From NCBI GenBank assembly GCA_949878435.1, contig CATLAK010000004.1, positions 62,001-126,000 on the forward strand: a stretch of DNA of 64,000 bases, written 5' to 3'. The notes below the pieces were generated by a model. The model was given only the letters and a program-made list of their open reading frames with translations, was not told the origin of the DNA and did no database searches. The DNA comes from an uncultured Lachnospiraceae bacterium (GTDB taxonomy: Bacteria > Bacillota > Clostridia > Lachnospirales > Lachnospiraceae). A program made the position numbers and the translations under genes. Shown piece by piece: positions 1 to 64,000 of this stretch. The number at the start of each line of letters is the position of its first letter. The first letter of the stretch is position 1.

Positions 1-259
1 CGCAATAATGCCCCTTGCAAGATTTCACAATTATTTGGTCACCCGCAATCTCATAAACCAAACGGTTAGCTTCATCTATGCGTCTGCTAAATGACCCAGA
101 CTTTCCATATTTCAAAAGTTCAGGTTTTCCTATCCCTTGTAATGCTCCATCCCGTGCTATACTCTGCAGTAATTGATTTATCTTTTTCAATATCTTTTTA
201 TCCTGTGTCTGCCAATAGAGGTATTCACTCCAGCCATCTTCTGCAAAAATAATCTTCAT
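1..259 (-). CDS. yoeB: YoeB-family mRNA interferase toxin (3' end cut by window edge)
   Basis: This is the toxin of a type II toxin-antitoxin pair, a ribosome-dependent mRNA endonuclease of the RelE/YoeB fold. The 86 visible codons align along their whole length with Escherichia coli YoeB (84 residues), including the opening with its WSEYLYWQ segment, a GKPE motif and the FSRRID...NRLVYE core. Counterparts of the known catalytic residues are visible as Glu47, Arg66, His84 and Tyr85. The ATG at 259 is preceded by a GGAGG site inside the end of the antitoxin gene, three bases after the antitoxin stop, so the pair is translationally coupled. No stop codon is reached before base 1, so at most a few C-terminal residues should be missing. 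The active-site set looks intact. Confidence 0.93.
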   Translation of the reverse strand, partial: MKIIFAEDGWSEYLYWQTQDKKILKKINQLLQSIARDGALQGIGKPELLKYGKSGSFSRRIDEANRLVYEIAGDQIIVKSCKGHYC

Positions 260-262
260 AGA

Positions 263-520
263 TTATTCCTCCATTGCCAGAAGTTCATCCATAGTTTTTG
301 TTACTATCTGACCATTTTTTATCTGCTCATCCGCTCTATTCAATTTTTCCAAGTATTCAGCATTTTTTCTGGCTTTTTCCAATTCATTATATTCTGCTTC
401 AGATATTATAACAACATTCTTATTTTCTTTACGAGATACAATTACCGGTTCTCCATTAAAAGCCATATCAAAATACTTTTTAATATTTGCCCTTACATCC
501 ATCTGTTTGGTTGCAATCAT
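263..520 (-). CDS. yefM: YefM/Phd-family antitoxin
   Basis: This 85-residue protein is the antitoxin partner of the adjacent YoeB. Its N-terminal half has the Phd/YefM DNA-binding fold signature, with a run of Asn-Ile-Lys-Lys-Tyr-Phe followed by GEPVIVSRK and the conserved ENKNVVIISEAEYNEL segment. The C-terminal half is charged and helical, as expected for the part that wraps and blocks the toxin. Antitoxins of this family bind the promoter of their own operon, and YoeB acts as co-repressor. A strong promoter and three evenly spaced GTAC sites lie directly upstream. The start is an ATG; a purine-rich AAAGAGGTG segment precedes it. Confidence 0.93.
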   Translation of the reverse strand: MIATKQMDVRANIKKYFDMAFNGEPVIVSRKENKNVVIISEAEYNELEKARKNAEYLEKLNRADEQIKNGQIVTKTMDELLAMEE

Positions 521-535
521 AAAGCACCTCTTTCC

Positions 536-563
536 GTACTTGAAACCGTACTGTTTATTGTAC
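536..563. promoter_or_regulatory. Candidate YefM-YoeB operator: three GTAC sites at 12-bp spacing
   Basis: GTAC cores sit at 536-539, 548-551 and 560-563, exactly 12 bp apart, between the -10 box and the yefM start. In E. coli the yefM-yoeB operator carries TGTACA motifs whose centres are 12 bp apart. The spacing match supports autoregulation by the YefM-YoeB complex. The third site here is extra compared with the two-motif E. coli arrangement. Confidence 0.65.
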
Positions 564-567
564 TATA

Positions 568-596
568 ATTATATGTTACTATTATATACAAGTCAA
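568..596 (-). promoter_or_regulatory. Promoter of yefM-yoeB
   Basis: On the minus strand a TTGACT -35 box (591-596) and a perfect TATAAT -10 box (568-573) are separated by 17 bp. This is a near-consensus sigma-A promoter pointing into yefM. Transcription would start next to the GTAC sites, so repressor binding would block initiation. Confidence 0.8.
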
Positions 597-657
597 CGAA
601 ATTTATTATTTTCTTGTTATAAACAGCAAGGAACCTCTCTTATCCCGATAGGTCAAT

Positions 658-3600
658 CTACATTATAACATGTTCCCACCAGAGGCTGTTGTCATCCAAA
701 AACGTCCTGCCGGTCATGGCTCTGTAGGCATCCATAAATTGTTTTTCGGTTATCAGTTCTTCTGTAAAATAGGATTCCGATCCATCTTTTTCTAATTCGG
801 CAGGTGTCTTGGGGCGATATCTTAGGCAGTATAATCCGCTGCCGGATGCTCCAAAGGTGTTGGGGTAAGACGCTGCCATTGACGCCTTTTCTTCCTCAGA
901 AGTGTCCAAATCAGGATGGAAATATAGTAATCTTAAGGATTCTTCAAAAGCAAGATTCCATTTTTCATCAAAATGATATTTGGTAAATTTGGAAGTTTTG
1001 GGTCCTCCCGACACATCATATTCGTACATCAGCTCTCCCGCATCCGTCAGAAACAGAAATTCGCAGGCATCGAACAGATCGATATAGACCATGTATACCT
1101 GACCTTCCTGCCATGTAAAGATAAAGGATATGGGCTTTTTGTGGTCCGTCCGATCCCCGTTTCCGTTCTGACTGACCAGCTCTGGCAGACCGTCTCCGTT
1201 TAAATCCACCTGCCGCCAATCATAGCTTTCTTTTCTCTCTTCCGAAAAGGGAACGTTAATCAGCAAGTCTCCTACCTCGCCATGCATTCCATATCTAATA
1301 TCTTCGGTATTTTCTATCGGTTTAACCATGGACCAGTCGCCCCATGCGACCTGTTCCAAAGCTTTTTGACAGGCTTCAAACTGCTCTGCATCTTTCACGG
1401 CATCATACACTTTTAAGATACAAGGCTCTGCCGCCAATTCTTTTGTGTCTTCGTGCCACTCAAAATCAAGGTAATACTTCTTTCCTGTCGCCCTGCAGAT
1501 TCCCGATGCAATTGCTTTTAATGGCGGAACGTTGTTCGATTCTCCGTCGGTAAATTCTAAATGGAGATTAGAAAAAGCTTCTTCCGCGCCGGACAGCTGA
1601 TAAGCATTTGCAAACATCTCTTCAAGAAAAGCCGGGTCAAGAATTTCCTCTGCGGGAGATTCCTTTTGTATATCCAGCAGCGGCATTCTTTCCAAATATT
1701 CAAAATCCGCCAGTTCCCGGACAATATAAAGAATGCCGTCCTCCTGATTTACAAAAAAATCTTTCACGGGAAAAATCTGCTGGCGGATATAGGGCGTTTC
1801 AATAAATAAGGCATATTGAAAATACAGCAGATTCCCAGAATCACCACACCTATAATTCCCCATTTTGTGAGAATAAACGCAAAGCCCGTTCTTGTCATAT
1901 ATAGCTTCGCAGTCATCGCGCGAAATAAGTCTGGAATCTTCTTCGTACCGGAACACAAACGCCTCTTTTGGATCCCGGTTCTTTTGGGGCAGAGGCTGTC
2001 TCTTTCCATATAATCCTTTAACGACAGAAAACGTCTGATTACATTCGTCCAGCATCAGGACAATCTCATGATTTTCACATACATAACGCAGAATGAAAAT
2101 CCGTCCGCCCCCCACAGGACATATGGCATTCAGATCCAGTTCCCACACATCTTTTGGGTCTGCGTGAACATCCTTCAAATATTGATTGAGGGCATAGCAG
2201 CCGCTCCCTGAATGGCTGAAAAAATCGTCCTCGTTTGGGCGGACGGTATAGGCTGGCGCTTCGGTACTTCCCAGTGCCGGCGCTTCATAAGATTTCCAAT
2301 CCAGCATGGAGTCATAGGACATGGCATAAAATGCAGTCGCTCCTTCTTCCCCATAGTGGAAATCCACCGCGGCAATATACTGGCTGTATTCCTCAATCCC
2401 CGCGTTTACGGCATCGCTGCTCATCAGCAGGCATAATTCCCGTTTGGTTTCCAGTTGTTCGCTCTTAAGGGAGACGGCAAAAAGCCCATTCCCATAAGAA
2501 CAGAGGTCGGTAAGCGTCCATGTACCTGCCGGTATACCCGCTTGTTCGCAGTAATCTGACAAGGCATACTCAATTGCCATGCGCCAGAACAAGTCTACCT
2601 CATAACCGTGGTCGGAGGCAAGAGAGGAAGCAGCAGTTCTCGTTTTACATGTGACCCATTTGTCGTTCAAAACAGAAATCCCGCTTTTTTCTTCTCTTTG
2701 ATCTGCTCTTGCTTCCAACAGGTCGATTTCCCTTATATATGCCCTGTAATCAGGGTTTTCCAAAAGCCTCCAGTCCGGCGCTTCTTCTTTAAGCCATTCC
2801 TCCTTGATTCCAAGTGCTTTCCGCCGCGCCGTAAGGAACCCTTCTATTTCCTGCTCCGTATAAAGGGGACCGTATTCCTGTTCATATAAAGCGTAGAATG
2901 TTTCCCACTGCTTTGCATCTATATCCTCCCAGCAGGGCTCCAATATCCTATATTCTTTGTCCTCGATGGTGTAATAACTTGTTAAAACAAGAAAGGTTTC
3001 GCCAAATACCGGTTCTCCCAAATCGCTTTTGGACGCATCAGAGGCATGAAAAGAGGCTTCGTAAACCAAACAGGCACGTCCGGCATCATCCAGAAATATT
3101 TCTTCAGAATAGCTATCATAAGCGCCGCCGCTTCCATCCCGCAAAAGGGAGCCATAGGCATTAAGCTCCGCACTGCTTCTTGCCCATGAATCAAAGGCAT
3201 AGCGAAGATATAACACATCATCCTCAAATACAATGATAAAGGTCCATTCGTAGTTATCTGACGGAAGCAGTCCGCTAAACCGCACTGCCAATTCTTTCTG
3301 CCCGTCCTTACAGCAGTCAAGATAAGCATAGGTAACTGTTTCCATTTGACCGGTATAGCAAAAGGCTTCATTTACCTGTATTAAAAAATCCTCAAGCAGC
3401 GCGCCGGACGCTAACATTTCATCTGTCAGGAAATCATCATAACCAGAAAAAAGACCTTCCCCATTATTTTCAATAAAGACCTTCCGCTTTCCTGCCAGAA
3501 ATTCTTCATAAGCCTTGATCTCTTCTTTTTCTGCGGCACATAAATCCACTGAATGTATGGTCCATAATGCTACAAACCAAACTGCAAGAAGCCCCAAAAG

Positions 3601-3678
3601 TCTGAAATATTTCACTCTTTTGCACACTTGTCCCATCTTCTCCTTAAAGCGATATTTGTCACTTTCAGTATTATACAT
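658..3678 (-). CDS. Large secreted or membrane-anchored protein of unknown function
   Basis: I do not recognise this 1006-residue protein. A basic N-terminus is followed by a hydrophobic stretch at about residues 27-48 that ends in Cys-Ala-Ala, which fits a signal peptide or N-terminal anchor, so the rest should be extracellular. The body is acidic and aromatic-rich. Two segments resemble the calcium-binding or VCBS-like pattern D-x-N/D-x-D-G-x-x-E-L-x: one near residue 120 (YLDCCKDGQKELAV) and one near residue 830 (VDLNGDGLPELV). The second is the better match, and they hint at repeated modules. Met15 (3636) is an alternative start with an AAGGAG upstream, but at only 3 bases spacing; the listed ATG has no clear ribosome binding site. 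The gene lies 31 bp after the RNase G/E gene on the same strand. Confidence 0.7.
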   Translation of the reverse strand: MYNTESDKYRFKEKMGQVCKRVKYFRLLGLLAVWFVALWTIHSVDLCAAEKEEIKAYEEFLAGKRKVFIENNGEGLFSGYDDFLTDEMLASGALLEDFLIQVNEAFCYTGQMETVTYAYLDCCKDGQKELAVRFSGLLPSDNYEWTFIIVFEDDVLYLRYAFDSWARSSAELNAYGSLLRDGSGGAYDSYSEEIFLDDAGRACLVYEASFHASDASKSDLGEPVFGETFLVLTSYYTIEDKEYRILEPCWEDIDAKQWETFYALYEQEYGPLYTEQEIEGFLTARRKALGIKEEWLKEEAPDWRLLENPDYRAYIREIDLLEARADQREEKSGISVLNDKWVTCKTRTAASSLASDHGYEVDLFWRMAIEYALSDYCEQAGIPAGTWTLTDLCSYGNGLFAVSLKSEQLETKRELCLLMSSDAVNAGIEEYSQYIAAVDFHYGEEGATAFYAMSYDSMLDWKSYEAPALGSTEAPAYTVRPNEDDFFSHSGSGCYALNQYLKDVHADPKDVWELDLNAICPVGGGRIFILRYVCENHEIVLMLDECNQTFSVVKGLYGKRQPLPQKNRDPKEAFVFRYEEDSRLISRDDCEAIYDKNGLCVYSHKMGNYRCGDSGNLLYFQYALFIETPYIRQQIFPVKDFFVNQEDGILYIVRELADFEYLERMPLLDIQKESPAEEILDPAFLEEMFANAYQLSGAEEAFSNLHLEFTDGESNNVPPLKAIASGICRATGKKYYLDFEWHEDTKELAAEPCILKVYDAVKDAEQFEACQKALEQVAWGDWSMVKPIENTEDIRYGMHGEVGDLLINVPFSEERKESYDWRQVDLNGDGLPELVSQNGNGDRTDHKKPISFIFTWQEGQVYMVYIDLFDACEFLFLTDAGELMYEYDVSGGPKTSKFTKYHFDEKWNLAFEESLRLLYFHPDLDTSEEEKASMAASYPNTFGASGSGLYCLRYRPKTPAELEKDGSESYFTEELITEKQFMDAYRAMTGRTFLDDNSLWWEHVIM

Positions 3679-3709
3679 GACAGATGCATCAAAGTTGCAT
3701 CATATGCCC

Positions 3710-4912
3710 TTAAATTAAATCGTCTAATGAAAAGAAATCGGAAAGGGGGCGGCTTTGTTTTTTGCGGGTGATTTCCACGATTCCCAGCGCGGTCATATCC
3801 ACCAGCCGGGTTCCGGACTTATCTTCTTTTAAATAGCCGTCTAAGGTTTGAAGGAGTGTCTGGTTATCTTCCTCAGTGTCCATATTGATGAAATCCACCA
3901 TGATCATGCCGGAATAATTCCGAAGGCGCAGCTGCCTTGCCACTTCCTTTGCCGCTTCAAGATTCACTTTCAGGTAGTATTCCCGGCTTTTTTTGCCTTT
4001 GCTTACGGTCTTTCCTGAATTGACATCGATAACTATCATCGCTTCCGTGGGCTCTATGACCAGATACCCTCCGCAGGGCAGCCATACCTTCCTGCCCAGC
4101 ACTTCTTTCAGGTGTGTCTTCAGGCTGTAGAGCTTTGATAAAGCAAGCAGTTCATCCTGATAAAGCCGGACATCCTTGTCTGTCAAGGCACTCTTTAGTA
4201 TTTCATACACTTCGGCATCGTCCGTTACGATTTCTTCATAGGAAGAAAGAGGGATATTTTTAATCCTGCTTATAACTTCCGTTTCCCTGCGATGGAAACA
4301 AGTGTAGCAGGTTCTGTGCTGATAGGCAGCATGCAAAGTGCGGAAAATAGCAATAAAAGACTTCATTTCCTCAAAAAAAGGGGTAAAGTCCTGCAGGTTT
4401 TCGGCATTGGTGCGGATGGTGAAGGAATATTCCTTCCGTCCGTCCAGTTCCCACTGACCCAACGCCTCTTTGATCTGCTGCTTTTTTTCTGCGCTCAATT
4501 TCCGGGAATAAGAAATGCCGTGTCCCCAATAATTGCACACACAGTACTGACCGGTCAAGGACAAATCGAGGGAGGCGGAAGGCAGCTTTGTTTTCAGCGC
4601 TTCCCCTGTAATCTGGACCACCACCTCATCCTCCTGGTGCAGCACATCTCCTTCCGCCCAGTTTCTGTTTACTGCCAGCACATTCTTTGCATTCCCAAAA
4701 GGCAGATATACCATCTGCTTTCCGTCAATGGAGAGGAATGCGCCGTTCATGCCGGGAACAACATCCTTTACTCTTGCAAGATAAATGTTTCCCAGAATGC
4801 CTTCTTGCCCGGGAAGGGATGCGGTTTCCATAAGGGAAGGTCTTTTTCCCTCAAATAAGGTTATTAAAAGCCTGTCTTTTATTCTGGTGATCACCAATTT
4901 ACCCATTTGCAA
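3710..4912 (-). CDS. rng: Ribonuclease G/E family protein
   Basis: This is an endoribonuclease of the Rne/Rng family, which cuts single-stranded RNA during rRNA maturation and mRNA decay in the cytoplasm. The N-terminus (residues 1-110) contains the S1-like RNA-binding insertion with GNIYLARVKDVVPGMNGAFL. The catalytic DNase I-like part carries both expected magnesium ligands: Asp296 in VIDVNSGK and Asp340 in MIMVDFINM. The protein ends in the usual MTALGIVEITRKK segment at about residue 385 and lacks the longer C-terminal zinc-link and scaffold of RNase E, so at 400 residues it is a minimal RNase G type. Its start overlaps the preceding gene by 14 bp, which implies translational coupling. 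In relatives rplU-rpmA usually follow; here the large secreted gene does. Confidence 0.93.
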   Translation of the reverse strand: MQMGKLVITRIKDRLLITLFEGKRPSLMETASLPGQEGILGNIYLARVKDVVPGMNGAFLSIDGKQMVYLPFGNAKNVLAVNRNWAEGDVLHQEDEVVVQITGEALKTKLPSASLDLSLTGQYCVCNYWGHGISYSRKLSAEKKQQIKEALGQWELDGRKEYSFTIRTNAENLQDFTPFFEEMKSFIAIFRTLHAAYQHRTCYTCFHRRETEVISRIKNIPLSSYEEIVTDDAEVYEILKSALTDKDVRLYQDELLALSKLYSLKTHLKEVLGRKVWLPCGGYLVIEPTEAMIVIDVNSGKTVSKGKKSREYYLKVNLEAAKEVARQLRLRNYSGMIMVDFINMDTEEDNQTLLQTLDGYLKEDKSGTRLVDMTALGIVEITRKKQSRPLSDFFSLDDLI

Positions 4913-5582
4913 TAAGCGGCATCAGACTGCCGTCTTCCTCCCTTTTGTAGGTTTCCAGCCGGTGTACCCTGAAGGGAAATTCCGGCAGAGCTATATTTAG
5001 TGTCTCAAAAAAGGTTTCCAGCACGAAGCCGGGCTTTAGATTGCTTCCGCTGCCGGCGTCTAGCAGCATATAAACGCTGCTGTCCCTGATTTCCAGCTGA
5101 TAGATACCTGCTTTTAAATCAAGTTCCTTCTCTCCTTTTTTGGTCTTTTTCATTACTATAATCTGGTCCTGACGGTAAAAGGCGTCCAGCTTGTCCTTCC
5201 AATCCGGCGGGAGGGTAAGGTGGTCGCTGAAAGATACCAGATAATCGGCGGCGGCAACGCTTGCCATGGCATTTTTTTCTTTTTCATCCAGAACCTTTGC
5301 ATCCAGAATGCGGATGCCATCCACCATCACCGCATTCAGCCGATGGACCAACTCTTCTATGCTGTCAAGGGAGTTTAGCTCCACGTCAAAATATTCCCCG
5401 CTGCTGGTGTGTCCCACGGATAAAGGCGCCGCAAAAGACATGATCTGGTGAGGGGAAAAGCCAGAGGAATAGGCGATGTCGATTTCCACCCTCCGAATCG
5501 CCTTCTGAAAATAACGCATCACATCCAGATGACCGATAAACTTAACAGGACCTTCTTTAGAAAATTTTATTCTTACTTTCAT
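4899..5582 (-). CDS. TIGR03936/DUF2344 radical SAM-associated protein
   Basis: This is the standard companion of the TIGR03960 radical SAM protein encoded immediately upstream. The 227 residues begin with FSKEGPVKFIGHLDVMRYFQKA and contain the SGFSPHQ...PLSVGHTS segment typical of the DUF2344 family. The molecular role is unknown; conserved linkage to RNase G/E suggests RNA or ribosome maturation. A longer in-frame reading begins at 5660 inside the upstream gene. The ATG at 5582 is preferred because it has an AGAGG site at proper spacing and leaves a 14 bp intergenic gap. The stop overlaps the RNase gene. Confidence 0.88.
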   Translation of the reverse strand: MKVRIKFSKEGPVKFIGHLDVMRYFQKAIRRVEIDIAYSSGFSPHQIMSFAAPLSVGHTSSGEYFDVELNSLDSIEELVHRLNAVMVDGIRILDAKVLDEKEKNAMASVAAADYLVSFSDHLTLPPDWKDKLDAFYRQDQIIVMKKTKKGEKELDLKAGIYQLEIRDSSVYMLLDAGSGSNLKPGFVLETFFETLNIALPEFPFRVHRLETYKREEDGSLMPLIANG

Positions 5583-5596
5583 ACTTACCTCTATTC

Positions 5597-7468
5597 TTAA
5601 ATTTCTCTCTTCTCCATGCACACGCCCGTCCGGTAACGCGCCGCGCCGCAGCCGCTGCATTTCATCCGGCAGTTAGGCGTAACCGCTTCCTCCTGCGCCC
5701 TGTGCCATTCCTTAAGGAGAAATTCCTTTTTGACGCCGCAGTCAAGGAAATCCCATGGGAAGATTTCATCATCGGCTCTTTGCCTTACCGTATAAAAATC
5801 AGGATCGATGCCGCATTCTTCAAACGCGGAGAGCCATACGTCATTTTTGTAATATTCGCTCCAAGCATCATAAAGGCAGCCCTTTTCATAGGCGCGCAGG
5901 ATCACCTGATTTAGGCGTCTGTCCCCCCGGGCAAAAATGCCCTCCAATACGCTCACATCCGCCTCGTGCCAGTTATATTTGATACTCTTCTGGTTCAGCT
6001 GACCGGCAATGGAGGTTCTGGTAAGATACGCCTTGTCCAGAAATTCTTCCTTGGTGCACTGACCCGCCCATTGAAACGGGGTAAAGGGCTTAGGAATGAA
6101 AAAGGAGGTACTTGCCACGATCTGCACCCTGCCGCTGCGCTTTTCCTTTGGAACCGTCTCGTAAAATTCTGCCGCAATCTTATTGCAGAGTTCCGCAATC
6201 GCCCGGATATCTTCCTCCGTTTCCATGGGAAGCCCCAGCATAAAGTATAATTTCACGCGGGTCCACCCGCCTTCAAAGGCAAGGTGTGCCCCGTTTAAAA
6301 TGACTTCCTCGGTCAAGCCTTTATTGATCACATTCCGCATCCGCTGGCTGCCCGCCTCCGGCGCAAAGGTGAGGCTGCTCTTTTTCACATCCTGCACCTT
6401 GTTCATCACATCCAGCGAAAAGGCATCGATTCTAAGGGAAGGCAGGGAAATATTGATTTTCCGCTTCTCGCAATTCTCAATCAGGAAATCCAGAAGCTCC
6501 GGCAGCATAGAATAGTCGCTGGAACTTAAAGAACTTAAAGAGATTTCTTCGTGCCCGGTGTTCTTTAACATTTCCATGGCGTAATGCTTTAGCATCTCCA
6601 CATCCCGCTCCCGCACTGGACGGTAGAGCTGACCCGCCTGGCAGAACCGGCAGCCTCTGATGCACCCTCTTTGAATCTCCAGGACCACCCGGTCCTGTGT
6701 CACCTTGATAAAAGGAACCACCGGCTTGTCGGGATAATAGGTATCCGTCACATCCCGCACCAGTTCCTTTTCAATGATTTCCGGTATGCCGTCCGCCAGA
6801 GGAATTCGTTTTTGGATGGTACCGTCCTTGTTATAAACCACATCATATAAGGAGGGCACGTACATACCCGGAATCAGCGCCGCTTTTTTCAAAAAATCTT
6901 TTCGTCCAAGACCTTTCGCCTTGCATTCTTTGTATAAATCAAGGAGCCTGCGGTACTGGGTCTCCCCTTCGCCGATATAGAACATGTCAAAAAAGTCACA
7001 GATGGGTTCAGGATTGTAGGTGCACGGTCCCCCTCCGATTACGATTGGGTCTTCCGCCCCCCTTTCAGAAGCCAGTAGTGGAATCCCCGAAAGATCCAGA
7101 ATCTGGAGAATGTTTGTGTAGCACATCTCATATTGTAAGGTTATGCCGAGAAAATCAAATTTCCTGACTGGATCCTGGGATTCTAAGGCAAACAAGGGGA
7201 TTTGCTCTTTTCGCATCACCTGGTCTAAATCTACCCAGGGGGAATACACTCGCTCACACCATACATCTTCAAAACGGTTGAGCATGTCATATATAATCTG
7301 AATGCCAAGATGGGACATCCCGATTTCGTATACGTCGGGGAAGCACATGGCGAAGCGGATCTGTATCTCGTCCTTATTTTTCATGACGGAATTGACTTCG
7401 TTTCCAATGTAGCGGGCAGGTTTTTCTACCTGCATCAGTATTTCATCGCTTAATGCCAGTTTTCTCAT
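5597..7468 (-). CDS. TIGR03960 family B12-binding-domain radical SAM protein
   Basis: This 623-residue protein is a radical S-adenosylmethionine enzyme. The cluster-binding motif CxxxCxxC is visible at Cys269, Cys273 and Cys276 in the sequence RGCIRGCRFCQAG. The N-terminal 200 residues resemble the cobalamin-binding fold found in this family (FPDVYEIGMSHLG, VIGGGPCTYNPEP). The C-terminus ends in a Cys-rich patch (CRMKCSGCGAARY) that may bind metal. The substrate is not known. The gene starts within the last bases of the ABC transporter gene (ATGA overlap) and is followed by its usual partner, so the three genes are probably one transcript. Confidence 0.93.
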   Translation of the reverse strand: MRKLALSDEILMQVEKPARYIGNEVNSVMKNKDEIQIRFAMCFPDVYEIGMSHLGIQIIYDMLNRFEDVWCERVYSPWVDLDQVMRKEQIPLFALESQDPVRKFDFLGITLQYEMCYTNILQILDLSGIPLLASERGAEDPIVIGGGPCTYNPEPICDFFDMFYIGEGETQYRRLLDLYKECKAKGLGRKDFLKKAALIPGMYVPSLYDVVYNKDGTIQKRIPLADGIPEIIEKELVRDVTDTYYPDKPVVPFIKVTQDRVVLEIQRGCIRGCRFCQAGQLYRPVRERDVEMLKHYAMEMLKNTGHEEISLSSLSSSDYSMLPELLDFLIENCEKRKINISLPSLRIDAFSLDVMNKVQDVKKSSLTFAPEAGSQRMRNVINKGLTEEVILNGAHLAFEGGWTRVKLYFMLGLPMETEEDIRAIAELCNKIAAEFYETVPKEKRSGRVQIVASTSFFIPKPFTPFQWAGQCTKEEFLDKAYLTRTSIAGQLNQKSIKYNWHEADVSVLEGIFARGDRRLNQVILRAYEKGCLYDAWSEYYKNDVWLSAFEECGIDPDFYTVRQRADDEIFPWDFLDCGVKKEFLLKEWHRAQEEAVTPNCRMKCSGCGAARYRTGVCMEKREI

Positions 7469-9165
7469 TTTGCTTGATCCTTTTCGTTTTCTTTTTGGTA
7501 GAGCCCCCGAAAATAATTGTTGCTTTTTAGGAGGTCTTCAAATGTTCCATTGCCGATGATTGTCCCGTTTTTAAATAGGAGGATCCGGTCAAAATCAGCG
7601 ATGGAGGATAGGCGGTGGGCTATGGAGATTACGGTGGCATCCTGGGCATTTTTTAACAGCGTTTTCATGATGATGTGTTCTGTTATGTTGTCAAGGGCTG
7701 ATGTTGCTTCGTCCAAAATAATGATTTCAGGAGCATCCAGCCAGAGACGGGTTAAAGCCAGACGCTGCTTTTCTCCGCCAGACAGGCAGGTTCCTTTTTC
7801 TCCGATTTTTGTATCCAGTCCGTTTGTTAAGGAACTGATCAGGGGCATTAATTGTGTTTTCTCAAGGCTTGCATAAATTTCTGTATCCGAAATTTTTTTG
7901 TCAAATATAAGGTTTTCTCTGATTGTGCCGTCAAATACGGGGGCGTCCTGGGATAGGTAGGATACTTTTTCATATAAAGACGCCAGAGAAAACCTTTTTA
8001 AGGGAGTCTCATCAAAAAGAATATCGCCCTCATCATATTTAAGAAGTCCGATCAATGCTTTTGCCAATGTTGATTTTCCGGAACCCGACTCACCGACAAA
8101 CGCTACTTTTTCTCCTTTTTTAATCCTCAGGCTGACAGATTTAAGAACTTGTTTGTCTCCATAGGAAAAAGATAAGTTCTCAACGCGGATTTCATTTGAA
8201 AGCGTATGAAAAGAAATGCCTTCTTCAAGCTGTCTGTCCTCCTTCAAGTCCAACAATTCTGTAAATCGCAGCCAAGCCGTTTTGTTCAGCTTGTACTGAA
8301 CAAAAATGACGTTAAAAACAGCAATAGGTGTATAGGCATTATCAATCAATGTAATCAAAGCAACCACAGAACCGACAGTCAGATGACTATTCTTCCACGC
8401 ATAAGTCAAAATCCCCACATCCAGACAGGCGACCAGTAATGCAAATATTGTAAAAAACGCTTCATGTATCATGGTCATTTTTATTTTCGATGATACGATG
8501 ATTCGTTTTGCTTTAAAAGCTTTTTCCACCTCTCTTGAAAAGTAGTGTTTCATACGGAAAACGGGCATTTCCATGAAGCCCCGTACAAGAAAATGACTCA
8601 GCTCCTCTTCATTTGTCAAGATGGATTCTTTGATCTGATACAATCCTTTAAGCAATAAATTGGTCACTATAAAGATGACGATATACCCTGCCAGGAGAAA
8701 ATAGGTGATATTTCTGTCTATTTTCCAAATAAAATACAGACTGAACAAAATCGTCGGCAATAAATTTCTTACAACACAGAAACAAAAGTCATAGAGAACC
8801 CCTTTTCCCGCATCAGCGCCGTTTTCAATCTGCTGCACCAATTTCCCTGTCCCCAGCTTTTGATATGCAGCGTAATCCATTTTGCCTATTTTCTGTAAAG
8901 CCAGCAATTTAAAATCCAGATAAATCCCATTTTTCAGCTTTGCCGACGGATATTCGTCCAGATAATTCATTCCATAGTTTACCAGAAGAATACCGCCATA
9001 AAACAAAATTCCATAAAAGGTTATCGTTCTGTCTGTCAATCCATCCACGATTCTTTGAAAATAATCCGCCTTAAAATTTGCCATAAACGCATTAAACAAC
9101 CCAATTGCCAGATATACAACCACCCATTTTCTATTTTCTTTTAAAATAACTTTCATATATCGCAT
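7465..9165 (-). CDS. ABC transporter, fused permease and ATPase
   Basis: This 566-residue half-transporter has an N-terminal six-helix permease domain (about residues 15-300) and a C-terminal ATPase domain. Walker A is GESGSGKST at 358-366, the signature LSGGE at 461-465 and the Walker B glutamate sits in ILDEATSALD at 485-486. It would act as a dimer in the membrane, most likely as an exporter of a peptide, lipid or drug; the substrate cannot be told from sequence. An AAGGAG site precedes the ATG at good spacing. No second half-transporter is adjacent, so a homodimer is likely. A very short ORF with a GGAGGTG site lies just upstream. Confidence 0.92.
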   Translation of the reverse strand: MRYMKVILKENRKWVVVYLAIGLFNAFMANFKADYFQRIVDGLTDRTITFYGILFYGGILLVNYGMNYLDEYPSAKLKNGIYLDFKLLALQKIGKMDYAAYQKLGTGKLVQQIENGADAGKGVLYDFCFCVVRNLLPTILFSLYFIWKIDRNITYFLLAGYIVIFIVTNLLLKGLYQIKESILTNEEELSHFLVRGFMEMPVFRMKHYFSREVEKAFKAKRIIVSSKIKMTMIHEAFFTIFALLVACLDVGILTYAWKNSHLTVGSVVALITLIDNAYTPIAVFNVIFVQYKLNKTAWLRFTELLDLKEDRQLEEGISFHTLSNEIRVENLSFSYGDKQVLKSVSLRIKKGEKVAFVGESGSGKSTLAKALIGLLKYDEGDILFDETPLKRFSLASLYEKVSYLSQDAPVFDGTIRENLIFDKKISDTEIYASLEKTQLMPLISSLTNGLDTKIGEKGTCLSGGEKQRLALTRLWLDAPEIIILDEATSALDNITEHIIMKTLLKNAQDATVISIAHRLSSIADFDRILLFKNGTIIGNGTFEDLLKSNNYFRGLYQKENEKDQAK

Positions 9166-9240
9166 AACTGTACTCCTTTTCCGATGTTATCATTTTAAAA
9201 GTAAAAGTACAGTTGTGACTGCCAGCAAGTTTCATTATCC

Positions 9241-9303
9241 TCAGCACAATCTGCTAACAGTTTTCATCAACTGTACTGAGTATTTATCTCGAATCAATCT
9301 CAT
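9241..9303 (-). CDS. Possible 20-residue leader or precursor peptide
   Basis: A short ORF reading MRLIRDKYSVQLMKTVSRLC lies 75 bp ahead of the ABC exporter on the same strand. A perfect GGAGGTG lies upstream, but about 12 bases from the ATG, which is longer than ideal. The peptide is basic and ends in Cys. It could be a leader peptide, a small exported peptide served by the transporter, or chance. It matches no family I know. Confidence 0.22.
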   Translation of the reverse strand: MRLIRDKYSVQLMKTVSRLC

Positions 9304-9467
9304 AAACCAATTTCACCTCCAATCCATACATGCACTTTATTGTACCACCCTATCTTATTTCCTGCAAACATACATATATTGACAATGTACCTATACTGTA
9401 ACAGACAATATGTAATGTTAACAAATCAAGGGAAAAGAAGAAAGGGAACAGATGAGATAATCGAAAA

Positions 9468-9490
9468 CCCCGGTTCCTATCAAACCGGGG
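9468..9490 (-). terminator. Intrinsic terminator after the JAB/54-residue gene pair
   Basis: An 8 bp GC-rich stem CCCCGGTT/AACCGGGG with a 7-base loop is followed on the minus strand by TTTTC. The short T-run makes it moderate in strength. It lies 10 bp past the 54-residue ORF stop. Confidence 0.7.
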
Positions 9491-9499
9491 CAGCAATCC

Positions 9500-9664
9500 T
9501 TAAAAGAAAATTTTCACAGGCAGCTTTGCAACCTTTTCTCTTACTTCGCCTTTATTTTGGCTTTTCATGGTTTCATAAAGCTTTTCTATTTCTTTATCTA
9601 ATTCTTCTTCAGACATTTTTTTATATTCTTCAGGGATTTCCAGAATATCGTTTTCATATACCAT
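9500..9664 (-). CDS. Small acidic protein of unknown function, coupled to the JAB protein
   Basis: This 54-residue ORF begins MVYENDILEIPEEYKKM and is rich in Glu and Lys, with a predicted helical middle and a hydrophobic C-terminal KIFF. Its ATG lies inside the last codons of the JAB-domain gene (11 bp overlap), a typical arrangement for translational coupling. A clean terminator follows its stop. I do not recognise the family. The pairing suggests a partner, inhibitor or structural subunit for the JAB protein, but this is inference. Confidence 0.6.
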   Translation of the reverse strand: MVYENDILEIPEEYKKMSEEELDKEIEKLYETMKSQNKGEVREKVAKLPVKIFF

Positions 9665-10283
9665 CCTCTGTTACCTCCTTTACCATAATATCGAACTTCG
9701 TGACTAATTCCATAAGAGCCTTTATTTGTGCTTCGCATTCATTGTAGCCTTTTTTCAGATATTTTTCAACAACCATCTTATAATAGTCTTCCCGTATTTC
9801 CTGATTTGAAGCATATTTGAATATTTTTCCATCATGGCAGATTACGATGCCAAGACCGTAGTGATTGATAAAATTGGAATTCAAATCATTGATACTCGGC
9901 GGGTAACTATTCGGATGGGAATGTAACGTGATTAGATTATCATACTTTGATATTTTGGAACGTATGTTGTTTGAATATATAATCTGTTCTTCAGAACAGC
10001 TCTCGGTTTCCTCTGCAATCACCGTCCGGTGCGCCGCATCAATCCAATACATATCCTCAAACTTTGTTCCAGACCTATGCTCCAGCATCTTTTTCGACAA
10101 TTGAAATATAAGACGGTTCAACTCCGGCGAATCGGAAATAAAATCAAATTTTCTTCGGTAACTGCCATTGTTAATGTATGTATGGTTTATCGCTGTATCC
10201 TTGTTTCTGCCATATCTTTGTCCTTCATCCTCCACCTGTGGTAAAAAGCAATCTGCTTCAATCTTTTGTTTTGCCCTTTCCAT
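9654..10283 (-). CDS. JAB/JAMM-domain protein, possibly a 5'-truncated remnant
   Basis: The 209-residue product carries a JAMM metallopeptidase signature: His121-Ser-His123-Pro, then PPS and Asp133 (LHSHPNSYPPSINDL), with Glu69 in LEHRSG as a candidate catalytic glutamate. JAMM enzymes hydrolyse isopeptide or peptide bonds using zinc. The region before it (YRRKFDFIS..., EDMYWID) resembles C-terminal modules I associate with phage minor-head or toxin-like proteins. In-frame coding-like codons continue upstream of the ATG for about 16 codons to a TAG, and the nearest GGAG is about 12 bases from the ATG. These points suggest the gene may be the 3' part of a once longer gene. It is coupled to the 54-residue ORF. 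Confidence 0.65.
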   Translation of the reverse strand: MERAKQKIEADCFLPQVEDEGQRYGRNKDTAINHTYINNGSYRRKFDFISDSPELNRLIFQLSKKMLEHRSGTKFEDMYWIDAAHRTVIAEETESCSEEQIIYSNNIRSKISKYDNLITLHSHPNSYPPSINDLNSNFINHYGLGIVICHDGKIFKYASNQEIREDYYKMVVEKYLKKGYNECEAQIKALMELVTKFDIMVKEVTEDGI

Positions 10284-10440
10284 GAGCTGCTTCGTCTCCT
10301 TTTCATGTCCGATTTTTCGACTGATTTCATGCTAACAAAATATACCTGTTTTTGTCAAGTGCGCAAAACACTCTATGTGCAAAACATTCAAAATTAAAGG
10401 GAATACGACCTACCATCCCTTGCGGTCAAACTGCCCTCAC

Positions 10441-10803
10441 TCACTCCAAATCAAACTGAAAATCAAACAATTCTCCAATATCCACATTCCGCGTCAATCG
10501 CCCATAAATCGTATCGGTGGTTTCTCCTCCATACCTCAAATGATTGATATCGCATAAAATAAACGCCGCCAGAAGCACCACCGCAATGACGAAGCGGATC
10601 CGAAAGCTGCTAAAGACTTTTCCGTCCTCAGGAACTACCGGTTTTTCTTCTGCTTCCAAACTGTACAGCTCCCCCCTTTTTACAAGGGGTTCATCCGAAT
10701 ATAGAAATCCTTCTCTTGACCGGAACAACTGTCTGTTATACTGATTCTGCATCCGGATTGCTTTCACAAGTTCCAATTTTTTATTTGTGGTTACTTTACT
10801 CAT
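10441..10803 (-). CDS. Small single-pass membrane protein of unknown function
   Basis: This 120-residue protein has a basic N-terminus (SKVTTNKKLELVKAIRMQNQ), a hydrophilic middle and one membrane segment at about residues 69-86 (RIRFVIAVVLLAAFILC), then a short acidic tail that would face outward. The fold and role are unknown. An in-frame reading reaches back to 10878, but that would run through the his operon terminator, so Met at 10803 is the better start, although its ribosome binding site is weak. A weak hairpin at about 10396-10421 lies downstream. Confidence 0.6.
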   Translation of the reverse strand: MSKVTTNKKLELVKAIRMQNQYNRQLFRSREGFLYSDEPLVKRGELYSLEAEEKPVVPEDGKVFSSFRIRFVIAVVLLAAFILCDINHLRYGGETTDTIYGRLTRNVDIGELFDFQFDLE

Positions 10804-10833
10804 AAAATCGCTTCGTCCATGCTTTGGATTTAT

Positions 10834-10870
10834 AAAAAATATGCACTGCATAATCAAATTATGCAGTGCA
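10834..10870 (-). terminator. Terminator of the his operon
   Basis: A perfect 13 bp stem TGCACTGCATAAT/ATTATGCAGTGCA closes on a 3-base loop and is followed on the minus strand by ATATTTTTTA. It begins a few bases after the hisIE stop. This is a convincing Rho-independent terminator that separates the his operon from the small membrane protein gene. Confidence 0.9.
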
Positions 10871-10874
10871 CAAA

Positions 10875-12161
10875 TCATCTCTTATCCAGTTCTTCCGTGA
10901 TTTCTTCCCAGGTAACGCCCTTTTCAACCATAAGAACCATCATGTGGTAAAGGAAATCGGCAATCTCGTATTTAATCTCGTTTGCATTGGGATTCTTGGA
11001 GGCAATGACGATCTCCGTCGCTTCTTCTCCCAGCTTCTTTAGAATCTTATCTATTCCTTTGTCGAACAGATAATTGGTGTAGGAGCCTTCCTTGGGATGG
11101 ACTTTTCTGTCTTTGATGACGCCAAGGACAGATTCAAAGACCATCAGCGGGTTGGTCTCGTCATATTCCTTTTTCATGATTCCATTAAAGAAACAACTGT
11201 AATTTCCGGTGTGGCATGCGGCACCTACCTGGGAGACCTTGGCGAGAATCGTGTCTTTATCACAGTCGGTAATCATTTCCTTTACGTATTGATAATGCCC
11301 GCTGGTTTCGCCTTTGATCCACTGTTCTTTGCGGCTGCGGCTATAGTAAGTCATCCGCCCGCTCCTTAAGGTGTGAAGGTATGCTTCCTCGTTCATGTAT
11401 GCCACCATCAGAACTTCCCGTGTCTTGTAGTCCTGCACTACCACCGGAACAAGTCCGTCCGCGTTGGGGGTAAGTTCCGACCAGCTGATGGCAGGCTTAA
11501 ATGTTTTGACGCTGACACCATTACCGGCGCAGAGATCCTTGATATCATTCAATTCCTTTGCATTGGCATTGATTGCCGGTCCGGTGACGCCTGCAATGAT
11601 GTCAAAGGACAAAAGCTCTATGATCTTGTCTAAAGAAACTTCGGGCAGGGTCACGATAACAGGCAGTCTGGATACATCGATTGCCTGCTTGATGCCCTTT
11701 GGACCAATCAGCACAATCTGTTCTACATATTCTGAAAGAAGTTCTTCGTTGGTCTCAATCTCGGAGGCTTCCGCAATACATGCAAGAATCTTATCTTTGC
11801 CGAATTTAAGGGAGACTTCTTTGGTAATCTCCACATTGCTTTCTTTAGAGTAATTGAGGGCAGCCTTGGCACAGCCGGCGTAGAGGAGCTTTTTGATATC
11901 CTCCATGCGCTTTACGTTGCCGGCGCCTATGACCGGAATCTGCGCTTCCTTACAAATCAGCTTAAGCAGATCCAGGGCGGTTTCGTGGGAAGCATCGTCC
12001 GTGGATAAATCGAACACAATCAGTTCGTCGGCGTTGTTTTCACCGTAAAACCGGGCTAATTCCGCCGGATTGCTGCTTATGACGGTGTCGTCCTGAAAGC
12101 CTGCCACCGCTTTTTCATTTAAAAGGTAAATACAGGGTATAAATTTTTTGTAATCATTCAT
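10875..12161 (-). CDS. hisIE: HisIE (PR-AMP cyclohydrolase / PR-ATP pyrophosphatase) with N-terminal HisF-like domain
   Basis: This 428-residue protein catalyses the second and third steps of histidine synthesis. The HisI part spans about 222-330, with GETSGH, the DCDKD metal site at 299-303 and zinc-type cysteines Cys300, Cys316 and Cys323. The HisE part spans about 340-428, with [16 protein letters not shown] and YEIADFLYH. Residues 1-215 are additional and resemble a HisF/HisA barrel (KFIPCIYLL..., [14 protein letters not shown]). The catalytic Asp that follows IPCL in HisF is Tyr12 here, and the second catalytic Asp region reads ILACIAE without Asp, so this half should not be an active cyclase. 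It may be a scaffold or regulatory domain. It is the last gene of the operon. Confidence 0.92.
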
Positions 12162-12179
12162 CGTTATGTAGGTTTCTCC

Positions 12180-12767
12180 TTAAAGACTGCCTTTTGTGCT
12201 TAATACATCCTTAATTCTTTCATCTTTCTTTACGGCTTCATCCAGCGCCTTGGCAAAGGCTTTGAAGATGGCTTCGATCATATGGTGGTTATTGATGCCG
12301 GAGAGCATTTTGATGTGGAGATTCATGCCTGCGCTGTAAGAGAGGGCGTAGAAAAATTCCCGCACCAGCTCCGTATCAAGTCCGCCTGTCTTGTCCGCTG
12401 TAAAGGTACAGTCAAAGGCAAAATAGGGTCTGCCGCCTAAATCCACCGCGCATAAGGCAAGGGCGTCGTCCATGGGAAGGATGGCGGAGCCATAGCGTTT
12501 GATTCCCGCCTTGTCCCCGAGGGAATCTTTGATCGCTGTGCCAAGAACAATGCCGGTATCTTCCACGGAATGATGCCCGTCCACTTCAAGGTCTCCCTGT
12601 ACCTTCACATCAAGGTCAAAAAAACCGTGTCTGGAAAAGCCTTCCAGCATATGGTCAAAAAAACCGATTCCCGTGTGGATGCTGCTTTTGCCTGTGCCAT
12701 CCAGCTTTAAGGTGATGGCAATATCTGTTTCTTTTGTTTTCCGTGTTACCGTGGCATTTCGTTCCAT
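12180..12767 (-). CDS. hisB: Imidazoleglycerol-phosphate dehydratase
   Basis: The 195-residue product removes water from imidazole glycerol phosphate in the sixth step of histidine synthesis. It shows the two manganese-binding HHS/HHM-type motifs (GHHSVEDTG near residue 60 and NNHHMIEAIFK near 155) and the opening ERNATVTRKTKETDI of the family. Length matches the monofunctional form without a phosphatase domain, so histidinol-phosphate phosphatase must be encoded elsewhere. An in-frame reading reaches a TTG at 12806 and ATG codons occur at 12779 and 12767. The ATG at 12767 has GGAG at 6 bases and gives the normal N-terminus. Confidence 0.95.
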   Translation of the reverse strand: MERNATVTRKTKETDIAITLKLDGTGKSSIHTGIGFFDHMLEGFSRHGFFDLDVKVQGDLEVDGHHSVEDTGIVLGTAIKDSLGDKAGIKRYGSAILPMDDALALCAVDLGGRPYFAFDCTFTADKTGGLDTELVREFFYALSYSAGMNLHIKMLSGINNHHMIEAIFKAFAKALDEAVKKDERIKDVLSTKGSL

Positions 12768-12798
12768 TTTAATCTCCATTCTTACACGATCTCCTAGC

Positions 12799-14088
12799 TT
12801 ATTCAAATCTTACTTTAATAGAGTTTGCGTGGGCAGTCAAGCCCTCTTTTTCGGCAAATAGTTCAATGTCCTTATGCACCTTTGAAAGGGCGTCCCGGGA
12901 ATAAGAGATAATGCTGGTCTTTTTCAGGAAATCGTCCACATTTAAGGGAGAGAAAAATCTTGCCGTGCCATTGGTTGGTAATATATGGTTGGGTCCTGCA
13001 AAGTAGTCGCCCAAAGGCTCTGAGGAATATTCTCCTAAGAAGATGGCTCCGGCATTCTTGATCTTTGTCATCACCTCATAAGGATTTTCGGTTAAAATCT
13101 CAAGATGCTCAGAAGCAATCTCATTTGCCGCATGGATTGCCTCATCCATATTGGAAGCAATCAGGATGTAACCATAATTTTCAAGGGACTTTTCAATAAT
13201 CTCCTTTCGGGAGAGGGTTTGCGTAAAGAGATCCACTTCCTTGGAAACCTGCTCGGCAAGCGTTCTGCTTGTGGTGATTAAGATGGCGCTTGCCATCTCG
13301 TCATGCTCTGCCTGGGATAGCAAATCGGCGGCAGCGTATCTGGGATTTGCGGTTTCATCCGCAAGCACCAAAATCTCGCTGGGACCGGCAATGGAATCTA
13401 TGCTCACATAGCCGAAGCATGCTTTTTTGGCAAGGGCTACGAAGATATTTCCCGGTCCGGTAATCTTGTCCACCCGGGGGATGCTCTCCGTTCCAAATGC
13501 CATGGCGGCAATGGCCTGTGCGCCGCCTGCCTTATAGATTTCGTCAACCCCTGCAATATCTGCGGCAACCAAGGTTCCCGGATTGACCTTTCCGTCAGCC
13601 CCGGGAGGGGTGGTCATGATGATACGGGAAACCCCTGCCACCTTAGCAGGAAGCACATTCATGAGAACACTGGATGGGTAAGCTGCCTTTCCGCCGGGCA
13701 CATACACGCCGGAAATCTCAATGGGCGTGATTTTTTGTCCTAAGATGGTTCCGTCATCCTCCGGTACAATCCAGCTGTTATGAAGCTGTTTTTCATGGAA
13801 TTTCGTGATGTTTGCAGCGGATTTCTTCATGACTTCCACTAAGGCGGGATCCACCTTGGTATAAGCTTCCTTAATTTCCTCTTTTGTGACTTTTATGTTT
13901 TCCGGTGTAATGGTACATTTGTCAAACTTCAACGTATACGCAAACAGCGCCTCATCGCCCTTTGTGCGCACCTGATCGATAATCTCATTGACCGTCTGCT
14001 CATATTGCCCGTAACTGTTAGGGCTTCTTTTCAAAAGATTTTCCAACAGGTGATTTCTGGTAGTGTCATTTAATTCTACAATATGCAT
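12799..14088 (-). CDS. hisD: Histidinol dehydrogenase
   Basis: This 429-residue enzyme performs the last two oxidations from histidinol to histidine using NAD. Visible signatures are SYGQYE near the start, PGGKAAYPSSVLMN, GPGNIFVALAKK, the zinc-site segment LLSQAEHDEMA with Gln and His, and HLEILTENP. Length is typical. An AAGGAG site sits 6 bases ahead of the ATG. It follows hisG by 35 bp within the operon. Confidence 0.97.
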   Translation of the reverse strand: MHIVELNDTTRNHLLENLLKRSPNSYGQYEQTVNEIIDQVRTKGDEALFAYTLKFDKCTITPENIKVTKEEIKEAYTKVDPALVEVMKKSAANITKFHEKQLHNSWIVPEDDGTILGQKITPIEISGVYVPGGKAAYPSSVLMNVLPAKVAGVSRIIMTTPPGADGKVNPGTLVAADIAGVDEIYKAGGAQAIAAMAFGTESIPRVDKITGPGNIFVALAKKACFGYVSIDSIAGPSEILVLADETANPRYAAADLLSQAEHDEMASAILITTSRTLAEQVSKEVDLFTQTLSRKEIIEKSLENYGYILIASNMDEAIHAANEIASEHLEILTENPYEVMTKIKNAGAIFLGEYSSEPLGDYFAGPNHILPTNGTARFFSPLNVDDFLKKTSIISYSRDALSKVHKDIELFAEKEGLTAHANSIKVRFE

Positions 14089-14123
14089 AGCTTGCTCCTT
14101 TTATTTTCATATGCATTTCAATT

Positions 14124-14771
14124 TTAAATCTGTTCCTTCAGCTGGGAAATCAGCGTCTTGATCCGCTCCGTCTCCATCTGCATGCTGACTTGATTGACAA
14201 TCATTCTTGCGGACAAAGGACAGATTTCCTCTAACACTTCAAGTCCATTTTCCTTGAGTGTGGACCCGGTCTCCACAATATCTACAATCACATCCGACAG
14301 TTCCACGATGGGACCGAGCTCCACAGAACCGTTGAGTTTGATGATATCCACGGTCTGATGCTTTTTATTATAAAAATATTCTTTGGCGATTAAGGGGTAT
14401 TTGGTCGCCACACGGATACGCTCATGATGCTGTAACAGCTCCCTTGCAGATGCAGGTCCGCACACACACATGCGGCATTTGCCGAATCCTAAATCCAGCA
14501 CTTCATATGCCCTTCTGTTTTCTTCCAAAATAGTATCTTTGCCCACCACGCCGATATCCGCCGCACCGTATTCCACATAGGTGGGCACATCCGGTCCCTT
14601 GGAAAGGAAAAAGCGAAGCTTTTTTTCTTCATTTACAAAGATTAATTTTCTGGATTTTTTATCTTTCATCTCCTCGCAGGTGATGCCGATTTTTTCAAGA
14701 AGTTCCAGCGTCTTGTCTGCAAGCCTGCCCTTTCCCAGGGCAAAGGTCAAATATCTGTCTTCGCTCATCAT
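14124..14771 (-). CDS. hisG: ATP phosphoribosyltransferase, short form
   Basis: HisG joins ATP and PRPP in the first, committed step of histidine synthesis. At 215 residues it is the short form, which lacks the C-terminal regulatory domain and needs HisZ, encoded immediately upstream. Motifs seen are ALGKGRLADKT, GAADIGVVGKDTI and the PRPP-binding loop region DIVETGSTLKENGL. The start overlaps the hisZ stop (ATGATGAG). A GGGAGG site is 4 bases from the first ATG and 7 from the second at 14768, so the second may be the real start. Confidence 0.95.
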   Translation of the reverse strand: MMSEDRYLTFALGKGRLADKTLELLEKIGITCEEMKDKKSRKLIFVNEEKKLRFFLSKGPDVPTYVEYGAADIGVVGKDTILEENRRAYEVLDLGFGKCRMCVCGPASARELLQHHERIRVATKYPLIAKEYFYNKKHQTVDIIKLNGSVELGPIVELSDVIVDIVETGSTLKENGLEVLEEICPLSARMIVNQVSMQMETERIKTLISQLKEQI

Positions 14772-15919
14772 GCTTCCTCCCTTTTACTTCCATCCCGGCT
14801 TTCCGGTATCAGGGCAACCTTCTTTCCGTTTTTCCTAAGCCCTTTCGCCTCTGAGAGCCTGCTCTCATAATTAGAAGCATTGTAGGTAAGATACTGCAGG
14901 TCATCTTTGGGCGCTGTATACGCCTTCTGGCTCTTAAGGGCGGACATCAAATCATCGATTACCACCACAAAGCCTACCGCAGGCGCTTCCTTGCCGAAAT
15001 AGCCAAGCAGATGGTCATACCTGCCGCCCTTGACGATGGGCTCTCCCACTCCATAGGTATACGCTTTAAAAATAATTCCTGTATAATAGTTATATTTGCT
15101 GAGCATGCCCAGGTCAAAAGAAACATACTTCTCAACGCCATATTCCCGGAGCACATGATGAAGCTTTTCAAGACGGTCGATTGCCTTTAAGGAACGGGTA
15201 TTGCAGACCAGCCCCTTTGCTTCCTTCAAGACATCCACGGTGCCAAAATAATCGGTCACTTTTAAAAGCATATTGCTATAGGAATCCGCCACGCCGCGCC
15301 CTTCTAACAATTCCTGCGCGCCGAAAATATTCTTACCCGATATAAATTCCCTGAGCTCATATTCCGTCTGTTCATCCAGCCCGGCCTGATCACAGATTCC
15401 CTTAAAATATTCCACCTCACCGATACTAATCTGAAAATCCTTAAGCCCAGCCGCCAAAAGAGATTCCGCCACCATAGCGATCATCTCCCCCTCCGCCTCC
15501 ACGCTTCCGTCATTCATCAGCTCAGCCCCCATCTGCGTGACCTCTTTCAGCTTCCCCTGAAGACTGGAAGTATTGGTAAACGTATTCCCCGCATAACAAA
15601 ACCGGATAGGCACATCTTCATCCATAAAATACTTCGCCGCACACCTTGCCATAGAAGGCGTAAAATCCGGTCTAAGCACCAGAGTATTCCCTTCCTTATC
15701 AAAAAACTTATAAAGTTCCTTAGAAGGCGTCGTCCCGATCTCCTTAGAAAACACATCAAAAAACTCAAACGTAGGTGTCTGAATATCCTGATACCCATAC
15801 AGATTCAGCTGCCTATGAATACAATCCTCCACCGCCAGCTTCCCCGCATACTCCTCTCCATAAATATCCCTCACACCTTCCGGCGTATGCACCAACTGCC
15901 TATTCATCCCAAACCTCAT
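14768..15919 (-). CDS. hisZ: ATP phosphoribosyltransferase regulatory subunit
   Basis: HisZ is a paralogue of the histidyl-tRNA synthetase catalytic domain that no longer charges tRNA and instead forms the hetero-octameric HisZ-HisG enzyme. Class II synthetase motifs are present: PEGVRDI, the motif 2 region LVLRPDFTPSMAR and FDLGMLSKYNYYTGIIF, and motif 3-like VGFVV. At 383 residues it lacks the anticodon-binding domain, as expected. GAGG sites precede both the ATG at 15919 and one at 15907, so the exact start is uncertain. It is the first gene of the his operon. Confidence 0.93.
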   Translation of the reverse strand: MRFGMNRQLVHTPEGVRDIYGEEYAGKLAVEDCIHRQLNLYGYQDIQTPTFEFFDVFSKEIGTTPSKELYKFFDKEGNTLVLRPDFTPSMARCAAKYFMDEDVPIRFCYAGNTFTNTSSLQGKLKEVTQMGAELMNDGSVEAEGEMIAMVAESLLAAGLKDFQISIGEVEYFKGICDQAGLDEQTEYELREFISGKNIFGAQELLEGRGVADSYSNMLLKVTDYFGTVDVLKEAKGLVCNTRSLKAIDRLEKLHHVLREYGVEKYVSFDLGMLSKYNYYTGIIFKAYTYGVGEPIVKGGRYDHLLGYFGKEAPAVGFVVVIDDLMSALKSQKAYTAPKDDLQYLTYNASNYESRLSEAKGLRKNGKKVALIPESRDGSKREEA

Positions 15920-15991
15920 TTCCGTGCCTCAAGACACTTTATCACTTTAAAGTTCTAATTCGCTACCATGCTACCACACAAAACTATTGCC

Positions 15992-16020
15992 AGTATACAA
16001 GAAGTCCCCCCATTTGTCAA
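15992..16020 (-). promoter_or_regulatory. Promoter of the his operon
   Basis: On the minus strand a perfect TTGACA (16015-16020) and a TATACT (15992-15997) are 17 bp apart. The expected transcript start is about 65-70 bases ahead of hisZ. The leader contains a repeated GGTAGC pair and a small inverted repeat ACTTTA/TAAAGT that could be an operator. Confidence 0.85.
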
Positions 16021-16122
16021 ACCATAAATAGAAAACATACAAAAAATATAAAAAATGAAAATTTTCAATAATTCAATATAGTTCCTGCCTTTTTGCTTTT
16101 TGCAGGCTGACCATAGCACAGC

Positions 16123-16257
16123 GAAAATCGGAATGATATGCCATAAGGAGCCCTTTGAAAAACGTCAGCGCTTAGCGAAGTCCTTCACGAGCTTAGCGTC
16201 TGCTACGTTTTTCAGAGAGCGAGAGCGCGGCGACGATGGCATATCATTCCGATTTTC
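16123..16257. repeat. 135-bp palindromic element with 22-bp perfect arms
   Basis: The outer arms at 16123-16144 and 16236-16257 are perfect inverted copies of 22 bp (starting GAAAATCGGAATGATATG). Inside, TGAAAAACGT (about 16155) pairs with ACGTTTTTCA (about 16205), and the centre has CTTAGCG repeats around a GAAG-TC-CTTC hairpin. The whole unit could fold into one long stem. It has no T-run, so it is not a typical terminator, and no transposase is near. It resembles a dispersed palindromic repeat; I see no second full copy in this window. Confidence 0.75.
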
Positions 16258-16307
16258 ACGTCCTATATACCACACCCCCAAAAAGCATCTCTCCAAAAGC
16301 ACACCCC

Positions 16308-16850
16308 TCAAAAAGCATCCCCCCGCTCCTCCAGATCCTTCTTCAGCATATCCAAATAAGGCACAAACACCCCATGTTTCTTAGGCAGCACATATTCCGG
16401 ATTCAGCTCTTCATAAAGGAAGCTCTTCCTCCCCCCTTCTTCCGCCCTATCCCAAAAAAACTTAAATATCTCAAAAGGAAGATAATAAAATTCATCCCTG
16501 TGGGAGAAATAAATCAAAAAAAATGCCACCCCGCCCTGCTTTTCAAACTGTTCCATGAACTGCACCTGATGGGCATGAATATTTTGGAGCGCAAACCGGT
16601 CCACCGCACATTCCTTCGCGTCAAAACAAACCGGAATCCCCTGTACCGCACCAATATAATCCACAGTACTCTTCTGATCAAAGTAAGCCAGTGTGATATG
16701 CCTGGTATTTTTATCGATATTGATGGGGGTGATAGGGGTGGGAATCTTTTGAATCAGGGCAAGCCCATTTTCCAAATATTTTTCATTGGTCCTGTTGATC
16801 AGATCCTCTAAAGTAGAACCCCGAAGCCCCCTTGAGCTCCATGTAGCCAT
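16308..16850 (-). CDS. recU: Holliday junction resolvase RecU
   Basis: RecU cuts four-way DNA junctions in recombination and chromosome segregation in Gram-positive bacteria. The 180-residue protein begins WSSRGLRGSTLEDLIN and has the catalytic core STVDYIG with Asp64 and FDAKE with Asp77 and Lys79, equivalent to the Bacillus Asp-Glu-Lys set (Glu replaced by Asp). The C-terminal HGVFVPYLD segment is also typical. Length is slightly short compared with Bacillus RecU. A GGAAGG site precedes the ATG. In many relatives recU sits beside a penicillin-binding gene; here it is separate. Confidence 0.92.
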   Translation of the reverse strand: MATWSSRGLRGSTLEDLINRTNEKYLENGLALIQKIPTPITPINIDKNTRHITLAYFDQKSTVDYIGAVQGIPVCFDAKECAVDRFALQNIHAHQVQFMEQFEKQGGVAFFLIYFSHRDEFYYLPFEIFKFFWDRAEEGGRKSFLYEELNPEYVLPKKHGVFVPYLDMLKKDLEERGDAF

Positions 16851-16917
16851 AGATCCTTCCTGCCTTTATTTAATCATTGCCATCACTCAAATCACTGTAT
16901 ATATAAGCCGCTGCGCG

Positions 16918-17892
16918 CTATAACAGCTCCTGAAACTGCGCCGGATAAGGAATCTCAATTACCTTTCTGCTAAGCTTTTCAAAGGGTGCACTCATTTCGG
17001 GAAATTCCAGGCGGCAGGCATACAAAAGCTGGGTGCAGATGCCGTACCGGCGTTTGTATCCGTCGTTCCATTTCCGGTCGCCGTATTTGTAATCTCCAAG
17101 AAGGGGATGGTCTGTGCCTGCCATATGAATGCGGATCTGATGGGACCTTCCGGTAATCAGCTCCGCTTCCACTAATGTCCTGTCAGGATAATAAGCGACC
17201 GGATAGTATCTGGTTTTAATAAAACTGCCTTTTTGCGCATCTGCGTCTTTTACAAGATGTACGGTATTATTCTTCTCCTCTTTCACAAGAAACCCTTCCA
17301 GCGTCTCTTCCTTTTCCACCCGCCCTTTTACGAACATACGGTAAAATTTGCGGATCTGCCGCTGGCTGATCAGGCGGTTCATTTCCTGACTTCCGGCAAG
17401 GGATTTTGCGCCGATCACAAGACCTTCCGTATTGCGGTCAAGCCGGTTGCAGACCGATGGTTTATAGGTGGATAACTGCTCTGCGCTTAAACTGCCGCAG
17501 AAAAGCAGATAACCGATCATCCATTCGTTCAAGGACAGATCGCTTTGGTCCGCTTTCTGGGAAAGAATCCCTTCAGGTTTATTTAAAACCACAATATGTT
17601 CATCTTCATAAACAACTTCAATGCCTTTTAACTGCGTATATGCCTCTCCATATTCTTTCGCACTGTCTTGCTGCTTTTGAAAGCTGCTGATCGTCTCGTC
17701 TGCGAGATAAAAGGAAATCTTATCGCCCGATGCAAGTTTTTCCTTCCCTTCAGCTTTTTTCCCATTCAGTGTAATATTCTTTTTCCGAAGCATTTTGTAA
17801 AAGAAGGAAGCGGGGGCAAGGGGCATGAACTTCATAAGAAATTTGTCCATCCGTTGTCCCGCCTCATTTTCGCCTATTAAAATCTGCTGCAT
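16918..17892 (-). CDS. RluA-family pseudouridine synthase
   Basis: This 324-residue enzyme isomerises uridines in rRNA or tRNA. An S4 RNA-binding domain occupies about residues 1-80, followed by the RluA catalytic domain with CNRLDRNTEGLVI, in which Asp152 is the expected catalytic residue, and the later TGRSHQIRIHMAG and GDYKYG segments. The exact target uridine cannot be assigned. It is a single gene with small gaps on both sides. Confidence 0.92.
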   Translation of the reverse strand: MQQILIGENEAGQRMDKFLMKFMPLAPASFFYKMLRKKNITLNGKKAEGKEKLASGDKISFYLADETISSFQKQQDSAKEYGEAYTQLKGIEVVYEDEHIVVLNKPEGILSQKADQSDLSLNEWMIGYLLFCGSLSAEQLSTYKPSVCNRLDRNTEGLVIGAKSLAGSQEMNRLISQRQIRKFYRMFVKGRVEKEETLEGFLVKEEKNNTVHLVKDADAQKGSFIKTRYYPVAYYPDRTLVEAELITGRSHQIRIHMAGTDHPLLGDYKYGDRKWNDGYKRRYGICTQLLYACRLEFPEMSAPFEKLSRKVIEIPYPAQFQELL

Positions 17893-17960
17893 GATTTCAT
17901 CTCCCAGATGTTGTTACAAACCTGACTTTATACGCCTGCATCCTGAAACAAATCTCCTCG

Positions 17961-18530
17961 TTACAGTGAAATATCATAAAGAAGTACCCTGACTTCATCA
18001 TCCTTTACAGGATCATGCTCTCTTTTCGTCTCATTTAAATTCTTAAGCTGGGTTTCATAAGTCTTAAGATCATTTGAAATCTTAACTGTCCTGTTTTTAA
18101 ATCCGCCCTGCCTAAGCATCATCTGTAAGTGCTCTTCGCACGCCTTAGGATCGCATGACGGACTTTCGGTATATCCTAAAATAACGTCTCCTTCCACAAC
18201 CATATGGCTCACGGCAAAATTTTTCTGATAAGAAGTAAAATACATATCATACATTCCAATCAGCCTGCCTTCTAAGGGAGAAAGGGCTTCCTTCGCCTTC
18301 TGGCTGCACCCGGCGGCACGGATGAGCATGATCATATTGACAAGGCTCTTGCAGGCGGGCAGGCACCCTAAGACGGCAACTACCGTGAGCAGATTCTTTC
18401 TCGTACCGGTGGTGATATAACCGGCAGCAAAAACTGCCAACGAAATGCCAAAGAAAATCAAAGTCCGAATGATGACCCAGCGTTTTTTCGCCGCAAGATA
18501 TCCAAAGTTACCTTTTATTGCTTTTTTCAA
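17961..18530 (-). CDS. Conserved membrane protein of unknown function
   Basis: This 189-residue protein has two hydrophobic segments at about 22-42 and 46-74 and a soluble C-terminal domain of about 115 residues. I do not recognise a catalytic motif. It starts with TTG, supported by GGAG 7 bases upstream, and begins 15 bp after the ygiQ stop, so it is probably the last gene of the rsuA-HAD-ygiQ transcript. Confidence 0.75.
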   Translation of the reverse strand: MKKAIKGNFGYLAAKKRWVIIRTLIFFGISLAVFAAGYITTGTRKNLLTVVAVLGCLPACKSLVNMIMLIRAAGCSQKAKEALSPLEGRLIGMYDMYFTSYQKNFAVSHMVVEGDVILGYTESPSCDPKACEEHLQMMLRQGGFKNRTVKISNDLKTYETQLKNLNETKREHDPVKDDEVRVLLYDISL

Positions 18531-18545
18531 TTGCTCTCTCCTTAC

Positions 18546-20474
18546 TTATCGCTTTTTCTTGTGGATGTTCCGTATAGTCTTCTTTTTTCTCTGACCGACC
18601 AAGTCAAGCTTATTCTTTCCGTTTTTACGTTCTGTTTCCGAAAAAACTGGTTTTTTCCCTTTGGGTCTGATCAGGCACTTTTTATCAAATCCAATCAGAT
18701 CCTCCCGCCCTGCCTTTGTGAGCGCCTCATAGACCAATTCATAATTTTTCGGGTTTCGGTATTGGATCAATGCCCTCTGCATGGCTTTTTCGTGAGGATT
18801 TTGGCATACATACACACTTTTGCCATCTCTGGGGTCGATTCCGGTGTAATACATGACGGTGGATAAGGTAGAGGGCGTGGGATAAAAATCCTGCACCTGT
18901 TCCGGCATGTAGCCTAAATCCCGCAGGTATTCGGCTAGTTCCACCGCTTCTTTCAGCGTAGAGCCCGGATGGGAAGACATAAGGTAAGGAACCAGAAACT
19001 GCTTTTTCCCCAGCTGCTCGTTTAATTTATAATATTTCTTGACAAAAGCCTCATATACGCTTCTCTTAGGTTTTCCCATCTTGCTAAGAACAGCATCGGA
19101 GATATGTTCCGGCGCCACTTTCAGCTGTCCGCTTACATGATGCTCCACCAATTCCTTAAAAAAGGCGTCGTCTTTATCGGCAAGCAGATAGTCGAATCGG
19201 ATTCCTGAACGGATAAAGACCTTCTTTACCCCCGGCAGTGCCCGGAGCTTTCTTAAAAGCGCCAGGTAATCCCTATGATCTGCATTCAAATTTTTGCAGG
19301 GGGAGGGATACAGACACTGTCTGTTTGTGCATACGCCGGATTTAAGCTGCTTTTCGCATGCTGGATGCCGGAAATTGGCGGTGGGACCGCCTACATCATG
19401 GATGTAACCTTTAAATTCCGGATCTTTTATGATTTCTTCTGCTTCCGCAAGAATAGACTCATGGCTTCTTACCTGCACAATCCTGCCCTGATGAAAGGTC
19501 AGCGCACAAAAACTGCAGCCCCCAAAGCATCCTCTGTTGCTAATCAGGGAAAACTTGATCTCCGCAATGGCAGGGACACCTCCTTGCGCCTCATAAGAAG
19601 GATGATAGGTCCGCATATAGGGAAGGGCATAGACATCGTCCATCTCTTCCATGGATAAAGGCTTTTGAGGGGGATTCTGGATCACATAGACACCATTTGG
19701 ATAAGGTTCAGCCAGTATTCTGGCGGTAAACGGATCTGTGTTCTTATATTGGACGCCAAAACTTTCCGCATATTTAGAGGGCGCCTCTTTCATTTCCTCA
19801 AAGGACGGAAGAAGGACCGCATTTAAGGTCTCTTCTTTTGCTCCTGTGATGCCCGATATATCTTTTGTCTTATAAACCGTTCCAGGGATAAAGCATAAAT
19901 CTTTGACGGCAATACCGCTGCTTAGGGCGTCTGCAATCTCCACAATGGATTTTTCACCCATACCATAGGAAATCAGATCTGCCTGACTGTCTAACAAGAT
20001 AGAACGCTTCAGGGAATCGCTCCAGTAATCGTAATGGGCAAGGCGCCTTAAGCTTGCCTCTATTCCGCCGATGATTATTGGAACATCTTTATATTTGCGC
20101 CTGATCAGATTTCCGTACACCACCGTTGCATAATCCGGACGTTTTCCCATAACGCCTCCCGGCGTGTAGGCATCTGTGGGACGCTTTTTCTTTGACACGA
20201 AATAATGATTCACCATGGAATCCATATTGCCCCCGGAAATAAGGAAAGCAAGTTTCGGTCTTCCAAACACTGCAATGCTGTTTTCATCCTTCCAGTCCGG
20301 CTGGGAAATAATCCCCACGCTGTATCCATGGGCTTCTAAAATGCGGCTGATAATGGCATGTCCAAAGGATGGATGATCCACATAAGCGTCTCCGATGACG
20401 TAGACAAAATCAAATTGCTCAATTCCTCTTTCTATCATATCCTGTCTGGAAACAGGCAAAAATCCATTATGCAA
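18546..20474 (-). CDS. ygiQ: YgiQ family radical SAM protein
   Basis: The protein of about 642 residues is a radical SAM enzyme of unknown substrate. The cluster motif [10 protein letters not shown] gives Cys316, Cys320 and Cys323 counting from the chosen start. Other family marks are the opening [29 protein letters not shown] and [22 protein letters not shown] longer in-frame reading exists to 20513, but TTG at 20474 has a GGGAGG site at 5 bases and restores the normal N-terminus. The start overlaps the HAD phosphatase stop by 8 bp, which implies coupling. Confidence 0.93.
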
Positions 20475-21144
20475 GCAAACCTCCCGGCAATGACAGCCCT
20501 TCCATAATATCAAAATAATTCTTTATGTAATAGTCAGAAAGCCTTTTCTTTTCCTCGTCCTGCTCCTTAGAATAGGCATCCCAGACGGCACAGACTTTCA
20601 TGCCTGCCGCTTTTCCGGCTAAAATTCCGGGAATGATATCTTCAAATACGAGACACATTTCGGGATTTACGCCGCACTGCCTGGCGGCTTCTAAATAAAC
20701 GTCCGGGGCGGGCTTTCCCTTTTCCACATCACATGCCGTCACGATACAGTCAAAACAACCTAGGAGCCCATGCACCTTTATCACATTTTCTACCAGCTGC
20801 CTTGAATTGCTGGTGGCGATTCCAAGCCGGATGCCGCTGTTATGGCAATACGCCACAAATTCCCTTGCCCCGTCTTTTAAGGGAACCTGATGGGTGTACT
20901 GCTCCCATGCCATTTCATTCCAAGTCTCCTTGATTTGGTCTAAGGAATCGGGAATGTCAAATCTCGTCTTGAAGTATTGCGCCGTTTCCGAAAAGCTCAT
21001 GCCTTCGATGGCGCTCTGTAATCCTTCTGGCAGTGAAATCCCGAATCTGCCAAGATAGATTCTGTCGATCTCCTCCCAGATCCACATGGAATCTACCAAA
21101 GATCCGTCTAAATCGAATAATACTGCTTCTATATCCCGGAGCAT
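20467..21144 (-). CDS. HAD-family hydrolase, beta-phosphoglucomutase-like
   Basis: This 225-residue protein is a HAD superfamily phosphatase or phosphomutase. Motif I is [10 protein letters not shown] with nucleophile Asp11 and acid Asp13, motif II is IATSNS near residue 110, the lysine of motif III is in KGKPAPDVY and the acidic motif IV is [10 protein letters not shown] helical cap domain lies between residues 17 and 85. The substrate is unknown. An AGGAGG site lies 10 bases before the ATG. The gene overlaps rsuA by 16 bp and ygiQ by 8 bp. Confidence 0.9.
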
Positions 21145-21866
21145 AAATCCGTAACCTCCTTTGGTGTCAATTCTCTGATTTGTCCTTCCGCCAGTGCTTC
21201 ATCTAAGGCAAGGCTTCCCATGGACATGCGTTTTAAATAAACCACCGTGTTACCCACTGCGCGGAACATCCGCTTGATCTGATGGAACTTTCCTTCTGTG
21301 ATGGTGATATAACACTCTTTTTTATCTTTTAATGTCACCTGTGCCGGGCGTGTCCGTTCATCTTCCCCAATCAAGACCCCTTCTTCAAGGCGTCTGACCT
21401 GTTCTTTTGTGACAGGCAGGTCCGTGCGTACCAAATATTGTTTGGCGATGTGTTTGGCGGGGGAAAGCAGGTTGTGGGCAAGCGCTCCGTCATTGGTGAG
21501 AAGGAGCAGCCCTACCGTATCCTTATCCAGCCGTCCTACCGGAAAAATATCTTTAAGGGGCACCCCTGCAGCCTCCTCGTCAGAATACATTTTCAGCTGT
21601 TCTTTCAACAAGTCCAAGACCGTCCGCTCCCGTGCATCGACGGTGGCGGTAATCACGCCGGCAGGTTTATTCATCATGTAGTATACATAAGGTCTGTAAA
21701 CATATTCTTTTCCCATGCAGGTTACTCTTGCGCAGGCTTCGTCCACATGCTGCTCCGGCTTGCAGATCACCTCGCCATTGACACGGACCTGTCCCTTTTT
21801 GATCAGTTCCTTTACCTTACTTCTGGTGCCTATATTCATTTCGCATAATAATCTGTCCATTCTCAT
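21129..21866 (-). CDS. RsuA/RluB-family rRNA pseudouridine synthase
   Basis: The enzyme modifies a uridine in ribosomal RNA. The N-terminal S4 domain (MRMDRLLCEMNIGTRSKVKELI) is followed by the catalytic domain with VGRLDKDTVGLLLLTNDG, where Asp114 is the expected catalytic residue, and GKFHQIKRMF near residue 200. Length of about 245 residues fits the RsuA branch. Several ATG codons lie within 18 bp of the start and none has a strong ribosome binding site; 21866 is chosen from the family N-terminus. The gene is divergent from the YlbJ-like gene with under 40 bp between starts. Confidence 0.92.
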   Translation of the reverse strand: MRMDRLLCEMNIGTRSKVKELIKKGQVRVNGEVICKPEQHVDEACARVTCMGKEYVYRPYVYYMMNKPAGVITATVDARERTVLDLLKEQLKMYSDEEAAGVPLKDIFPVGRLDKDTVGLLLLTNDGALAHNLLSPAKHIAKQYLVRTDLPVTKEQVRRLEEGVLIGEDERTRPAQVTLKDKKECYITITEGKFHQIKRMFRAVGNTVVYLKRMSMGSLALDEALAEGQIRELTPKEVTDLCSGI

Positions 21867-21904
21867 AAATATTATCATAACACAAAACGGGAAAAGAACC
21901 TATT

Positions 21905-22846
21905 ATGAAACTGAAATTTTATCTTTATACCCTTCTTGCACTCACACTTACAATCGTGATTCTTTCTTTTCCTGCGGATTGTCTGTCCCTTGCACTTAAT
22001 GGTCTGAATCTCTGGTTTGAAAGAATGATTCCCACGCTTTTCCCTTTTATGGTACTCTCCGGAATCATGATCCGCATGAACCTGACCGGTTCCTTTGTAA
22101 AAATTTTGAATCCCGTCTTGGGAAAGTTGTTTAATCTTGGACCATCCTGCGTTTATGGCATCGTCATCGGCTTTCTGTGCGGATTTCCCATGGGCGCCCA
22201 TGTGACGGCACAACTTTACGAACAGAAACAGATTTCTAAAAAGGAGGCATCTTTGCTTCTTGCCTTTTGCAACAATATAGGTCCCGTATACTTTTTAAGT
22301 TTTGTCCTGCCGGTGCTGTCCTTAAAAAAGGCACTGCCCTTTTTGATTGGAATGTACGGACTTCCTTTTCTCTATGGGCTTTTCCTTCGCTACGTCCTGT
22401 ATGCAGACCAGCTTCCAAAGAAAAATGCCATAAGGACCCCAAATGCCCCGGTTCCTCTTATGCAGGCGCTGGATGAATCTATTTTCAGTTCCCTCTACAG
22501 CATTGCAAAGCTGGGAGGCTATATGATCTTTTTTAATCTTTTGTTTATTCTGCCCTTCCTTTTGGCAAAAGCCCTTCATCTGGGGCAGAATCTTTCAAAC
22601 CTGTTTATCGGCGGCACAGGCTGCCTTCTGGAGATTACCGGCGGCATCGGACTTTTAGGGAACCGTGCGCCCTGGTTCGTTTTGTGCATCCTTCCCTTCG
22701 GCGGGCTTTCCTGCATCGCCCAGACTTACAGCATGATCAAAGATACCGACCTTTCCCTCACAGAATATGTGATGCACAAAATGATTCTCACCGCCATTAC
22801 CGTTTTTTATTACCTCTTGCCAGCAAAAATATTGCTCTTGCCATAA
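21905..22846 (+). CDS. YlbJ-like sporulation integral membrane protein
   Basis: This 313-residue polytopic membrane protein has about eight hydrophobic segments and the GATE/nucleoside-recognition pattern of the YlbJ family, with ERMIPTLFPFMVLSGI, GFLCGFPMGAHV, LLAFCNNIGPVYFLSFV and the later GGLSCIAQTYSM. YlbJ of Bacillus is made in the mother cell and is needed for spore formation. It is one of few plus-strand genes here. Its end overlaps the convergent amidase gene by 50 bp. The start has no strong ribosome binding site. Confidence 0.85.
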   Translation: MKLKFYLYTLLALTLTIVILSFPADCLSLALNGLNLWFERMIPTLFPFMVLSGIMIRMNLTGSFVKILNPVLGKLFNLGPSCVYGIVIGFLCGFPMGAHVTAQLYEQKQISKKEASLLLAFCNNIGPVYFLSFVLPVLSLKKALPFLIGMYGLPFLYGLFLRYVLYADQLPKKNAIRTPNAPVPLMQALDESIFSSLYSIAKLGGYMIFFNLLFILPFLLAKALHLGQNLSNLFIGGTGCLLEITGGIGLLGNRAPWFVLCILPFGGLSCIAQTYSMIKDTDLSLTEYVMHKMILTAITVFYYLLPAKILLLP

Positions 22847-24116
22847 AGAAAGAAATAAAGATCATGCACAAGATCAGTACCCCGATAATCACCGCCACAT
22901 GCACCAGATTACGGTCCGCATGCTCGTCGCCTTCGCCCAGCGCTTCTTCATCGAAATGAATCTGGTTATAGTTCTGCATCTGTTCAAGCAGCCTTTGTGC
23001 TTCTTCTTCCGCTTCCTGCTGCGTTCTTTGGAGCGCTTCCTCCCTTAGCCGCTGGGGATCGGGAATGGCGTCTATCTCGATGATATTACTGTCCGTCCAT
23101 TTATCAAACCCATTGCTTGCCGACGCGAGAAGATGGATTTTTTCATCGAAGGGTACCTTGATTGTAAAGCTGCAGGAAGGAGCTGACTGATTCCACGCAT
23201 CAGGTCTGGGCCATTCTTCAAGCGGCAGATAGGTAGCTCCTCCATCGAGACTGCAGCGATAATATAAAATATAGCTGTCTGTATCTTCTGCCTCCATTTG
23301 AACAGTCACTTCACCTGTGTCTTCATCAACTTGTGTCACTTCAATTTGGCACAATTCCGGTTCTGTCTTATCGGGACGCACGATCCACTCCGGAATCTTT
23401 GTCTGAGGCACAGGAAAATCACTGTAATCCACCCCCAGGACATCAGATTGCAGCCCAAAGTATTTAGCCACAGCCGTTGCATCCATACGTCCGAATGCAA
23501 TCAACTGCTCTTCTCCCTGCTGATAAAATTTTTTATCCTTATCCTGATCCAAATGGCAATGCTCGATCAGCGCTGCCGGAACGCCTTCGCTTGTGCAATA
23601 TCTCAAAATGCCGTAGTAATTTTCATCCTTGTCATTTAGTCTGGTCTTGATTCCTCTGGAATACAGCCCCAAATCGGTAAATTCACGCATCTGTATCTGT
23701 GCAAAGGAATAGCCCTTTGCGTAGTATTCACCGCTGGCAGGAACCCATACTTCTGCCCCGAATAAATTATGTTCCACGGAGGAATTGAAATGAAGGCAGA
23801 ACAAAAAGTCAGCATTTCTCTCTCCCGCAAATGCCGCCCTGTCCTTAATGCTCATATCCTGGTCTGTTTCATGTGTCAGATAGACGATTACATCATTATA
23901 CTTTTCCAATTCCTCTTTCATCGCTTTTGCAACTACAAGGGTCATGTCCTTTTCGGTATAACCTTCATACTCGGCGCCTAAATTTTCTCCGCCGTGACCG
24001 GGGTCAATTACAATGACAATCGGCTGGTCGGCAGATACCCGTAACGGCATACATAACCATCCTGTTCCGCATAAAAGAATAAATAAAAATATCCAGATAT
24101 AACTGCTCTTCTTCAA
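22797..24116 (-). CDS. N-acetylmuramoyl-L-alanine amidase, membrane-anchored, with C-terminal TM segment
   Basis: This cell-wall hydrolase cuts the bond between muramic acid and L-alanine. The amidase_3 domain begins at VIDPGHGG, with zinc ligand His41, followed by Glu55, a second His in CLHFNSS and the catalytic Glu of ALIEHCHLD. An N-terminal hydrophobic segment anchors or exports it. A fibronectin-like middle follows, then a helical stretch and a second membrane segment near the C-terminus (VHVAVIIGVLILCMIF). An in-frame GTG exists at 24188, but it would translate through a perfect terminator hairpin. TTG at 24116, with AGAGG 9 bases upstream, is a better start. The 3' end overlaps the YlbJ-like gene. 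Confidence 0.85.
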   Translation of the reverse strand: MKKSSYIWIFLFILLCGTGWLCMPLRVSADQPIVIVIDPGHGGENLGAEYEGYTEKDMTLVVAKAMKEELEKYNDVIVYLTHETDQDMSIKDRAAFAGERNADFLFCLHFNSSVEHNLFGAEVWVPASGEYYAKGYSFAQIQMREFTDLGLYSRGIKTRLNDKDENYYGILRYCTSEGVPAALIEHCHLDQDKDKKFYQQGEEQLIAFGRMDATAVAKYFGLQSDVLGVDYSDFPVPQTKIPEWIVRPDKTEPELCQIEVTQVDEDTGEVTVQMEAEDTDSYILYYRCSLDGGATYLPLEEWPRPDAWNQSAPSCSFTIKVPFDEKIHLLASASNGFDKWTDSNIIEIDAIPDPQRLREEALQRTQQEAEEEAQRLLEQMQNYNQIHFDEEALGEGDEHADRNLVHVAVIIGVLILCMIFISFFMARAIFLLARGNKKR

Positions 24117-24132
24117 ATATCTCTTCCTCTTC

Positions 24133-24169
24133 AAAAAAAACCGGCTTACATTAATGCCGTAAGCCGGTT
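24133..24169 (-). terminator. Terminator between the coiled-coil gene and the amidase
   Basis: An 11 bp perfect stem AACCGGCTTAC/GTAAGCCGGTT with a 9-base loop is followed on the minus strand by eight T. It lies 16 bp after the stop of the upstream coiled-coil gene and just before the likely amidase start. Expression of the amidase must come from readthrough or a promoter overlapping this site. Confidence 0.88.
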
Positions 24170-24184
24170 TAGACTTTACTTTTA

Positions 24185-24811
24185 TCACAGCAGATCCAGA
24201 TTTAAATTCTCGCCGTTCTCCTTGGTCTGCTCTGTTTCACCTTCCAAATCATCGCCAATGTAGGTATCCGGCTCAGGAGGATTTAATTCCACTCTGTTTG
24301 CGTTGACGATATCATTATAATGATTCATTGCACCGATGAAACTTTCATAGTGGTCTGTCGTCGTCCGCATGGTCTGATTCATAAGATTTTCTACGTTTGC
24401 CAGAATGTCGTCGGTATACTGCATGGCGGCCATCCGCATATTGTTTGCTTCCATGGTTGCATTATCCAGAATTTCCTGTGCCTGCTGGGTCGCCATTTTG
24501 ACCACTTCATTTGCCTGTGCATATGCCTGCTGCATAATCTCATGCTCGTTGATGAGCTCATTGGTATGAATCGTTGCTTCGTTGATCAATGCCTCCGCCT
24601 TGGCACGGGCGTCATTTAAGATGGCTTCCTTGTTGCTGATGATCTTCTGGTAGCGTTTGATCTCGTCCGGCGTCTTCATACGAAGTTCCCGGAGAAGCTC
24701 GTCGATTTCTTCTTTATTGACAATTATCTTACTGTTTGAAAGAGTCTGGTATTTACAGCCGTCAATGTACTCTTCAATTTCATCAATTAACTGTTCGATT
24801 CTGCTGCTCAT
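24185..24811 (-). CDS. Coiled-coil protein resembling ATPase subunit b/H or DivIVA-type
   Basis: The 208-residue protein is almost wholly helical, with heptad-like stretches from about residue 45 to 165 rich in Ala, Glu, Gln and Asn, and an acidic tail. It begins MSSRIEQLIDEIEEYIDGC. Such proteins appear next to coaD in related clostridia and have been labelled ATPase-like from the coiled coil alone. I assign no function. It follows coaD by 14 bp and ends at the terminator. Confidence 0.75.
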   Translation of the reverse strand: MSSRIEQLIDEIEEYIDGCKYQTLSNSKIIVNKEEIDELLRELRMKTPDEIKRYQKIISNKEAILNDARAKAEALINEATIHTNELINEHEIMQQAYAQANEVVKMATQQAQEILDNATMEANNMRMAAMQYTDDILANVENLMNQTMRTTTDHYESFIGAMNHYNDIVNANRVELNPPEPDTYIGDDLEGETEQTKENGENLNLDLL

Positions 24812-24825
24812 GCGCTTTCCCCCGT

Positions 24826-25317
24826 CTACTTCTTCCCATATCCATATTTCTGATACACAAGCTCTGCTACAAAATCAGGCACGCACATGGAAATATCACC
24901 GTTAAAACTAGCAATCTCCTTGACGCTGGAGGAACTAAGATAGGCATATTCCAAACTGGTGGTAAGGAAAATGGTATCTAATGCCCCCTTTGACAGCTTT
25001 GCGTTGGTCTGTGCGTTCTGAAGTTCATACTCAAAGTCGGTAATCGCACGCAGTCCCCTGATCACTACATGTACATCCCTTGATCTGGCATAATCCACCA
25101 AAAGACCGCTGAAGGATTCCACCTTCACATTGGGAATGTCCCTGACTGCTTCCTGTAATATCTTAACACGTTCTTCTACAGAAAACAATGGAGTCTTTAG
25201 TTTATTATTTAAAACGCTGACGGTAAGTTCATCGAAGATCTGGGCGGCGCGCCTGATCACATCAAGATGTCCGTATGTAACCGGATCAAAACTGCCGGGA
25301 TAGATTGCTGATTTCAT
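24826..25317 (-). CDS. coaD: Phosphopantetheine adenylyltransferase
   Basis: CoaD transfers AMP from ATP to 4'-phosphopantetheine in coenzyme A synthesis. The 163-residue sequence has the nucleotidyltransferase motif [12 protein letters not shown] with His17, [14 protein letters not shown] in the substrate site and the [11 protein letters not shown] version of the second ATP motif. Length is typical. The ATG overlaps the rsmD stop by 4 bp. Confidence 0.97.
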
Positions 25318-25871
25318 TCTTCGTTCGCCTTTCTCACAAATACATGCTTATTTGTCTTGTAATTCTTTTCTTTTATGACCTCATATCCGGCTTCCTTAAG
25401 GAAGTCCATGGATTTTTCTCTCTGCGCTTCTAAGATCAAAAGCGTATTTTCGGTGACATAGGGCTGTGCCAAAAGTGCCTCAAAAACCTTTTCCTCATAC
25501 CCCGCCTGATAGGGAGGATCGATAAAGATGATATCCGCTTCCTTTTCGCTTATCATGGACAGCGCCGAAAAAACTTCCTGTTTCAGAAGTGTAGCATCAT
25601 TGGAAAATTTTGTAAAGGAAAGATTGTCCTGAATACAGGAAATCGCCTCTTTTCCATTTTCCACAAAGTAGGCATGCGCAGCACCCCGGCTCAATGCCTC
25701 GATGCCGATACCGCCGCTTCCCGCAAACAAATCGATGAAGATACATCCCGGTATCTCACCCTGAATCATATTAAATAAGGTTTCCTTGATTCTGTCCGCT
25801 GTAGGTCTGGTATCCATTCCCTCCGGCGTCTTTAATCTAAGGCTTCTTGCCCTGCCAGCAATCACACGCAT
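25314..25871 (-). CDS. rsmD: 16S rRNA (guanine966-N2)-methyltransferase
   Basis: This SAM-dependent enzyme methylates G966 of 16S rRNA. The 185-residue protein opens with [17 protein letters not shown], carries the SAM-binding [16 protein letters not shown] motif and the catalytic DPPY tetrapeptide in IIFIDPPYQ. Pairing with coaD is common in Firmicutes. The gene follows parC by 23 bp. Confidence 0.95.
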
Positions 25872-25894
25872 TTTAGGATGCTCCTTTCTTGACT

Positions 25895-28132
25895 TTATAC
25901 CCTTACCTTGGTGCCTTTTCCGTCTCTTTTGGCTGTTTTCAGCTTATTGAGGTCGAGGGACTTTTCCTTGTACTGAATGACCGCTTCCGCGCCGCTTCTG
26001 GTATAGTAGACATTTTCGATAGAATCACTCCCGCTTAACTTCATCCCCCGCACACCGATTGCATTTTTCTTTTTTTCGGGAATCTCTTCCACTGCAAATT
26101 TTAGGAAGTACCCTTCCTGCGTCTGCAGTACGATCTGCTTCTGGTCGTTTAAGACGACGACGCTTACCACTTCGTCCTCGTCGGTCAGCTTGGTTGCCGC
26201 AACCGTACGCTTTGCAACGTCAAACTCACCGCCATCCACCACCTTCATCATGGCAAGTTTGGTGACGAAGATCATGCGGTAGAGATTTAAGCTCGTCTGG
26301 CTTGCCGCAGCAATCACGATTTCTTTTTCCCCATTGAAATTACTGATATTATCTATAGGAACCCCTTTGTCCCTGAATTTGCCAAAGGGAATATCCATGA
26401 CCTTCACCGTGTGGAGCTGTCCGGTATTGGTAAAGATGCAGATTCTTCCTGTATTTTTGCAGGGCAGCACATATTTATTTTCTGCCTCCGCCGCCTCTTT
26501 ATTGCGCTCATACGCAGCTGTATCTATGGTTCTGGTATAGCCAAAGCGGTCCATAAGGAAGATTACTTCCATCTCTTCCGCCTTCTTTTCCACATAAACC
26601 GCTTCCGCCGCATTTTCAATGACCGTTTTTCTTGGGCGGGCATAACTCTTTCTGATCTCATCCAGTTCATTGATGATGACCTGTGCCATGGAGTCGCGCC
26701 GGTCCAGAATATCTTCATAGCGATAGATATTCGCCATGGTTTCCTCATGTTCGTTGATCAGCGCTTCTAACTCCAGTCCGATCAGCTTATACAGGCGCAT
26801 TTCCAGGATGGCATTTGCCTGTTTTTCCGTGAACATCAGCTGCGCCGCCATAATCTTGGATTCCTTGGAGCGGAACCGGATGCCCTCCACCTTTCCATTC
26901 ATCAGGCACTCCTTTGCCATGGTTCTGTCCTTGGATCCTCTTAAGATCTCAATCACAAGGTCAATCACATTGCACGCCTTGATAAGACCTTCCTGAATTT
27001 CCTTCCGCTCACGCTCTTTTGCAAGGAGGGTAGTATATTTTCTCTTGGCAACCTGGAACTGAAAATCAACATTATGCTTGATAATCTGCCGAAGTCCCAT
27101 GACTTCCGGACGTCCGTCTGCAATGGCAAGCATATTTACACCGAAAGTATCTTCAAGCCTCGTCTTTTTGTAAAGCATATTGATAAAATTATCTACATCC
27201 GCATCCTTCTTAAGTTCAATGACGATGCGAATGCCCTCTTTGGAAGACTGGTTGGAAATATCCACGATATCCTGTGTCTTTTTGGTCTCCGAAAGCGCTG
27301 CCACATCCATCAGGAATTTGGAGATATTTGCCCCGATCATGGGATAGGGAATCTCACTGATGACCACATTGGTCTTTCCTGCTTTTCCTTTTTCAATATC
27401 CACTTTTCCCCTGACCTTGATTTTCCCTGTGCCGGTCTCATAAATATCCAGAAGGTCATCCTTGTTGATTACAATACCGCCGGTGGGGAAATCAGGTCCC
27501 TTTATATATTTCATCAGTTCCTTCGTGGTGATAGATTCATCTTGCATGTAAGCCTTTACCGCATTTGCCACCTCACCTAAATTGTGAGGCGGGATGCTGG
27601 TTGCCATACCTACTGCAATCCCTTCAGAACCATTCACAAGAAGGTTAGGGAATTTCACAGGCAGCACGCTGGGCTCCTTTTCCGTCTCATCAAAGTTGGG
27701 AACAAAATCCACCACGTCTTTATCCAAATCAGATAAAAAGAATTCCTGGGTGACTTTCGTAAGACGCGCTTCCGTATAACGCATGGCAGCGGCGCCGTCC
27801 CCTTCGATGTTGCCAAAGTTGCCGTGCCCGTCTATTAAGGGAAGTCCTTTCTTAAATTCCTGGGTCATGACCACCAGTGCTTCATAAATGGAGCTGTCGC
27901 CGTGGGGATGATATTTACCCATGGTATCCCCCACGATACGGGCGCTCTTCCGATAAGGTCTGTCGTACCGGATTCCCAGCTCATGCATATCGTACAGCAC
28001 TCTTCTCTGCACCGGCTTTAAGCCGTCCCTGGCATCCGGAAGCGCTCTTGCGATGATGACGCTCATGGCATAGTCGATATAAGATTTCTGCATGACCTCG
28101 GAATACTCTGTTTTAATGATCTTTTCTTCCAT
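25895..28132 (-). CDS. parC: DNA topoisomerase IV subunit A (ParC-type)
   Basis: This is the DNA-cutting subunit of a type IIA topoisomerase, which relaxes and decatenates DNA. The active-site tyrosine is Tyr119 in [10 protein letters not shown]. The quinolone region reads [15 protein letters not shown], with Ser80 and Glu84 matching ParC numbering and chemistry rather than the usual Asp of GyrA. The C-terminal domain lacks the GyrA box QRRGGKG and shows only GKFRDKG at the like position. At 745 residues it is shorter than GyrA. These features favour topoisomerase IV over gyrase. The partner subunit is directly upstream. Confidence 0.85.
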
Positions 28133-28151
28133 GTAGACTTTCCCTCACTTC

Positions 28152-30074
28152 TTAAATATCCAGTTCCGCATCGGTGGCGTGTTCATAGATAAATGCCTTT
28201 CTGGGCGGCACTTCCGTTCCCATCAGCATTTCCGTCACCTCCGATGCCATACGCGCATCTTCAATTTCCACCTGCTTTAAGATTCTGCTCTCAGGATTTA
28301 AGGTAGTTTCCCAAAGCTGGTCCGCATCCATTTCACCCAGGCCTTTATATCTTTGCAGGGTAAAAGGACCTTTATGACGCTTCCGGTACTGGTCTAACGC
28401 CTTGTCATCATAAAGATATTCTTCTTTTCCCTTGCTGGGCATGGCTTTATACAAGGGGGGCATGGCAATGTACACATGTCCTTCATAAATAAGCTCAGGC
28501 ATGAACCTGTAAAACAACGTTAATAGTAAGGTAGAAATATGAGCGCCGTCCACGTCCGCATCCGCCATGATAATAATCTTGTCATAACGAAGCTTTGTGA
28601 TATCAAAATCATTCCCATAGCCTTCTGAAAAACCGCACCCGAATGCATTGATCATGGTCTTGATTTCCGCATTGGCAAGGACCTTGTCGATGCTTGCTTT
28701 TTCCACATTTAAGATCTTTCCGCGGATGGGGAGAATCGCCTGAAATGCACGATTTCTTGCAGTCTTTGCGCTGCCTCCTGCAGAATCCCCCTCTACAATG
28801 AATATTTCGCATTTTGATGCATCTTTTGACTCACAATTGGCAAGTTTTCCGTTGGAATCAAAGGAGAACTTCTGCTTCGTCAGCATGTTCGTCTTTGCCT
28901 TCTCCTCGGTCTTGCGGATCTTTGCCGCCTTCTCTGCACAGCCTATGATGTTCTTAAGGGTTTCAAGATTACGGTCAAAATAACGCACCAATTCATCGCC
29001 AGTCACCTTGGAAACCACCTTGGAGGCGTCCTGGTTGTCCAGTTTGGTCTTGGTCTGCCCCTCAAACCTAGGATCCGGATGCTTGATGGAAATAACGGCA
29101 GTCATTCCGTTACGTACATCCGCACCGGTAAAATTGGCGTCTTTTTCTTTTAAGATGTTCAACTCTCTTGCGTAAGTATTGATAATATTAGTAAATGCCG
29201 TCTTGAATCCGGTCAGATGGGTGCCGCCCTCTGAATTGTAGATATTGTTGCAAAATCCAAGCACATTCTCATGAAACTCATTGATGTACTGGAATGCGCC
29301 CTCCACAGAGATGCCTTCGCTTTCCCCCTTAAAATAAATCACATCGCAGACCGCTTCCGTGGATTTGTTCATATCCTTGATAAATCCAATGATGCCGTCC
29401 GGCTCATGATATTCAATATGTTCTGTCTCTTCTTTTCTCTTATCTTCAAAGACAATGGTAAGCGCAGGGTTTAAATAAGCCGTTTCGTGCATCCTGCTCT
29501 TTATTTCATCTTCCTTGAATCTAGTCCGGTCAAAAATCGTATCGTCGGGGAGAAAATTGATGCGGGTTCCGCTTCCCTTTGCCCTGCCCACCACCGGAAG
29601 CAGACCGTCCACCAGTTCTATGGTTGGATTGCCGCGCTCATACCGGTCTTCATACAGATGACCGCCGTGTTTGACCTGTACCGTCAGATAGGTGGAAAGT
29701 GCATTGACTACGGACGAACCTACGCCGTGAAGTCCTCCGCTGGTCTTATAGGCGGTATCGTCGAACTTTCCTCCTGCGTGAAGGGTGGTAAATACCAGCC
29801 GTTCTGCGCTGACTCCTTTTTCATGCATGCCCACCGGAATGCCACGCCCATCATCTTCAATGGTGGCAGAACCATCCGCTTCAAGGGTGACATAAATCGT
29901 ATTACAAAACCCTGCAAGATGCTCGTCCACCGCATTGTCTACAATCTCGTAAATCAAATGATTCAGTCCCTTGGTGGAAACACTGCCGATGTACATTCCC
30001 GGTCTTCTTCTTACGGCTTCCAGCCCTTCTAACACGGTGATGCTGGATGCATCATAAACTGCTGCTTTTGACAT
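28152..30074 (-). CDS. parE: DNA topoisomerase IV subunit B (ParE-type)
   Basis: This 640-residue subunit binds ATP through a GHKL domain (EIVDNAVDEHLAG, DDGRGIPVGMH, GGLHGVGSSVVNAL) and closes on DNA with its TOPRIM domain (VEGDSAGGSAK, DADVDGAHI). A C-terminal QRYKGLGEMDADQLWETT segment is present. The call as ParE rather than GyrB rests on its partner, because the two B subunits are hard to tell apart. The ATG has an AGAGG site. It precedes parC by 19 bp. Confidence 0.85.
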   Translation of the reverse strand: MSKAAVYDASSITVLEGLEAVRRRPGMYIGSVSTKGLNHLIYEIVDNAVDEHLAGFCNTIYVTLEADGSATIEDDGRGIPVGMHEKGVSAERLVFTTLHAGGKFDDTAYKTSGGLHGVGSSVVNALSTYLTVQVKHGGHLYEDRYERGNPTIELVDGLLPVVGRAKGSGTRINFLPDDTIFDRTRFKEDEIKSRMHETAYLNPALTIVFEDKRKEETEHIEYHEPDGIIGFIKDMNKSTEAVCDVIYFKGESEGISVEGAFQYINEFHENVLGFCNNIYNSEGGTHLTGFKTAFTNIINTYARELNILKEKDANFTGADVRNGMTAVISIKHPDPRFEGQTKTKLDNQDASKVVSKVTGDELVRYFDRNLETLKNIIGCAEKAAKIRKTEEKAKTNMLTKQKFSFDSNGKLANCESKDASKCEIFIVEGDSAGGSAKTARNRAFQAILPIRGKILNVEKASIDKVLANAEIKTMINAFGCGFSEGYGNDFDITKLRYDKIIIMADADVDGAHISTLLLTLFYRFMPELIYEGHVYIAMPPLYKAMPSKGKEEYLYDDKALDQYRKRHKGPFTLQRYKGLGEMDADQLWETTLNPESRILKQVEIEDARMASEVTEMLMGTEVPPRKAFIYEHATDAELDI

Positions 30075-30114
30075 TTATCGCAAACCTCTTTCTTCATAAT
30101 GAGTGCTTCTTTTA

Positions 30115-30978
30115 CTAAATCTTTTTGCAGCAGGCAACTGCCAAAGATCCCGGTCCGATGTGACATGCAACGCTTAAGGAAAGAGGATTGATTACGATAT
30201 CAAATCCGGGAAATTCCTTCAAAAGTTCGTCTGCAAACTGCTTCGCCGCATTTAAGTCTTTCGTGTATGCCACCTGAAGCCAGATGTTATCTGCATTGGC
30301 GCCGCCGAAACGGGTTTCCATGTCATTTCTGATGGCGTTTATCATAATCGATTTACCCTGCGTTGCCGTTCTTGCCTTGGCAAAAGCATCCAGCTTATCT
30401 CCCTGAATCGTAAGCACCGGTTTCAGCTTAAGAATCGTTCCGATGGCTGCCGCTGCCGGTGTGATCCTTCCGCCCTTTTTCAGATAATATAAGGTGTCCA
30501 GCATGATATAAATGCTGGAATTAAATTTGTCATTTTCAAGAAATTCCTTGATCTGTGCTGCGTCCATCTCTTTTTCGGCAAGCATTTTGGCATCCAGCGC
30601 CGACTGCCTCTGGGTCACGGAAATCCGCTGATTGTTCACCACCTGAACTTTTCCGTCATAGTCTTCCGAAAGCATGATGGCACTTTGGCAGGAGCCGGAC
30701 AGCCCGCTGCTCATGGGGATATACACAATCTCATCATATTCCTTTAATGTTTCATCCCAGAGGTTCATCACGGATTCAGGCGACGGCTGGCTGGTGACCA
30801 CATCTGCACCGCCTTCCAGTTTTTCGTAAAATGCCTCCTGGGTCAGTGTGATATCCTCAAAAAAAGTTTCCTCTCCTATCATAAAAGGCATTGGCAGGAC
30901 TATAATCCCAAGTTCCTTTGCCTCGTCCTGTATAATGCCGCTGTTTGAGTCTGTAACGACCGCAACTTTATGGTTCAA
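30115..30978 (-). CDS. DegV family fatty-acid-binding protein
   Basis: DegV (FakB-type) proteins hold a fatty acid for phosphorylation by a FakA-type kinase. The 287-residue sequence has VVTDSNSGI at the N-terminus, the TSQPSPESV ligand region and the SSGLSGSCQSA motif, then KKGGRITPAAAAIG. A FakA-like protein is encoded 2.2 kb upstream on the same strand, which supports a functional link. The start is TTG with a GGTGA-type site. Confidence 0.9.
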   Translation of the reverse strand: MNHKVAVVTDSNSGIIQDEAKELGIIVLPMPFMIGEETFFEDITLTQEAFYEKLEGGADVVTSQPSPESVMNLWDETLKEYDEIVYIPMSSGLSGSCQSAIMLSEDYDGKVQVVNNQRISVTQRQSALDAKMLAEKEMDAAQIKEFLENDKFNSSIYIMLDTLYYLKKGGRITPAAAAIGTILKLKPVLTIQGDKLDAFAKARTATQGKSIMINAIRNDMETRFGGANADNIWLQVAYTKDLNAAKQFADELLKEFPGFDIVINPLSLSVACHIGPGSLAVACCKKI

Positions 30979-31053
30979 TTTCTTTCACCGTTCCTTTCTT
31001 AATATACAACATATTGTGCAGTTCCCCAAAGGGCGCACAAATATATCTTACTG

Positions 31054-33114
31054 TCAGATTGTTCTAAAGTCAATAAAATTTCCAGCATTTTCATTCAAAT
31101 ACCGTTTAAGCGGAGCACATCTTTCCGTTTCCAGATTTTCATCCTCCAAAAGCAGCCGATCTACCGTCATGCTGATCTTTTTGAGGATTTCTGAATCCTG
31201 ATAAATGTCTGCAAGACGGAATTCCATGGCGCCGCTTTGCCGGATGCCGAAAAGATCTCCCGGACCCCGCAGCTTCAAGTCCTCTTCTGCAATATAAAAT
31301 CCATCATTTGACCGATTTAAAATCTTCAGCCTGTCCATGGATTTTTCTTTGTCGGAGCAATTGATAAAAATGCAATAGGACTGTTCCGCCCCGCGTCCGA
31401 TCCGCCCACGCAGCTGATGGAGCTGGGCGAGACCGAAACGCTCTGCATTTTCAATCATCATCACGGTGGCTTTAGGAACATTGATTCCGACTTCAATGAC
31501 CGTAGTGGATACCAGCACATGGACATCGCCGGCGGCAAAAGCTTCCATGATTCTTTTTTTATCTGCCGGTTTCATTTTTCCGTGGAGAATCTCCACATGA
31601 ATGTCCGGCGGCAGCGTACTTTTGAGCTTCTCGCCGTAATCCGTCACATTTTCCAGCTCCTCCATCCCCTCGTCGCTGGCTTCCACCATAGGACAGATCA
31701 CATATGCCTGGTTCCCTTTCCGCACTTCCTTTGTGATAAATTCGTACGCTTTGTTCCGGTAAGAGGTTCCTACCACGCAGTTTTTGACTGGTAATCTGTT
31801 GGCAGGCAGTTCATCCACCACAGACAGATGTAAATCTCCATAGAGGATGATTGCCAATGTTCTGGGAATCGGGGTAGCGCTCATCACAAGGACATGGGTC
31901 TTTCCTCCTTTTTCGCTTAATATCTCCCTTTGCCGTACGCCGAAGCGATGCTGTTCGTCTGTAATGACCAGCGCCAGATTCTGATAATTCACCTTTTCCT
32001 GTATCAGCGCATGGGTCCCGATAATAAGATTTGCTTCCCCCTCTTCTATTTGACGGTAAATCTCTTTTTTTCTGGCGGCGCTTACAGAACCGGTAAGGAG
32101 TACGGGCTTAAAAGGAAGGTCATATTTCCGGGTCATATCGCTTATCTGCTCGAAATGCTGGGATGCCAATATTTCCGTAGGCGCCATAAGCGCCCCTTGA
32201 TATCCGTTGCTCACCGTAAGTAATAGTGCCAGGAAAGCCAGCACCGTCTTGCCCGATCCCACATCTCCCTGCACCAGCCTGTTCATACATTTGCCGCTTA
32301 CAAGATCCCGTTCTATTTCATCCCAAACCTTTAGCTGGGCATTGGTCAGCCGATACGGGAGTCCTTCAAGAAAACGCTTCGTCCATGCCGTCTCGATCAT
32401 GGGATAATCTGCATCGAGAGATTCATTATATTCCTTCATCCGCCTTATGGATAGGAGAAATAAGAAAAATTCATCAAACACCAGCCTCTTGCGCGCCGTA
32501 AGAAGGCTGCCTAAGTCCTTTGGAAAATGAATCTGATACACGGCGCGGGTCCTTGAAATCAATTCATACTCTTTTAAGATATCTGCCGGGAGATATTCTT
32601 CCTCCTCATAGCCGTTAAGCGCCTGCTCCACTGCCTTTGCCACCGTGCGGTTGGTAAGACCTGCAGTAAGGCTGTAGCACGGCCAAAGCTGTCCCATCTT
32701 CTCCTGATATTCAGCCCAGGTATATATTTTGGGCTGATCCATGCGGTATGTACCGTTTTCTGTCTTGATTTTTCCCCGAAACAGATAGGCGCTTCCCGCA
32801 GTGAGCTTACTTTTCAAATACGGCGCATTAAAAAAAGTAAGGGCAATCTTATTTTCGCCATCGCTTCCAATCCCTGTGCCAATCGACAGATTCCGCACCT
32901 TTTTCCACTTAAAGGAAGCCGGAAGAGAAAGTGCAAGCGTAACCGTTTCCATCTTTGCCCCTTCTGCAATCTTTATGGGCGGATCAAACGTCTGGTAATC
33001 CCTTGGATAATAAAGCAGAAGATCTGACGTGGTATGGATTCCGATCCGGTAAAAAAGCTTTGCAGTCTTCTCCCCTATTCCCTTAAGCCGAATGATATCA
33101 TCCGAATATTTCAT
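31054..33114 (-). CDS. recG: ATP-dependent DNA helicase RecG
   Basis: RecG remodels stalled replication forks and Holliday junctions. The 686-residue protein has an N-terminal wedge/OB domain, then a superfamily 2 helicase core with Walker A GDVGSGKTVLA, the DEQH box in ITDEQHRFGVRQR, VMSATPIPRT and the C-terminal QLRGRIGRG and LKLRGPGDLFG motifs. Length is standard. An AAGGAG site precedes the ATG. The preceding gene ends in a terminator, so recG should have its own promoter in the 50 bp before it; I see no clear one. Confidence 0.97.
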   Translation of the reverse strand: MKYSDDIIRLKGIGEKTAKLFYRIGIHTTSDLLLYYPRDYQTFDPPIKIAEGAKMETVTLALSLPASFKWKKVRNLSIGTGIGSDGENKIALTFFNAPYLKSKLTAGSAYLFRGKIKTENGTYRMDQPKIYTWAEYQEKMGQLWPCYSLTAGLTNRTVAKAVEQALNGYEEEEYLPADILKEYELISRTRAVYQIHFPKDLGSLLTARKRLVFDEFFLFLLSIRRMKEYNESLDADYPMIETAWTKRFLEGLPYRLTNAQLKVWDEIERDLVSGKCMNRLVQGDVGSGKTVLAFLALLLTVSNGYQGALMAPTEILASQHFEQISDMTRKYDLPFKPVLLTGSVSAARKKEIYRQIEEGEANLIIGTHALIQEKVNYQNLALVITDEQHRFGVRQREILSEKGGKTHVLVMSATPIPRTLAIILYGDLHLSVVDELPANRLPVKNCVVGTSYRNKAYEFITKEVRKGNQAYVICPMVEASDEGMEELENVTDYGEKLKSTLPPDIHVEILHGKMKPADKKRIMEAFAAGDVHVLVSTTVIEVGINVPKATVMMIENAERFGLAQLHQLRGRIGRGAEQSYCIFINCSDKEKSMDRLKILNRSNDGFYIAEEDLKLRGPGDLFGIRQSGAMEFRLADIYQDSEILKKISMTVDRLLLEDENLETERCAPLKRYLNENAGNFIDFRTI

Positions 33115-33168
33115 TTGGTGCTCCTTATAACCACAACATCTAGATTTTGTTTCTACATTTCATACTAC

Positions 33169-33199
33169 GCAAAAAGGACGGTTACTCCGTCCTTTTTGC
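33169..33199. terminator. Terminator after the FakA-like gene
   Basis: A 13 bp perfect stem GCAAAAAGGACGG/CCGTCCTTTTTGC with a 5-base loop lies right after the stop of the FakA-like gene. Its stem contains the T-tract on either strand, so it could work in both directions. It separates asp23-fakA from recG. Confidence 0.88.
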
Positions 33200-33204
33200 T
33201 GCTT

Positions 33205-34863
33205 TTATTCTGCTGAAATAATATAGTAGTAAATCGGCTGTCCGCCGTATTGCAGTTCAATATCGCAGGAAGGGAACGCCTCTGCAATGCGCCCTCTAAG
33301 CTGCTGTGCCGCTTCTTCCGTAACGTCCGATCCATAATAAACGCTGATCAGTTCTAAATCGTCATTCATCATTTCCTGAACCATCTGATAGGTGACATCA
33401 GCGACATCGCTTCCCACAGACAAAATTCCCGCATCGCCGATTCCCATATAATCGCCCTGTTTGATTTCCTTGTCATCGATCACGGTATCTCTCACAGCAT
33501 AGGTTACCTGACCGGTTTTCACATTGCCGATTTCCTGTTTCATGGTCTCGGCATTTTCATCCGCCGTCATATCGGGAACATAATTGATGATTGCTGTGAT
33601 TCCCTGCGGCACCGTCTTGGTAGGCACCACAACAATCTTCTTATCCTCCACCATCATCTGTGCCTGGTTGGCGGCAAGGATGATGTTTTTATTGTTGGGA
33701 AGAATAAAGACCGTGTCCGCATTCACCTTCTCGATTGCATTCAACATATCTTCCGTGCTGGGGTTCATGGTCTGCCCGCCCTCAATGATATAGTCTACGC
33801 CTAATCCCTTGAAGATCTCATTTATTCCTTCTCCTACAGAAACGGCAATAAATCCTACTTCCTTATGCGGCATAGGCGCTTCCTTTACAGGTTCTATCTC
33901 TGCCTGCCCTGCCTTAAACAGCTTTTCCTGATGTTCCAAACGCATATTGTCGATCTTTAAATTGGATAATGCACCATACTTAAGCGCCTTCTGAATCGCA
34001 AGTCCAGGGTCATTGGTATGTACGTGCACCTTTACCACGTCATCATCCGCTACGACCACGATGGAATCACCGATGGATTCGAGATATTCTTTAAAATCCA
34101 TTTCATTTTTAATGTTAAAGTTTCTGCTCAGCATAATGATGAACTCTGTGCAGTAACCGAATTTAATCTCCATATCAGCCTGCGCGTCCACATTTGCCTT
34201 TACGGGCGATGTGTGTGTGACAGCGCTGATGGTCAGGTCGATCTCCTTGCCAAGGAAAGCATCATAAGCGCCCTTTAGCACCTGCATCAATCCCTGCCCG
34301 CCGGAATCCACGACACCAGCCTGCTTTAATACCGGCAACATCTCCGGGGTCTGTTCCAGAACCTCATCCGCATATTGAATGACCGCATCAAAAAAGGATG
34401 CCAGATCGTCACAGCCTTCATTTGCCAATTCCCTTGCCTTCGTGGCAGCTCCTTTTGCAACCGTTAAGATAGTGCCCTCCTTCGGCTTCATGACCGCCTT
34501 ATAAGCAGTCTCCACCGCCTTCTCAAAGGCGTCTGCGAATACGGGAATATTCAATTCACTCTTGTCCCTGATAGACTTGGTAAATCCCCTGAACAACTGA
34601 GATAAAATAACACCGGAATTTCCTCTTGCACCTCTAAGAGAACCTGAAGATATCGCTTTGCAAAGAGATACCATGTCCGGATTTTCCATAGCGGCAACGT
34701 CCTTTGCAGCAGACATGATCGTAAGCGTCATATTGGTTCCCGTATCACCGTCCGGCACAGGAAATACATTTAAGTCATTAATCCATTCCTTTTTGGATTC
34801 CAGATTTTTGGCTCCGGCTAAGAACATCTTTGCCAGTATCTTAGCGTCGATTGTATTAGTCAC
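33205..34863 (-). CDS. DAK2-domain protein, FakA/YloV-like fatty acid kinase
   Basis: The 552-residue protein has an N-terminal DhaL (DAK2) ATP-binding domain with the metal-binding FPVPDGDTGTNM (Asp38, Asp40) and SGSLRGARGNSGVILSQL, a middle linker domain and a C-terminal DegV-like domain. FakA enzymes phosphorylate fatty acids carried by DegV/FakB proteins. Start is GTG with AAGGAGG 7 bases upstream. It follows asp23 by 12 bp in the arrangement asp23-yloV seen in Bacillus. Confidence 0.93.
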   Translation of the reverse strand: MTNTIDAKILAKMFLAGAKNLESKKEWINDLNVFPVPDGDTGTNMTLTIMSAAKDVAAMENPDMVSLCKAISSGSLRGARGNSGVILSQLFRGFTKSIRDKSELNIPVFADAFEKAVETAYKAVMKPKEGTILTVAKGAATKARELANEGCDDLASFFDAVIQYADEVLEQTPEMLPVLKQAGVVDSGGQGLMQVLKGAYDAFLGKEIDLTISAVTHTSPVKANVDAQADMEIKFGYCTEFIIMLSRNFNIKNEMDFKEYLESIGDSIVVVADDDVVKVHVHTNDPGLAIQKALKYGALSNLKIDNMRLEHQEKLFKAGQAEIEPVKEAPMPHKEVGFIAVSVGEGINEIFKGLGVDYIIEGGQTMNPSTEDMLNAIEKVNADTVFILPNNKNIILAANQAQMMVEDKKIVVVPTKTVPQGITAIINYVPDMTADENAETMKQEIGNVKTGQVTYAVRDTVIDDKEIKQGDYMGIGDAGILSVGSDVADVTYQMVQEMMNDDLELISVYYGSDVTEEAAQQLRGRIAEAFPSCDIELQYGGQPIYYYIISAE

Positions 34864-34875
34864 GTTTAATCCTCC

Positions 34876-35250
34876 TTAATCAATCACTCTAACACCTTCA
34901 ACAAAGATGTTTATTTTTTCGATTTCTATTCCTGTAAATTCCTCGACTTTATATTTTACATTGCTGATCAGATTGTCGGAAACTGCTAAAATGCTTACAC
35001 CGTAAGCCACAATAATATGAAAATTCAATATCAGCTTATTATTTTTGACCGCTACATTGATTCCCCTGGTCATGCTATCCATCTTAAGCAGTTTTACAAG
35101 ACCGTCTTTTACATTAATGCCTGCCATCCCCACAACGCCAAAGCATTCCATCGCCACGCTGCCTGCATACTGGGCAATCACTTCACTGTCAATTGCAATA
35201 CTGCCCATATGCGTATTCATAGAAGTTCCCTTCATGGAAGAATTTTTCAT
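34876..35250 (-). CDS. Asp23/Gls24 family envelope stress protein
   Basis: This 124-residue protein belongs to the Asp23 (YloU) family, linked to the envelope and to alkaline shock in staphylococci. The family segment VIAQYAGSVAMECFGVVGMA and the later YKVEEFTGIEIEKINIFVEGVRV are both present. AAGGAGG precedes the first ATG; further Met codons at 6 and 11 are possible starts. A TATAAT box lies at 35286-35291, but I see only a poor -35 match. It is the first gene of asp23-fakA. Confidence 0.93.
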   Translation of the reverse strand: MKNSSMKGTSMNTHMGSIAIDSEVIAQYAGSVAMECFGVVGMAGINVKDGLVKLLKMDSMTRGINVAVKNNKLILNFHIIVAYGVSILAVSDNLISNVKYKVEEFTGIEIEKINIFVEGVRVID

Positions 35251-35350
35251 AGGCTGCCTCCTTATATTTTGAACATATATTAGTTATTATAACCGTAAAT
35301 TGGAAAAAAAGAAACAAAAAAAATTAAATTGTAAAAAACATTGGAACCGT

Positions 35351-35676
35351 TCAGCCTGTAAGGAATGGAGAGCAGCCCAGGGAGCGGACAGCACGGCGCA
35401 GATGGCGGCACACCTTATGTTTTCCAGTCTCCCCTCAAAATCGGATTTCACTAACAGAATGTGTTTAGGAATTTCAAGACGGTCGGGTCGGAGCCAAGAC
35501 GGCATCCATGCCGTTTGGCTCCTAAAATCGCCATCCATGGCGATTTTACCCTAGGCTCTCTCACATTCTGTAAGTGAAATTGCCGATTTTTCGCAGAGAC
35601 TGGAAAACATAAGGTGTGCCGCCATCTGCGCCGTGCTGTCCGCTCCCTGGGCTGCTCTCCTTTCCTTGCAGGCTGA
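35351..35676. repeat. Giant hairpin element A (about 326 bp)
   Basis: The arms 35351-35463 and 35562-35676 are inverted copies. One block, 35367-35431 against 35596-35660, is perfect for 65 bp. The inner arm has CAAAATCGGATTTCACTAAC opposite a variant with small indels. The centre carries two further hairpins: GGAGCCAA...TTGGCTCC (35490-35522) and AAAATCGCCAT/ATGGCGATTTT (35524-35547). No ORF or transposase is inside. It shares its core with element B. Confidence 0.9.
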
Positions 35677-35831
35677 ACTCATAACAAACCTCACTAAGCG
35701 CTGGTGTTTTAGTAAGACTCCCTATGGAATAAATTTCCTCTCTGAGCTGTACTCTGGCGGTCTGCAAAAACAACATTATTTTCTTCATGTCAGAATACGT
35801 TTCTACAGCTTATGGTTGAGTGATAACGCAG

Positions 35832-36145
35832 CACAGAGGTTTGTCTGGGTCTGGCGGGGCGCTTGGGGCTTTGGTAAGGCGGCGGCACATATGATTGGTT
35901 CCAGGATTTGCGAAAAATCGGCAATTTCACTTACAGAATGTAGAAACACCAGGGTGAAATCGCCACGGATGGCGATTTCAGGAGTCGCGCGGCACGGATG
36001 CCGCTGACTCCGACCCGTCCGCCTTGAAACACCTAAATACATTCTGTTAGTGAAATCCGATTTTGAGAGGAGCCTGGAACCAATCATATGTGCCGCCGCC
36101 TTACCAAAGTCCAAGCGCCCCGCCGGACCCAGACAAACCTCTGTG
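35832..36145. repeat. Giant hairpin element B (about 314 bp), opposite orientation to A
   Basis: Arms 35832-35905 and 36073-36145 are inverted copies with one substitution and one small indel, including a 37 bp perfect block. The inner arms repeat the core of element A in reverse orientation: TTTCACTTACAGAATGTA at left, ACATTCTGTTAGTGAAAT at right. The centre again has two hairpins: TGAAATCGCC/GGCGATTTCA (35955-35980) and GGAGTC...GACTCC (35981-36011), plus a linker CCGACCCGTCC matching A. The outer arms differ from A except for GGCGGCACA and TTCCAG. Confidence 0.9.
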
Positions 36146-36185
36146 TGGACTATCACCATCTCCACAAAAAATGTAAAATTTTTAC

Positions 36186-36214
36186 TTGCATTCTTATCTA
36201 ATATCTGCTATTAT
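36186..36214 (+). promoter_or_regulatory. Promoter of rpmB
   Basis: TTGCAT (36186-36191) and TATTAT (36209-36214) are 17 bp apart and point into rpmB, with a predicted leader of about 40 bases. It lies just outside the end of hairpin element B. Confidence 0.72.
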
Positions 36215-36259
36215 ACAACTGTTGTGTGTGTTTAATTTGAATTGTTAGGAGGTGCAACG

Positions 36260-36445
36260 ATGGCTAAATGTGATATTTGTGGTAAGGGCGTTCATTTTGG
36301 AAACAACGTAAGCCATTCTCATAGAAGATCTAACAGAATCTGGAAATCAAACATCAAAAGTGTTAAATGTAAAGTTAACGGAGCTTCCAAAAGAATGCAC
36401 GTTTGTACAAACTGTTTAAAGTCCGGAAAAGTTGAAAGAGCTTAA
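36260..36445 (+). CDS. rpmB: 50S ribosomal protein L28, zinc-ribbon form
   Basis: L28 is a structural protein of the large ribosomal subunit. The 61-residue product has the zinc-binding form: Cys4 and Cys7 in KCDICGKG, Cys49 and Cys52 in VCTNC. The internal GNNVSHSHRRSNRIW stretch is diagnostic. A longer in-frame reading starts at 36242, but ATG 36260 has AGGAGG at proper spacing. It is a single-gene transcript bounded by a promoter and terminator. Confidence 0.98.
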   Translation: MAKCDICGKGVHFGNNVSHSHRRSNRIWKSNIKSVKCKVNGASKRMHVCTNCLKSGKVERA

Positions 36446-36466
36446 ATTTAAAATGACTGCAAAAAG

Positions 36467-36493
36467 CTGACCGCCATAGACGGTCAGTTTTTT
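36467..36493. terminator. Terminator of rpmB, possibly bidirectional
   Basis: A 7 bp stem CTGACCG/CGGTCAG with a 7-base loop is followed by TTTTTT on the plus strand. On the minus strand the same stem is followed by CTTTTTG, so it may also stop transcripts of the convergent J-domain gene, whose stop is 13 bp away. Confidence 0.88.
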
Positions 36494-36505
36494 AATGCCT
36501 ATTTA

Positions 36506-37081
36506 CTACGCTCTCTTCCCCATTTCATAATCTCTTTTTAATTCATCATAAATCCGGTTGATCACCAGCACCATTTCATGATCTCCGGCTATGTTGTCGG
36601 GATGAAACATTTTAATCAGATCCCGGTATCTCTTTTTCAATGCAAGATGGCTATTGACGCCTTGGAACAGCAATTCTGCCACTTCCATATTTTTTTCCAG
36701 CCGTGTATTGCTCTCGTGCACGTTTCTCTCCGCTTCAAGCAAAACCCGGTCCCGCTCCAGCTTTTTGCGCTCTGCATCCAGCTGTGCAAAAGCATTTTTA
36801 AGGATGTCCATTTTCTTATCAAAAAAAGACTCGTCCTGCTTTAAGCGTTTTTTCTCAAACAAAAGCTCATGTTCTATTCTTTTCGTTTCCTCTTCAAACT
36901 GTTTCCGTTCCCTTGCAAGTGTATCCTGTGCATGTTTCAGTTCGCTCTGTTCCATCTTGAGCCGCACATTTTCCTTAAACAGCCAGATTTTCAACTCATG
37001 AAGCTCGTCCTGCGTGGCATCTGCCAGAATTTCTTCACAGTTTTGCACCTCTATGGGCTCCGTCTCATCAATTTTATTCAT
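36506..37081 (-). CDS. Coiled-coil protein with C-terminal J-like domain
   Basis: The 191-residue protein has a long charged coiled coil at about residues 25-135 and a C-terminal region with KKRYRDLIKMFHPDN, where His160-Pro161-Asp162 form the HPD motif that J-domains use to stimulate Hsp70 ATPase. The J region is short, so its activity is uncertain. An in-frame reading reaches 37135, but ATG 37081 has GGAGG 5 bases upstream. The specific role is unknown. Confidence 0.8.
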   Translation of the reverse strand: MNKIDETEPIEVQNCEEILADATQDELHELKIWLFKENVRLKMEQSELKHAQDTLARERKQFEEETKRIEHELLFEKKRLKQDESFFDKKMDILKNAFAQLDAERKKLERDRVLLEAERNVHESNTRLEKNMEVAELLFQGVNSHLALKKRYRDLIKMFHPDNIAGDHEMVLVINRIYDELKRDYEMGKRA

Positions 37082-37119
37082 AATATCCTCCGTTTTGAAT
37101 TGCAGAGCCTTAAAACTCT

Positions 37120-37260
37120 TTAATTCAAGTAGCAATTATATCCAATCAGCAATAACAATGCAATAATCAAAAGCGCAATCAGATAGTGATGCGCAAGAAA
37201 AAGCATAAGCAGCATCCCTACGGCAATCCAAAATGCAATAAATCCAATCAGTCTCTTCAT
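37120..37260 (-). CDS. Small hydrophobic membrane protein (46 residues)
   Basis: This short ORF encodes two hydrophobic helices at about residues 5-22 and 26-42, beginning MKRLIGFIAFWIAVGMLLML. The charge pattern fits a two-pass hairpin membrane peptide. It sits between the GerW gene and the J-domain gene on the same strand. The ribosome binding site is weak. I do not know a family for it. Confidence 0.55.
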   Translation of the reverse strand: MKRLIGFIAFWIAVGMLLMLFLAHHYLIALLIIALLLLIGYNCYLN

Positions 37261-37313
37261 GCGTATTTTCTCACTTATGCTTTCTTACTTTATCTTATGC
37301 ATTTTTAGCAGAA

Positions 37314-37715
37314 TTATTGCTTGTCAGCCGTATCTTCCGGAAAAGCAATGTCCACTGCGTCATCATCATCCATCATTTCTTCCTTTGGCGCTGTAAATTT
37401 ATCAACGATATCGGGAATCATGTCAAGCACTTTCGTTACGGTATCCTGATTTTTGATATTGACCAATTTGGTACTGCCATTTTTGATGACAAGGACTGCA
37501 CTTGGTGTCAGCTTTCCGGAAAAGCCTCCTGCCCCGCCGTTTTTCTTGTCTCCCACGCTTGCGCCTGCGCCGACGCCGAATGTCACATCCACAAGGGGTA
37601 AAATAATGGTGTCGCCGATTTTGGTTGCTTCGCCAACCACCGTTTTCGTAGATAATACGGTATTCATTCCTCTCATCAACGATTCGATGACTCCTGTAAA
37701 ATTATTTTCTGCCAT
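37314..37715 (-). CDS. GerW (YtfJ) family sporulation protein
   Basis: Members of this family are spore proteins needed for normal germination in Bacillus. The 133-residue sequence shows VIESLMRGMNTVLSTKTVVGE, the glycine-rich VTFGVGAGASVGDKK and TPSAVLVIKNG segments that define the family, and an acidic tail. The gene begins directly after the DUF2953 gene, the common pairing in clostridia, which supports a sporulation role for both. Confidence 0.92.
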   Translation of the reverse strand: MAENNFTGVIESLMRGMNTVLSTKTVVGEATKIGDTIILPLVDVTFGVGAGASVGDKKNGGAGGFSGKLTPSAVLVIKNGSTKLVNIKNQDTVTKVLDMIPDIVDKFTAPKEEMMDDDDAVDIAFPEDTADKQ

Positions 37716-38666
37716 TTATGCTGCCTCCCTTTTAAATAATTTGATCAATCTGCGTAAATCCTTATTGAAGTAAACAATCCATGCTGTTTTCAGTGCCTTA
37801 AATACGGTTATCTTCCCTTTTACATACAGATCACCCTCAACGATCTGCTGCTCAAAATCGGGTACTATGTCAATATGATTGCCAAGCAATGGATATAACA
37901 TACCATAAACTGCCAGAACCTGACCTGTGCTGGCAGGATCCCCGGTTCCAATCAACAGGCTTCCCTCTATCTTTCGCGGAGAAATACTTTTCAGCAAAGA
38001 AAACACCTGCCCTGAACATACCGTCCACGCCCGTTTGAACGTATCGCTTTGGAGAATCTTTATATAATACTGGATATTCTTTACAATATGCTTTATCTTA
38101 TCACATATTTTTAGAATTGTGTACTTAATATTTTTAATTACTGACCAAAGCTTTTTGATAAATTCCAACAGCTTAGAAAGAATGCCTGCCTTCTTCTTTC
38201 CGGAAACGTTCTGCGCCATATCATTTTCTGTCTGCTTTTCGTGAACCTCCGGCTTGCGGTCACTGATGTTTTCTTCGGGTTTGCCGGATCCATTTTCAGA
38301 TACCGGTTCCTGCAAAAGCGGTTTTGCGGAAGGCGGCTTTTGCGGCTTATGCTCCTTTTCTTTATCCTCTCCTGTCGCTGTGTCCCTATCCTTGGCTTTG
38401 TCAGAACGGAAAATGGTAAAGCAGAATATCCTGACCCGCACAAACGCCGCTTCAGGATAAGAAAATGCAGCATTTACAACATGTAAAAGCCATGTCACTT
38501 TTAGTTTAACCGACACAGGGGTCTCTTCCTGGGTTTTCCGGTGCACCATGATCCGGTACCTTACCGGCACAAAAAGCACGAGCAGAATAACCGTCAATAT
38601 GGTCCCAAGCAGAATAAGAATGATTATGCCTAGCACTTTTAAAATCGTAAGCAGCACTGACAGCAT
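37716..38666 (-). CDS. DUF2953-domain membrane protein
   Basis: The 316-residue protein has an N-terminal membrane segment (about residues 3-30), a charged low-complexity linker with many Pro, Lys and Glu at about 95-160, and a C-terminal DUF2953 domain with EGSLLIGTGDPASTGQVLAVYG and PDFEQQIVEGDLYVKGKI. The function is unknown. It lies back to back with the GerW gene, so a sporulation or spore-envelope role is a reasonable inference. Confidence 0.85.
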   Translation of the reverse strand: MLSVLLTILKVLGIIILILLGTILTVILLVLFVPVRYRIMVHRKTQEETPVSVKLKVTWLLHVVNAAFSYPEAAFVRVRIFCFTIFRSDKAKDRDTATGEDKEKEHKPQKPPSAKPLLQEPVSENGSGKPEENISDRKPEVHEKQTENDMAQNVSGKKKAGILSKLLEFIKKLWSVIKNIKYTILKICDKIKHIVKNIQYYIKILQSDTFKRAWTVCSGQVFSLLKSISPRKIEGSLLIGTGDPASTGQVLAVYGMLYPLLGNHIDIVPDFEQQIVEGDLYVKGKITVFKALKTAWIVYFNKDLRRLIKLFKREAA

Positions 38667-38673
38667 ATTATGA

Positions 38674-38985
38674 TTACTCCTTTGCCTTGCATTTTAAATA
38701 CTCTTTCAGATTGCAATTGCCTGTGGCATCCACACACTCCTGGGTGATCTTTAAGATGATCTGCACTGCCTCCTGATAGTTTGAAGCTATGCCGACAATA
38801 ATAGGCGGATGATATCTGTAATACATCTGCTTCAAATAGGCGCTGTGAAAAATCTCAAGCTGATCTGCATGCGGCGCTATGGTGATGACATAAACCTGCA
38901 CACCTGCGTGATGCTTTAACTTCCATTTAATTTTTTGCGGATTGGTAACAGTATCGCCAATATAAAGGTATTTATAAAATTTCAT
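38674..38985 (-). CDS. Conserved small protein of unknown function
   Basis: This 103-residue protein has no signal or membrane segment. It begins MKFYKYLYIGDTVTNPQKIKW, is rich in Tyr and His, and has three Cys near the C-terminus. It lies 2 bp from the PBP gene and 7 bp from DUF2953, so it is in the same transcript. I do not recognise a family or motif. Confidence 0.72.
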   Translation of the reverse strand: MKFYKYLYIGDTVTNPQKIKWKLKHHAGVQVYVITIAPHADQLEIFHSAYLKQMYYRYHPPIIVGIASNYQEAVQIILKITQECVDATGNCNLKEYLKCKAKE

Positions 38986-38987
38986 AG

Positions 38988-40430
38988 TCAGACTCCAAAA
39001 TATGCATCGAAGATTCGCTTGGCAATGGGAACGGCATAATCTCCTCCTGCGCCTGCGCCTTCAATGATGATCGTCACACACACCTGTGGGTCTTCCGCGG
39101 GTGCAAAACCGGTAAACCATGCATGGCTTTCTCCCTTGATCGTTCCATATTCAGCGGATCCCGTTTTTCCTGCCGCCGTATAAGAAAGCCCCTTTAATCT
39201 GGTGGCGGTTCCCTCTTTTACCACATCTTCCATAAGCGCTTTTAAAACTGCCGCTTCCTCTTTATCCATAATACTGCCATATGCGGACGGTGAAAAGGTT
39301 TTTATTTGATTTCCGGCACTATTTTGTACATAATCGATCAAATACGGTTCCATCAGCACGCCCTCATTGGCAATGGCACAGGTAATCATATTCAGCTGCA
39401 GGGGTGTGATGGACGTTGTCCCCTGCCCGATGGAGACCTGCATCATATCGGAATCCGTCGTCTGTTCCGACATATCCACCCTGCTGATATTATAGTTAAA
39501 AGAAACAGGCAGTTCCTGATTAAATAAAAGCCGGTCAAGGGTGCGCCTGAATCTGCCCCGGTCAAGTAAAAGTCCCATGTTGGCAAAAGAAGTATTGCAG
39601 GATTTGGCAAAGGATTTCTCAAATCCTACTGTGCCGTGAACACTCCCGTGATAACATTGAATCCTGTCTTCTCCCCTTTTAATTGCGCCGGTACAGTTAT
39701 AGGAATAATTCTGGTAGGAATCCGGATTTTCTATAATGTACTCCAGTGCAGTGACAATCTTAAAGGTAGAACCAGGCGGATAAAGCCCCTGGGTTGCCCG
39801 GTTCAGCAGGACGCTGCTCTCTTCATCCTGCACCAGTTCATCCCACATTTCTGCAATCTGCTCCGGATTAAAATCAGGCTTTGAGATCATTGCCAGCACC
39901 TTGCCGGTAGCCGGCTCTGTCACGATGACCGCCCCCTGGTATATCCCCAGTGCGTTTGATGCGACCTGCTGCAATTCCACATTCAACGTGGTATATACAT
40001 CATCTCCCGGATATTTCTCACCGCTCACATCAAGCGCCGCCTTCTGGGAAAGGGGCGCATTGGAATTGATCAAATAATAATTTGCCTGTGCCTCCACCCC
40101 CATACGTCCGTTAGTTGCATATCCCACCACATGGGAAAATAGATTCTGATAAGGATATTCTCTTTTTTCAGATCCGTCCTCATGCTCCACCGTCTGTGCC
40201 AGCAGATTTCCGTCTGCGGCATATATCCTGCCTCTCCTGTTCTGAGCGATCAGCATCTGCTGTCTGCCGTTATAACTGTTATTGATCAGCTCCTGTCTAT
40301 GGGTTATGGCATAATGTGTGATATATCCTGCCAGACACACAAAAAGGAACGTAAACGCCCAAGTGACAATCATGATTTCTCTATTTTTTTGATTGCTTTT
40401 CTTTCTTTTATTCCTCGTCTTCAATCTCAT
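38988..40430 (-). CDS. Penicillin-binding protein 2-type transpeptidase
   Basis: This class B penicillin-binding protein cross-links peptidoglycan. It has one N-terminal membrane anchor at about 20-42, then a transpeptidase domain with active-site Ser221-x-x-Lys224 (PGSTFK), SCN at 277-279 and the KTG triad at 422-424. At 480 residues it is a short form, similar to PbpA of actinobacteria and clostridia, with little dimerisation domain. It overlaps the preceding FtsW/RodA gene by 23 bp, the usual pairing of a SEDS polymerase with its bPBP. Confidence 0.93.
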   Translation of the reverse strand: MRLKTRNKRKKSNQKNREIMIVTWAFTFLFVCLAGYITHYAITHRQELINNSYNGRQQMLIAQNRRGRIYAADGNLLAQTVEHEDGSEKREYPYQNLFSHVVGYATNGRMGVEAQANYYLINSNAPLSQKAALDVSGEKYPGDDVYTTLNVELQQVASNALGIYQGAVIVTEPATGKVLAMISKPDFNPEQIAEMWDELVQDEESSVLLNRATQGLYPPGSTFKIVTALEYIIENPDSYQNYSYNCTGAIKRGEDRIQCYHGSVHGTVGFEKSFAKSCNTSFANMGLLLDRGRFRRTLDRLLFNQELPVSFNYNISRVDMSEQTTDSDMMQVSIGQGTTSITPLQLNMITCAIANEGVLMEPYLIDYVQNSAGNQIKTFSPSAYGSIMDKEEAAVLKALMEDVVKEGTATRLKGLSYTAAGKTGSAEYGTIKGESHAWFTGFAPAEDPQVCVTIIIEGAGAGGDYAVPIAKRIFDAYFGV

Positions 40431-41799
40431 CTCCTGCCGAATACTGCCTGCGTTCTCTTATCTTTTTCTTTTTTCGCAGCGCCCTTCTTTGCTGCTCGCT
40501 TTCATCCTGCCTGATCATATACAGCCCTTCAATGATTGCGAACATGACCAGCGTGGTAAGGACGGAACTTCCCCCATAACTGATCAGCGGAAGGGTGACA
40601 CCGGTCAGCGGAATAAATTTCGTGCCGCCGCCGATTGTAAGAAAAACCTGAAAAATATAGGTGACGCCAAGCCCAAATGCCGTAAGCTGATAAAATTTAT
40701 CCTTCAAAGCAGCCGCCGTATGCATGAACATGATAAAGCAGCTTACACAAATCAAGATCAGACAAACAGAAAAAATGATTCCAAACTCTTCGGCGATTGC
40801 CGAAAAAATGAAATCGGCTTCCACAAAAGGAATTGCCTCCGGCGTCCCTTTATAAATGCCAAGCCCGAACCAGTCTCCGCTGGATATGGCAAACAGCGAC
40901 TGGGTGATCTGATACCCCGCCGAATCGATGACGCTCCACGGATCCCTCCACGCCTGCACCCTTACCTGCACATGGGAAAACACGGTGTAAGCAATGTATG
41001 CCGCCGCAGATCCGCCGGCGGCGCCGGCAAGCAGGTAAAGCACATTTTTCGTTGCCACGAACACCATGAGCACGTAGACCATGAAAAAGATGAGCGCACT
41101 TCCTAAATCCTTTGAAATGACCAGCACGATCACATGCGCCGCCGCTATCACCGCTGTGGTAAAAACTTCAAAAAAACCATAGGACTGATACAGCGCGCTC
41201 GCAACAAAAAACACAAATATAATCTTTACAAATTCCGACGGCTGAAAGGTGATGCCTGCAATAGAGTAAGAAAGCTTGCTCCCATAAGTAGTCTGCCCTA
41301 AAATCATAACGATTGACAAGGCGGCAATCCCCACCAAGGCATAAATCCACTTTAAATTCTTTAAAAACTTAAACTTATGCACAAAAAAGGGAATTATGAG
41401 CGCCACCGCCAAAGAACCTGTGACGATCACAAACTGTTTTACTGCCTTACCCATATCCAGCCTTGTCAGAATCACAAAGCTGACGCTGAGCAGCATGCAC
41501 ATATTATTTACGATCAGCCTGTTCGCCTTTGGATAAAGCATCCGGTACAGCACCACTGCCGCATATAGCATAATCTGCTGAAACGCATAAAAGAACAGGT
41601 AAGTCATATCTCCCGTCTCAAAACAGATTACCAGAAAACAGGTGAAATGAAAAGCGAACATCAAAAGATTCTGTCCTATATAAATACCCCTCCTGCGTTC
41701 TTCATTGTCGAAGCAGAATACAGCAAAGCATTCCAACGTATAGAGCGCAATCAGCAGTGCAATGATGTATTTTGAAAATTCCCCGATGTAAACGACCAT
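40408..41799 (-). CDS. FtsW/RodA/SpoVE family peptidoglycan polymerase
   Basis: SEDS proteins polymerise lipid II into glycan strands. The 463-residue protein has about ten membrane segments and the family motifs ITFQPSEFVKIIFVFFVAS, SKDLGSALIFFMVY and LPLISYGGSSVLTTLVMFAIIEG. The last is the conserved C-terminal SEDS signature. Whether it serves division, elongation or sporulation cannot be told. The gene starts one base after the U32 peptidase stop and overlaps the PBP gene. Confidence 0.93.
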   Translation of the reverse strand: MVVYIGEFSKYIIALLIALYTLECFAVFCFDNEERRRGIYIGQNLLMFAFHFTCFLVICFETGDMTYLFFYAFQQIMLYAAVVLYRMLYPKANRLIVNNMCMLLSVSFVILTRLDMGKAVKQFVIVTGSLAVALIIPFFVHKFKFLKNLKWIYALVGIAALSIVMILGQTTYGSKLSYSIAGITFQPSEFVKIIFVFFVASALYQSYGFFEVFTTAVIAAAHVIVLVISKDLGSALIFFMVYVLMVFVATKNVLYLLAGAAGGSAAAYIAYTVFSHVQVRVQAWRDPWSVIDSAGYQITQSLFAISSGDWFGLGIYKGTPEAIPFVEADFIFSAIAEEFGIIFSVCLILICVSCFIMFMHTAAALKDKFYQLTAFGLGVTYIFQVFLTIGGGTKFIPLTGVTLPLISYGGSSVLTTLVMFAIIEGLYMIRQDESEQQRRALRKKKKIRERRQYSAGDEIEDEE

Positions 41800-43983
41800 C
41801 TACTCTACTCCTCGTTTATAATGTCCTGTTGTATACTCTTTATAAGCAGGTTCCCTGTAGGTCTCAAAAATGTCACTGAAATAATGGATAATCTGTAAAG
41901 TTTCCCCGCTTTCTTCTGTGGTGAAATCAAGTCTTACAAATTTTGCCGGAAAATGCTTTTCTAAAAAGGCCTTATGAAGAGACAATGGCACGCTGTTGTA
42001 GAGAACATTATAGCAGCATGAACAATCCCTATAAACAGGAAATTGTTTTCCGTATCTGTCTTTTAACAGGATAAATCCCGGTGTGCGGCGGCAGCTGTCC
42101 ATCGTTTTTTGGATGCAGTTTGCCGTTATCATCATCGGAAGCCTTCCGTATACGACCGCAGAAAGCTGTATGTTTCTATCTGGAAAAGCCTTCGTCAGTT
42201 CTCTCCATTCATGTATATTGCATTCAAGCGGAAGGCAGCATTCCTCCGCCCGCCCCTCCCAGAATTTTAAGGATTCTCTGTTCCAGATATAAAGACCTGC
42301 ATCTATGACCATTTTCACAGAATGTTCTCTGCATAAAAAGAAGGAAAAACTTTCCAAATTTCTTATAAGTACACCGTCGTATGCGCCCGTAAGGAGCGCT
42401 TCCTCTATTTTGCCCAGATACGTTCGATCCTTCTTTCTGACAATATAAGGGGTTGCAAGATAGAATTCCTGCCTCATTTCTGTACAGGTTTTTCTGCTTG
42501 ACTGCACCAGCGCAAGGCTTTCTTCCCCAAGAAGGCTGTAATCCAGATAAATCCGCGCCACATGTGCCTTGCACGCTGCCTGGAGCTGTCCCAAAGTATG
42601 CACCAGTGCATGCAGAACTTTTGGGAAACTGTATGTGCCTTCTGCACGAGATGGAACAGCGCAGTGATTCTCTTTCGGGGTCATCGCCTTCCGCTTAGGA
42701 TAAGCAAGTCCGTTTTCGCAGATTATCTCTTCCTCCAAAGCGGCGATTGTCTTTCTGCGCAGCTCATTTAAAGAACGCACGGGCAGGAACACATCCCCTT
42801 CTGTATTTACATGGAGCGCCGTTATTTTAACGTGGGTATTTGCGCTCTTTTTCATCTGCTCTTTGATTTTCTCTTTTGTGAGCGGCTGCTTTTCTGCCTT
42901 TTGCACCATATCGCCCTCACATACAACCTTAAGTTTTTCTGTCTTAAGGACAAAACGGGCAGCCTGTCCCGGCGCAAGGAATACCTCCGCCGATGCATGA
43001 TGGCAGAGTTCCCCCTCTATATAAGTTTTTTCCAGTTCCGAAAGAAGCGCCGCATCGGTTTCTGAGTAAGAAGGCGAATGCAGGGTGATCATCTCTTTCC
43101 CATTGTGGCGGTGATAGTAGCCATCCCCTGTCTGGCTTCTTAAATACAGCGCATGCAAAAGCTCCCTATCCTTTTGGGAAACACGAAAGTGTTCCTTGTC
43201 CCGGTAATATAGATCGATATACTTCCGATAGATTGCTGTAACCCCCGCCGCATAGGCTGGTTTTTTCATCCTTCCCTCTATCTTGAAAGAATCGATGCCT
43301 GCGTCGATCAGTTCCGGCAGCAGATCAATGGTGCACATGTCCCTCATGCTTAGGGGATAGCATTGCCCCTTATCCTCCATTTTATAAGGAAGGCGGCAGG
43401 GCTGGGCACATCTTCCCCGATTTCCGCTTCTTCCTCCAAGCAGACTGCTGAAAAGACATTGTCCTGAATAGCAGTAACACATAGCACCATGAATAAAGGC
43501 TTCTATCTCAACGCCTGTATCTGCCTTTATTTTTTTCATTTCTTCCAATGACAATTCCCGGGCAGGAACGATCCTGCTGATTCCTTCTTCTTTCATGAGT
43601 GCTGCGCCAAGGCTGCCCGTAAGCGTCATCTGGGTGCTTGCATGGAGCGCAAGATCTGGGAAGTGCTCCCTTATGAAACGCACTGCCCCCAGGTCCTGTA
43701 CAATGACACCGTCAAGTCCCGCCTCATATAAAGGCAGCAAAAAAGGATACAGTCCATCCAGCTCCTTTTCTTTCACCAGAGTATTTACCGTAAGGTAAAT
43801 TTTCTTCCCGAATACGTGAGCCAGATGGATTCCTGCGCAAATCTCATCCTGTGTGAAATTATCTGCATAGGCACGGGCGCCGTAAAGCGCGCCTCCTAAA
43901 TAGACGGCATCTGCCCCTGCCTTGATTGCTCCCTTTAATGCATGGAAATTTCCTGCCGGAGACAGCAATTCTACTCTTTGCAT
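41800..43983 (-). CDS. U32 family peptidase-like protein
   Basis: U32 proteins act in tRNA or rRNA hydroxylation or as collagenase-like peptidases. The 727-residue sequence opens with MQRVELLSPAGNFHALKGAI and has ALHASTQMT and the family signature EAFIHGAMCYCYSGQC, followed by GNRGRCAQPCRLPY with cysteines that could hold an iron-sulfur cluster. A long C-terminal part repeats a degenerate barrel and has further Cys (YRDCSCCYN). ATG 43983 is preferred because AAGGG lies 5 bases upstream and it gives the family N-terminus; an in-frame ATG at 43998 lacks a site. Confidence 0.88.
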   Translation of the reverse strand: MQRVELLSPAGNFHALKGAIKAGADAVYLGGALYGARAYADNFTQDEICAGIHLAHVFGKKIYLTVNTLVKEKELDGLYPFLLPLYEAGLDGVIVQDLGAVRFIREHFPDLALHASTQMTLTGSLGAALMKEEGISRIVPARELSLEEMKKIKADTGVEIEAFIHGAMCYCYSGQCLFSSLLGGRSGNRGRCAQPCRLPYKMEDKGQCYPLSMRDMCTIDLLPELIDAGIDSFKIEGRMKKPAYAAGVTAIYRKYIDLYYRDKEHFRVSQKDRELLHALYLRSQTGDGYYHRHNGKEMITLHSPSYSETDAALLSELEKTYIEGELCHHASAEVFLAPGQAARFVLKTEKLKVVCEGDMVQKAEKQPLTKEKIKEQMKKSANTHVKITALHVNTEGDVFLPVRSLNELRRKTIAALEEEIICENGLAYPKRKAMTPKENHCAVPSRAEGTYSFPKVLHALVHTLGQLQAACKAHVARIYLDYSLLGEESLALVQSSRKTCTEMRQEFYLATPYIVRKKDRTYLGKIEEALLTGAYDGVLIRNLESFSFFLCREHSVKMVIDAGLYIWNRESLKFWEGRAEECCLPLECNIHEWRELTKAFPDRNIQLSAVVYGRLPMMITANCIQKTMDSCRRTPGFILLKDRYGKQFPVYRDCSCCYNVLYNSVPLSLHKAFLEKHFPAKFVRLDFTTEESGETLQIIHYFSDIFETYREPAYKEYTTGHYKRGVE

Positions 43984-44008
43984 AGTTTCCCTTTTCATTC
44001 ATCCGCAC

Positions 44009-44036
44009 AAAAAGCTGCCTTCTTAAGACAGCTTTT
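44009..44036 (-). terminator. Terminator after zapA
   Basis: On the minus strand AAAAGCTGTCTT pairs with AAGGCAGCTTTTT across a short loop, with one G-U pair. It overlaps the end of zapA and lies just upstream of the U32 gene. Confidence 0.75.
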
Positions 44037-44436
44037 AACTATTTTTTAATTCTGTTTCAAGTTTTATGATTTTTTTAGCGCTTTCATTTACCTCATTTTG
44101 AAGCGATTTCACGCTCTTTTCGGTGTTTTCCAGCTTAATCTGAGATGCGATCAGTTCATGCTTTAAATTGTACAATTCCTTTTCTTTACTCTGGATTTCC
44201 TCCTCAAGAAGGCTGATCTGCTTCTTTGCCTTAAAATAATCGTCTGCAATATTCAGTTGAAGCAAGACGCTCTGGGTATCTAACGGCTGCCTTCTGAAAG
44301 ATTCCACCTTGCTGTATTCTGACGTCTTGTTGTTGATATAGGATGCAACCTTCTGTAAATATTCTTCGCTTTCATATCCGCTTAAAGTAAATACCTTGCC
44401 GCCGATAATAACTTCTGTATCTGTTTTTGCTGACAT
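44035..44436 (-). CDS. zapA: Cell division protein ZapA
   Basis: ZapA binds FtsZ and bundles its filaments at the division site. The 133-residue protein has an N-terminal ZapA domain (TEVIIGGKVFTLSGYESEEYLQKVASYINN) and a long coiled coil from about residue 65 to the end, which is longer than usual ZapA tails. An in-frame ATG exists at 44457, but the ATG at 44436 has a GAGGGG site and the family start. Confidence 0.9.
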   Translation of the reverse strand: MSAKTDTEVIIGGKVFTLSGYESEEYLQKVASYINNKTSEYSKVESFRRQPLDTQSVLLQLNIADDYFKAKKQISLLEEEIQSKEKELYNLKHELIASQIKLENTEKSVKSLQNEVNESAKKIIKLETELKNS

Positions 44437-44461
44437 CAGGCTCACCCCTCTATACACAAAA

Positions 44462-44491
44462 TATATAGCTTATCCAAAGTAGTTTATACAA
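44462..44491 (-). promoter_or_regulatory. Candidate zapA promoter
   Basis: TTGTAT (44486-44491) and TATATA (44462-44467) are 18 bp apart on the minus strand, 25 bp ahead of zapA. The region is AT-rich, so this is a moderate call. Confidence 0.5.
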
Positions 44492-44508
44492 CATCTATTA
44501 TAAGCAGA

Positions 44509-45507
44509 TTATTCTGGAATTTCAAGTCCTAAATGATGATATGCAAGTTCTGTCACGACCCTGCCCCGGGGAGTGCGGTTGATGAATCCATTTTTTAAAA
44601 GATAAGGCTCATAAACATCTTCGATTGTTCCGGGATCCTCCCCGATTGCCGCCGCTAACGTATCGAGTCCCACCGGTCCTCCGCTGAATTTCTGAATCAT
44701 GGACAGGAGAATATTTCTGTCTATATGATCCAGCCCCATTCTGTCCACATCCATCAGATCTAACGCCGTCATTGCCACTTCCTTCGTAATGACGCCGTCA
44801 TGTTTTACCTGGGCATAATCCCTGACTCTCTTCAGGATTCTGTTGGCTAGTCTGGGTGTTCCCCTGCTTCTTCTTGCCATCTCCATGGCGCCGGACGACT
44901 CCACCGGCGCATCTAAAACCTTAGCGGAATGCATAATGATCGTCTTGAGTTCTTCCACGGAATAAAATTCCAGCCGGTGTATGATTCCGAACCGGTCTCT
45001 TAAGGGCGCTGTCAAAAGTCCTGCCCGCGTAGTAGCTCCCACCAGGGTAAAATGAGGCAGGTCCAACCGTATCGATCTGGCGGTAGGTCCCTTCCCAATC
45101 ATAATATCAATGGCATAATCCTCCATCGCTGGGTAAAGTACCTCCTCCACCTGCCGGTTGAGCCTGTGTATTTCATCTACGAAAAGCAGATCCCCTTCCT
45201 GCAGATTGTTTAAGATTGCCGCCATCTCCCCCGGCTTTTCAATCGCCGGACCGCTGGTGACTTTCATATTGACACCCATCTCATTTGCGATGATTCCCGC
45301 CAAGGTGGTCTTGCCAAGACCAGGCGGTCCATAAAAGAGCACGTGATCTAAGGAGTCCTTTCTTTGTTTCGCCGCCTCTATATATATCTTTAAGCTATCT
45401 TTTATTTTAGTTTGACCAATATAGTCATCCAGCTTTTGGGGACGAAGGGAACCTTCAATCCGTACGTCTTCCTCCTGCAAATTCGTTTCTATCATTCTTT
45501 TTGCCAT
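44509..45507 (-). CDS. ruvB: Holliday junction branch migration ATPase RuvB
   Basis: RuvB is the hexameric motor that drives branch migration with RuvA. The 332-residue sequence has Walker A at 60-68 (GPPGLGKTT), the DEIHRL Walker B region, [21 protein letters not shown] with sensor 1, and the C-terminal winged helix with [17 protein letters not shown]. Length and motifs are complete. It follows ruvA by 23 bp. RuvC is not in the window; RecU, encoded at 16.3 kb, replaces it in Firmicutes. Confidence 0.98.
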
Positions 45508-45530
45508 ACTTTCTGCTCCAAACTGTAGTT

Positions 45531-46145
45531 TTAAAACATATTCTTAAGTGCAAGCTTTAAGATTGTCTCTACATCCATATCCTCCGTGACGGAAACCGCC
45601 TTTACGGCATGCAAAGCATCTGATGCGCTGTAGCCAAGTGCGGTGAGCGCTTCCACGGCTTCATTTCTGGCATGGCTGTCTGTGCCGGATATTCCGGTGC
45701 CGGCGCTAAGAGACTGTATTTCCTTGTGAACCAGTGTGTCTTCAAGGGAAATCTTATCCTTAAGGTCTAAGATGACCCTCTCCGCCGTTTTCTTTCCAAT
45801 GCCGGGCGCTTTGCAGATTGCCGCACTGTCACCGGAAATAATGGCAAAACGCAGATCATCCGCGCTCATGACAGAAAGTACTGCCAGTCCTCCTTTTGGA
45901 CCGATTCCGTTTACTGTGATCAGCTTCTTGAAGATTTCCAAGTCATCCCGCGTCAAGAAACCATACAAATGAAATAAATCTTCCCTGACACAGGTGTAAG
46001 TATACAGTTTGACCTGCTCGCCGATGCCGGGAAGCAAGGCTGCCGTTCCGGCAGAAATTTTCACATTGTACCCCATACTTCCCGTATCTACTACCACATT
46101 ATCTTCTGTGATTTCTTCTATTGTGCCTTTTACAAATGCAATCAT
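45531..46145 (-). CDS. ruvA: Holliday junction DNA-binding protein RuvA
   Basis: RuvA forms the tetramer that holds the four-way junction for RuvB. The 204-residue protein shows the N-terminal OB domain ([19 protein letters not shown]), the helix-hairpin-helix segments [14 protein letters not shown] and [21 protein letters not shown], and the C-terminal domain III with [11 protein letters not shown]. The gene lies directly after the Gx-transporter gene. Confidence 0.97.
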
Positions 46146-46649
46146 TTAAAGGGTTCCTTTCGATAATATCGTCTGAATATAAGGCAGCACCAGGGAGGCT
46201 GCAATTCCAATCAGAATACCTGTCACAAGACCGGCGATCATCAGAATCGGTATATAATAAACGATTCCATAAGTTTCTACCACCCAAAATGCCACCGCCA
46301 GCTGACCTAAGTTATGTGCCACACCGCCTGCTGCGCTGACCACAGGTACATGAAACCAGCGGGTTCTATGAAGAATAATCATCACAAGAACGCTTACAAG
46401 TGCACCTGATGCAGAATAAAGAATCATGGACAGACTGCCGAACATAAAGCCTGCCAGAAGCGCTTTCGTGATGGTTAAGAGAATAGCTTCTTTCCATCCG
46501 AACAGGTACAGGCATAGCACCACTGCAAGGTTCGCCAGCCCAAGTTTGATCCCCGGGATTCCGCTTTGAAAAGGAAGGATCGTCTCAATATAAGAAAGAA
46601 TCAGCGCAAAGGCTAATAAGAGCCCTAAGTAAGCCGTCTTAGTCTTCAT
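46146..46649 (-). CDS. Gx transporter family membrane protein
   Basis: This 167-residue protein has five to six hydrophobic segments and the family pattern ETILPFQSGIPGIKLGLANL, KALLAGFMFGSLSMILYSASGAL and GGVAHNLGQL. It resembles the membrane S-component-like proteins once labelled as heptaprenyl diphosphate synthase component I. The natural substrate is unknown. It sits next to a NusG-domain-II protein; the same pair occurs in flavin-based extracellular electron transfer loci of Gram-positives, but no other gene of such a locus is here. Confidence 0.85.
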   Translation of the reverse strand: MKTKTAYLGLLLAFALILSYIETILPFQSGIPGIKLGLANLAVVLCLYLFGWKEAILLTITKALLAGFMFGSLSMILYSASGALVSVLVMIILHRTRWFHVPVVSAAGGVAHNLGQLAVAFWVVETYGIVYYIPILMIAGLVTGILIGIAASLVLPYIQTILSKGTL

Positions 46650-46651
46650 CT

Positions 46652-47026
46652 TCAGTAAGTGACCGCGTCTAAGTCACTTTCCTCCTTTGATTCAATTTGT
46701 ATCACCAGCTTGTGGGGAAGACAAATGATACTCTCTCCGCTTCTTTCAATTGCCCTGTGTCTGACGCACAGACCGTCCGGGCAGTCGGCGTCGGACACGG
46801 AAACCTGTCCGCCGCTTATTAAAAGAAGGTTGTAGCTTTCTTCTTCGTAAGGAATCGCAATCGTCTGATCTTCCAGCAAACTGTAGGTTCCGATTTCCTG
46901 ACCGTCCTGAAAGACCCGGATCACTGCAGGCGCATCTTTATTAAGTAACATGGGAATCAGCCAGATCACAAATGCTGTAAGCAGGATTCCCCCAAGAAGG
47001 ATGAAATCTTTTTTAACATTTTTCAT
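46652..47026 (-). CDS. NusG domain II-containing protein
   Basis: The 124-residue protein has an N-terminal membrane segment (about 6-27), then a small extracellular beta domain of the NusG-II type with QDGQEIGTYSL and the paired cysteines of SDADCPDGLCVRHRAIERSGESIICLPHKL. It is not a transcription factor: the name comes from the domain insert in some NusG proteins. It is coupled to the Gx-transporter gene (2 bp gap). Confidence 0.85.
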   Translation of the reverse strand: MKNVKKDFILLGGILLTAFVIWLIPMLLNKDAPAVIRVFQDGQEIGTYSLLEDQTIAIPYEEESYNLLLISGGQVSVSDADCPDGLCVRHRAIERSGESIICLPHKLVIQIESKEESDLDAVTY

Positions 47027-47064
47027 AGGTTTATCTTACCACAAGCGAACATATGTTTCAAGTC

Positions 47065-47094
47065 AAAAACAGGAATCCCTTTTGAGGATTCCTG
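47065..47094 (-). terminator. Terminator of the PrsA-like gene
   Basis: A 9 bp perfect stem CAGGAATCC/GGATTCCTG with a 7-base loop is followed by TTTTTG on the minus strand. It lies just after the stop of the foldase gene. Confidence 0.88.
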
Positions 47095-47117
47095 CGGTTA
47101 TTTAGGATAGAAATTTC

Positions 47118-48386
47118 TTATTCAGCAGTCTCATCTGTGCTGATCACAGCAGTTGTGTCCTGCTCTTGCGCTGCCGCTTCTTCTTGAGCAATCGTGAGAT
47201 ACTTAAGATCGCCTTTTACATCCGTCACCTGATAGGATTCAACAAGCGCTGATATATACTCAGATACTTTTTGACTTGCCATAGTGCTTGAAATGTTGGC
47301 ATCATCAGCCTCGTCATAGTATCTGTTCACGAATTCTACCACATAGTACTGATGCGTATCTTCATCCTTCAATACGGTAAGATCGCCTTCTTTGCGTCCA
47401 TCTTCATAAAGCCAGTCGGCAACAACAGTGGGTATGCTTGCGGAATATCTTCCTTCACTGAGACTGTATTCTGTCTCCGCATCTTCATAAGATGCCTTGG
47501 CATCCTCAGAAGCATTCTCTATGCACAGCTCTTCAAAATCTCCGCCGTTTTGACGCTCTTCCATCATCGCCTGCGCCTTTGCTTCAAGTTCGTCCATCGC
47601 CGCATTTGTTTCGTCCTCTGTCGCCTCTGCTGAAAGTTCTGATGTGAAAGCAAAGCTTCTGTAATCTACTTTATCATAGTCCCGTTTATGCTCTTCATAA
47701 TATGCCTTAACCTCTTCTGCCGAGGGCTCATTGGTCTTAAGAAGTTCATCATAATATGCATTTGCAACCATGCCCTCTCTTACAAAAGCTTCCACATTCT
47801 TTTCCGTTGCATAGGTTCCAAAATTCATCTTATAGAACTCATTTACATTCGTTCCTGCTGAATCGGCGGCTGCCTTGAACTCAGCCAGAAAGCTTTCGTA
47901 TTCTTCTGCTGTGTCATAAGTAAACCCGGACTTTGCAGCATCGTCTGATAGTGCCTTTGTCTGCTTGATCTGCTCCGCAGTCATCTCGTCGAACATATCT
48001 TTCCAGGTCATAGTTTCCGTATACTGCTGTTTTGAGAAATCCCCGGAAGTATCAAGTCCCAGATAAGGCAGTATGGAGGACATACTGTTTAAATAATTAT
48101 TGACCGTGGTTTCATAATAATAATCATATTCCAGCTTTGTAAGTTCATGTTCCCCTACCTTCACATAGGTTCCGTTCAGCGTCTGATTCTTTTTTACAAT
48201 CGGCGATACGATAGAAAACACGATGGCTGCCACAACCACGATTCCCACAACTGCCGCAATCGTCTTTGTCAGCTTTGCCTGCCGCTCGTCCTTTAATTTC
48301 TGCTGTCTTCTTGCCTCCATCTTGCGGTCATACTTAGTCTGAACCTTCTGCTGCGTTTTTACTTCAGGCGTATTATTCTTAGCCAT
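47118..48386 (-). CDS. Membrane-anchored PrsA/SurA-like peptidyl-prolyl isomerase or foldase
   Basis: The 422-residue protein has a basic, Gln-rich cytoplasmic N-terminus of about 40 residues, one membrane helix at about 41-66 (TIAAVVGIVVVAAIVFSIVS) and an extracellular part. The SurA_N-like region (about 75-215) precedes a divergent parvulin-like domain with DFEELCIENASED and QYYVVEFVNRYYDE. It should assist folding of exported proteins. The isomerase site is poorly conserved, so it may be a chaperone only. The tail is rich in Glu, Ala and Thr. A near-consensus promoter precedes it. Confidence 0.8.
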   Translation of the reverse strand: MAKNNTPEVKTQQKVQTKYDRKMEARRQQKLKDERQAKLTKTIAAVVGIVVVAAIVFSIVSPIVKKNQTLNGTYVKVGEHELTKLEYDYYYETTVNNYLNSMSSILPYLGLDTSGDFSKQQYTETMTWKDMFDEMTAEQIKQTKALSDDAAKSGFTYDTAEEYESFLAEFKAAADSAGTNVNEFYKMNFGTYATEKNVEAFVREGMVANAYYDELLKTNEPSAEEVKAYYEEHKRDYDKVDYRSFAFTSELSAEATEDETNAAMDELEAKAQAMMEERQNGGDFEELCIENASEDAKASYEDAETEYSLSEGRYSASIPTVVADWLYEDGRKEGDLTVLKDEDTHQYYVVEFVNRYYDEADDANISSTMASQKVSEYISALVESYQVTDVKGDLKYLTIAQEEAAAQEQDTTAVISTDETAE

Positions 48387-48483
48387 TTGTAAAGTTCCTC
48401 CTCATTTTCAATCATTTATCTTTCACTCTATATACAGTCATATCCTAGCAGGGAAATGTGTCCATCCTGTGAATACCTCTGCT

Positions 48484-48512
48484 ATTTTACTACATTTTCT
48501 AAATAAAGTCAA
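48484..48512 (-). promoter_or_regulatory. Promoter of the PrsA-like gene
   Basis: TTGACT (48507-48512) and TAAAAT (48484-48489) are 17 bp apart on the minus strand. The leader would be about 90 bases long. This separates the foldase gene from leuD. Confidence 0.78.
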
Positions 48513-48533
48513 AGATTCTGACGGGCATTCATC

Positions 48534-49022
48534 TTATGATTGATTAATGTAATTGATCAGACCTTCCGCCGCAATGATCCTTTGCATGAACTCCGGGAAC
48601 GGCTGCCCTTTAAATTGGGTTCCTTTGGTGAGATTCTTTATGATGCCGGAATCAAAAGATACTTCAACTTCATCCCCCTGCTCGATTCCTTTGGCTGCAT
48701 CCGGGCATTCGATAATCGGAAGTCCTATATTGATGGCATTTCTATAAAAAATCCTAGCAAAGGTCTCGGCAATCACACAGCTTACGCCGGCTGCTTTAAT
48801 AGCGATAGGCGCATGTTCTCTGGAGGAACCGCAGCCAAAATTTTTATCGGCAACGATGATATCGCCCGGCTTCACATTCTTTATAAAGTCCTTATCGATG
48901 TCTTCCATACAGTGCGCCGCCAGTTCTTCCGGATCCGATGAGTTTAGGTATCTTGCCGGGATGATTACGTCCGTATCCACATTATCTCCATATTTAAAAA
49001 CAATTCCTTTTGCTGCTTTCAT
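48534..49022 (-). CDS. leuD: 3-isopropylmalate dehydratase, small subunit
   Basis: LeuD is the swivelling-domain subunit that joins LeuC to convert 2-isopropylmalate to 3-isopropylmalate in leucine synthesis. The 162-residue protein has [14 protein letters not shown], the substrate loop [16 protein letters not shown] and INIGLPIIE. Length fits the short bacterial/archaeal LeuD type. It follows leuC by 29 bp. Confidence 0.96.
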
Positions 49023-49051
49023 GTTCTTCTTCCTTTCTTTGGGAATGATTC

Positions 49052-50314
49052 TTATAACTGACAGGGACAGGAAATCTTGCCGGTGACGGCGCTTGCAGCC
49101 GCTACGGCGGGGCTTGCAAGATAAATTTCAGAATTCACATGTCCCATGCGCCCTACGAAGTTTCGGTTGGTGGTGGAAACGCATCTCTCACCTTCTGCAA
49201 GGATGCCCATGTAGCCCCCAAGACAGGGACCGCAGGTGGGGGTGCTCACGATAGCGCCGGCTTCGATGAAGATTTTCAAAAGTCCCTCTTCCATCGCCTG
49301 CATGTAGATTGCCTGGGTTGCAGGAATAACGATGCACCGCATTCCTTTTGCAACGTGCCTGCCCTTTAATACTTCCGCTGCAATCCGCATGTCGTCGATA
49401 CGTCCATTGGTACAGGAACCGATTACCACCTGGTCGATCTTGATCTCTTCCGTAATCTCATCGATGGTCTTCGTGTTCTCCGGCAGATGTGGAAATGCGA
49501 TGGTAGGACGCAGCGTGCTTAAATCTATGGTATATTCTTCGTCATAGACAGCATCCTCATCGGCTTCATAGATGGTATAAGGTTTGTCGGAATGCTCTTT
49601 CATATAAGCAATTGCCAGATCGTCCACCGGGAAAATGCCGTTCTTTCCGCCCGCTTCGATTGCCATATTGGCGATGGTGAACCGATCGTCCATGGTCAGG
49701 TTAGAAATTCCCTCCCCCGTAAATTCCATGGATTTATACAGAGCGCCGTCAACGCCAATCATGCCAATGATATGTAGAATCACGTCTTTGCCGCTCACCC
49801 ACTTTTGCATCTTGCCTACAAGATTGAACTTAATAGCCGCAGGCACTTTGAACCATGCCTTTCCCGTTGCCATACCGGCTGCCATATCTGTGCTTCCAAC
49901 CCCTGTGGAGAACGCGCCCAACGCGCCGTAAGTACAGGTATGGGAATCCGCCCCTATGATCACATCCCCTGCCACCGTCAGACCTTTTTCGGGAAGAAGG
50001 GCATGTTCGATTCCCATTTCTCCTACCTCAAAATAATTGGTAATCTCATTGCGGCGGGCAAATTCCCTCACGCATTTACAGTGTTCCGCCGACTTGATAT
50101 CTTTGTTGGGGACAAAGTGATCCGGTACAAGGGCAATCTTATCCTTGTCAAACACACCGTTCACTTTCATTTTTTCCATTTCTTTAATCGCCACCGGACT
50201 GGTGATATCATTTCCAAGCACCAAATCCAATTTCGCTTCGATCAGCTGCCCGGCTTCCACTTTTTCAAGTCCAGCATGTGCTGCCAGAATCTTCTGGGTC
50301 ATTGTCATTCCCAT
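49052..50314 (-). CDS. leuC: 3-isopropylmalate dehydratase, large subunit
   Basis: LeuC carries the 4Fe-4S cluster of isopropylmalate isomerase. The 420-residue protein shows [13 protein letters not shown], the cluster cysteine in [14 protein letters not shown] and the pair in [13 protein letters not shown], then [16 protein letters not shown]. The sequence matches the archaeal-type large subunit normally found with short LeuD, which is what follows. The ATG has an AGGAGG site. A stable hairpin lies in the spacer before it. Confidence 0.96.
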
Positions 50315-50342
50315 AGTAATATCCTCCTTATGCTAAACAACG

Positions 50343-50414
50343 GATGCCAGGCTTCGCCGGACATCTTTAGGTTAATTCAACGAAAGACCATTGGAAGAAA
50401 ACCAACGGTCTTTC
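50343..50414 (-). promoter_or_regulatory. Intercistronic hairpins between ilvC and leuC
   Basis: In the minus-strand RNA, 50382-50414 forms a 13 bp stem (GAAAGACCGUUGG with CCAAUGGUCUUUC), including one G-U pair that would be an A-C mismatch on the other strand. A second hairpin at 50343-50365 closes on a GAA loop. No T-run follows, so these are more likely processing, stability or regulatory elements than terminators. Confidence 0.6.
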
Positions 50415-50455
50415 TGTCATTCAATAAATTGGCTTGCAAAGCATAACTGCATTTA

Positions 50456-51542
<1,087 letters not shown>

Positions 51543-51580
51543 GCTTCGCCTGTTGATAATAAAATATATACCCACTGCTT

Positions 51581-52078
51581 TTACAGATAAGTAACGTTTT
51601 CTGTTCCTCTTCCCAGACCAGCAATTCCGGTTCTTGCAAGTTCTAAGATCTCATAGCCTTCCAAAAGGTTGATGAAGGCATCGATCTTATCCTGATTGCC
51701 TGTCAGCTCCACGATCAAGCTGTCAGATGCCACGTCGATGATCTTGGCACGGAAAATATCTGCGATGGCGATTACCCCCTGCCTCTCGTTCTGGTTCGTT
51801 CTCACCTTGATAAGGGCAAGCTCACGATAAACGCTGTTTTGGGGGGCAAGTTCCTTGATATCTCTTACATCCACCAGTTTTGCCACCTGTTTTTCAATCT
51901 GGTCTAAGATTTCATCGTCCCCGGAAGCAACGATGGTAATTCGTGTAAAACGGGGATCTGCAGTGACGCCGGCAGTTATGCTTTCAATATTATAGCCTCT
52001 TCTTGAGAAAAGACCTGAAATCCGGCTCAAGACACCGGAAGTATTATCCACTAAAAGCTGAAATACTTTCTTACGCAA
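51581..52078 (-). CDS. ilvN: Acetolactate synthase small subunit (second copy)
   Basis: This ACT-domain regulatory subunit binds valine and tunes the large subunit. The 165-residue protein has the N-terminal ACT domain (LLVDNTSGVLSRISGLFSRRGYNIESI) and a C-terminal domain with GNQDKIDAFINLLEGYEILELARTGIAGLGRG. It starts with TTG, 8 bases after AAGGAGG. It has its own promoter in the 89 bp gap from the first ilvN. Of the two copies it is the more canonical. Confidence 0.93.
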   Translation of the reverse strand: MRKKVFQLLVDNTSGVLSRISGLFSRRGYNIESITAGVTADPRFTRITIVASGDDEILDQIEKQVAKLVDVRDIKELAPQNSVYRELALIKVRTNQNERQGVIAIADIFRAKIIDVASDSLIVELTGNQDKIDAFINLLEGYEILELARTGIAGLGRGTENVTYL

Positions 52079-52107
52079 GGTTTCATCCTCCTTAACATTT
52101 AAAAATT

Positions 52108-52136
52108 ATTTTATCAATATACCAGTGAAAAGTCAA
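52108..52136 (-). promoter_or_regulatory. Internal promoter ahead of the second ilvN
   Basis: TTGACT (52131-52136) and TAAAAT (52108-52113) are 17 bp apart on the minus strand, giving a leader of about 25 bases. It could express ilvN-ilvC-leuC-leuD separately from metH-ilvB. Confidence 0.78.
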
Positions 52137-52167
52137 CTTACATAATTAATTAATATATTGATTTATT

Positions 52168-52653
52168 TTAATCTGTCTCGTTGCATTTCTGAAGCGCTAA
52201 GGTGCCGGTGCGCGCCACTTCCACGATGCTCACCGTCTTGAACATGCTGATCAGGAGCTGTACCCGCTCCGGCGTATCGCACATCTGAATCAGCATCAGA
52301 TTTTTGGACATATCCACGATTTGGGCATTCATAATCTCACAGACTTCCATGATGTCCCTGCGGTTGCTTTTGTTATACTTTACCTTCATAAGAAGGAGTT
52401 CTCTGCTGATGCTGCTGGTTTCATCAAAGGTCTTCACCTTGATGACATCCAGCTTTTTGTTCAGCTGCTTTTCAATCTGCTCTATGGTGCGTTTATCTCC
52501 GCTGCTGACGATGGTCATACAGGAAACTTGAGAATCATCTGTCTCTCCCACTGCAAGGGAGTCGATGTTAAAGCAGCGTCTGGAAAACAGTCCAGCTACT
52601 TTGCACAGCACACCGGAACGGTTTTCTACCAATACGGAATAAATTCTTTTCAT
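52168..52653 (-). CDS. ilvN: Acetolactate synthase small subunit (first copy)
   Basis: This 161-residue ACT-domain protein is a diverged paralogue of the next gene. The ACT domain reads YSVLVENRSGVLCKVAGLFSRRCFNIDSL and the C-terminal domain has TPERVQLLISMFKTVSIVEVARTGTLAL. It follows ilvB by 13 bp, so it is translated with the large subunit. A GGGGG stretch lies 8 bases from this ATG and only 2 from an in-frame ATG at 52659, so 52653 is preferred. A different effector or partner from the second copy is possible. Confidence 0.92.
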   Translation of the reverse strand: MKRIYSVLVENRSGVLCKVAGLFSRRCFNIDSLAVGETDDSQVSCMTIVSSGDKRTIEQIEKQLNKKLDVIKVKTFDETSSISRELLLMKVKYNKSNRRDIMEVCEIMNAQIVDMSKNLMLIQMCDTPERVQLLISMFKTVSIVEVARTGTLALQKCNETD

Positions 52654-52666
52654 ATCCATGTCCCCC

Positions 52667-54283
52667 TTACTTTACCAGATCCATAGGATCGATGATGCAT
52701 TCTAAAAGTACCGATTCATCTTCTCTTAAAAATTCATCCAAAGTTTCCTGCGCCTTAGCCATATTTTCAAGGCGCAGGAACTTCATGTCATAAGCGGACG
52801 AAAGTTTCTCAAGGTCTGGGCTTCCTGATAAATCCACTACTGAATAATTATCTTTGTAAGTATAATGCTGATACTCTCTTACCATGCCCAGATAATTATT
52901 CTTAAGGACGATGATCTTTACTGCAATGCCGTGCTGGCGCATGGTTGCAAGTTCCATCATGGACATCTGGAAAGAACCGTCGCCGCAGACCGCAATGACC
53001 TGCTTTTCCTTGTCGGCAAGTTTCGCACCCATGGCTGCGGGAATGGAATAGCCCATGGTTCCCATTCCTCCGGAGGTAAGAAATTTCCCCTGTTTTACAA
53101 TATGATAGCCGCAGGACCAGATCTGGTTCTGCCCCACGTCCGCAACGTAAATCCCGTCTTCCTGCATTTTTTCGGAGAGCAGTGTGATAAATGCTGCCGG
53201 ATCCACATAATCGGGATTGGGATTTCTCCTTGGAACCATAGATTCTTTGTATGTATTTAAAATCTCCAGCCACTTTTTATGTTCACAGCTAAACTCCAGC
53301 GCAAGCAGGTCTTCAAAGATATGCTTTGCATCTCCCACCAGTGGAATGGTGGGTCCCACATTCTTGCCGATTTCAGCCGGGTCAACGTCTATATGAATCA
53401 GCACCTTATTATTGGTAATCAGGTCGGGCTGACTGACTGCGCGGTCCGCCACTCTTGCCCCCACCATGATCAAAAGATCGGATTCATTCATTGCCCTGTT
53501 GGCATAGGGCTTTCCGTTATTCCCCACCATGCCGAAGTAAAGGGGATGTCTGGTGGGCACGACCCCGATTCCCATCATGGTGGAAACCACAGGTATTTCA
53601 TGCTTTTGTGCAAAGGCAAGCAGCTCCTTTTCTCCGTCTGAAAGCAGGACGCCGCCGCCGGCACAGATGATGGGGCGTTTTGCCTTTTCAAGCTCTGCCG
53701 CAACTTTTTTAATCTGCACCATGTTTCCCTTGACGGTTGGCTTATAGGTGCGCATGGAAATGGTTTCGGGGTAAGCAAACTTCTTCACTTCCGCATTCTG
53801 AATATCGATGGGCACATCGATGAGCACCGGTCCCTTTCTTCCTGTGCTGGCAATGTGAAAGGCTTCCTTAAAAATACGCGGGATTTCCGCCGCATCCTTT
53901 ACCAGATAACTGTATTTCACAAAAGATTCCACTGCACCTGTGATATCCGCCTCCTGGAACACATCGCTTCCAAGAAGCTCTGAGTTTACCTGTCCGGTAA
54001 TACATACAAGCGGTATACTGTCCGCAAACGCCGTGGCAATTCCGGTGATCACATTGGTAGCCCCCGGACCTGAGGTAACTGCACAGACGCCCACCTTTCC
54101 CGAAACTCTTGCAAGACCGCTTGCGGCATGTGCCGCATTTTGTTCTGTCCTTATTAATATGGTTCTGATATCCGAATCCAATATGCTGTTATAAAACGGG
54201 CAAATAGCTACACCAGGGTAACCAAAAACATATTCAACGCCCTCTTCCTCTAAGCATTTTACAATTGCATCTGCTCCTATCAT
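52667..54283 (-). CDS. ilvB: Acetolactate synthase large subunit
   Basis: IlvB is the thiamine diphosphate enzyme that condenses pyruvate units to acetolactate, the first common step to branched-chain amino acids. The catalytic Glu47 lies in RTEQNAAHAASG. The FAD-region and thiamine motif are present in the C-terminal half, CGDGSFQMSMMELATMRQHGIAVKIIVLKNN. At 538 residues it is slightly short of the typical 550-570. An AAGGAG site precedes the ATG, 27 bp after metH. Confidence 0.95.
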   Translation of the reverse strand: MIGADAIVKCLEEEGVEYVFGYPGVAICPFYNSILDSDIRTILIRTEQNAAHAASGLARVSGKVGVCAVTSGPGATNVITGIATAFADSIPLVCITGQVNSELLGSDVFQEADITGAVESFVKYSYLVKDAAEIPRIFKEAFHIASTGRKGPVLIDVPIDIQNAEVKKFAYPETISMRTYKPTVKGNMVQIKKVAAELEKAKRPIICAGGGVLLSDGEKELLAFAQKHEIPVVSTMMGIGVVPTRHPLYFGMVGNNGKPYANRAMNESDLLIMVGARVADRAVSQPDLITNNKVLIHIDVDPAEIGKNVGPTIPLVGDAKHIFEDLLALEFSCEHKKWLEILNTYKESMVPRRNPNPDYVDPAAFITLLSEKMQEDGIYVADVGQNQIWSCGYHIVKQGKFLTSGGMGTMGYSIPAAMGAKLADKEKQVIAVCGDGSFQMSMMELATMRQHGIAVKIIVLKNNYLGMVREYQHYTYKDNYSVVDLSGSPDLEKLSSAYDMKFLRLENMAKAQETLDEFLREDESVLLECIIDPMDLVK

Positions 54284-54310
54284 ATCATTTCTCCTTTATT
54301 TCGTTTCTTC

Positions 54311-56791
54311 TTATATATTAAGAAGCTGTTTTGCCACACGCACAGCGTCCGCCGCATCTTTAGAATATCCGTCAGCGCCGATTTCCTGCGCATATTCCGG
54401 TGTGATGACAGCTCCGCCAATCATAATTTTTGCATCTACCCCTTTTTCTTTTGCATATTCTACCACATGCTTCATTTCCTGCATAGTGGTGGTCATAAGC
54501 GCCGACATGGCAATGATCCTGGCGTGATGCTTCACAGCCTCATCAATGATTACTTCCTTTGGAACATCCTTTCCAAGATCGACGACCTTAAATCCATAAT
54601 TCTTCAGCATCAATGCCACCAGATTCTTTCCGATATCATGGATATCCCCCGCCACGGTGGCAATCACCACCACAGGCATTTCGTCTTTCTCTGATGTGGT
54701 TGCAAGGAATGGCTCTAAATATTCAATGGACAGTTTCATCGCCTCCGCGCTGGCAATCAGCTGGGGCAGAAAGTACTTGCCTTTATCGAACAATTCTCCC
54801 ACTTCGTTGATGGCAGGCAGCAGCATCTCATTCAAGATTCCGGATGCCTCATGCCCGCTTTCTATCATGCATTTCGTGTGTTCCTTGATCTGCTTCCGAT
54901 TCCCCTTCATCACATCCTGATAAATCTGATTATCCAGCATGGCGGCGCTGGCGCCTTCCTGTGCCGAAGGCTTTCCTTCTGCTGCTTTGTCCGCATCTGT
55001 TTTCTTGTGCACCGCAGGCGCTGCCAAAGCTGTCTGCAGCGCAGCTTTTTCTTTGTAAACATCGATTCTTTCGATATACCGCACATCCGCTTCTTCCTTC
55101 TTCATCAGAAGATCAGAAGCAAATGCCATATTGACCAGCAGATCCTGGGATGGATTGGCAATTGCCATGGTCAGTCCTTCCTGTATCGCCATGGTAAGGA
55201 ATGCCGTATTGACAAAGCTTCTCTCCGGCAGACCAAAAGAAATATTCGACAGTCCGCAGGTAGTTGCCAGCCCCTTTTCTTTGCAATAACGGATCGTCTC
55301 TAATACTTCCCTTGCAGCACCTGGATTAGCGCCCACCGTTGTCACAAGCCCGTCTACCACAATATCTTCCTTATTCATGCCGGCTTCAAATGCCATCTGA
55401 CTGATTTTTTCTATGATAGAAATCTTCTCGCCGAGAGATTCCGGTAATCCTTTATCGGAAAGGGGAAGCAGGATGAACATAGCGCCGTATTTTTGGGCAA
55501 GGGGAAGCAGTTTATCAAGTTTTTCCGTCTCTCCCGATATCGAATTGATCAACGCCCTGCCCGGGTATCTGCGAAGGGCAGCCTCCATAACATCCACATG
55601 GCTGGAATCGATGGATAACGGCAGATTAGAACTTGTGGTCACCTCATCTAATACCTTAAGCATCATTTCCTTCTCGTCAATGCCGCTCATCCCCACGTTG
55701 ATATCCAGAAGCGCCGCACCGCACGCTTCCTGTTCTTCTGCAAAAGAAAGGACCATATCCAGCGTTCCCGCCCGCAGTTCTTCCTGCAGCTTCTTTTTGC
55801 CGGTAGGGTTGATCCGCTCTCCCACGATCATAAAAGGAGAATCCAGCCCAAAGGATACCGTTTTCCGCTCGCTGGAAAGGTAACGCATGCCGGAGCGGTT
55901 CCTTTTTACCGGCTGCATATCTTTTGTATATGCAGCCAATTTCTCAATATATTCCGGTGTAGTTCCGCAGCATCCGCCCAGAATACAGGCGCCTGCATCC
56001 ACCAGCTTTACCATTTCACGCCCAAAAGTATCTGCATCCATGTCATAAACGGTTTCACCTTCACCATTTAAGCAGGGCATGCCTGCATTTGGTTTGGCAA
56101 TGACCGGAATGGATACCACTTCAGAAATAGCCTGAATCAGTTCAACCATTTTATCAGGACCTGTAGAACAATTTGCACCTATAGCGCTTGCGCCCAGCTT
56201 TTCGAGAGTCACCGCTGCCGACACACCATCTGTACCGTAAAGAGTCCTTCCATCCGACTCAAAGGTAAGCGTCGCCATCACCGGAAGGTCGCAGACCTCC
56301 TTTGCAGCAATCAGCGCAGCCCTGGTCTCCTGCAGGCTCATCATGGTCTCTACAATCAATAGATCTACACCAGCGTCGCAGACGAATCTGATCTGTTCCT
56401 TATATACATCAATCAGCTCCTCGAAATCCATATCGCCAATAGGCGCCAGCTGACGCCCCGTCATGGTGAGATCTCCAGCCACAAGCGCCTTCCCGCAAGA
56501 TGCCTCCTTAGACAGCTGGACCAGCCGGTAGTTGATCTTTGCTATCTCGTCTTCCAGTCCATATTCTTTCAGTTTAATCCGGTTTGCCGTAAAAGTCGGT
56601 GCATAAATAATATTGCTCCCTGCCTCTACAAACTCCCTCTGGAGCCCGATAAATACATCGGGATGTTCCAATATCCACTTTTCAGGACAGACTCCGCCGG
56701 GCATTCCTCTTTTCATTAGATTGGATCCCGTAGCGCCGTCCAAATAAATCAATCTATTTTCTACAAATTTCTGGAATGCTTCCTTCTTCAC
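54311..56791 (-). CDS. metH: Cobalamin-dependent methionine synthase lacking the activation domain
   Basis: MetH moves a methyl group from methyltetrahydrofolate through cobalamin to homocysteine. Domains in order (numbered from an upstream GTG at 56818) are homocysteine-binding (about 15-300, with zinc cysteines in GANCSTGP and GGCCGTTPEY), pterin-binding (about 325-590), a helical cap (about 645-710) and cobalamin-binding with Asp725-x-His727 in GDIHDIGKN. The protein ends there, without the C-terminal SAM-binding reactivation domain of E. coli MetH, like the Thermotoga enzyme. Residues 605-640 form a diverged Ala-rich linker. Start is GTG; 56791 and 56818 are both possible. Confidence 0.93.
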   Translation of the reverse strand: MKKEAFQKFVENRLIYLDGATGSNLMKRGMPGGVCPEKWILEHPDVFIGLQREFVEAGSNIIYAPTFTANRIKLKEYGLEDEIAKINYRLVQLSKEASCGKALVAGDLTMTGRQLAPIGDMDFEELIDVYKEQIRFVCDAGVDLLIVETMMSLQETRAALIAAKEVCDLPVMATLTFESDGRTLYGTDGVSAAVTLEKLGASAIGANCSTGPDKMVELIQAISEVVSIPVIAKPNAGMPCLNGEGETVYDMDADTFGREMVKLVDAGACILGGCCGTTPEYIEKLAAYTKDMQPVKRNRSGMRYLSSERKTVSFGLDSPFMIVGERINPTGKKKLQEELRAGTLDMVLSFAEEQEACGAALLDINVGMSGIDEKEMMLKVLDEVTTSSNLPLSIDSSHVDVMEAALRRYPGRALINSISGETEKLDKLLPLAQKYGAMFILLPLSDKGLPESLGEKISIIEKISQMAFEAGMNKEDIVVDGLVTTVGANPGAAREVLETIRYCKEKGLATTCGLSNISFGLPERSFVNTAFLTMAIQEGLTMAIANPSQDLLVNMAFASDLLMKKEEADVRYIERIDVYKEKAALQTALAAPAVHKKTDADKAAEGKPSAQEGASAAMLDNQIYQDVMKGNRKQIKEHTKCMIESGHEASGILNEMLLPAINEVGELFDKGKYFLPQLIASAEAMKLSIEYLEPFLATTSEKDEMPVVVIATVAGDIHDIGKNLVALMLKNYGFKVVDLGKDVPKEVIIDEAVKHHARIIAMSALMTTTMQEMKHVVEYAKEKGVDAKIMIGGAVITPEYAQEIGADGYSKDAADAVRVAKQLLNI

Positions 56792-56977
56792 ATTTCCATC
56801 CCTATGCCTTTCTCGCACAAGCCTTCCAAGATAAATTCAAGGCTTAAGTGCGTAAGCTTGAAAATCCCCTTTTTTATACTGCTTTTTCAATGTTAGCATA
56901 ATTTCGCCAAAACTACAATTTACAAATATATTCTTTTTTAAGGAAAATTTTAATATATTGCCTCCCGCTCCCCCTTG

Positions 56978-57006
56978 TTGACTTCACTTCTCAACTATGG
57001 TACTTT
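56978..57006 (+). promoter_or_regulatory. Promoter of the lipoprotein gene
   Basis: TTGACT (56978-56983) and TACTTT (57001-57006) are 17 bp apart on the plus strand, about 42 bp ahead of the lipoprotein start. Confidence 0.68.
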
Positions 57007-57048
57007 TAAATAAGTAAATTTTGAAGAACACAGATTGGAGAATTTATT

Positions 57049-57576
57049 TTGAAGCATCTATCTTTCAGAAGGAAAGACGCCGTCTTTTTCAGAATGTTTA
57101 TCCTTCTTTTCATTCTGTTTATGATGACAGGCTGCAAAAAGAACACGGAACTTGAAAATTATAAAGCGAACATGAATCAATTCTTTGAAAATGTTAAGAT
57201 ATTCGATTCCTCTATAAATGCAATTGATCCAAATTCTGAAACCGCCGTATCGGAGCTTCTTGCTCTGCTGGACTCTATGGATACTTCATTTGCACAAATG
57301 GCATCCCTTGAAGTGCCGGACGGCTTCCCTGGAGTTGCAGAACTTGCAGACGAAGCAAGCTCATGTATGTCAGAAGCAGTATCTTACTATCATCAGGCTT
57401 ATGAAGGCGGATATGACGCCTCCCTTGAAGATATTGCCCGCCAGAAGTATGAGCGGGCCAACATGATGCTTCAATATATCGTTTCCATTTTTCGCGGAGA
57501 CATTCCGGAAGAGCTTTATACTTCCGATGAAGGAACAGAGGAAATACCTGAAAGTACTGAACCAGTTGAAGAATAA
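57049..57576 (+). CDS. Lipoprotein of unknown function
   Basis: The 175-residue product has a lipoprotein signal peptide: basic start, hydrophobic core and lipobox MMTGC with Cys29 as the lipidated residue. The mature part is helical and acidic, with a four-helix look and a Glu/Pro/Thr tail (EEIPESTEPVEE). It should sit on the outer face of the membrane. Start is TTG with GGAG 8 bases upstream. I do not recognise a family. Confidence 0.8.
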   Translation: MKHLSFRRKDAVFFRMFILLFILFMMTGCKKNTELENYKANMNQFFENVKIFDSSINAIDPNSETAVSELLALLDSMDTSFAQMASLEVPDGFPGVAELADEASSCMSEAVSYYHQAYEGGYDASLEDIARQKYERANMMLQYIVSIFRGDIPEELYTSDEGTEEIPESTEPVEE

Positions 57577-57601
57577 AAGTTATATTTTAATGCCAACGAT
57601 G

Positions 57602-57630
57602 AAACGCCTGAGATTCATTCTCAGGCGTTT
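57602..57630. terminator. Hairpin between convergent lipoprotein and membrane protein genes
   Basis: A 12 bp perfect stem AAACGCCTGAGA/TCTCAGGCGTTT with a 5-base loop lies between the convergent genes. The T-run is weak on both strands, so it probably acts as a bidirectional terminator of moderate strength. Confidence 0.72.
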
Positions 57631-57664
57631 GATTTACAATTATGTAACTTAAATGGGTAACTTC

Positions 57665-57949
57665 TTATTTTAAGATTCTGATCTTACCGATAAGTGGAAC
57701 TTCTTTTTCTTCCTGCTTGATTGCAGCTACAAGTCCAAGGATCCAGCATACCATCATGAAGATTGACCAGATTCCTGTCAAAATTCCAACGATGGGAATG
57801 AATGACAGCAAAGAAACCAGTGAAAACAACATGATTACCAGTGCTTGATTGATGTGGAACTTAGCGCCTTCCTTGTCTCCTGCAACTAATGCAATGATAA
57901 GACCGATCCATGAGATGTACGCTACAATGCTTGTTACCTTTGTGTCCAT
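57665..57949 (-). CDS. DUF4870-like small membrane protein (copy 1)
   Basis: The 94-residue protein has three hydrophobic segments and begins MDTKVTSIVAYISWIGLIIAL, followed by GDKEGAKFHINQALVIMLF, a pattern seen in DUF4870-type proteins. Function unknown. It is a close paralogue of the next gene, with an insertion of about six residues in the central loop, so the pair arose by tandem duplication. Confidence 0.85.
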   Translation of the reverse strand: MDTKVTSIVAYISWIGLIIALVAGDKEGAKFHINQALVIMLFSLVSLLSFIPIVGILTGIWSIFMMVCWILGLVAAIKQEEKEVPLIGKIRILK

Positions 57950-58003
57950 TTTAATTTTCCTCCTTCATTATGAACATGTACTTTTTTACCCAATTAATGT
58001 TTA

Positions 58004-58270
58004 CTATTTCAGGAGTCTGATCTTACCAATGAGGGGAACTTCCTTTTCTTCCTGATTGATGGCAGCCACAAGTCCCATAACCCAGCATACAAGCATGAAA
58101 ATTGCCCAAATCCATCCGATACAGGGAATTATACCGATGAGCGAAAACAGCATAATCACCAATGCCTGATTGAGATGAAACTTCGCGCCTTCCTTATCTC
58201 CCGCAAGAAGTGCAATTACAAGTCCGACCCATGTCAAATACGCCACGATACTTGTTGTTTTTGTGTCCAT
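58004..58270 (-). CDS. DUF4870-like small membrane protein (copy 2)
   Basis: This 88-residue paralogue begins MDTKTTSIVAYLTWVGLVIALL and shares GDKEGAKFHLNQALVIMLFSL and the ending EEKEVPLIGKIRLLK with copy 1. Three hydrophobic segments are predicted. A good promoter and an AAGGAGG site lie upstream, so it is the first gene of the two-gene unit. Function unknown. Confidence 0.85.
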   Translation of the reverse strand: MDTKTTSIVAYLTWVGLVIALLAGDKEGAKFHLNQALVIMLFSLIGIIPCIGWIWAIFMLVCWVMGLVAAINQEEKEVPLIGKIRLLK

Positions 58271-58312
58271 TAATAATAATCCTCCTTAAGGTAAAAATTA
58301 AGTCACTTCATA

Positions 58313-58341
58313 ACTATACATGAAAATATTAAAGATTGCAA
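58313..58341 (-). promoter_or_regulatory. Promoter of the DUF4870-like pair
   Basis: TTGCAA (58336-58341) and TATAGT (58313-58318) are 17 bp apart on the minus strand, about 43 bp ahead of the first gene. Confidence 0.72.
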
Positions 58342-58359
58342 GTGAATCTTAAAAAATTA

Positions 58360-58791
58360 TTAAATAAGTAAAATATTTATTATTTTCACTGCCCATTGGA
58401 ACAAAATGACAACGATTGCTGTGTACATATAATACTGTATGTGTATTTCTTTCGTCTCGATTGTACCTTTTATATGCTTGCGGTAAAAATATAGAAGCAT
58501 AAAATGCAGATATGCCAGAACGCCGTAAATAACAGTCGGGTTGAGCAAAAAACTTCTTCCTATGTCTCCGCAAAACAGATAATAAAATGCTCTGGTCCCA
58601 CCGCATCCAGGACATGGAAAACCGGCGATTCTGCGTACCTGACAGGCTGCCAATTCGCCATACCGCTCATACCCGCTATGGGCAAACCAGATACCGGCAA
58701 GACAAAAAGGCAGCCAAAATCCTTTTCCTATCTGGTAAAAGATTTCGTCCGCCCTGTATTTTTTATTAGCATTAATTTTAGTAGAAATCAT
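58360..58791 (-). CDS. DUF2752-domain membrane protein
   Basis: The 143-residue protein has the DUF2752 signature FPCPGCGGTRAFYYLFCGDIGRSF, with Cys60 and Cys63, followed by two or three hydrophobic segments. The role of the family is unknown. An in-frame ATG occurs at 58824, but 58791 gives a normal 14 bp overlap with the preceding zinc-ribbon gene; neither has a strong ribosome binding site. The two genes probably form one unit. Confidence 0.83.
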   Translation of the reverse strand: MISTKINANKKYRADEIFYQIGKGFWLPFCLAGIWFAHSGYERYGELAACQVRRIAGFPCPGCGGTRAFYYLFCGDIGRSFLLNPTVIYGVLAYLHFMLLYFYRKHIKGTIETKEIHIQYYMYTAIVVILFQWAVKIINILLI

Positions 58792-59386
58792 ACTGCATTT
58801 CATTGATAAGCTCATTATATGCACTGGTTCCGCCTATAACAAACATGGCAATTACAATCAAAAATCCGATACCGCCTGTAATAATGCCTGCAATCGCCAT
58901 TCCCTTACCGTCATACTTAAAGCACAATGTAATGATACCGATCACTACTGCTGCAATTGCCAGCACTGCGCTGAATAAGGGAAGGCAGCAGCATATAAGG
59001 GACAAGATGCCGCATACCAAAGATGCAATAGAAAATCCGATGTTCCCGCCGCCCTGCTTGGTCTCGTTATCGCCTGTGTTGTAGTATTGAGGCGACTGCA
59101 CATCATAATAAGGATTTGATCCTGTATTGCTGTTGTTGTAACTCTGCGAATCAGACCCGCTGTATGAATTGATCTTAATCTCCTCTGAAGATAAAATCGG
59201 TGCCGGCTTCTGCTCTTCCGCATCCGTTATCTTCTCATATACAGGTGACTGCGCCTGACCGGAAACTGTTTCTTCTGCCTGATTATCCTGTTCCTGTCCG
59301 GCAGCCGCCTGCAGCTTTGCGCCACAGTTCCTGCAGAACTTGGAATTTTCATCATTTTCATTTCCACATTGTGTACAATAAATCAT
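58778..59386 (-). CDS. Zinc-ribbon, DUF4190-type membrane protein
   Basis: The 202-residue protein starts with a zinc ribbon (Cys4, Cys7, Cys18, Cys21), followed by a long linker rich in Ser, Asn, Tyr and Gln (about 25-110) and two membrane segments of the DUF4190 type at about 117-150 and 160-185. Such proteins are common in clostridia and of unknown function. A promoter lies 35 bp upstream. It is followed by the DUF2752 gene. Confidence 0.83.
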   Translation of the reverse strand: MIYCTQCGNENDENSKFCRNCGAKLQAAAGQEQDNQAEETVSGQAQSPVYEKITDAEEQKPAPILSSEEIKINSYSGSDSQSYNNSNTGSNPYYDVQSPQYYNTGDNETKQGGGNIGFSIASLVCGILSLICCCLPLFSAVLAIAAVVIGIITLCFKYDGKGMAIAGIITGGIGFLIVIAMFVIGGTSAYNELINEMQYDFY

Positions 59387-59420
59387 TTTACTCTCCCTCT
59401 TCCACCAAATATTTATATCT

Positions 59421-59449
59421 ATTTTAAAATAAGAATCCCAAAATGTCCA
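59421..59449 (-). promoter_or_regulatory. Promoter of the zinc-ribbon gene
   Basis: TGGACA (59444-59449) and TAAAAT (59421-59426) are 17 bp apart on the minus strand, pointing into the zinc-ribbon gene and divergent from the CPBP promoter. Confidence 0.62.
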
Positions 59450-59490
59450 TAAAAATATTTTTCAGGGTAAAAAACAGGCAAACTTAACAA

Positions 59491-59519
59491 TTGAAAATCA
59501 TTTTGAGAAGTGATACTAT
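59491..59519 (+). promoter_or_regulatory. Promoter of the CPBP protease gene
   Basis: TTGAAA (59491-59496) and TACTAT (59514-59519) are 17 bp apart on the plus strand, 30 bp ahead of the ATG. Confidence 0.7.
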
Positions 59520-59549
59520 TATAAAAAAATTGATAAGGAGTACAAAACA

Positions 59550-60407
59550 ATGAAATATTTGAAAAAAACGGGCTGGTTTATTGTCGCCATGCTGCCGGCA
59601 CTGCTCTCCTTTCTGTTACAGATTGGGATGGCAGTTTTGGTATTAGTTGTCATTATGGTAAGTGAACTAGCCAGCCAGCAAGGGACACTTTCTACCGATG
59701 AAATCCTTAATTTTGCTGTAAACAGCTATATGGAAAATGCAGTGTACCCTATATTTTTCTATCACGTATTGGGTATACTGGTATTTGGTCTTTGGTACTA
59801 CCTTGCATATGGCAGGAAGAAACGCCCCGTTGGCACGGAACAGCCGACGGTGAGCAAAGCAGCAATCATCATCTGGCTTGGCGTATGCATCCAAATATTT
59901 ACATCCTGCGCGCTTAATCTTATTCAGATACTTGCACCAGACTTACTTAAAAATTATATAGAACTGATGGAAGCTGCCGGTATCACCGAAGCCAATCTGA
60001 TCACGATTCTTTCTGTCGTTGTTCTTGCACCGATTGGTGAAGAGCTTTTGTGCCGGGGAATCATTTTCAGACTGGCGGGCAAAGTAAGCAGTAAATTCTG
60101 GATTGCCAATATCGTTCAGGCATTCGCCTTTGGTCTGATACATGCGAATCTGGTTCAGGGAACCTACGCTTTCTTTATGGGGCTTGCATTAGGATACATA
60201 TATGGAAAGTATCGCCGCATCTGGCTTTGCATGCTGCTGCACGCATCCATCAATGGTTCCTCCATGCTCCTTGACTCCTATTTTAATCTGTACCCTGAAA
60301 AATATGATATTCCTGTCTTGGTGGCACATTTCGTTGTCTCGCTGTTATTTATGGTCGTATGCTTTAAACTGTTAGGGAAACGGAAGCCTATCGATGAAGA
60401 AGCCTGA
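59550..60407 (+). CDS. CPBP family intramembrane metalloprotease
   Basis: This 285-residue polytopic protein belongs to the CAAX protease and bacteriocin-processing (Abi) family. The metal-binding motifs are complete: Glu164-Glu165 with Arg169 in EELLCRG, His198 in FAFGLIHAN and His231 with Asn235 in HASIN. About seven hydrophobic segments are present. Members cleave prenylated or signal peptides or confer bacteriocin self-immunity; no bacteriocin gene is beside it. AAGGAG precedes the ATG and a terminator follows. Confidence 0.92.
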   Translation: MKYLKKTGWFIVAMLPALLSFLLQIGMAVLVLVVIMVSELASQQGTLSTDEILNFAVNSYMENAVYPIFFYHVLGILVFGLWYYLAYGRKKRPVGTEQPTVSKAAIIIWLGVCIQIFTSCALNLIQILAPDLLKNYIELMEAAGITEANLITILSVVVLAPIGEELLCRGIIFRLAGKVSSKFWIANIVQAFAFGLIHANLVQGTYAFFMGLALGYIYGKYRRIWLCMLLHASINGSSMLLDSYFNLYPEKYDIPVLVAHFVVSLLFMVVCFKLLGKRKPIDEEA

Positions 60408-60452
60408 ATAACAAGTGCTGCACCTTATGACATATCCTAATGATAATACAGT

Positions 60453-60487
60453 AAAATGCCCCAGATCTTAAAGTCTGAGGCATTTTT
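60453..60487 (+). terminator. Terminator of the CPBP gene
   Basis: AAAATGCC-CCAGA pairs with TCTG-AGGCATTTT across a short loop, with one mismatch, followed by TTTTTATT on the plus strand. Confidence 0.8.
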
Positions 60488-60669
60488 ATTATGATAAATT
60501 GACTTTCGGTATGAGAATGCGTTTATTACAATTTAGAATTTTCCTTCCTTCGCTGCTTCTTCCACCGAAACAGGCAAGCCTTGAAAATCAAGCATTTTCT
60601 CACATTTTGTATATTACTCGTGTTTTACGTTACCCACTTCATACATTTTTACACGTTTCAAAGGCATTC
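60488..60669. other. Junction between host genes and prophage lysis module
   Basis: This 182 bp stretch follows the CPBP terminator and precedes the lysin stop. It should contain or lie near the prophage end. On the minus strand a 20-codon reading (60533-60595, MLDFQGLPVSVEEAAKEGKF) has coding-like composition but no good ribosome binding site; it could be a gene fragment left by integration. No att repeat can be identified without the other end. Confidence 0.3.
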
Positions 60670-62190
60670 TTATGATGCTTCTATAAGAGTAACAAGGTTG
60701 CTATTTTTTGTCAAGTACCAGCCCGACTTTAATTTGTAGAAATCTTCCGTTTCTTCAACAACGGTGAATACTTCTCCATATCCTGCCGCGCCTGCTGCCT
60801 CTGCCGCATAATCCGGCGTCGCACGATAGCTTACACCATCATCACCAGTATAGATAATTTTCACATATTTCTTGATTCCTTTTTCTATAAACTGCACGAG
60901 ATCAGCACGCTTTGTTATGTACCAACCCGACTTTAATTTATAGAAGTCTTCCATTTCTCCTATAACAGTGAATACTGCTCCGTATCTTGCCGCACCTGCT
61001 GCCTCTGCTGCATAATCCGGCGTCGCACGATAACTTACACCATCATCACCAGTATAAATAATTTTAAGATTTCCAGTAATTCGTTTAACCTCTTCTCCCT
61101 GCTTATCCTGCGTGTTTCCTTTAATAGGCACTCCCGTTTCCAGCATTGCGCTTAAAACGCGCTTTATTTTAGTTCCGTAATCTGCGCCTGCCGCCCAACC
61201 TTTCCCTTTTGGATTTTCCTTTTGTCCCAGCCATTCCACGTAGGGGGCACACCCCTTTTCTACCCATTTATACCTCGGATCAATGCAATTCCCATTTAAT
61301 TGGTCAGCAGTTGCGTATGCTTTCAGATGTTGTATTTGAGCTCTTACACCCTCTCGCATAGTAGAAAAGCTATTTCCCTTTATCCCACATTTTGTAACTC
61401 CCATTCCGCAAAAATTATTCTGATCCAGCGTTACCGCCGAACCGCTGAAGGTAAAGTTTCCCGTCTCAATCATAGATTGTGCGGCTGCTATATCTCCGCG
61501 CACTCCTTCCTTTTCTCCTTCTTCTATATATATATTCGCAAGTTCTGTTGCGTAGGAAGAAGTGTGCGAGTTTCTACCTATTATATATGTGGCAATTTGG
61601 TCTGCACTTGCTACAGCTTTACCCATGATTGGGGTTAGTCTCAAGTCGGATTTACTTGCATCTGTAGATTCAATAGATTCTTTAAATGTTTTCCATGTGC
61701 TTTCAAACAAATTGTAATAGTAAGGGTTCGGGCAAATCTTTCCTGTTACGTCATAGTGCCGTATTACATTTTCTGGTGGTATATTGTACTTTTTCATCAA
61801 CAGCCGTGTTAATTCCATTGTAGCTGTTACAGTTTCCAGCGTAAAGTACCAATCTTTGTCGGTGGCGTTCTGCGTTCCGGTATTCTTTTTCTTTACTGCC
61901 ATTTCTATTCCAATGGAATTCGAATTTCTGCATGTAGGATGCTTGTACGTTCCAGACGTGCCGCAATGCCACGCTATATCATCATCCTCAACAATTTGAA
62001 AAATCTCCCCTATATGACCTACTATATAATGTGCAGACGCCCCTACATACTCTCTCGCCCAATATGCAGCTAAATTTTCAGCAGTGGAAAGACCTCCAAA
62101 ATAATGAATCACAATGTACTTGATTCTTTCCGTGCTGTTTTTATCCGTGAAATTTATTTTTGTAATATACTTCCTATTAATATTATTCAT
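60670..62190 (-). CDS. Prophage endolysin: amidase, glucosaminidase and two SH3-like repeats
   Basis: The 506-residue lysin would break the host wall at the end of a phage cycle. An N-terminal amidase_2 domain (about 20-165) has zinc ligand His29 in VIHYFGG and DIAWHCGTSG. A second catalytic region (about 205-345) resembles a Flagellar/LytG-type glucosaminidase (AAAQSMIETGNFTFSG, NNFCGMGVT, GVRAQIQHLKAYA). Two nearly identical SH3-like wall-binding repeats at about 374-433 and 442-501 share KIIYTGDDGVSYRATPDY and DFYKLKSGWY. No signal peptide is seen, so export would need the adjacent holin. The start overlaps the small upstream gene by 8 bp. Confidence 0.92.
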   Translation of the reverse strand: MNNINRKYITKINFTDKNSTERIKYIVIHYFGGLSTAENLAAYWAREYVGASAHYIVGHIGEIFQIVEDDDIAWHCGTSGTYKHPTCRNSNSIGIEMAVKKKNTGTQNATDKDWYFTLETVTATMELTRLLMKKYNIPPENVIRHYDVTGKICPNPYYYNLFESTWKTFKESIESTDASKSDLRLTPIMGKAVASADQIATYIIGRNSHTSSYATELANIYIEEGEKEGVRGDIAAAQSMIETGNFTFSGSAVTLDQNNFCGMGVTKCGIKGNSFSTMREGVRAQIQHLKAYATADQLNGNCIDPRYKWVEKGCAPYVEWLGQKENPKGKGWAAGADYGTKIKRVLSAMLETGVPIKGNTQDKQGEEVKRITGNLKIIYTGDDGVSYRATPDYAAEAAGAARYGAVFTVIGEMEDFYKLKSGWYITKRADLVQFIEKGIKKYVKIIYTGDDGVSYRATPDYAAEAAGAAGYGEVFTVVEETEDFYKLKSGWYLTKNSNLVTLIEAS

Positions 62191-62341
62191 CCACTAAGCC
62201 TTCCTCTCCATCAAATCCCATTGTATCTGGCTGAAAGCCGTTTCTAAATTTGATTAGCATTTCATCATTCATTGTTTTTACATGCTCTCTTATTTTAGTC
62301 AGTTCATCCGGCTTTAAATTTTTAGTTTGTTCGCTACTCAT
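62183..62341 (-). CDS. Small prophage protein of unknown function
   Basis: This 52-residue acidic protein begins MSSEQTKNLKPDELTKIREH and ends in Glu/Asp. It lies between the holin and lysin genes and overlaps the lysin start by 8 bp, so it is part of the lysis transcript. An in-frame ATG at 62365 is possible; 62341 has AAGGA about 9 bases upstream. No family recognised. Confidence 0.6.
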   Translation of the reverse strand: MSSEQTKNLKPDELTKIREHVKTMNDEMLIKFRNGFQPDTMGFDGEEGLVDE

Positions 62342-62407
62342 GCCGTACCATCCTTTCTGCCGCAAATCCCCACAAGTTTTTTTGTACCTGTGGGGATTAA
62401 TTCAGTA

Positions 62408-62929
62408 TTATGACTTTTTTCCTACCTTGTCTTTTGCGTCGCGCTTTTCTTCCTTTTCTTCGTCTGGTTCTAATATATCAATACCTGCTTCAATTAGCTT
62501 TTCCGTAACTGCTAATCCTTTAATCAGCACATTAGGGATGTTATATCCCAATTCTACGAGATTTTCTAATATGCTGCGTGCTTCATTGACTATCAGCATG
62601 GCAAGTACCCACCAACCAATAAAGCGCAGGAACGAAAGGTCAACCCCAAGCATGTCTTTTCCGAAGTTTACAAATACAGATGCAACCAAAAATGCCACAA
62701 GAATTACTACCCAATATCCTAGTTTTTTAATGGCACCTATTGCCCCTACTTTGCTACTTTCTTCTTTTTTCTTGTTGGCTTTGACCCATCCCGTGATCCA
62801 GTCCGCCACATTCAGCAGAAGGAATGCTGCAAAAACATACCAGTATGTACCAAAAACGATAGTCAGTACCGCAACAATTCCTCCCACAATAGCGTTATAC
62901 CTGTTTGCAAAAATATTAATGTTGTTCAT
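62408..62929 (-). CDS. Phage holin family protein
   Basis: The 173-residue protein has four hydrophobic segments (about 13-30, 31-48, 71-90, 104-116) and the toxin-secretion/phage-lysis holin pattern: LLLNVADWITGWVKANKKKEESSKVGAIGAIKKLGYW. The C-terminal tail is highly charged. It would form membrane pores that release the lysin encoded next. An AGGA-type site precedes the ATG. Confidence 0.9.
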   Translation of the reverse strand: MNNINIFANRYNAIVGGIVAVLTIVFGTYWYVFAAFLLLNVADWITGWVKANKKKEESSKVGAIGAIKKLGYWVVILVAFLVASVFVNFGKDMLGVDLSFLRFIGWWVLAMLIVNEARSILENLVELGYNIPNVLIKGLAVTEKLIEAGIDILEPDEEKEEKRDAKDKVGKKS

Positions 62930-62964
62930 CCTTTTTCCTCCCTATATGTTGTTTTTGTATATTT

Positions 62965-63375
62965 CTAAAACAATGAATATCGCGGTTTTTCTTTCCCCAT
63001 AAGATATCTTAAATAATCATCCAATATAATTGCTGCCAATGAAAGGAAATACCATGCTACGGAAAACGGAATGCATATCTGACCTAAAACATTTAAAGGC
63101 ATTTCCGAATAGTCCCATACATTCCACCCAAGCCATAAATTTATAATACATCCGCTTAGAAATTCTATCGCTGTGATAATGCAAGCTCCTATAGCACATT
63201 GCTTGCACAATGGCATTTCCCACGGTATTATTTCATTCACCAGCCCTACAAGGTAAAAGCATATGCCACCAACAATAAACATTGTCCAATGTGTGCGCCC
63301 TCGAAATAACATTTCGATTTCCAAATACAGTAAACCGCCCGTAACTATCAGCACAAGCGGTCTCGCCACCTTCAT
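62965..63375 (-). CDS. CmpB-type (putative ABC transporter IV) membrane protein of the prophage
   Basis: The 136-residue protein has four hydrophobic segments and the family motif WNVWDYSEMPLNVLGQICIPF, which defines the ABC_trans_CmpB group. Despite the name no ATPase is associated. Its place between a tail protein and the holin suggests a role in lysis or envelope modification; this is inference. The start overlaps the upstream stop by 4 bp. Confidence 0.8.
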   Translation of the reverse strand: MKVARPLVLIVTGGLLYLEIEMLFRGRTHWTMFIVGGICFYLVGLVNEIIPWEMPLCKQCAIGACIITAIEFLSGCIINLWLGWNVWDYSEMPLNVLGQICIPFSVAWYFLSLAAIILDDYLRYLMGKEKPRYSLF

Positions 63376-64000
63376 ATTATTTCGGTCAGCATATCTTCAA
63401 GCGGCTGACTTCTGTAATTTTTAGGAATTTCCATTCCATAAGTAACGGCTTCTACATCTTCTTTTTCTTTGATATTTCTTATGTAAATCCGCAAGTCCCT
63501 AAAATAGGTGACGTGAAATGTGACATATTGCATTGCTGCCGTAATAATCCGCATCATGTCAGCGTTTGAATAATATTTGCAATGTTCCGACTGATCTGAC
63601 GTGTGCCATTGGATATTTTCTTCTCCTTGTGCTGCCCGTGTCTGCAAGCCCATTAGGCTTATTTGATCTTTTTCATGCAGGGTAAAGTGTTCCGTCGTTC
63701 CATCTGTTAGAACTACATCTATTCCCTTTTGAATTATTTTTTGCTGTGCTGCTTCCATTTCCGCAACTTTTGATTCCTGCATTTCTTCCAGCGTCAAAGG
63801 GCGAATCCCTGCATCTGGTGTGGGGTCTGTTTCTGCTGGTGGAATATACACGCTGCCGTCATTAGAAAGTTGTAAACCTCCTTCAATTTCACGGTATAGC
63901 GTTGTATAATCCAGATACGTCCAGTTATCATCTTTTTCACTCCTAGATAGAATAAAGCCACTGTCATTGAATGGTATTTCACCTAGTATCTGTATAACAT
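63372..64000 (-). CDS. Prophage protein, tail-fibre-associated type (N-terminus outside window)
   Basis: The reading frame stays open from its stop at 63372 to the window edge, so the start is not visible. At least 208 residues are present. The first visible residues read VIQILGEIPFNDSGFILSRS; the rest includes a helical region with Gln and Glu repeats and a C-terminal region with MMRIITAAMQYVTFHVTYFRDLRIYI. A GTG at 63851 with a nearby GGAGG could be mistaken for a start, but in-frame coding continues upstream. Position ahead of the lysis genes suggests a distal tail or baseplate protein. No specific family assigned. Confidence 0.72.
   Translation of the reverse strand, partial: VIQILGEIPFNDSGFILSRSEKDDNWTYLDYTTLYREIEGGLQLSNDGSVYIPPAETDPTPDAGIRPLTLEEMQESKVAEMEAAQQKIIQKGIDVVLTDGTTEHFTLHEKDQISLMGLQTRAAQGEENIQWHTSDQSEHCKYYSNADMMRIITAAMQYVTFHVTYFRDLRIYIRNIKEKEDVEAVTYGMEIPKNYRSQPLEDMLTEII

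Follow-up and report, generated by a model that had tools for sequence, protein, structure and literature searches.

Palindromic repeats with TwoAYGGAY cores, probable mobile DNA elements, at the asp23-rpmB junction of a Lachnospiraceae genome

Two long palindromes, A and B, occupy the junction between asp23 and rpmB in an uncultured Lachnospiraceae bacterium. Both are probably copies of a MITE-like repeat, a palindromic mobile DNA element that is non-coding, is present in many copies and has a 166-bp core listed in Rfam as the TwoAYGGAY 'RNA'. Copies are dispersed through the genome, some sites are empty in relatives, arms change in concert, and cores are inverted or exchanged at some sites; target duplications and ends of insertion sequence (IS) type occur in few copies only. 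Three candidates had been offered in the initial annotation, and the dispersal, the patchiness, the empty sites and the few target duplications together favour the palindromic mobile element without transposase. Throughout, the window is the whole stretch of 64,000 nucleotides that was analysed, and G000 is the genome it comes from.

The pair at the asp23-rpmB junction

Self-complementarity and folding confirm two giant hairpins at the places where the initial annotation had put them (Table 1). Their predicted folds have z-scores of -26.5 for A and -21.7 for B, and for each none of 100 shuffles was equally stable. The arms of A (35349-35444 and 35583-35678) are 94% complementary and contain the 65-bp perfect block described earlier, while B is built from complementary blocks of 35, 56 and 19 nt (97, 88 and 95%, respectively) with a longest perfect run found of 37 bp. 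The elements lie 153 bp apart. Their inner parts are inverted copies of one another, 81-85% over 61-93 nt, and their outer arms are not; by Rfam strand the pair is divergent.

Table 1. Features of the asp23-rpmB junction, in window positions
Feature	Position	Strand	Basis or remark
asp23, flanking gene	34876..35250	-	PF03780, Asp23 5.4e-28
Element A, whole palindromic unit	35349..35678	-	Self-complementarity and fold; outer end of GTTCAGCCTGCAAGG class
A, perfect arm block, left half, 65 bp	35367..35431		Sequence; pairs with right half
Core of A, RF01731 match, type I core	35431..35596	-	83.5 bits
A, AYGGAY loop (second hairpin)	35504..35509	-	Sequence
A, AYGGAY loop (first hairpin)	35533..35538	-	Sequence
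A, perfect arm block, right half, 65 bp	35596..35660		Sequence; pairs with left half
Spacer between A and B	35679..35831		No strong match to other pairs' spacers in fetched loci
Element B, whole palindromic unit	35832..36145	+	Self-complementarity and fold; outer end in no recognised class
Core of B, RF01731 match, type I core	35908..36070	+	90.6 bits
B, AYGGAY loop (first hairpin)	35965..35970	+	Sequence
B, AYGGAY loop (second hairpin)	35994..35999	+	Sequence
Promoter-like TTGCAT-16-TATTAT of rpmB, outside the pair	36187..36214	+	By eye; missed by promoter scan
rpmB, ribosomal protein L28, flanking gene	36260..36445	+	PF00830, L28 5.8e-21

The earlier statement that the elements carry no ORF stands in part: the region is crossed by mechanical ORFs, the longest of 124 aa, and a Pfam search with five of them (75-124 aa) gave no match at E 0.01. 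A consensus scan of 35240-36300, which is a weak test, fits the reported lack of a terminator T-run, with no terminator-like site (1.3 expected), and gave one promoter-like site against 1.9 expected. No target duplication is recognisable at A or B, and the survey of end classes found no IS4-type end on either.

The initial annotation had called for a comparison of this junction with that of relatives. The asp23-rpmB gap measures 1009 bp here and 158-289 bp in 25 same-genus loci, namely those of 29 others in which both genes could be placed. None of the 29 same-genus loci examined besides the window's own has an RF01731 match in the asp23 neighbourhood. In G008, whose Asp23 is identical to the window's, the gap is 289 bp and holds the outer ends of A and B alone, either by deletion of the elements or by their loss in assembly. 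Near asp23 in another relative, G023, lies a Clostridiales-1 RNA (RF01699, 98.9 bits; L122:2276-2434).

Copies, placement and mobility

A covariance-model search, also proposed in the initial annotation, identified both cores as Rfam RF01731, TwoAYGGAY, well above the cut-off of 43 bits (Table 1). The model spans the core alone, with the arms outside it. Rfam gives the family the type label 'Cis-reg', Weinberg et al. 2010, in the text accessible, list it as probably RNA and not cis-regulatory (PMC2864571), and the accessible part of Gardner and Eldai 2014 likens its loops to CsrA sites and proposes a CsrA-binding sRNA (PMC4333381). In the literature, searched shallowly and with few subscription journals, we found no description of TwoAYGGAY as a mobile DNA repeat.

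The initial annotation had let its finding depend on further genome copies, and these are plentiful: G000, an assembly 86% complete, has at least 78 RF01731 matches dispersed through it, 77 of them above the cut-off (150 of 178 candidates scored). The family was present in 16 of 59 other genomes searched, all of the same genus, with per-genome counts from 0 to at least 38. A sample of the bacterial family gave at least 45 of 299 genomes with a match, the window's own included, at most nine candidates being scored in each. Within the genus the distribution is patchy. Copy numbers and empty sites may, however, be distorted because draft assemblies end at some copies. A pattern scan of named genomes returned 23 stretches, 22 titled Lachnospiraceae and one a Parachlamydiaceae MAG. 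The exact 19-base core motif CAATTTCACTTACAGAATG was also seen in one viral contig, L376 (IMGVR_UViG_3300028591_000367), at 4513-4531. Since copy number and orientation differ between related genomes, they speak against a chromosomal organisation site, another of the candidates first offered.

Copies are intergenic, none lying inside a gene called by a home-made gene finder; as this finder missed rpmB, contexts involving small genes are unsure. Single copies have their 3' side closer to a gene in 40 of 59 cases (p = 0.009). In antisense context the 3' side is the closer one in 22 of 23 copies, at a median of 16 bp from the stop codon. This last arrangement would suit hairpins that, like REP sequences, are kept at 3' or 5' ends of messages to stabilise the mRNA or to terminate it, yet many copies lie upstream of starts, the window pair has neither U-run nor terminator-like site, and the G.U signature of an RNA stem is missing, so that we give this explanation very little credence. 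Pairs less than 700 bp apart are divergent in all eight cases in G000 and all four in G013; among the matches listed there are 13 further pairs, 12 divergent and one tandem (G226). One pair, judged by eye, has promoter-like sequence in its spacer, and its elements appear to be part of both genes' leaders.

Evidence of movement comes from empty sites and duplicated targets. The site of copy C3_118517 is empty in G008, where the flanks are 95-97% identical, and the flanks of the copy look like two diverged copies of a ~9-10 bp G008 target. Beside this empty site G008 holds ~894 bp of extra DNA relative to G000 (G008:C24:43912-44806, L308). At exact arm ends, 8-bp duplications with at most one mismatch were found in 5 of 118 copies against 0.1 in shuffles; they were not seen in the other 113, and none of the 118 showed a 7- or 9-bp duplication there. 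When copies were anchored on CAATG..CATTG ends, three of seven had a 10-bp duplication, with 0, 1 and 2 mismatches, and the remaining four had 6-8 mismatches and no duplication; none of 2000 mispaired draws reached two or fewer mismatches over 10 bp. The GTAAC-ended copies C5_53317 and C15_62596 fit an 8-bp duplication, and the two end classes, with duplications of 8 and 10 bp, may use different transposases.

In G019 the pattern CAATGTCANTNAGTTNAG occurs as an inverted pair at the two ends of a 1580-bp IS with a 10-bp duplication. The 18-bp end of this IS is the same as that on a few repeat copies, and its protein of 452 aa matches Pfam DDE_Tnp_1 (2.2e-25) and the NCBIfam IS4 family (5.4e-54). 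Relatives of the transposase occur in 12 of 37 genus genomes, own genome included, and ends of the IS type were present at 7 of 11 loci examined. The same query had no match in the copy-rich G013 and G034 and matched two separate pieces in the copy-rich G000. By outer end, 8 of 119 copies are IS4-like and 89 belong to no recognised class; IS4 mobilisation thus appears supported for a small subset of copies only. We propose that copies would spread in trans via the transposases of resident insertion sequences, of the IS4 family for copies with CAATGTCATTAAGTTAAG ends.

Several further observations concern insertion sequences. A split IS4-family transposase lies at G000:C33:26-1320, and CAATGTCATTTAGATAAG ends stand at two contig ends, including the end of G000:C13; all of these may stem from a single IS copy that assembly or decay has split. 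In G034 (L343, L344, L345, L353, L354, L328) 6 of 7 pattern hits have a TAATGTCATTAAGTTAAG-ended sequence at the first AYGGAY hairpin, which is also where the contigs break. Insertion of IS into REP palindromes, including an IS4-family IS, is known from the accessible part of PMC1525189. For the GTAACAGTTCAGCC ends no IS turned up, either as an IMG/VR match or by notice in fetched loci. The motif GTAACARTTCAGCC, found at some outer arm ends, also stands away from any type I or II core motif, at L252:1758 and at L235:2200 and 2875, where it may be the end of another mobile element.

Three other vehicles were considered and rejected. A trypsin-like gene between a pair at G000:C2 is present in 34 of 37 genus genomes and is therefore not the cargo of a composite transposon. 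Phage or plasmid origin found no backing, as the core of A matches neither collection and the 821-bp region matches no phage. A Y1/HUH transposase (PF01797) is found in 21 of 37 genomes, none of them the copy-rich G013, and is unrelated to copy number.

Stem mismatches and the upkeep of the palindromes

An RNA stem under selection tolerates G.U pairs and rejects A.C. Arms beyond the Rfam core were present in 75 of the 78 G000 copies, 32-200 bp long and 89-100% complementary, and for 26 of the 75 there is no similar arm elsewhere in the set. Across 7063 arm columns there were 175 mismatches, 65 G.U, 75 A.C and 35 other; 44 oriented copies of G013 and G008 gave 36 G.U against 49 A.C, and the pooled arms of these genomes 101 against 124 (p = 0.14). 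The cores behave alike, with 23 G.U against 22 A.C in 93 type I sequences and 9 against 8 in 17 of type II, 32 against 30 when pooled. As a control, 6S RNA from 29 genomes of the genus showed 206 G.U against 2 A.C, and still 43 against 2 under the strictest filter, which removes pairs below 70% Watson-Crick. Of 36 hits, 29 form this 6S set; six had no locus, and one truncated at the end of its contig was excluded. Core and 6S sets were recounted with the same three pair filters, between which the TwoAYGGAY counts were nearly unaltered. RNAalifold prefers pairs that contain G.U (223:4 for 6S antisense), a bias that runs counter to the equal counts here.

With G.U about as common as A.C in the stems, unlike in 6S RNA, pairing appears to be maintained at the DNA level. 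Judged by whether stems accept G.U and not A.C, the copies do not behave as members of a functional RNA family. Of the third candidate in the initial annotation, a structured noncoding RNA, the existing label RF01731 survives, but the stems are without the G.U signature of the control RNA. Cores from 29 loci of other genera agree, with 20 G.U against 17 A.C and 33 of 34 pairs varying. Outside the genus the outer arms have a lesser length and complementarity than here; 28 loci gave 42 G.U, 25 A.C and 82 other mismatches, so an RNA role is possible there.

These numbers bear directly on whether TwoAYGGAY is a true structured RNA that binds CsrA through two GGA hairpin loops, as a sponge like CsrB or RsmZ, the copies being sRNA genes or leaders. 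Such a role would account for the Rfam match of both window cores, for the matches to CsrA sites in the accessible part of Gardner and Eldai (PMC4333381), and for the 60 of 78 cores in which AYGGAY matches exactly twice, which places GGA in the loops. The pair that seems, by eye, to lie within the leaders of both genes and the outer-arm counts of other genera fit it as well. It would not account for 78 copies with very variable arms, for arms and cores in which G.U is not commoner than A.C, or for a window pair with no excess of promoters or terminators in the weak consensus scan. CsrA (PF02599) has a match in 33 of 37 genomes of the genus, among them copy-free ones; the four without a match are G016, G033 and the copy-rich G000 and G034. 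The absence of csrA weakens the sponge idea and does not kill it, because the G000 assembly is 86% complete. Overall we regard a CsrA sponge as improbable.

The mobile-repeat reading finds further support in how the arms change. We compared orthologous arms at 13 sites where G000 has a copy and so does G013 or G008. Both arms differed in 240 columns, one arm in 42, and 14 columns differed otherwise; gap columns were symmetric in 308 cases and asymmetric in 9, many of the symmetric ones reflecting merely unequal arm lengths. Six diverged sites (identity 0.66-0.73) gave 110 concerted against 19 single-arm columns, the 12-bp arm of G013 C70 being excluded; below an arm identity of 0.6, concerted change is indistinguishable from independent insertion. 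Two near-identical G000/G008 sites had no concerted, 12 single and 9 other differing columns, and arm correction is therefore not fast. Fresh changes would strike one arm and be corrected later, if at all.

Core orientation and type also differ between orthologous sites. Some 18 comparisons were classed by eye: the cores agree in 11, are in opposite orientation in ~5 and differ in type in ~2. Firm cases of inversion in situ, in which the homology of the arms is clear, number one or two. C11_45186 and G013_C36_140002 share their outer arm ends and have cores in opposite orientation, and in one species both arms lack a stretch of ~24 bp. The swap of core type is clear at L145/L078 and probable at L147/L075. 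In the accessible part of PMC8604942, homogenised arms and inverted spacers are products of template switching between inverted repeats, and PMC8794818, in its accessible part, has such switching giving multi-base compensatory change in hairpins. The repeat is probably homogenised by template switching; this, or gene conversion between inverted repeats, would keep the long arms perfect, rather than selection on an RNA stem.

A T.T mismatch is retained in every core with a readable motif, 87 of 87 in type I and 19 of 19 in type II. It persists though correction would erase it, and the core, unlike the arms, thus seems to be under separate selection. One way to read this is that the DNA itself folds, as a hairpin or a cruciform, into a signal for some enzyme of the host or the element, whose recognition would depend on the AYGGAY loops and the fixed T.T; the repeats would then be its binding sites and their mobility secondary. 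Watson-Crick-only covariation in the cores of the 29 loci of other genera, the invariant mismatch, the strictly divergent pairing (12 of 12 in G000 and G013) and the sequence inserted at the AYGGAY hairpin in G034 would all be expected of it. No protein partner was found, Y1 transposases do not track copy number, and the copies are missing from many relatives, so the putative signal would be dispensable; we consider this account unlikely, though less so than a CsrA sponge.

Implications and comparison with known systems

Retaining the mobile repeat as the best explanation, what is curated as an RNA family seems, for this genus at least, to form the core of a DNA repeat that is dispersed, and DNA-level correction explains its covariation better than RNA selection does. 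A wider proposal, which we put forward tentatively and hold to be possible rather than likely, is that RF01731 as a whole is a DNA signal and not an RNA family: an enzyme would recognise the hairpin or cruciform by its AYGGAY loops and T.T, and the signal would be carried through the Lachnospiraceae on self-repairing palindromes in which the arms re-copy each other and the core behaves as a cassette that is flipped and exchanged. If that were true, part of the covariation behind such 'RNA' families would be a DNA artefact. Counting G.U against A.C is a simple test and could be extended to all Rfam families whose function is unknown. With its ~75 natural palindromes, a single genome also offers material for measuring arm homogenisation and core inversion.

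The unit resembles the TwoAYGGAY RNA RF01731 of Weinberg et al. 2010 in that both window cores score above the gathering cut-off; it differs in its long copy-specific palindromic arms, its tens of copies and its covariation without G.U pairs. Like MITEs and miniature IS derivatives, the repeat is short, non-coding, multi-copy and intergenic, its arms are inverted repeats, and a few copies have target duplications and the terminal repeat of an IS4-family IS of the genus. In contrast to MITEs, a single long hairpin, variable in its arms, makes up almost all of the unit, and most copies lack a recognised IS end or duplication. With REP/BIME sequences, as described in the accessible part of PMC1525189, it shares extragenic palindromes, pairs in inverted order and a role as IS target, whereas the unit here is ~314-330 bp against 20-40 bp in REP and has no link to Y1 (RAYT-like) transposases.

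Template-switch correction of inverted repeats offers the closest parallel for arm homogenisation and spacer inversion (PMC8604942, in part) and for multi-base compensatory hairpin change (PMC8794818, in part), except that here dozens of natural copies of one bacterial repeat are concerned and the mechanism is one that we infer. MITE-like repeats, template switching and IS insertion into palindromes are each known singly; what is unusual is their combination, and its bearing on a curated RNA family.
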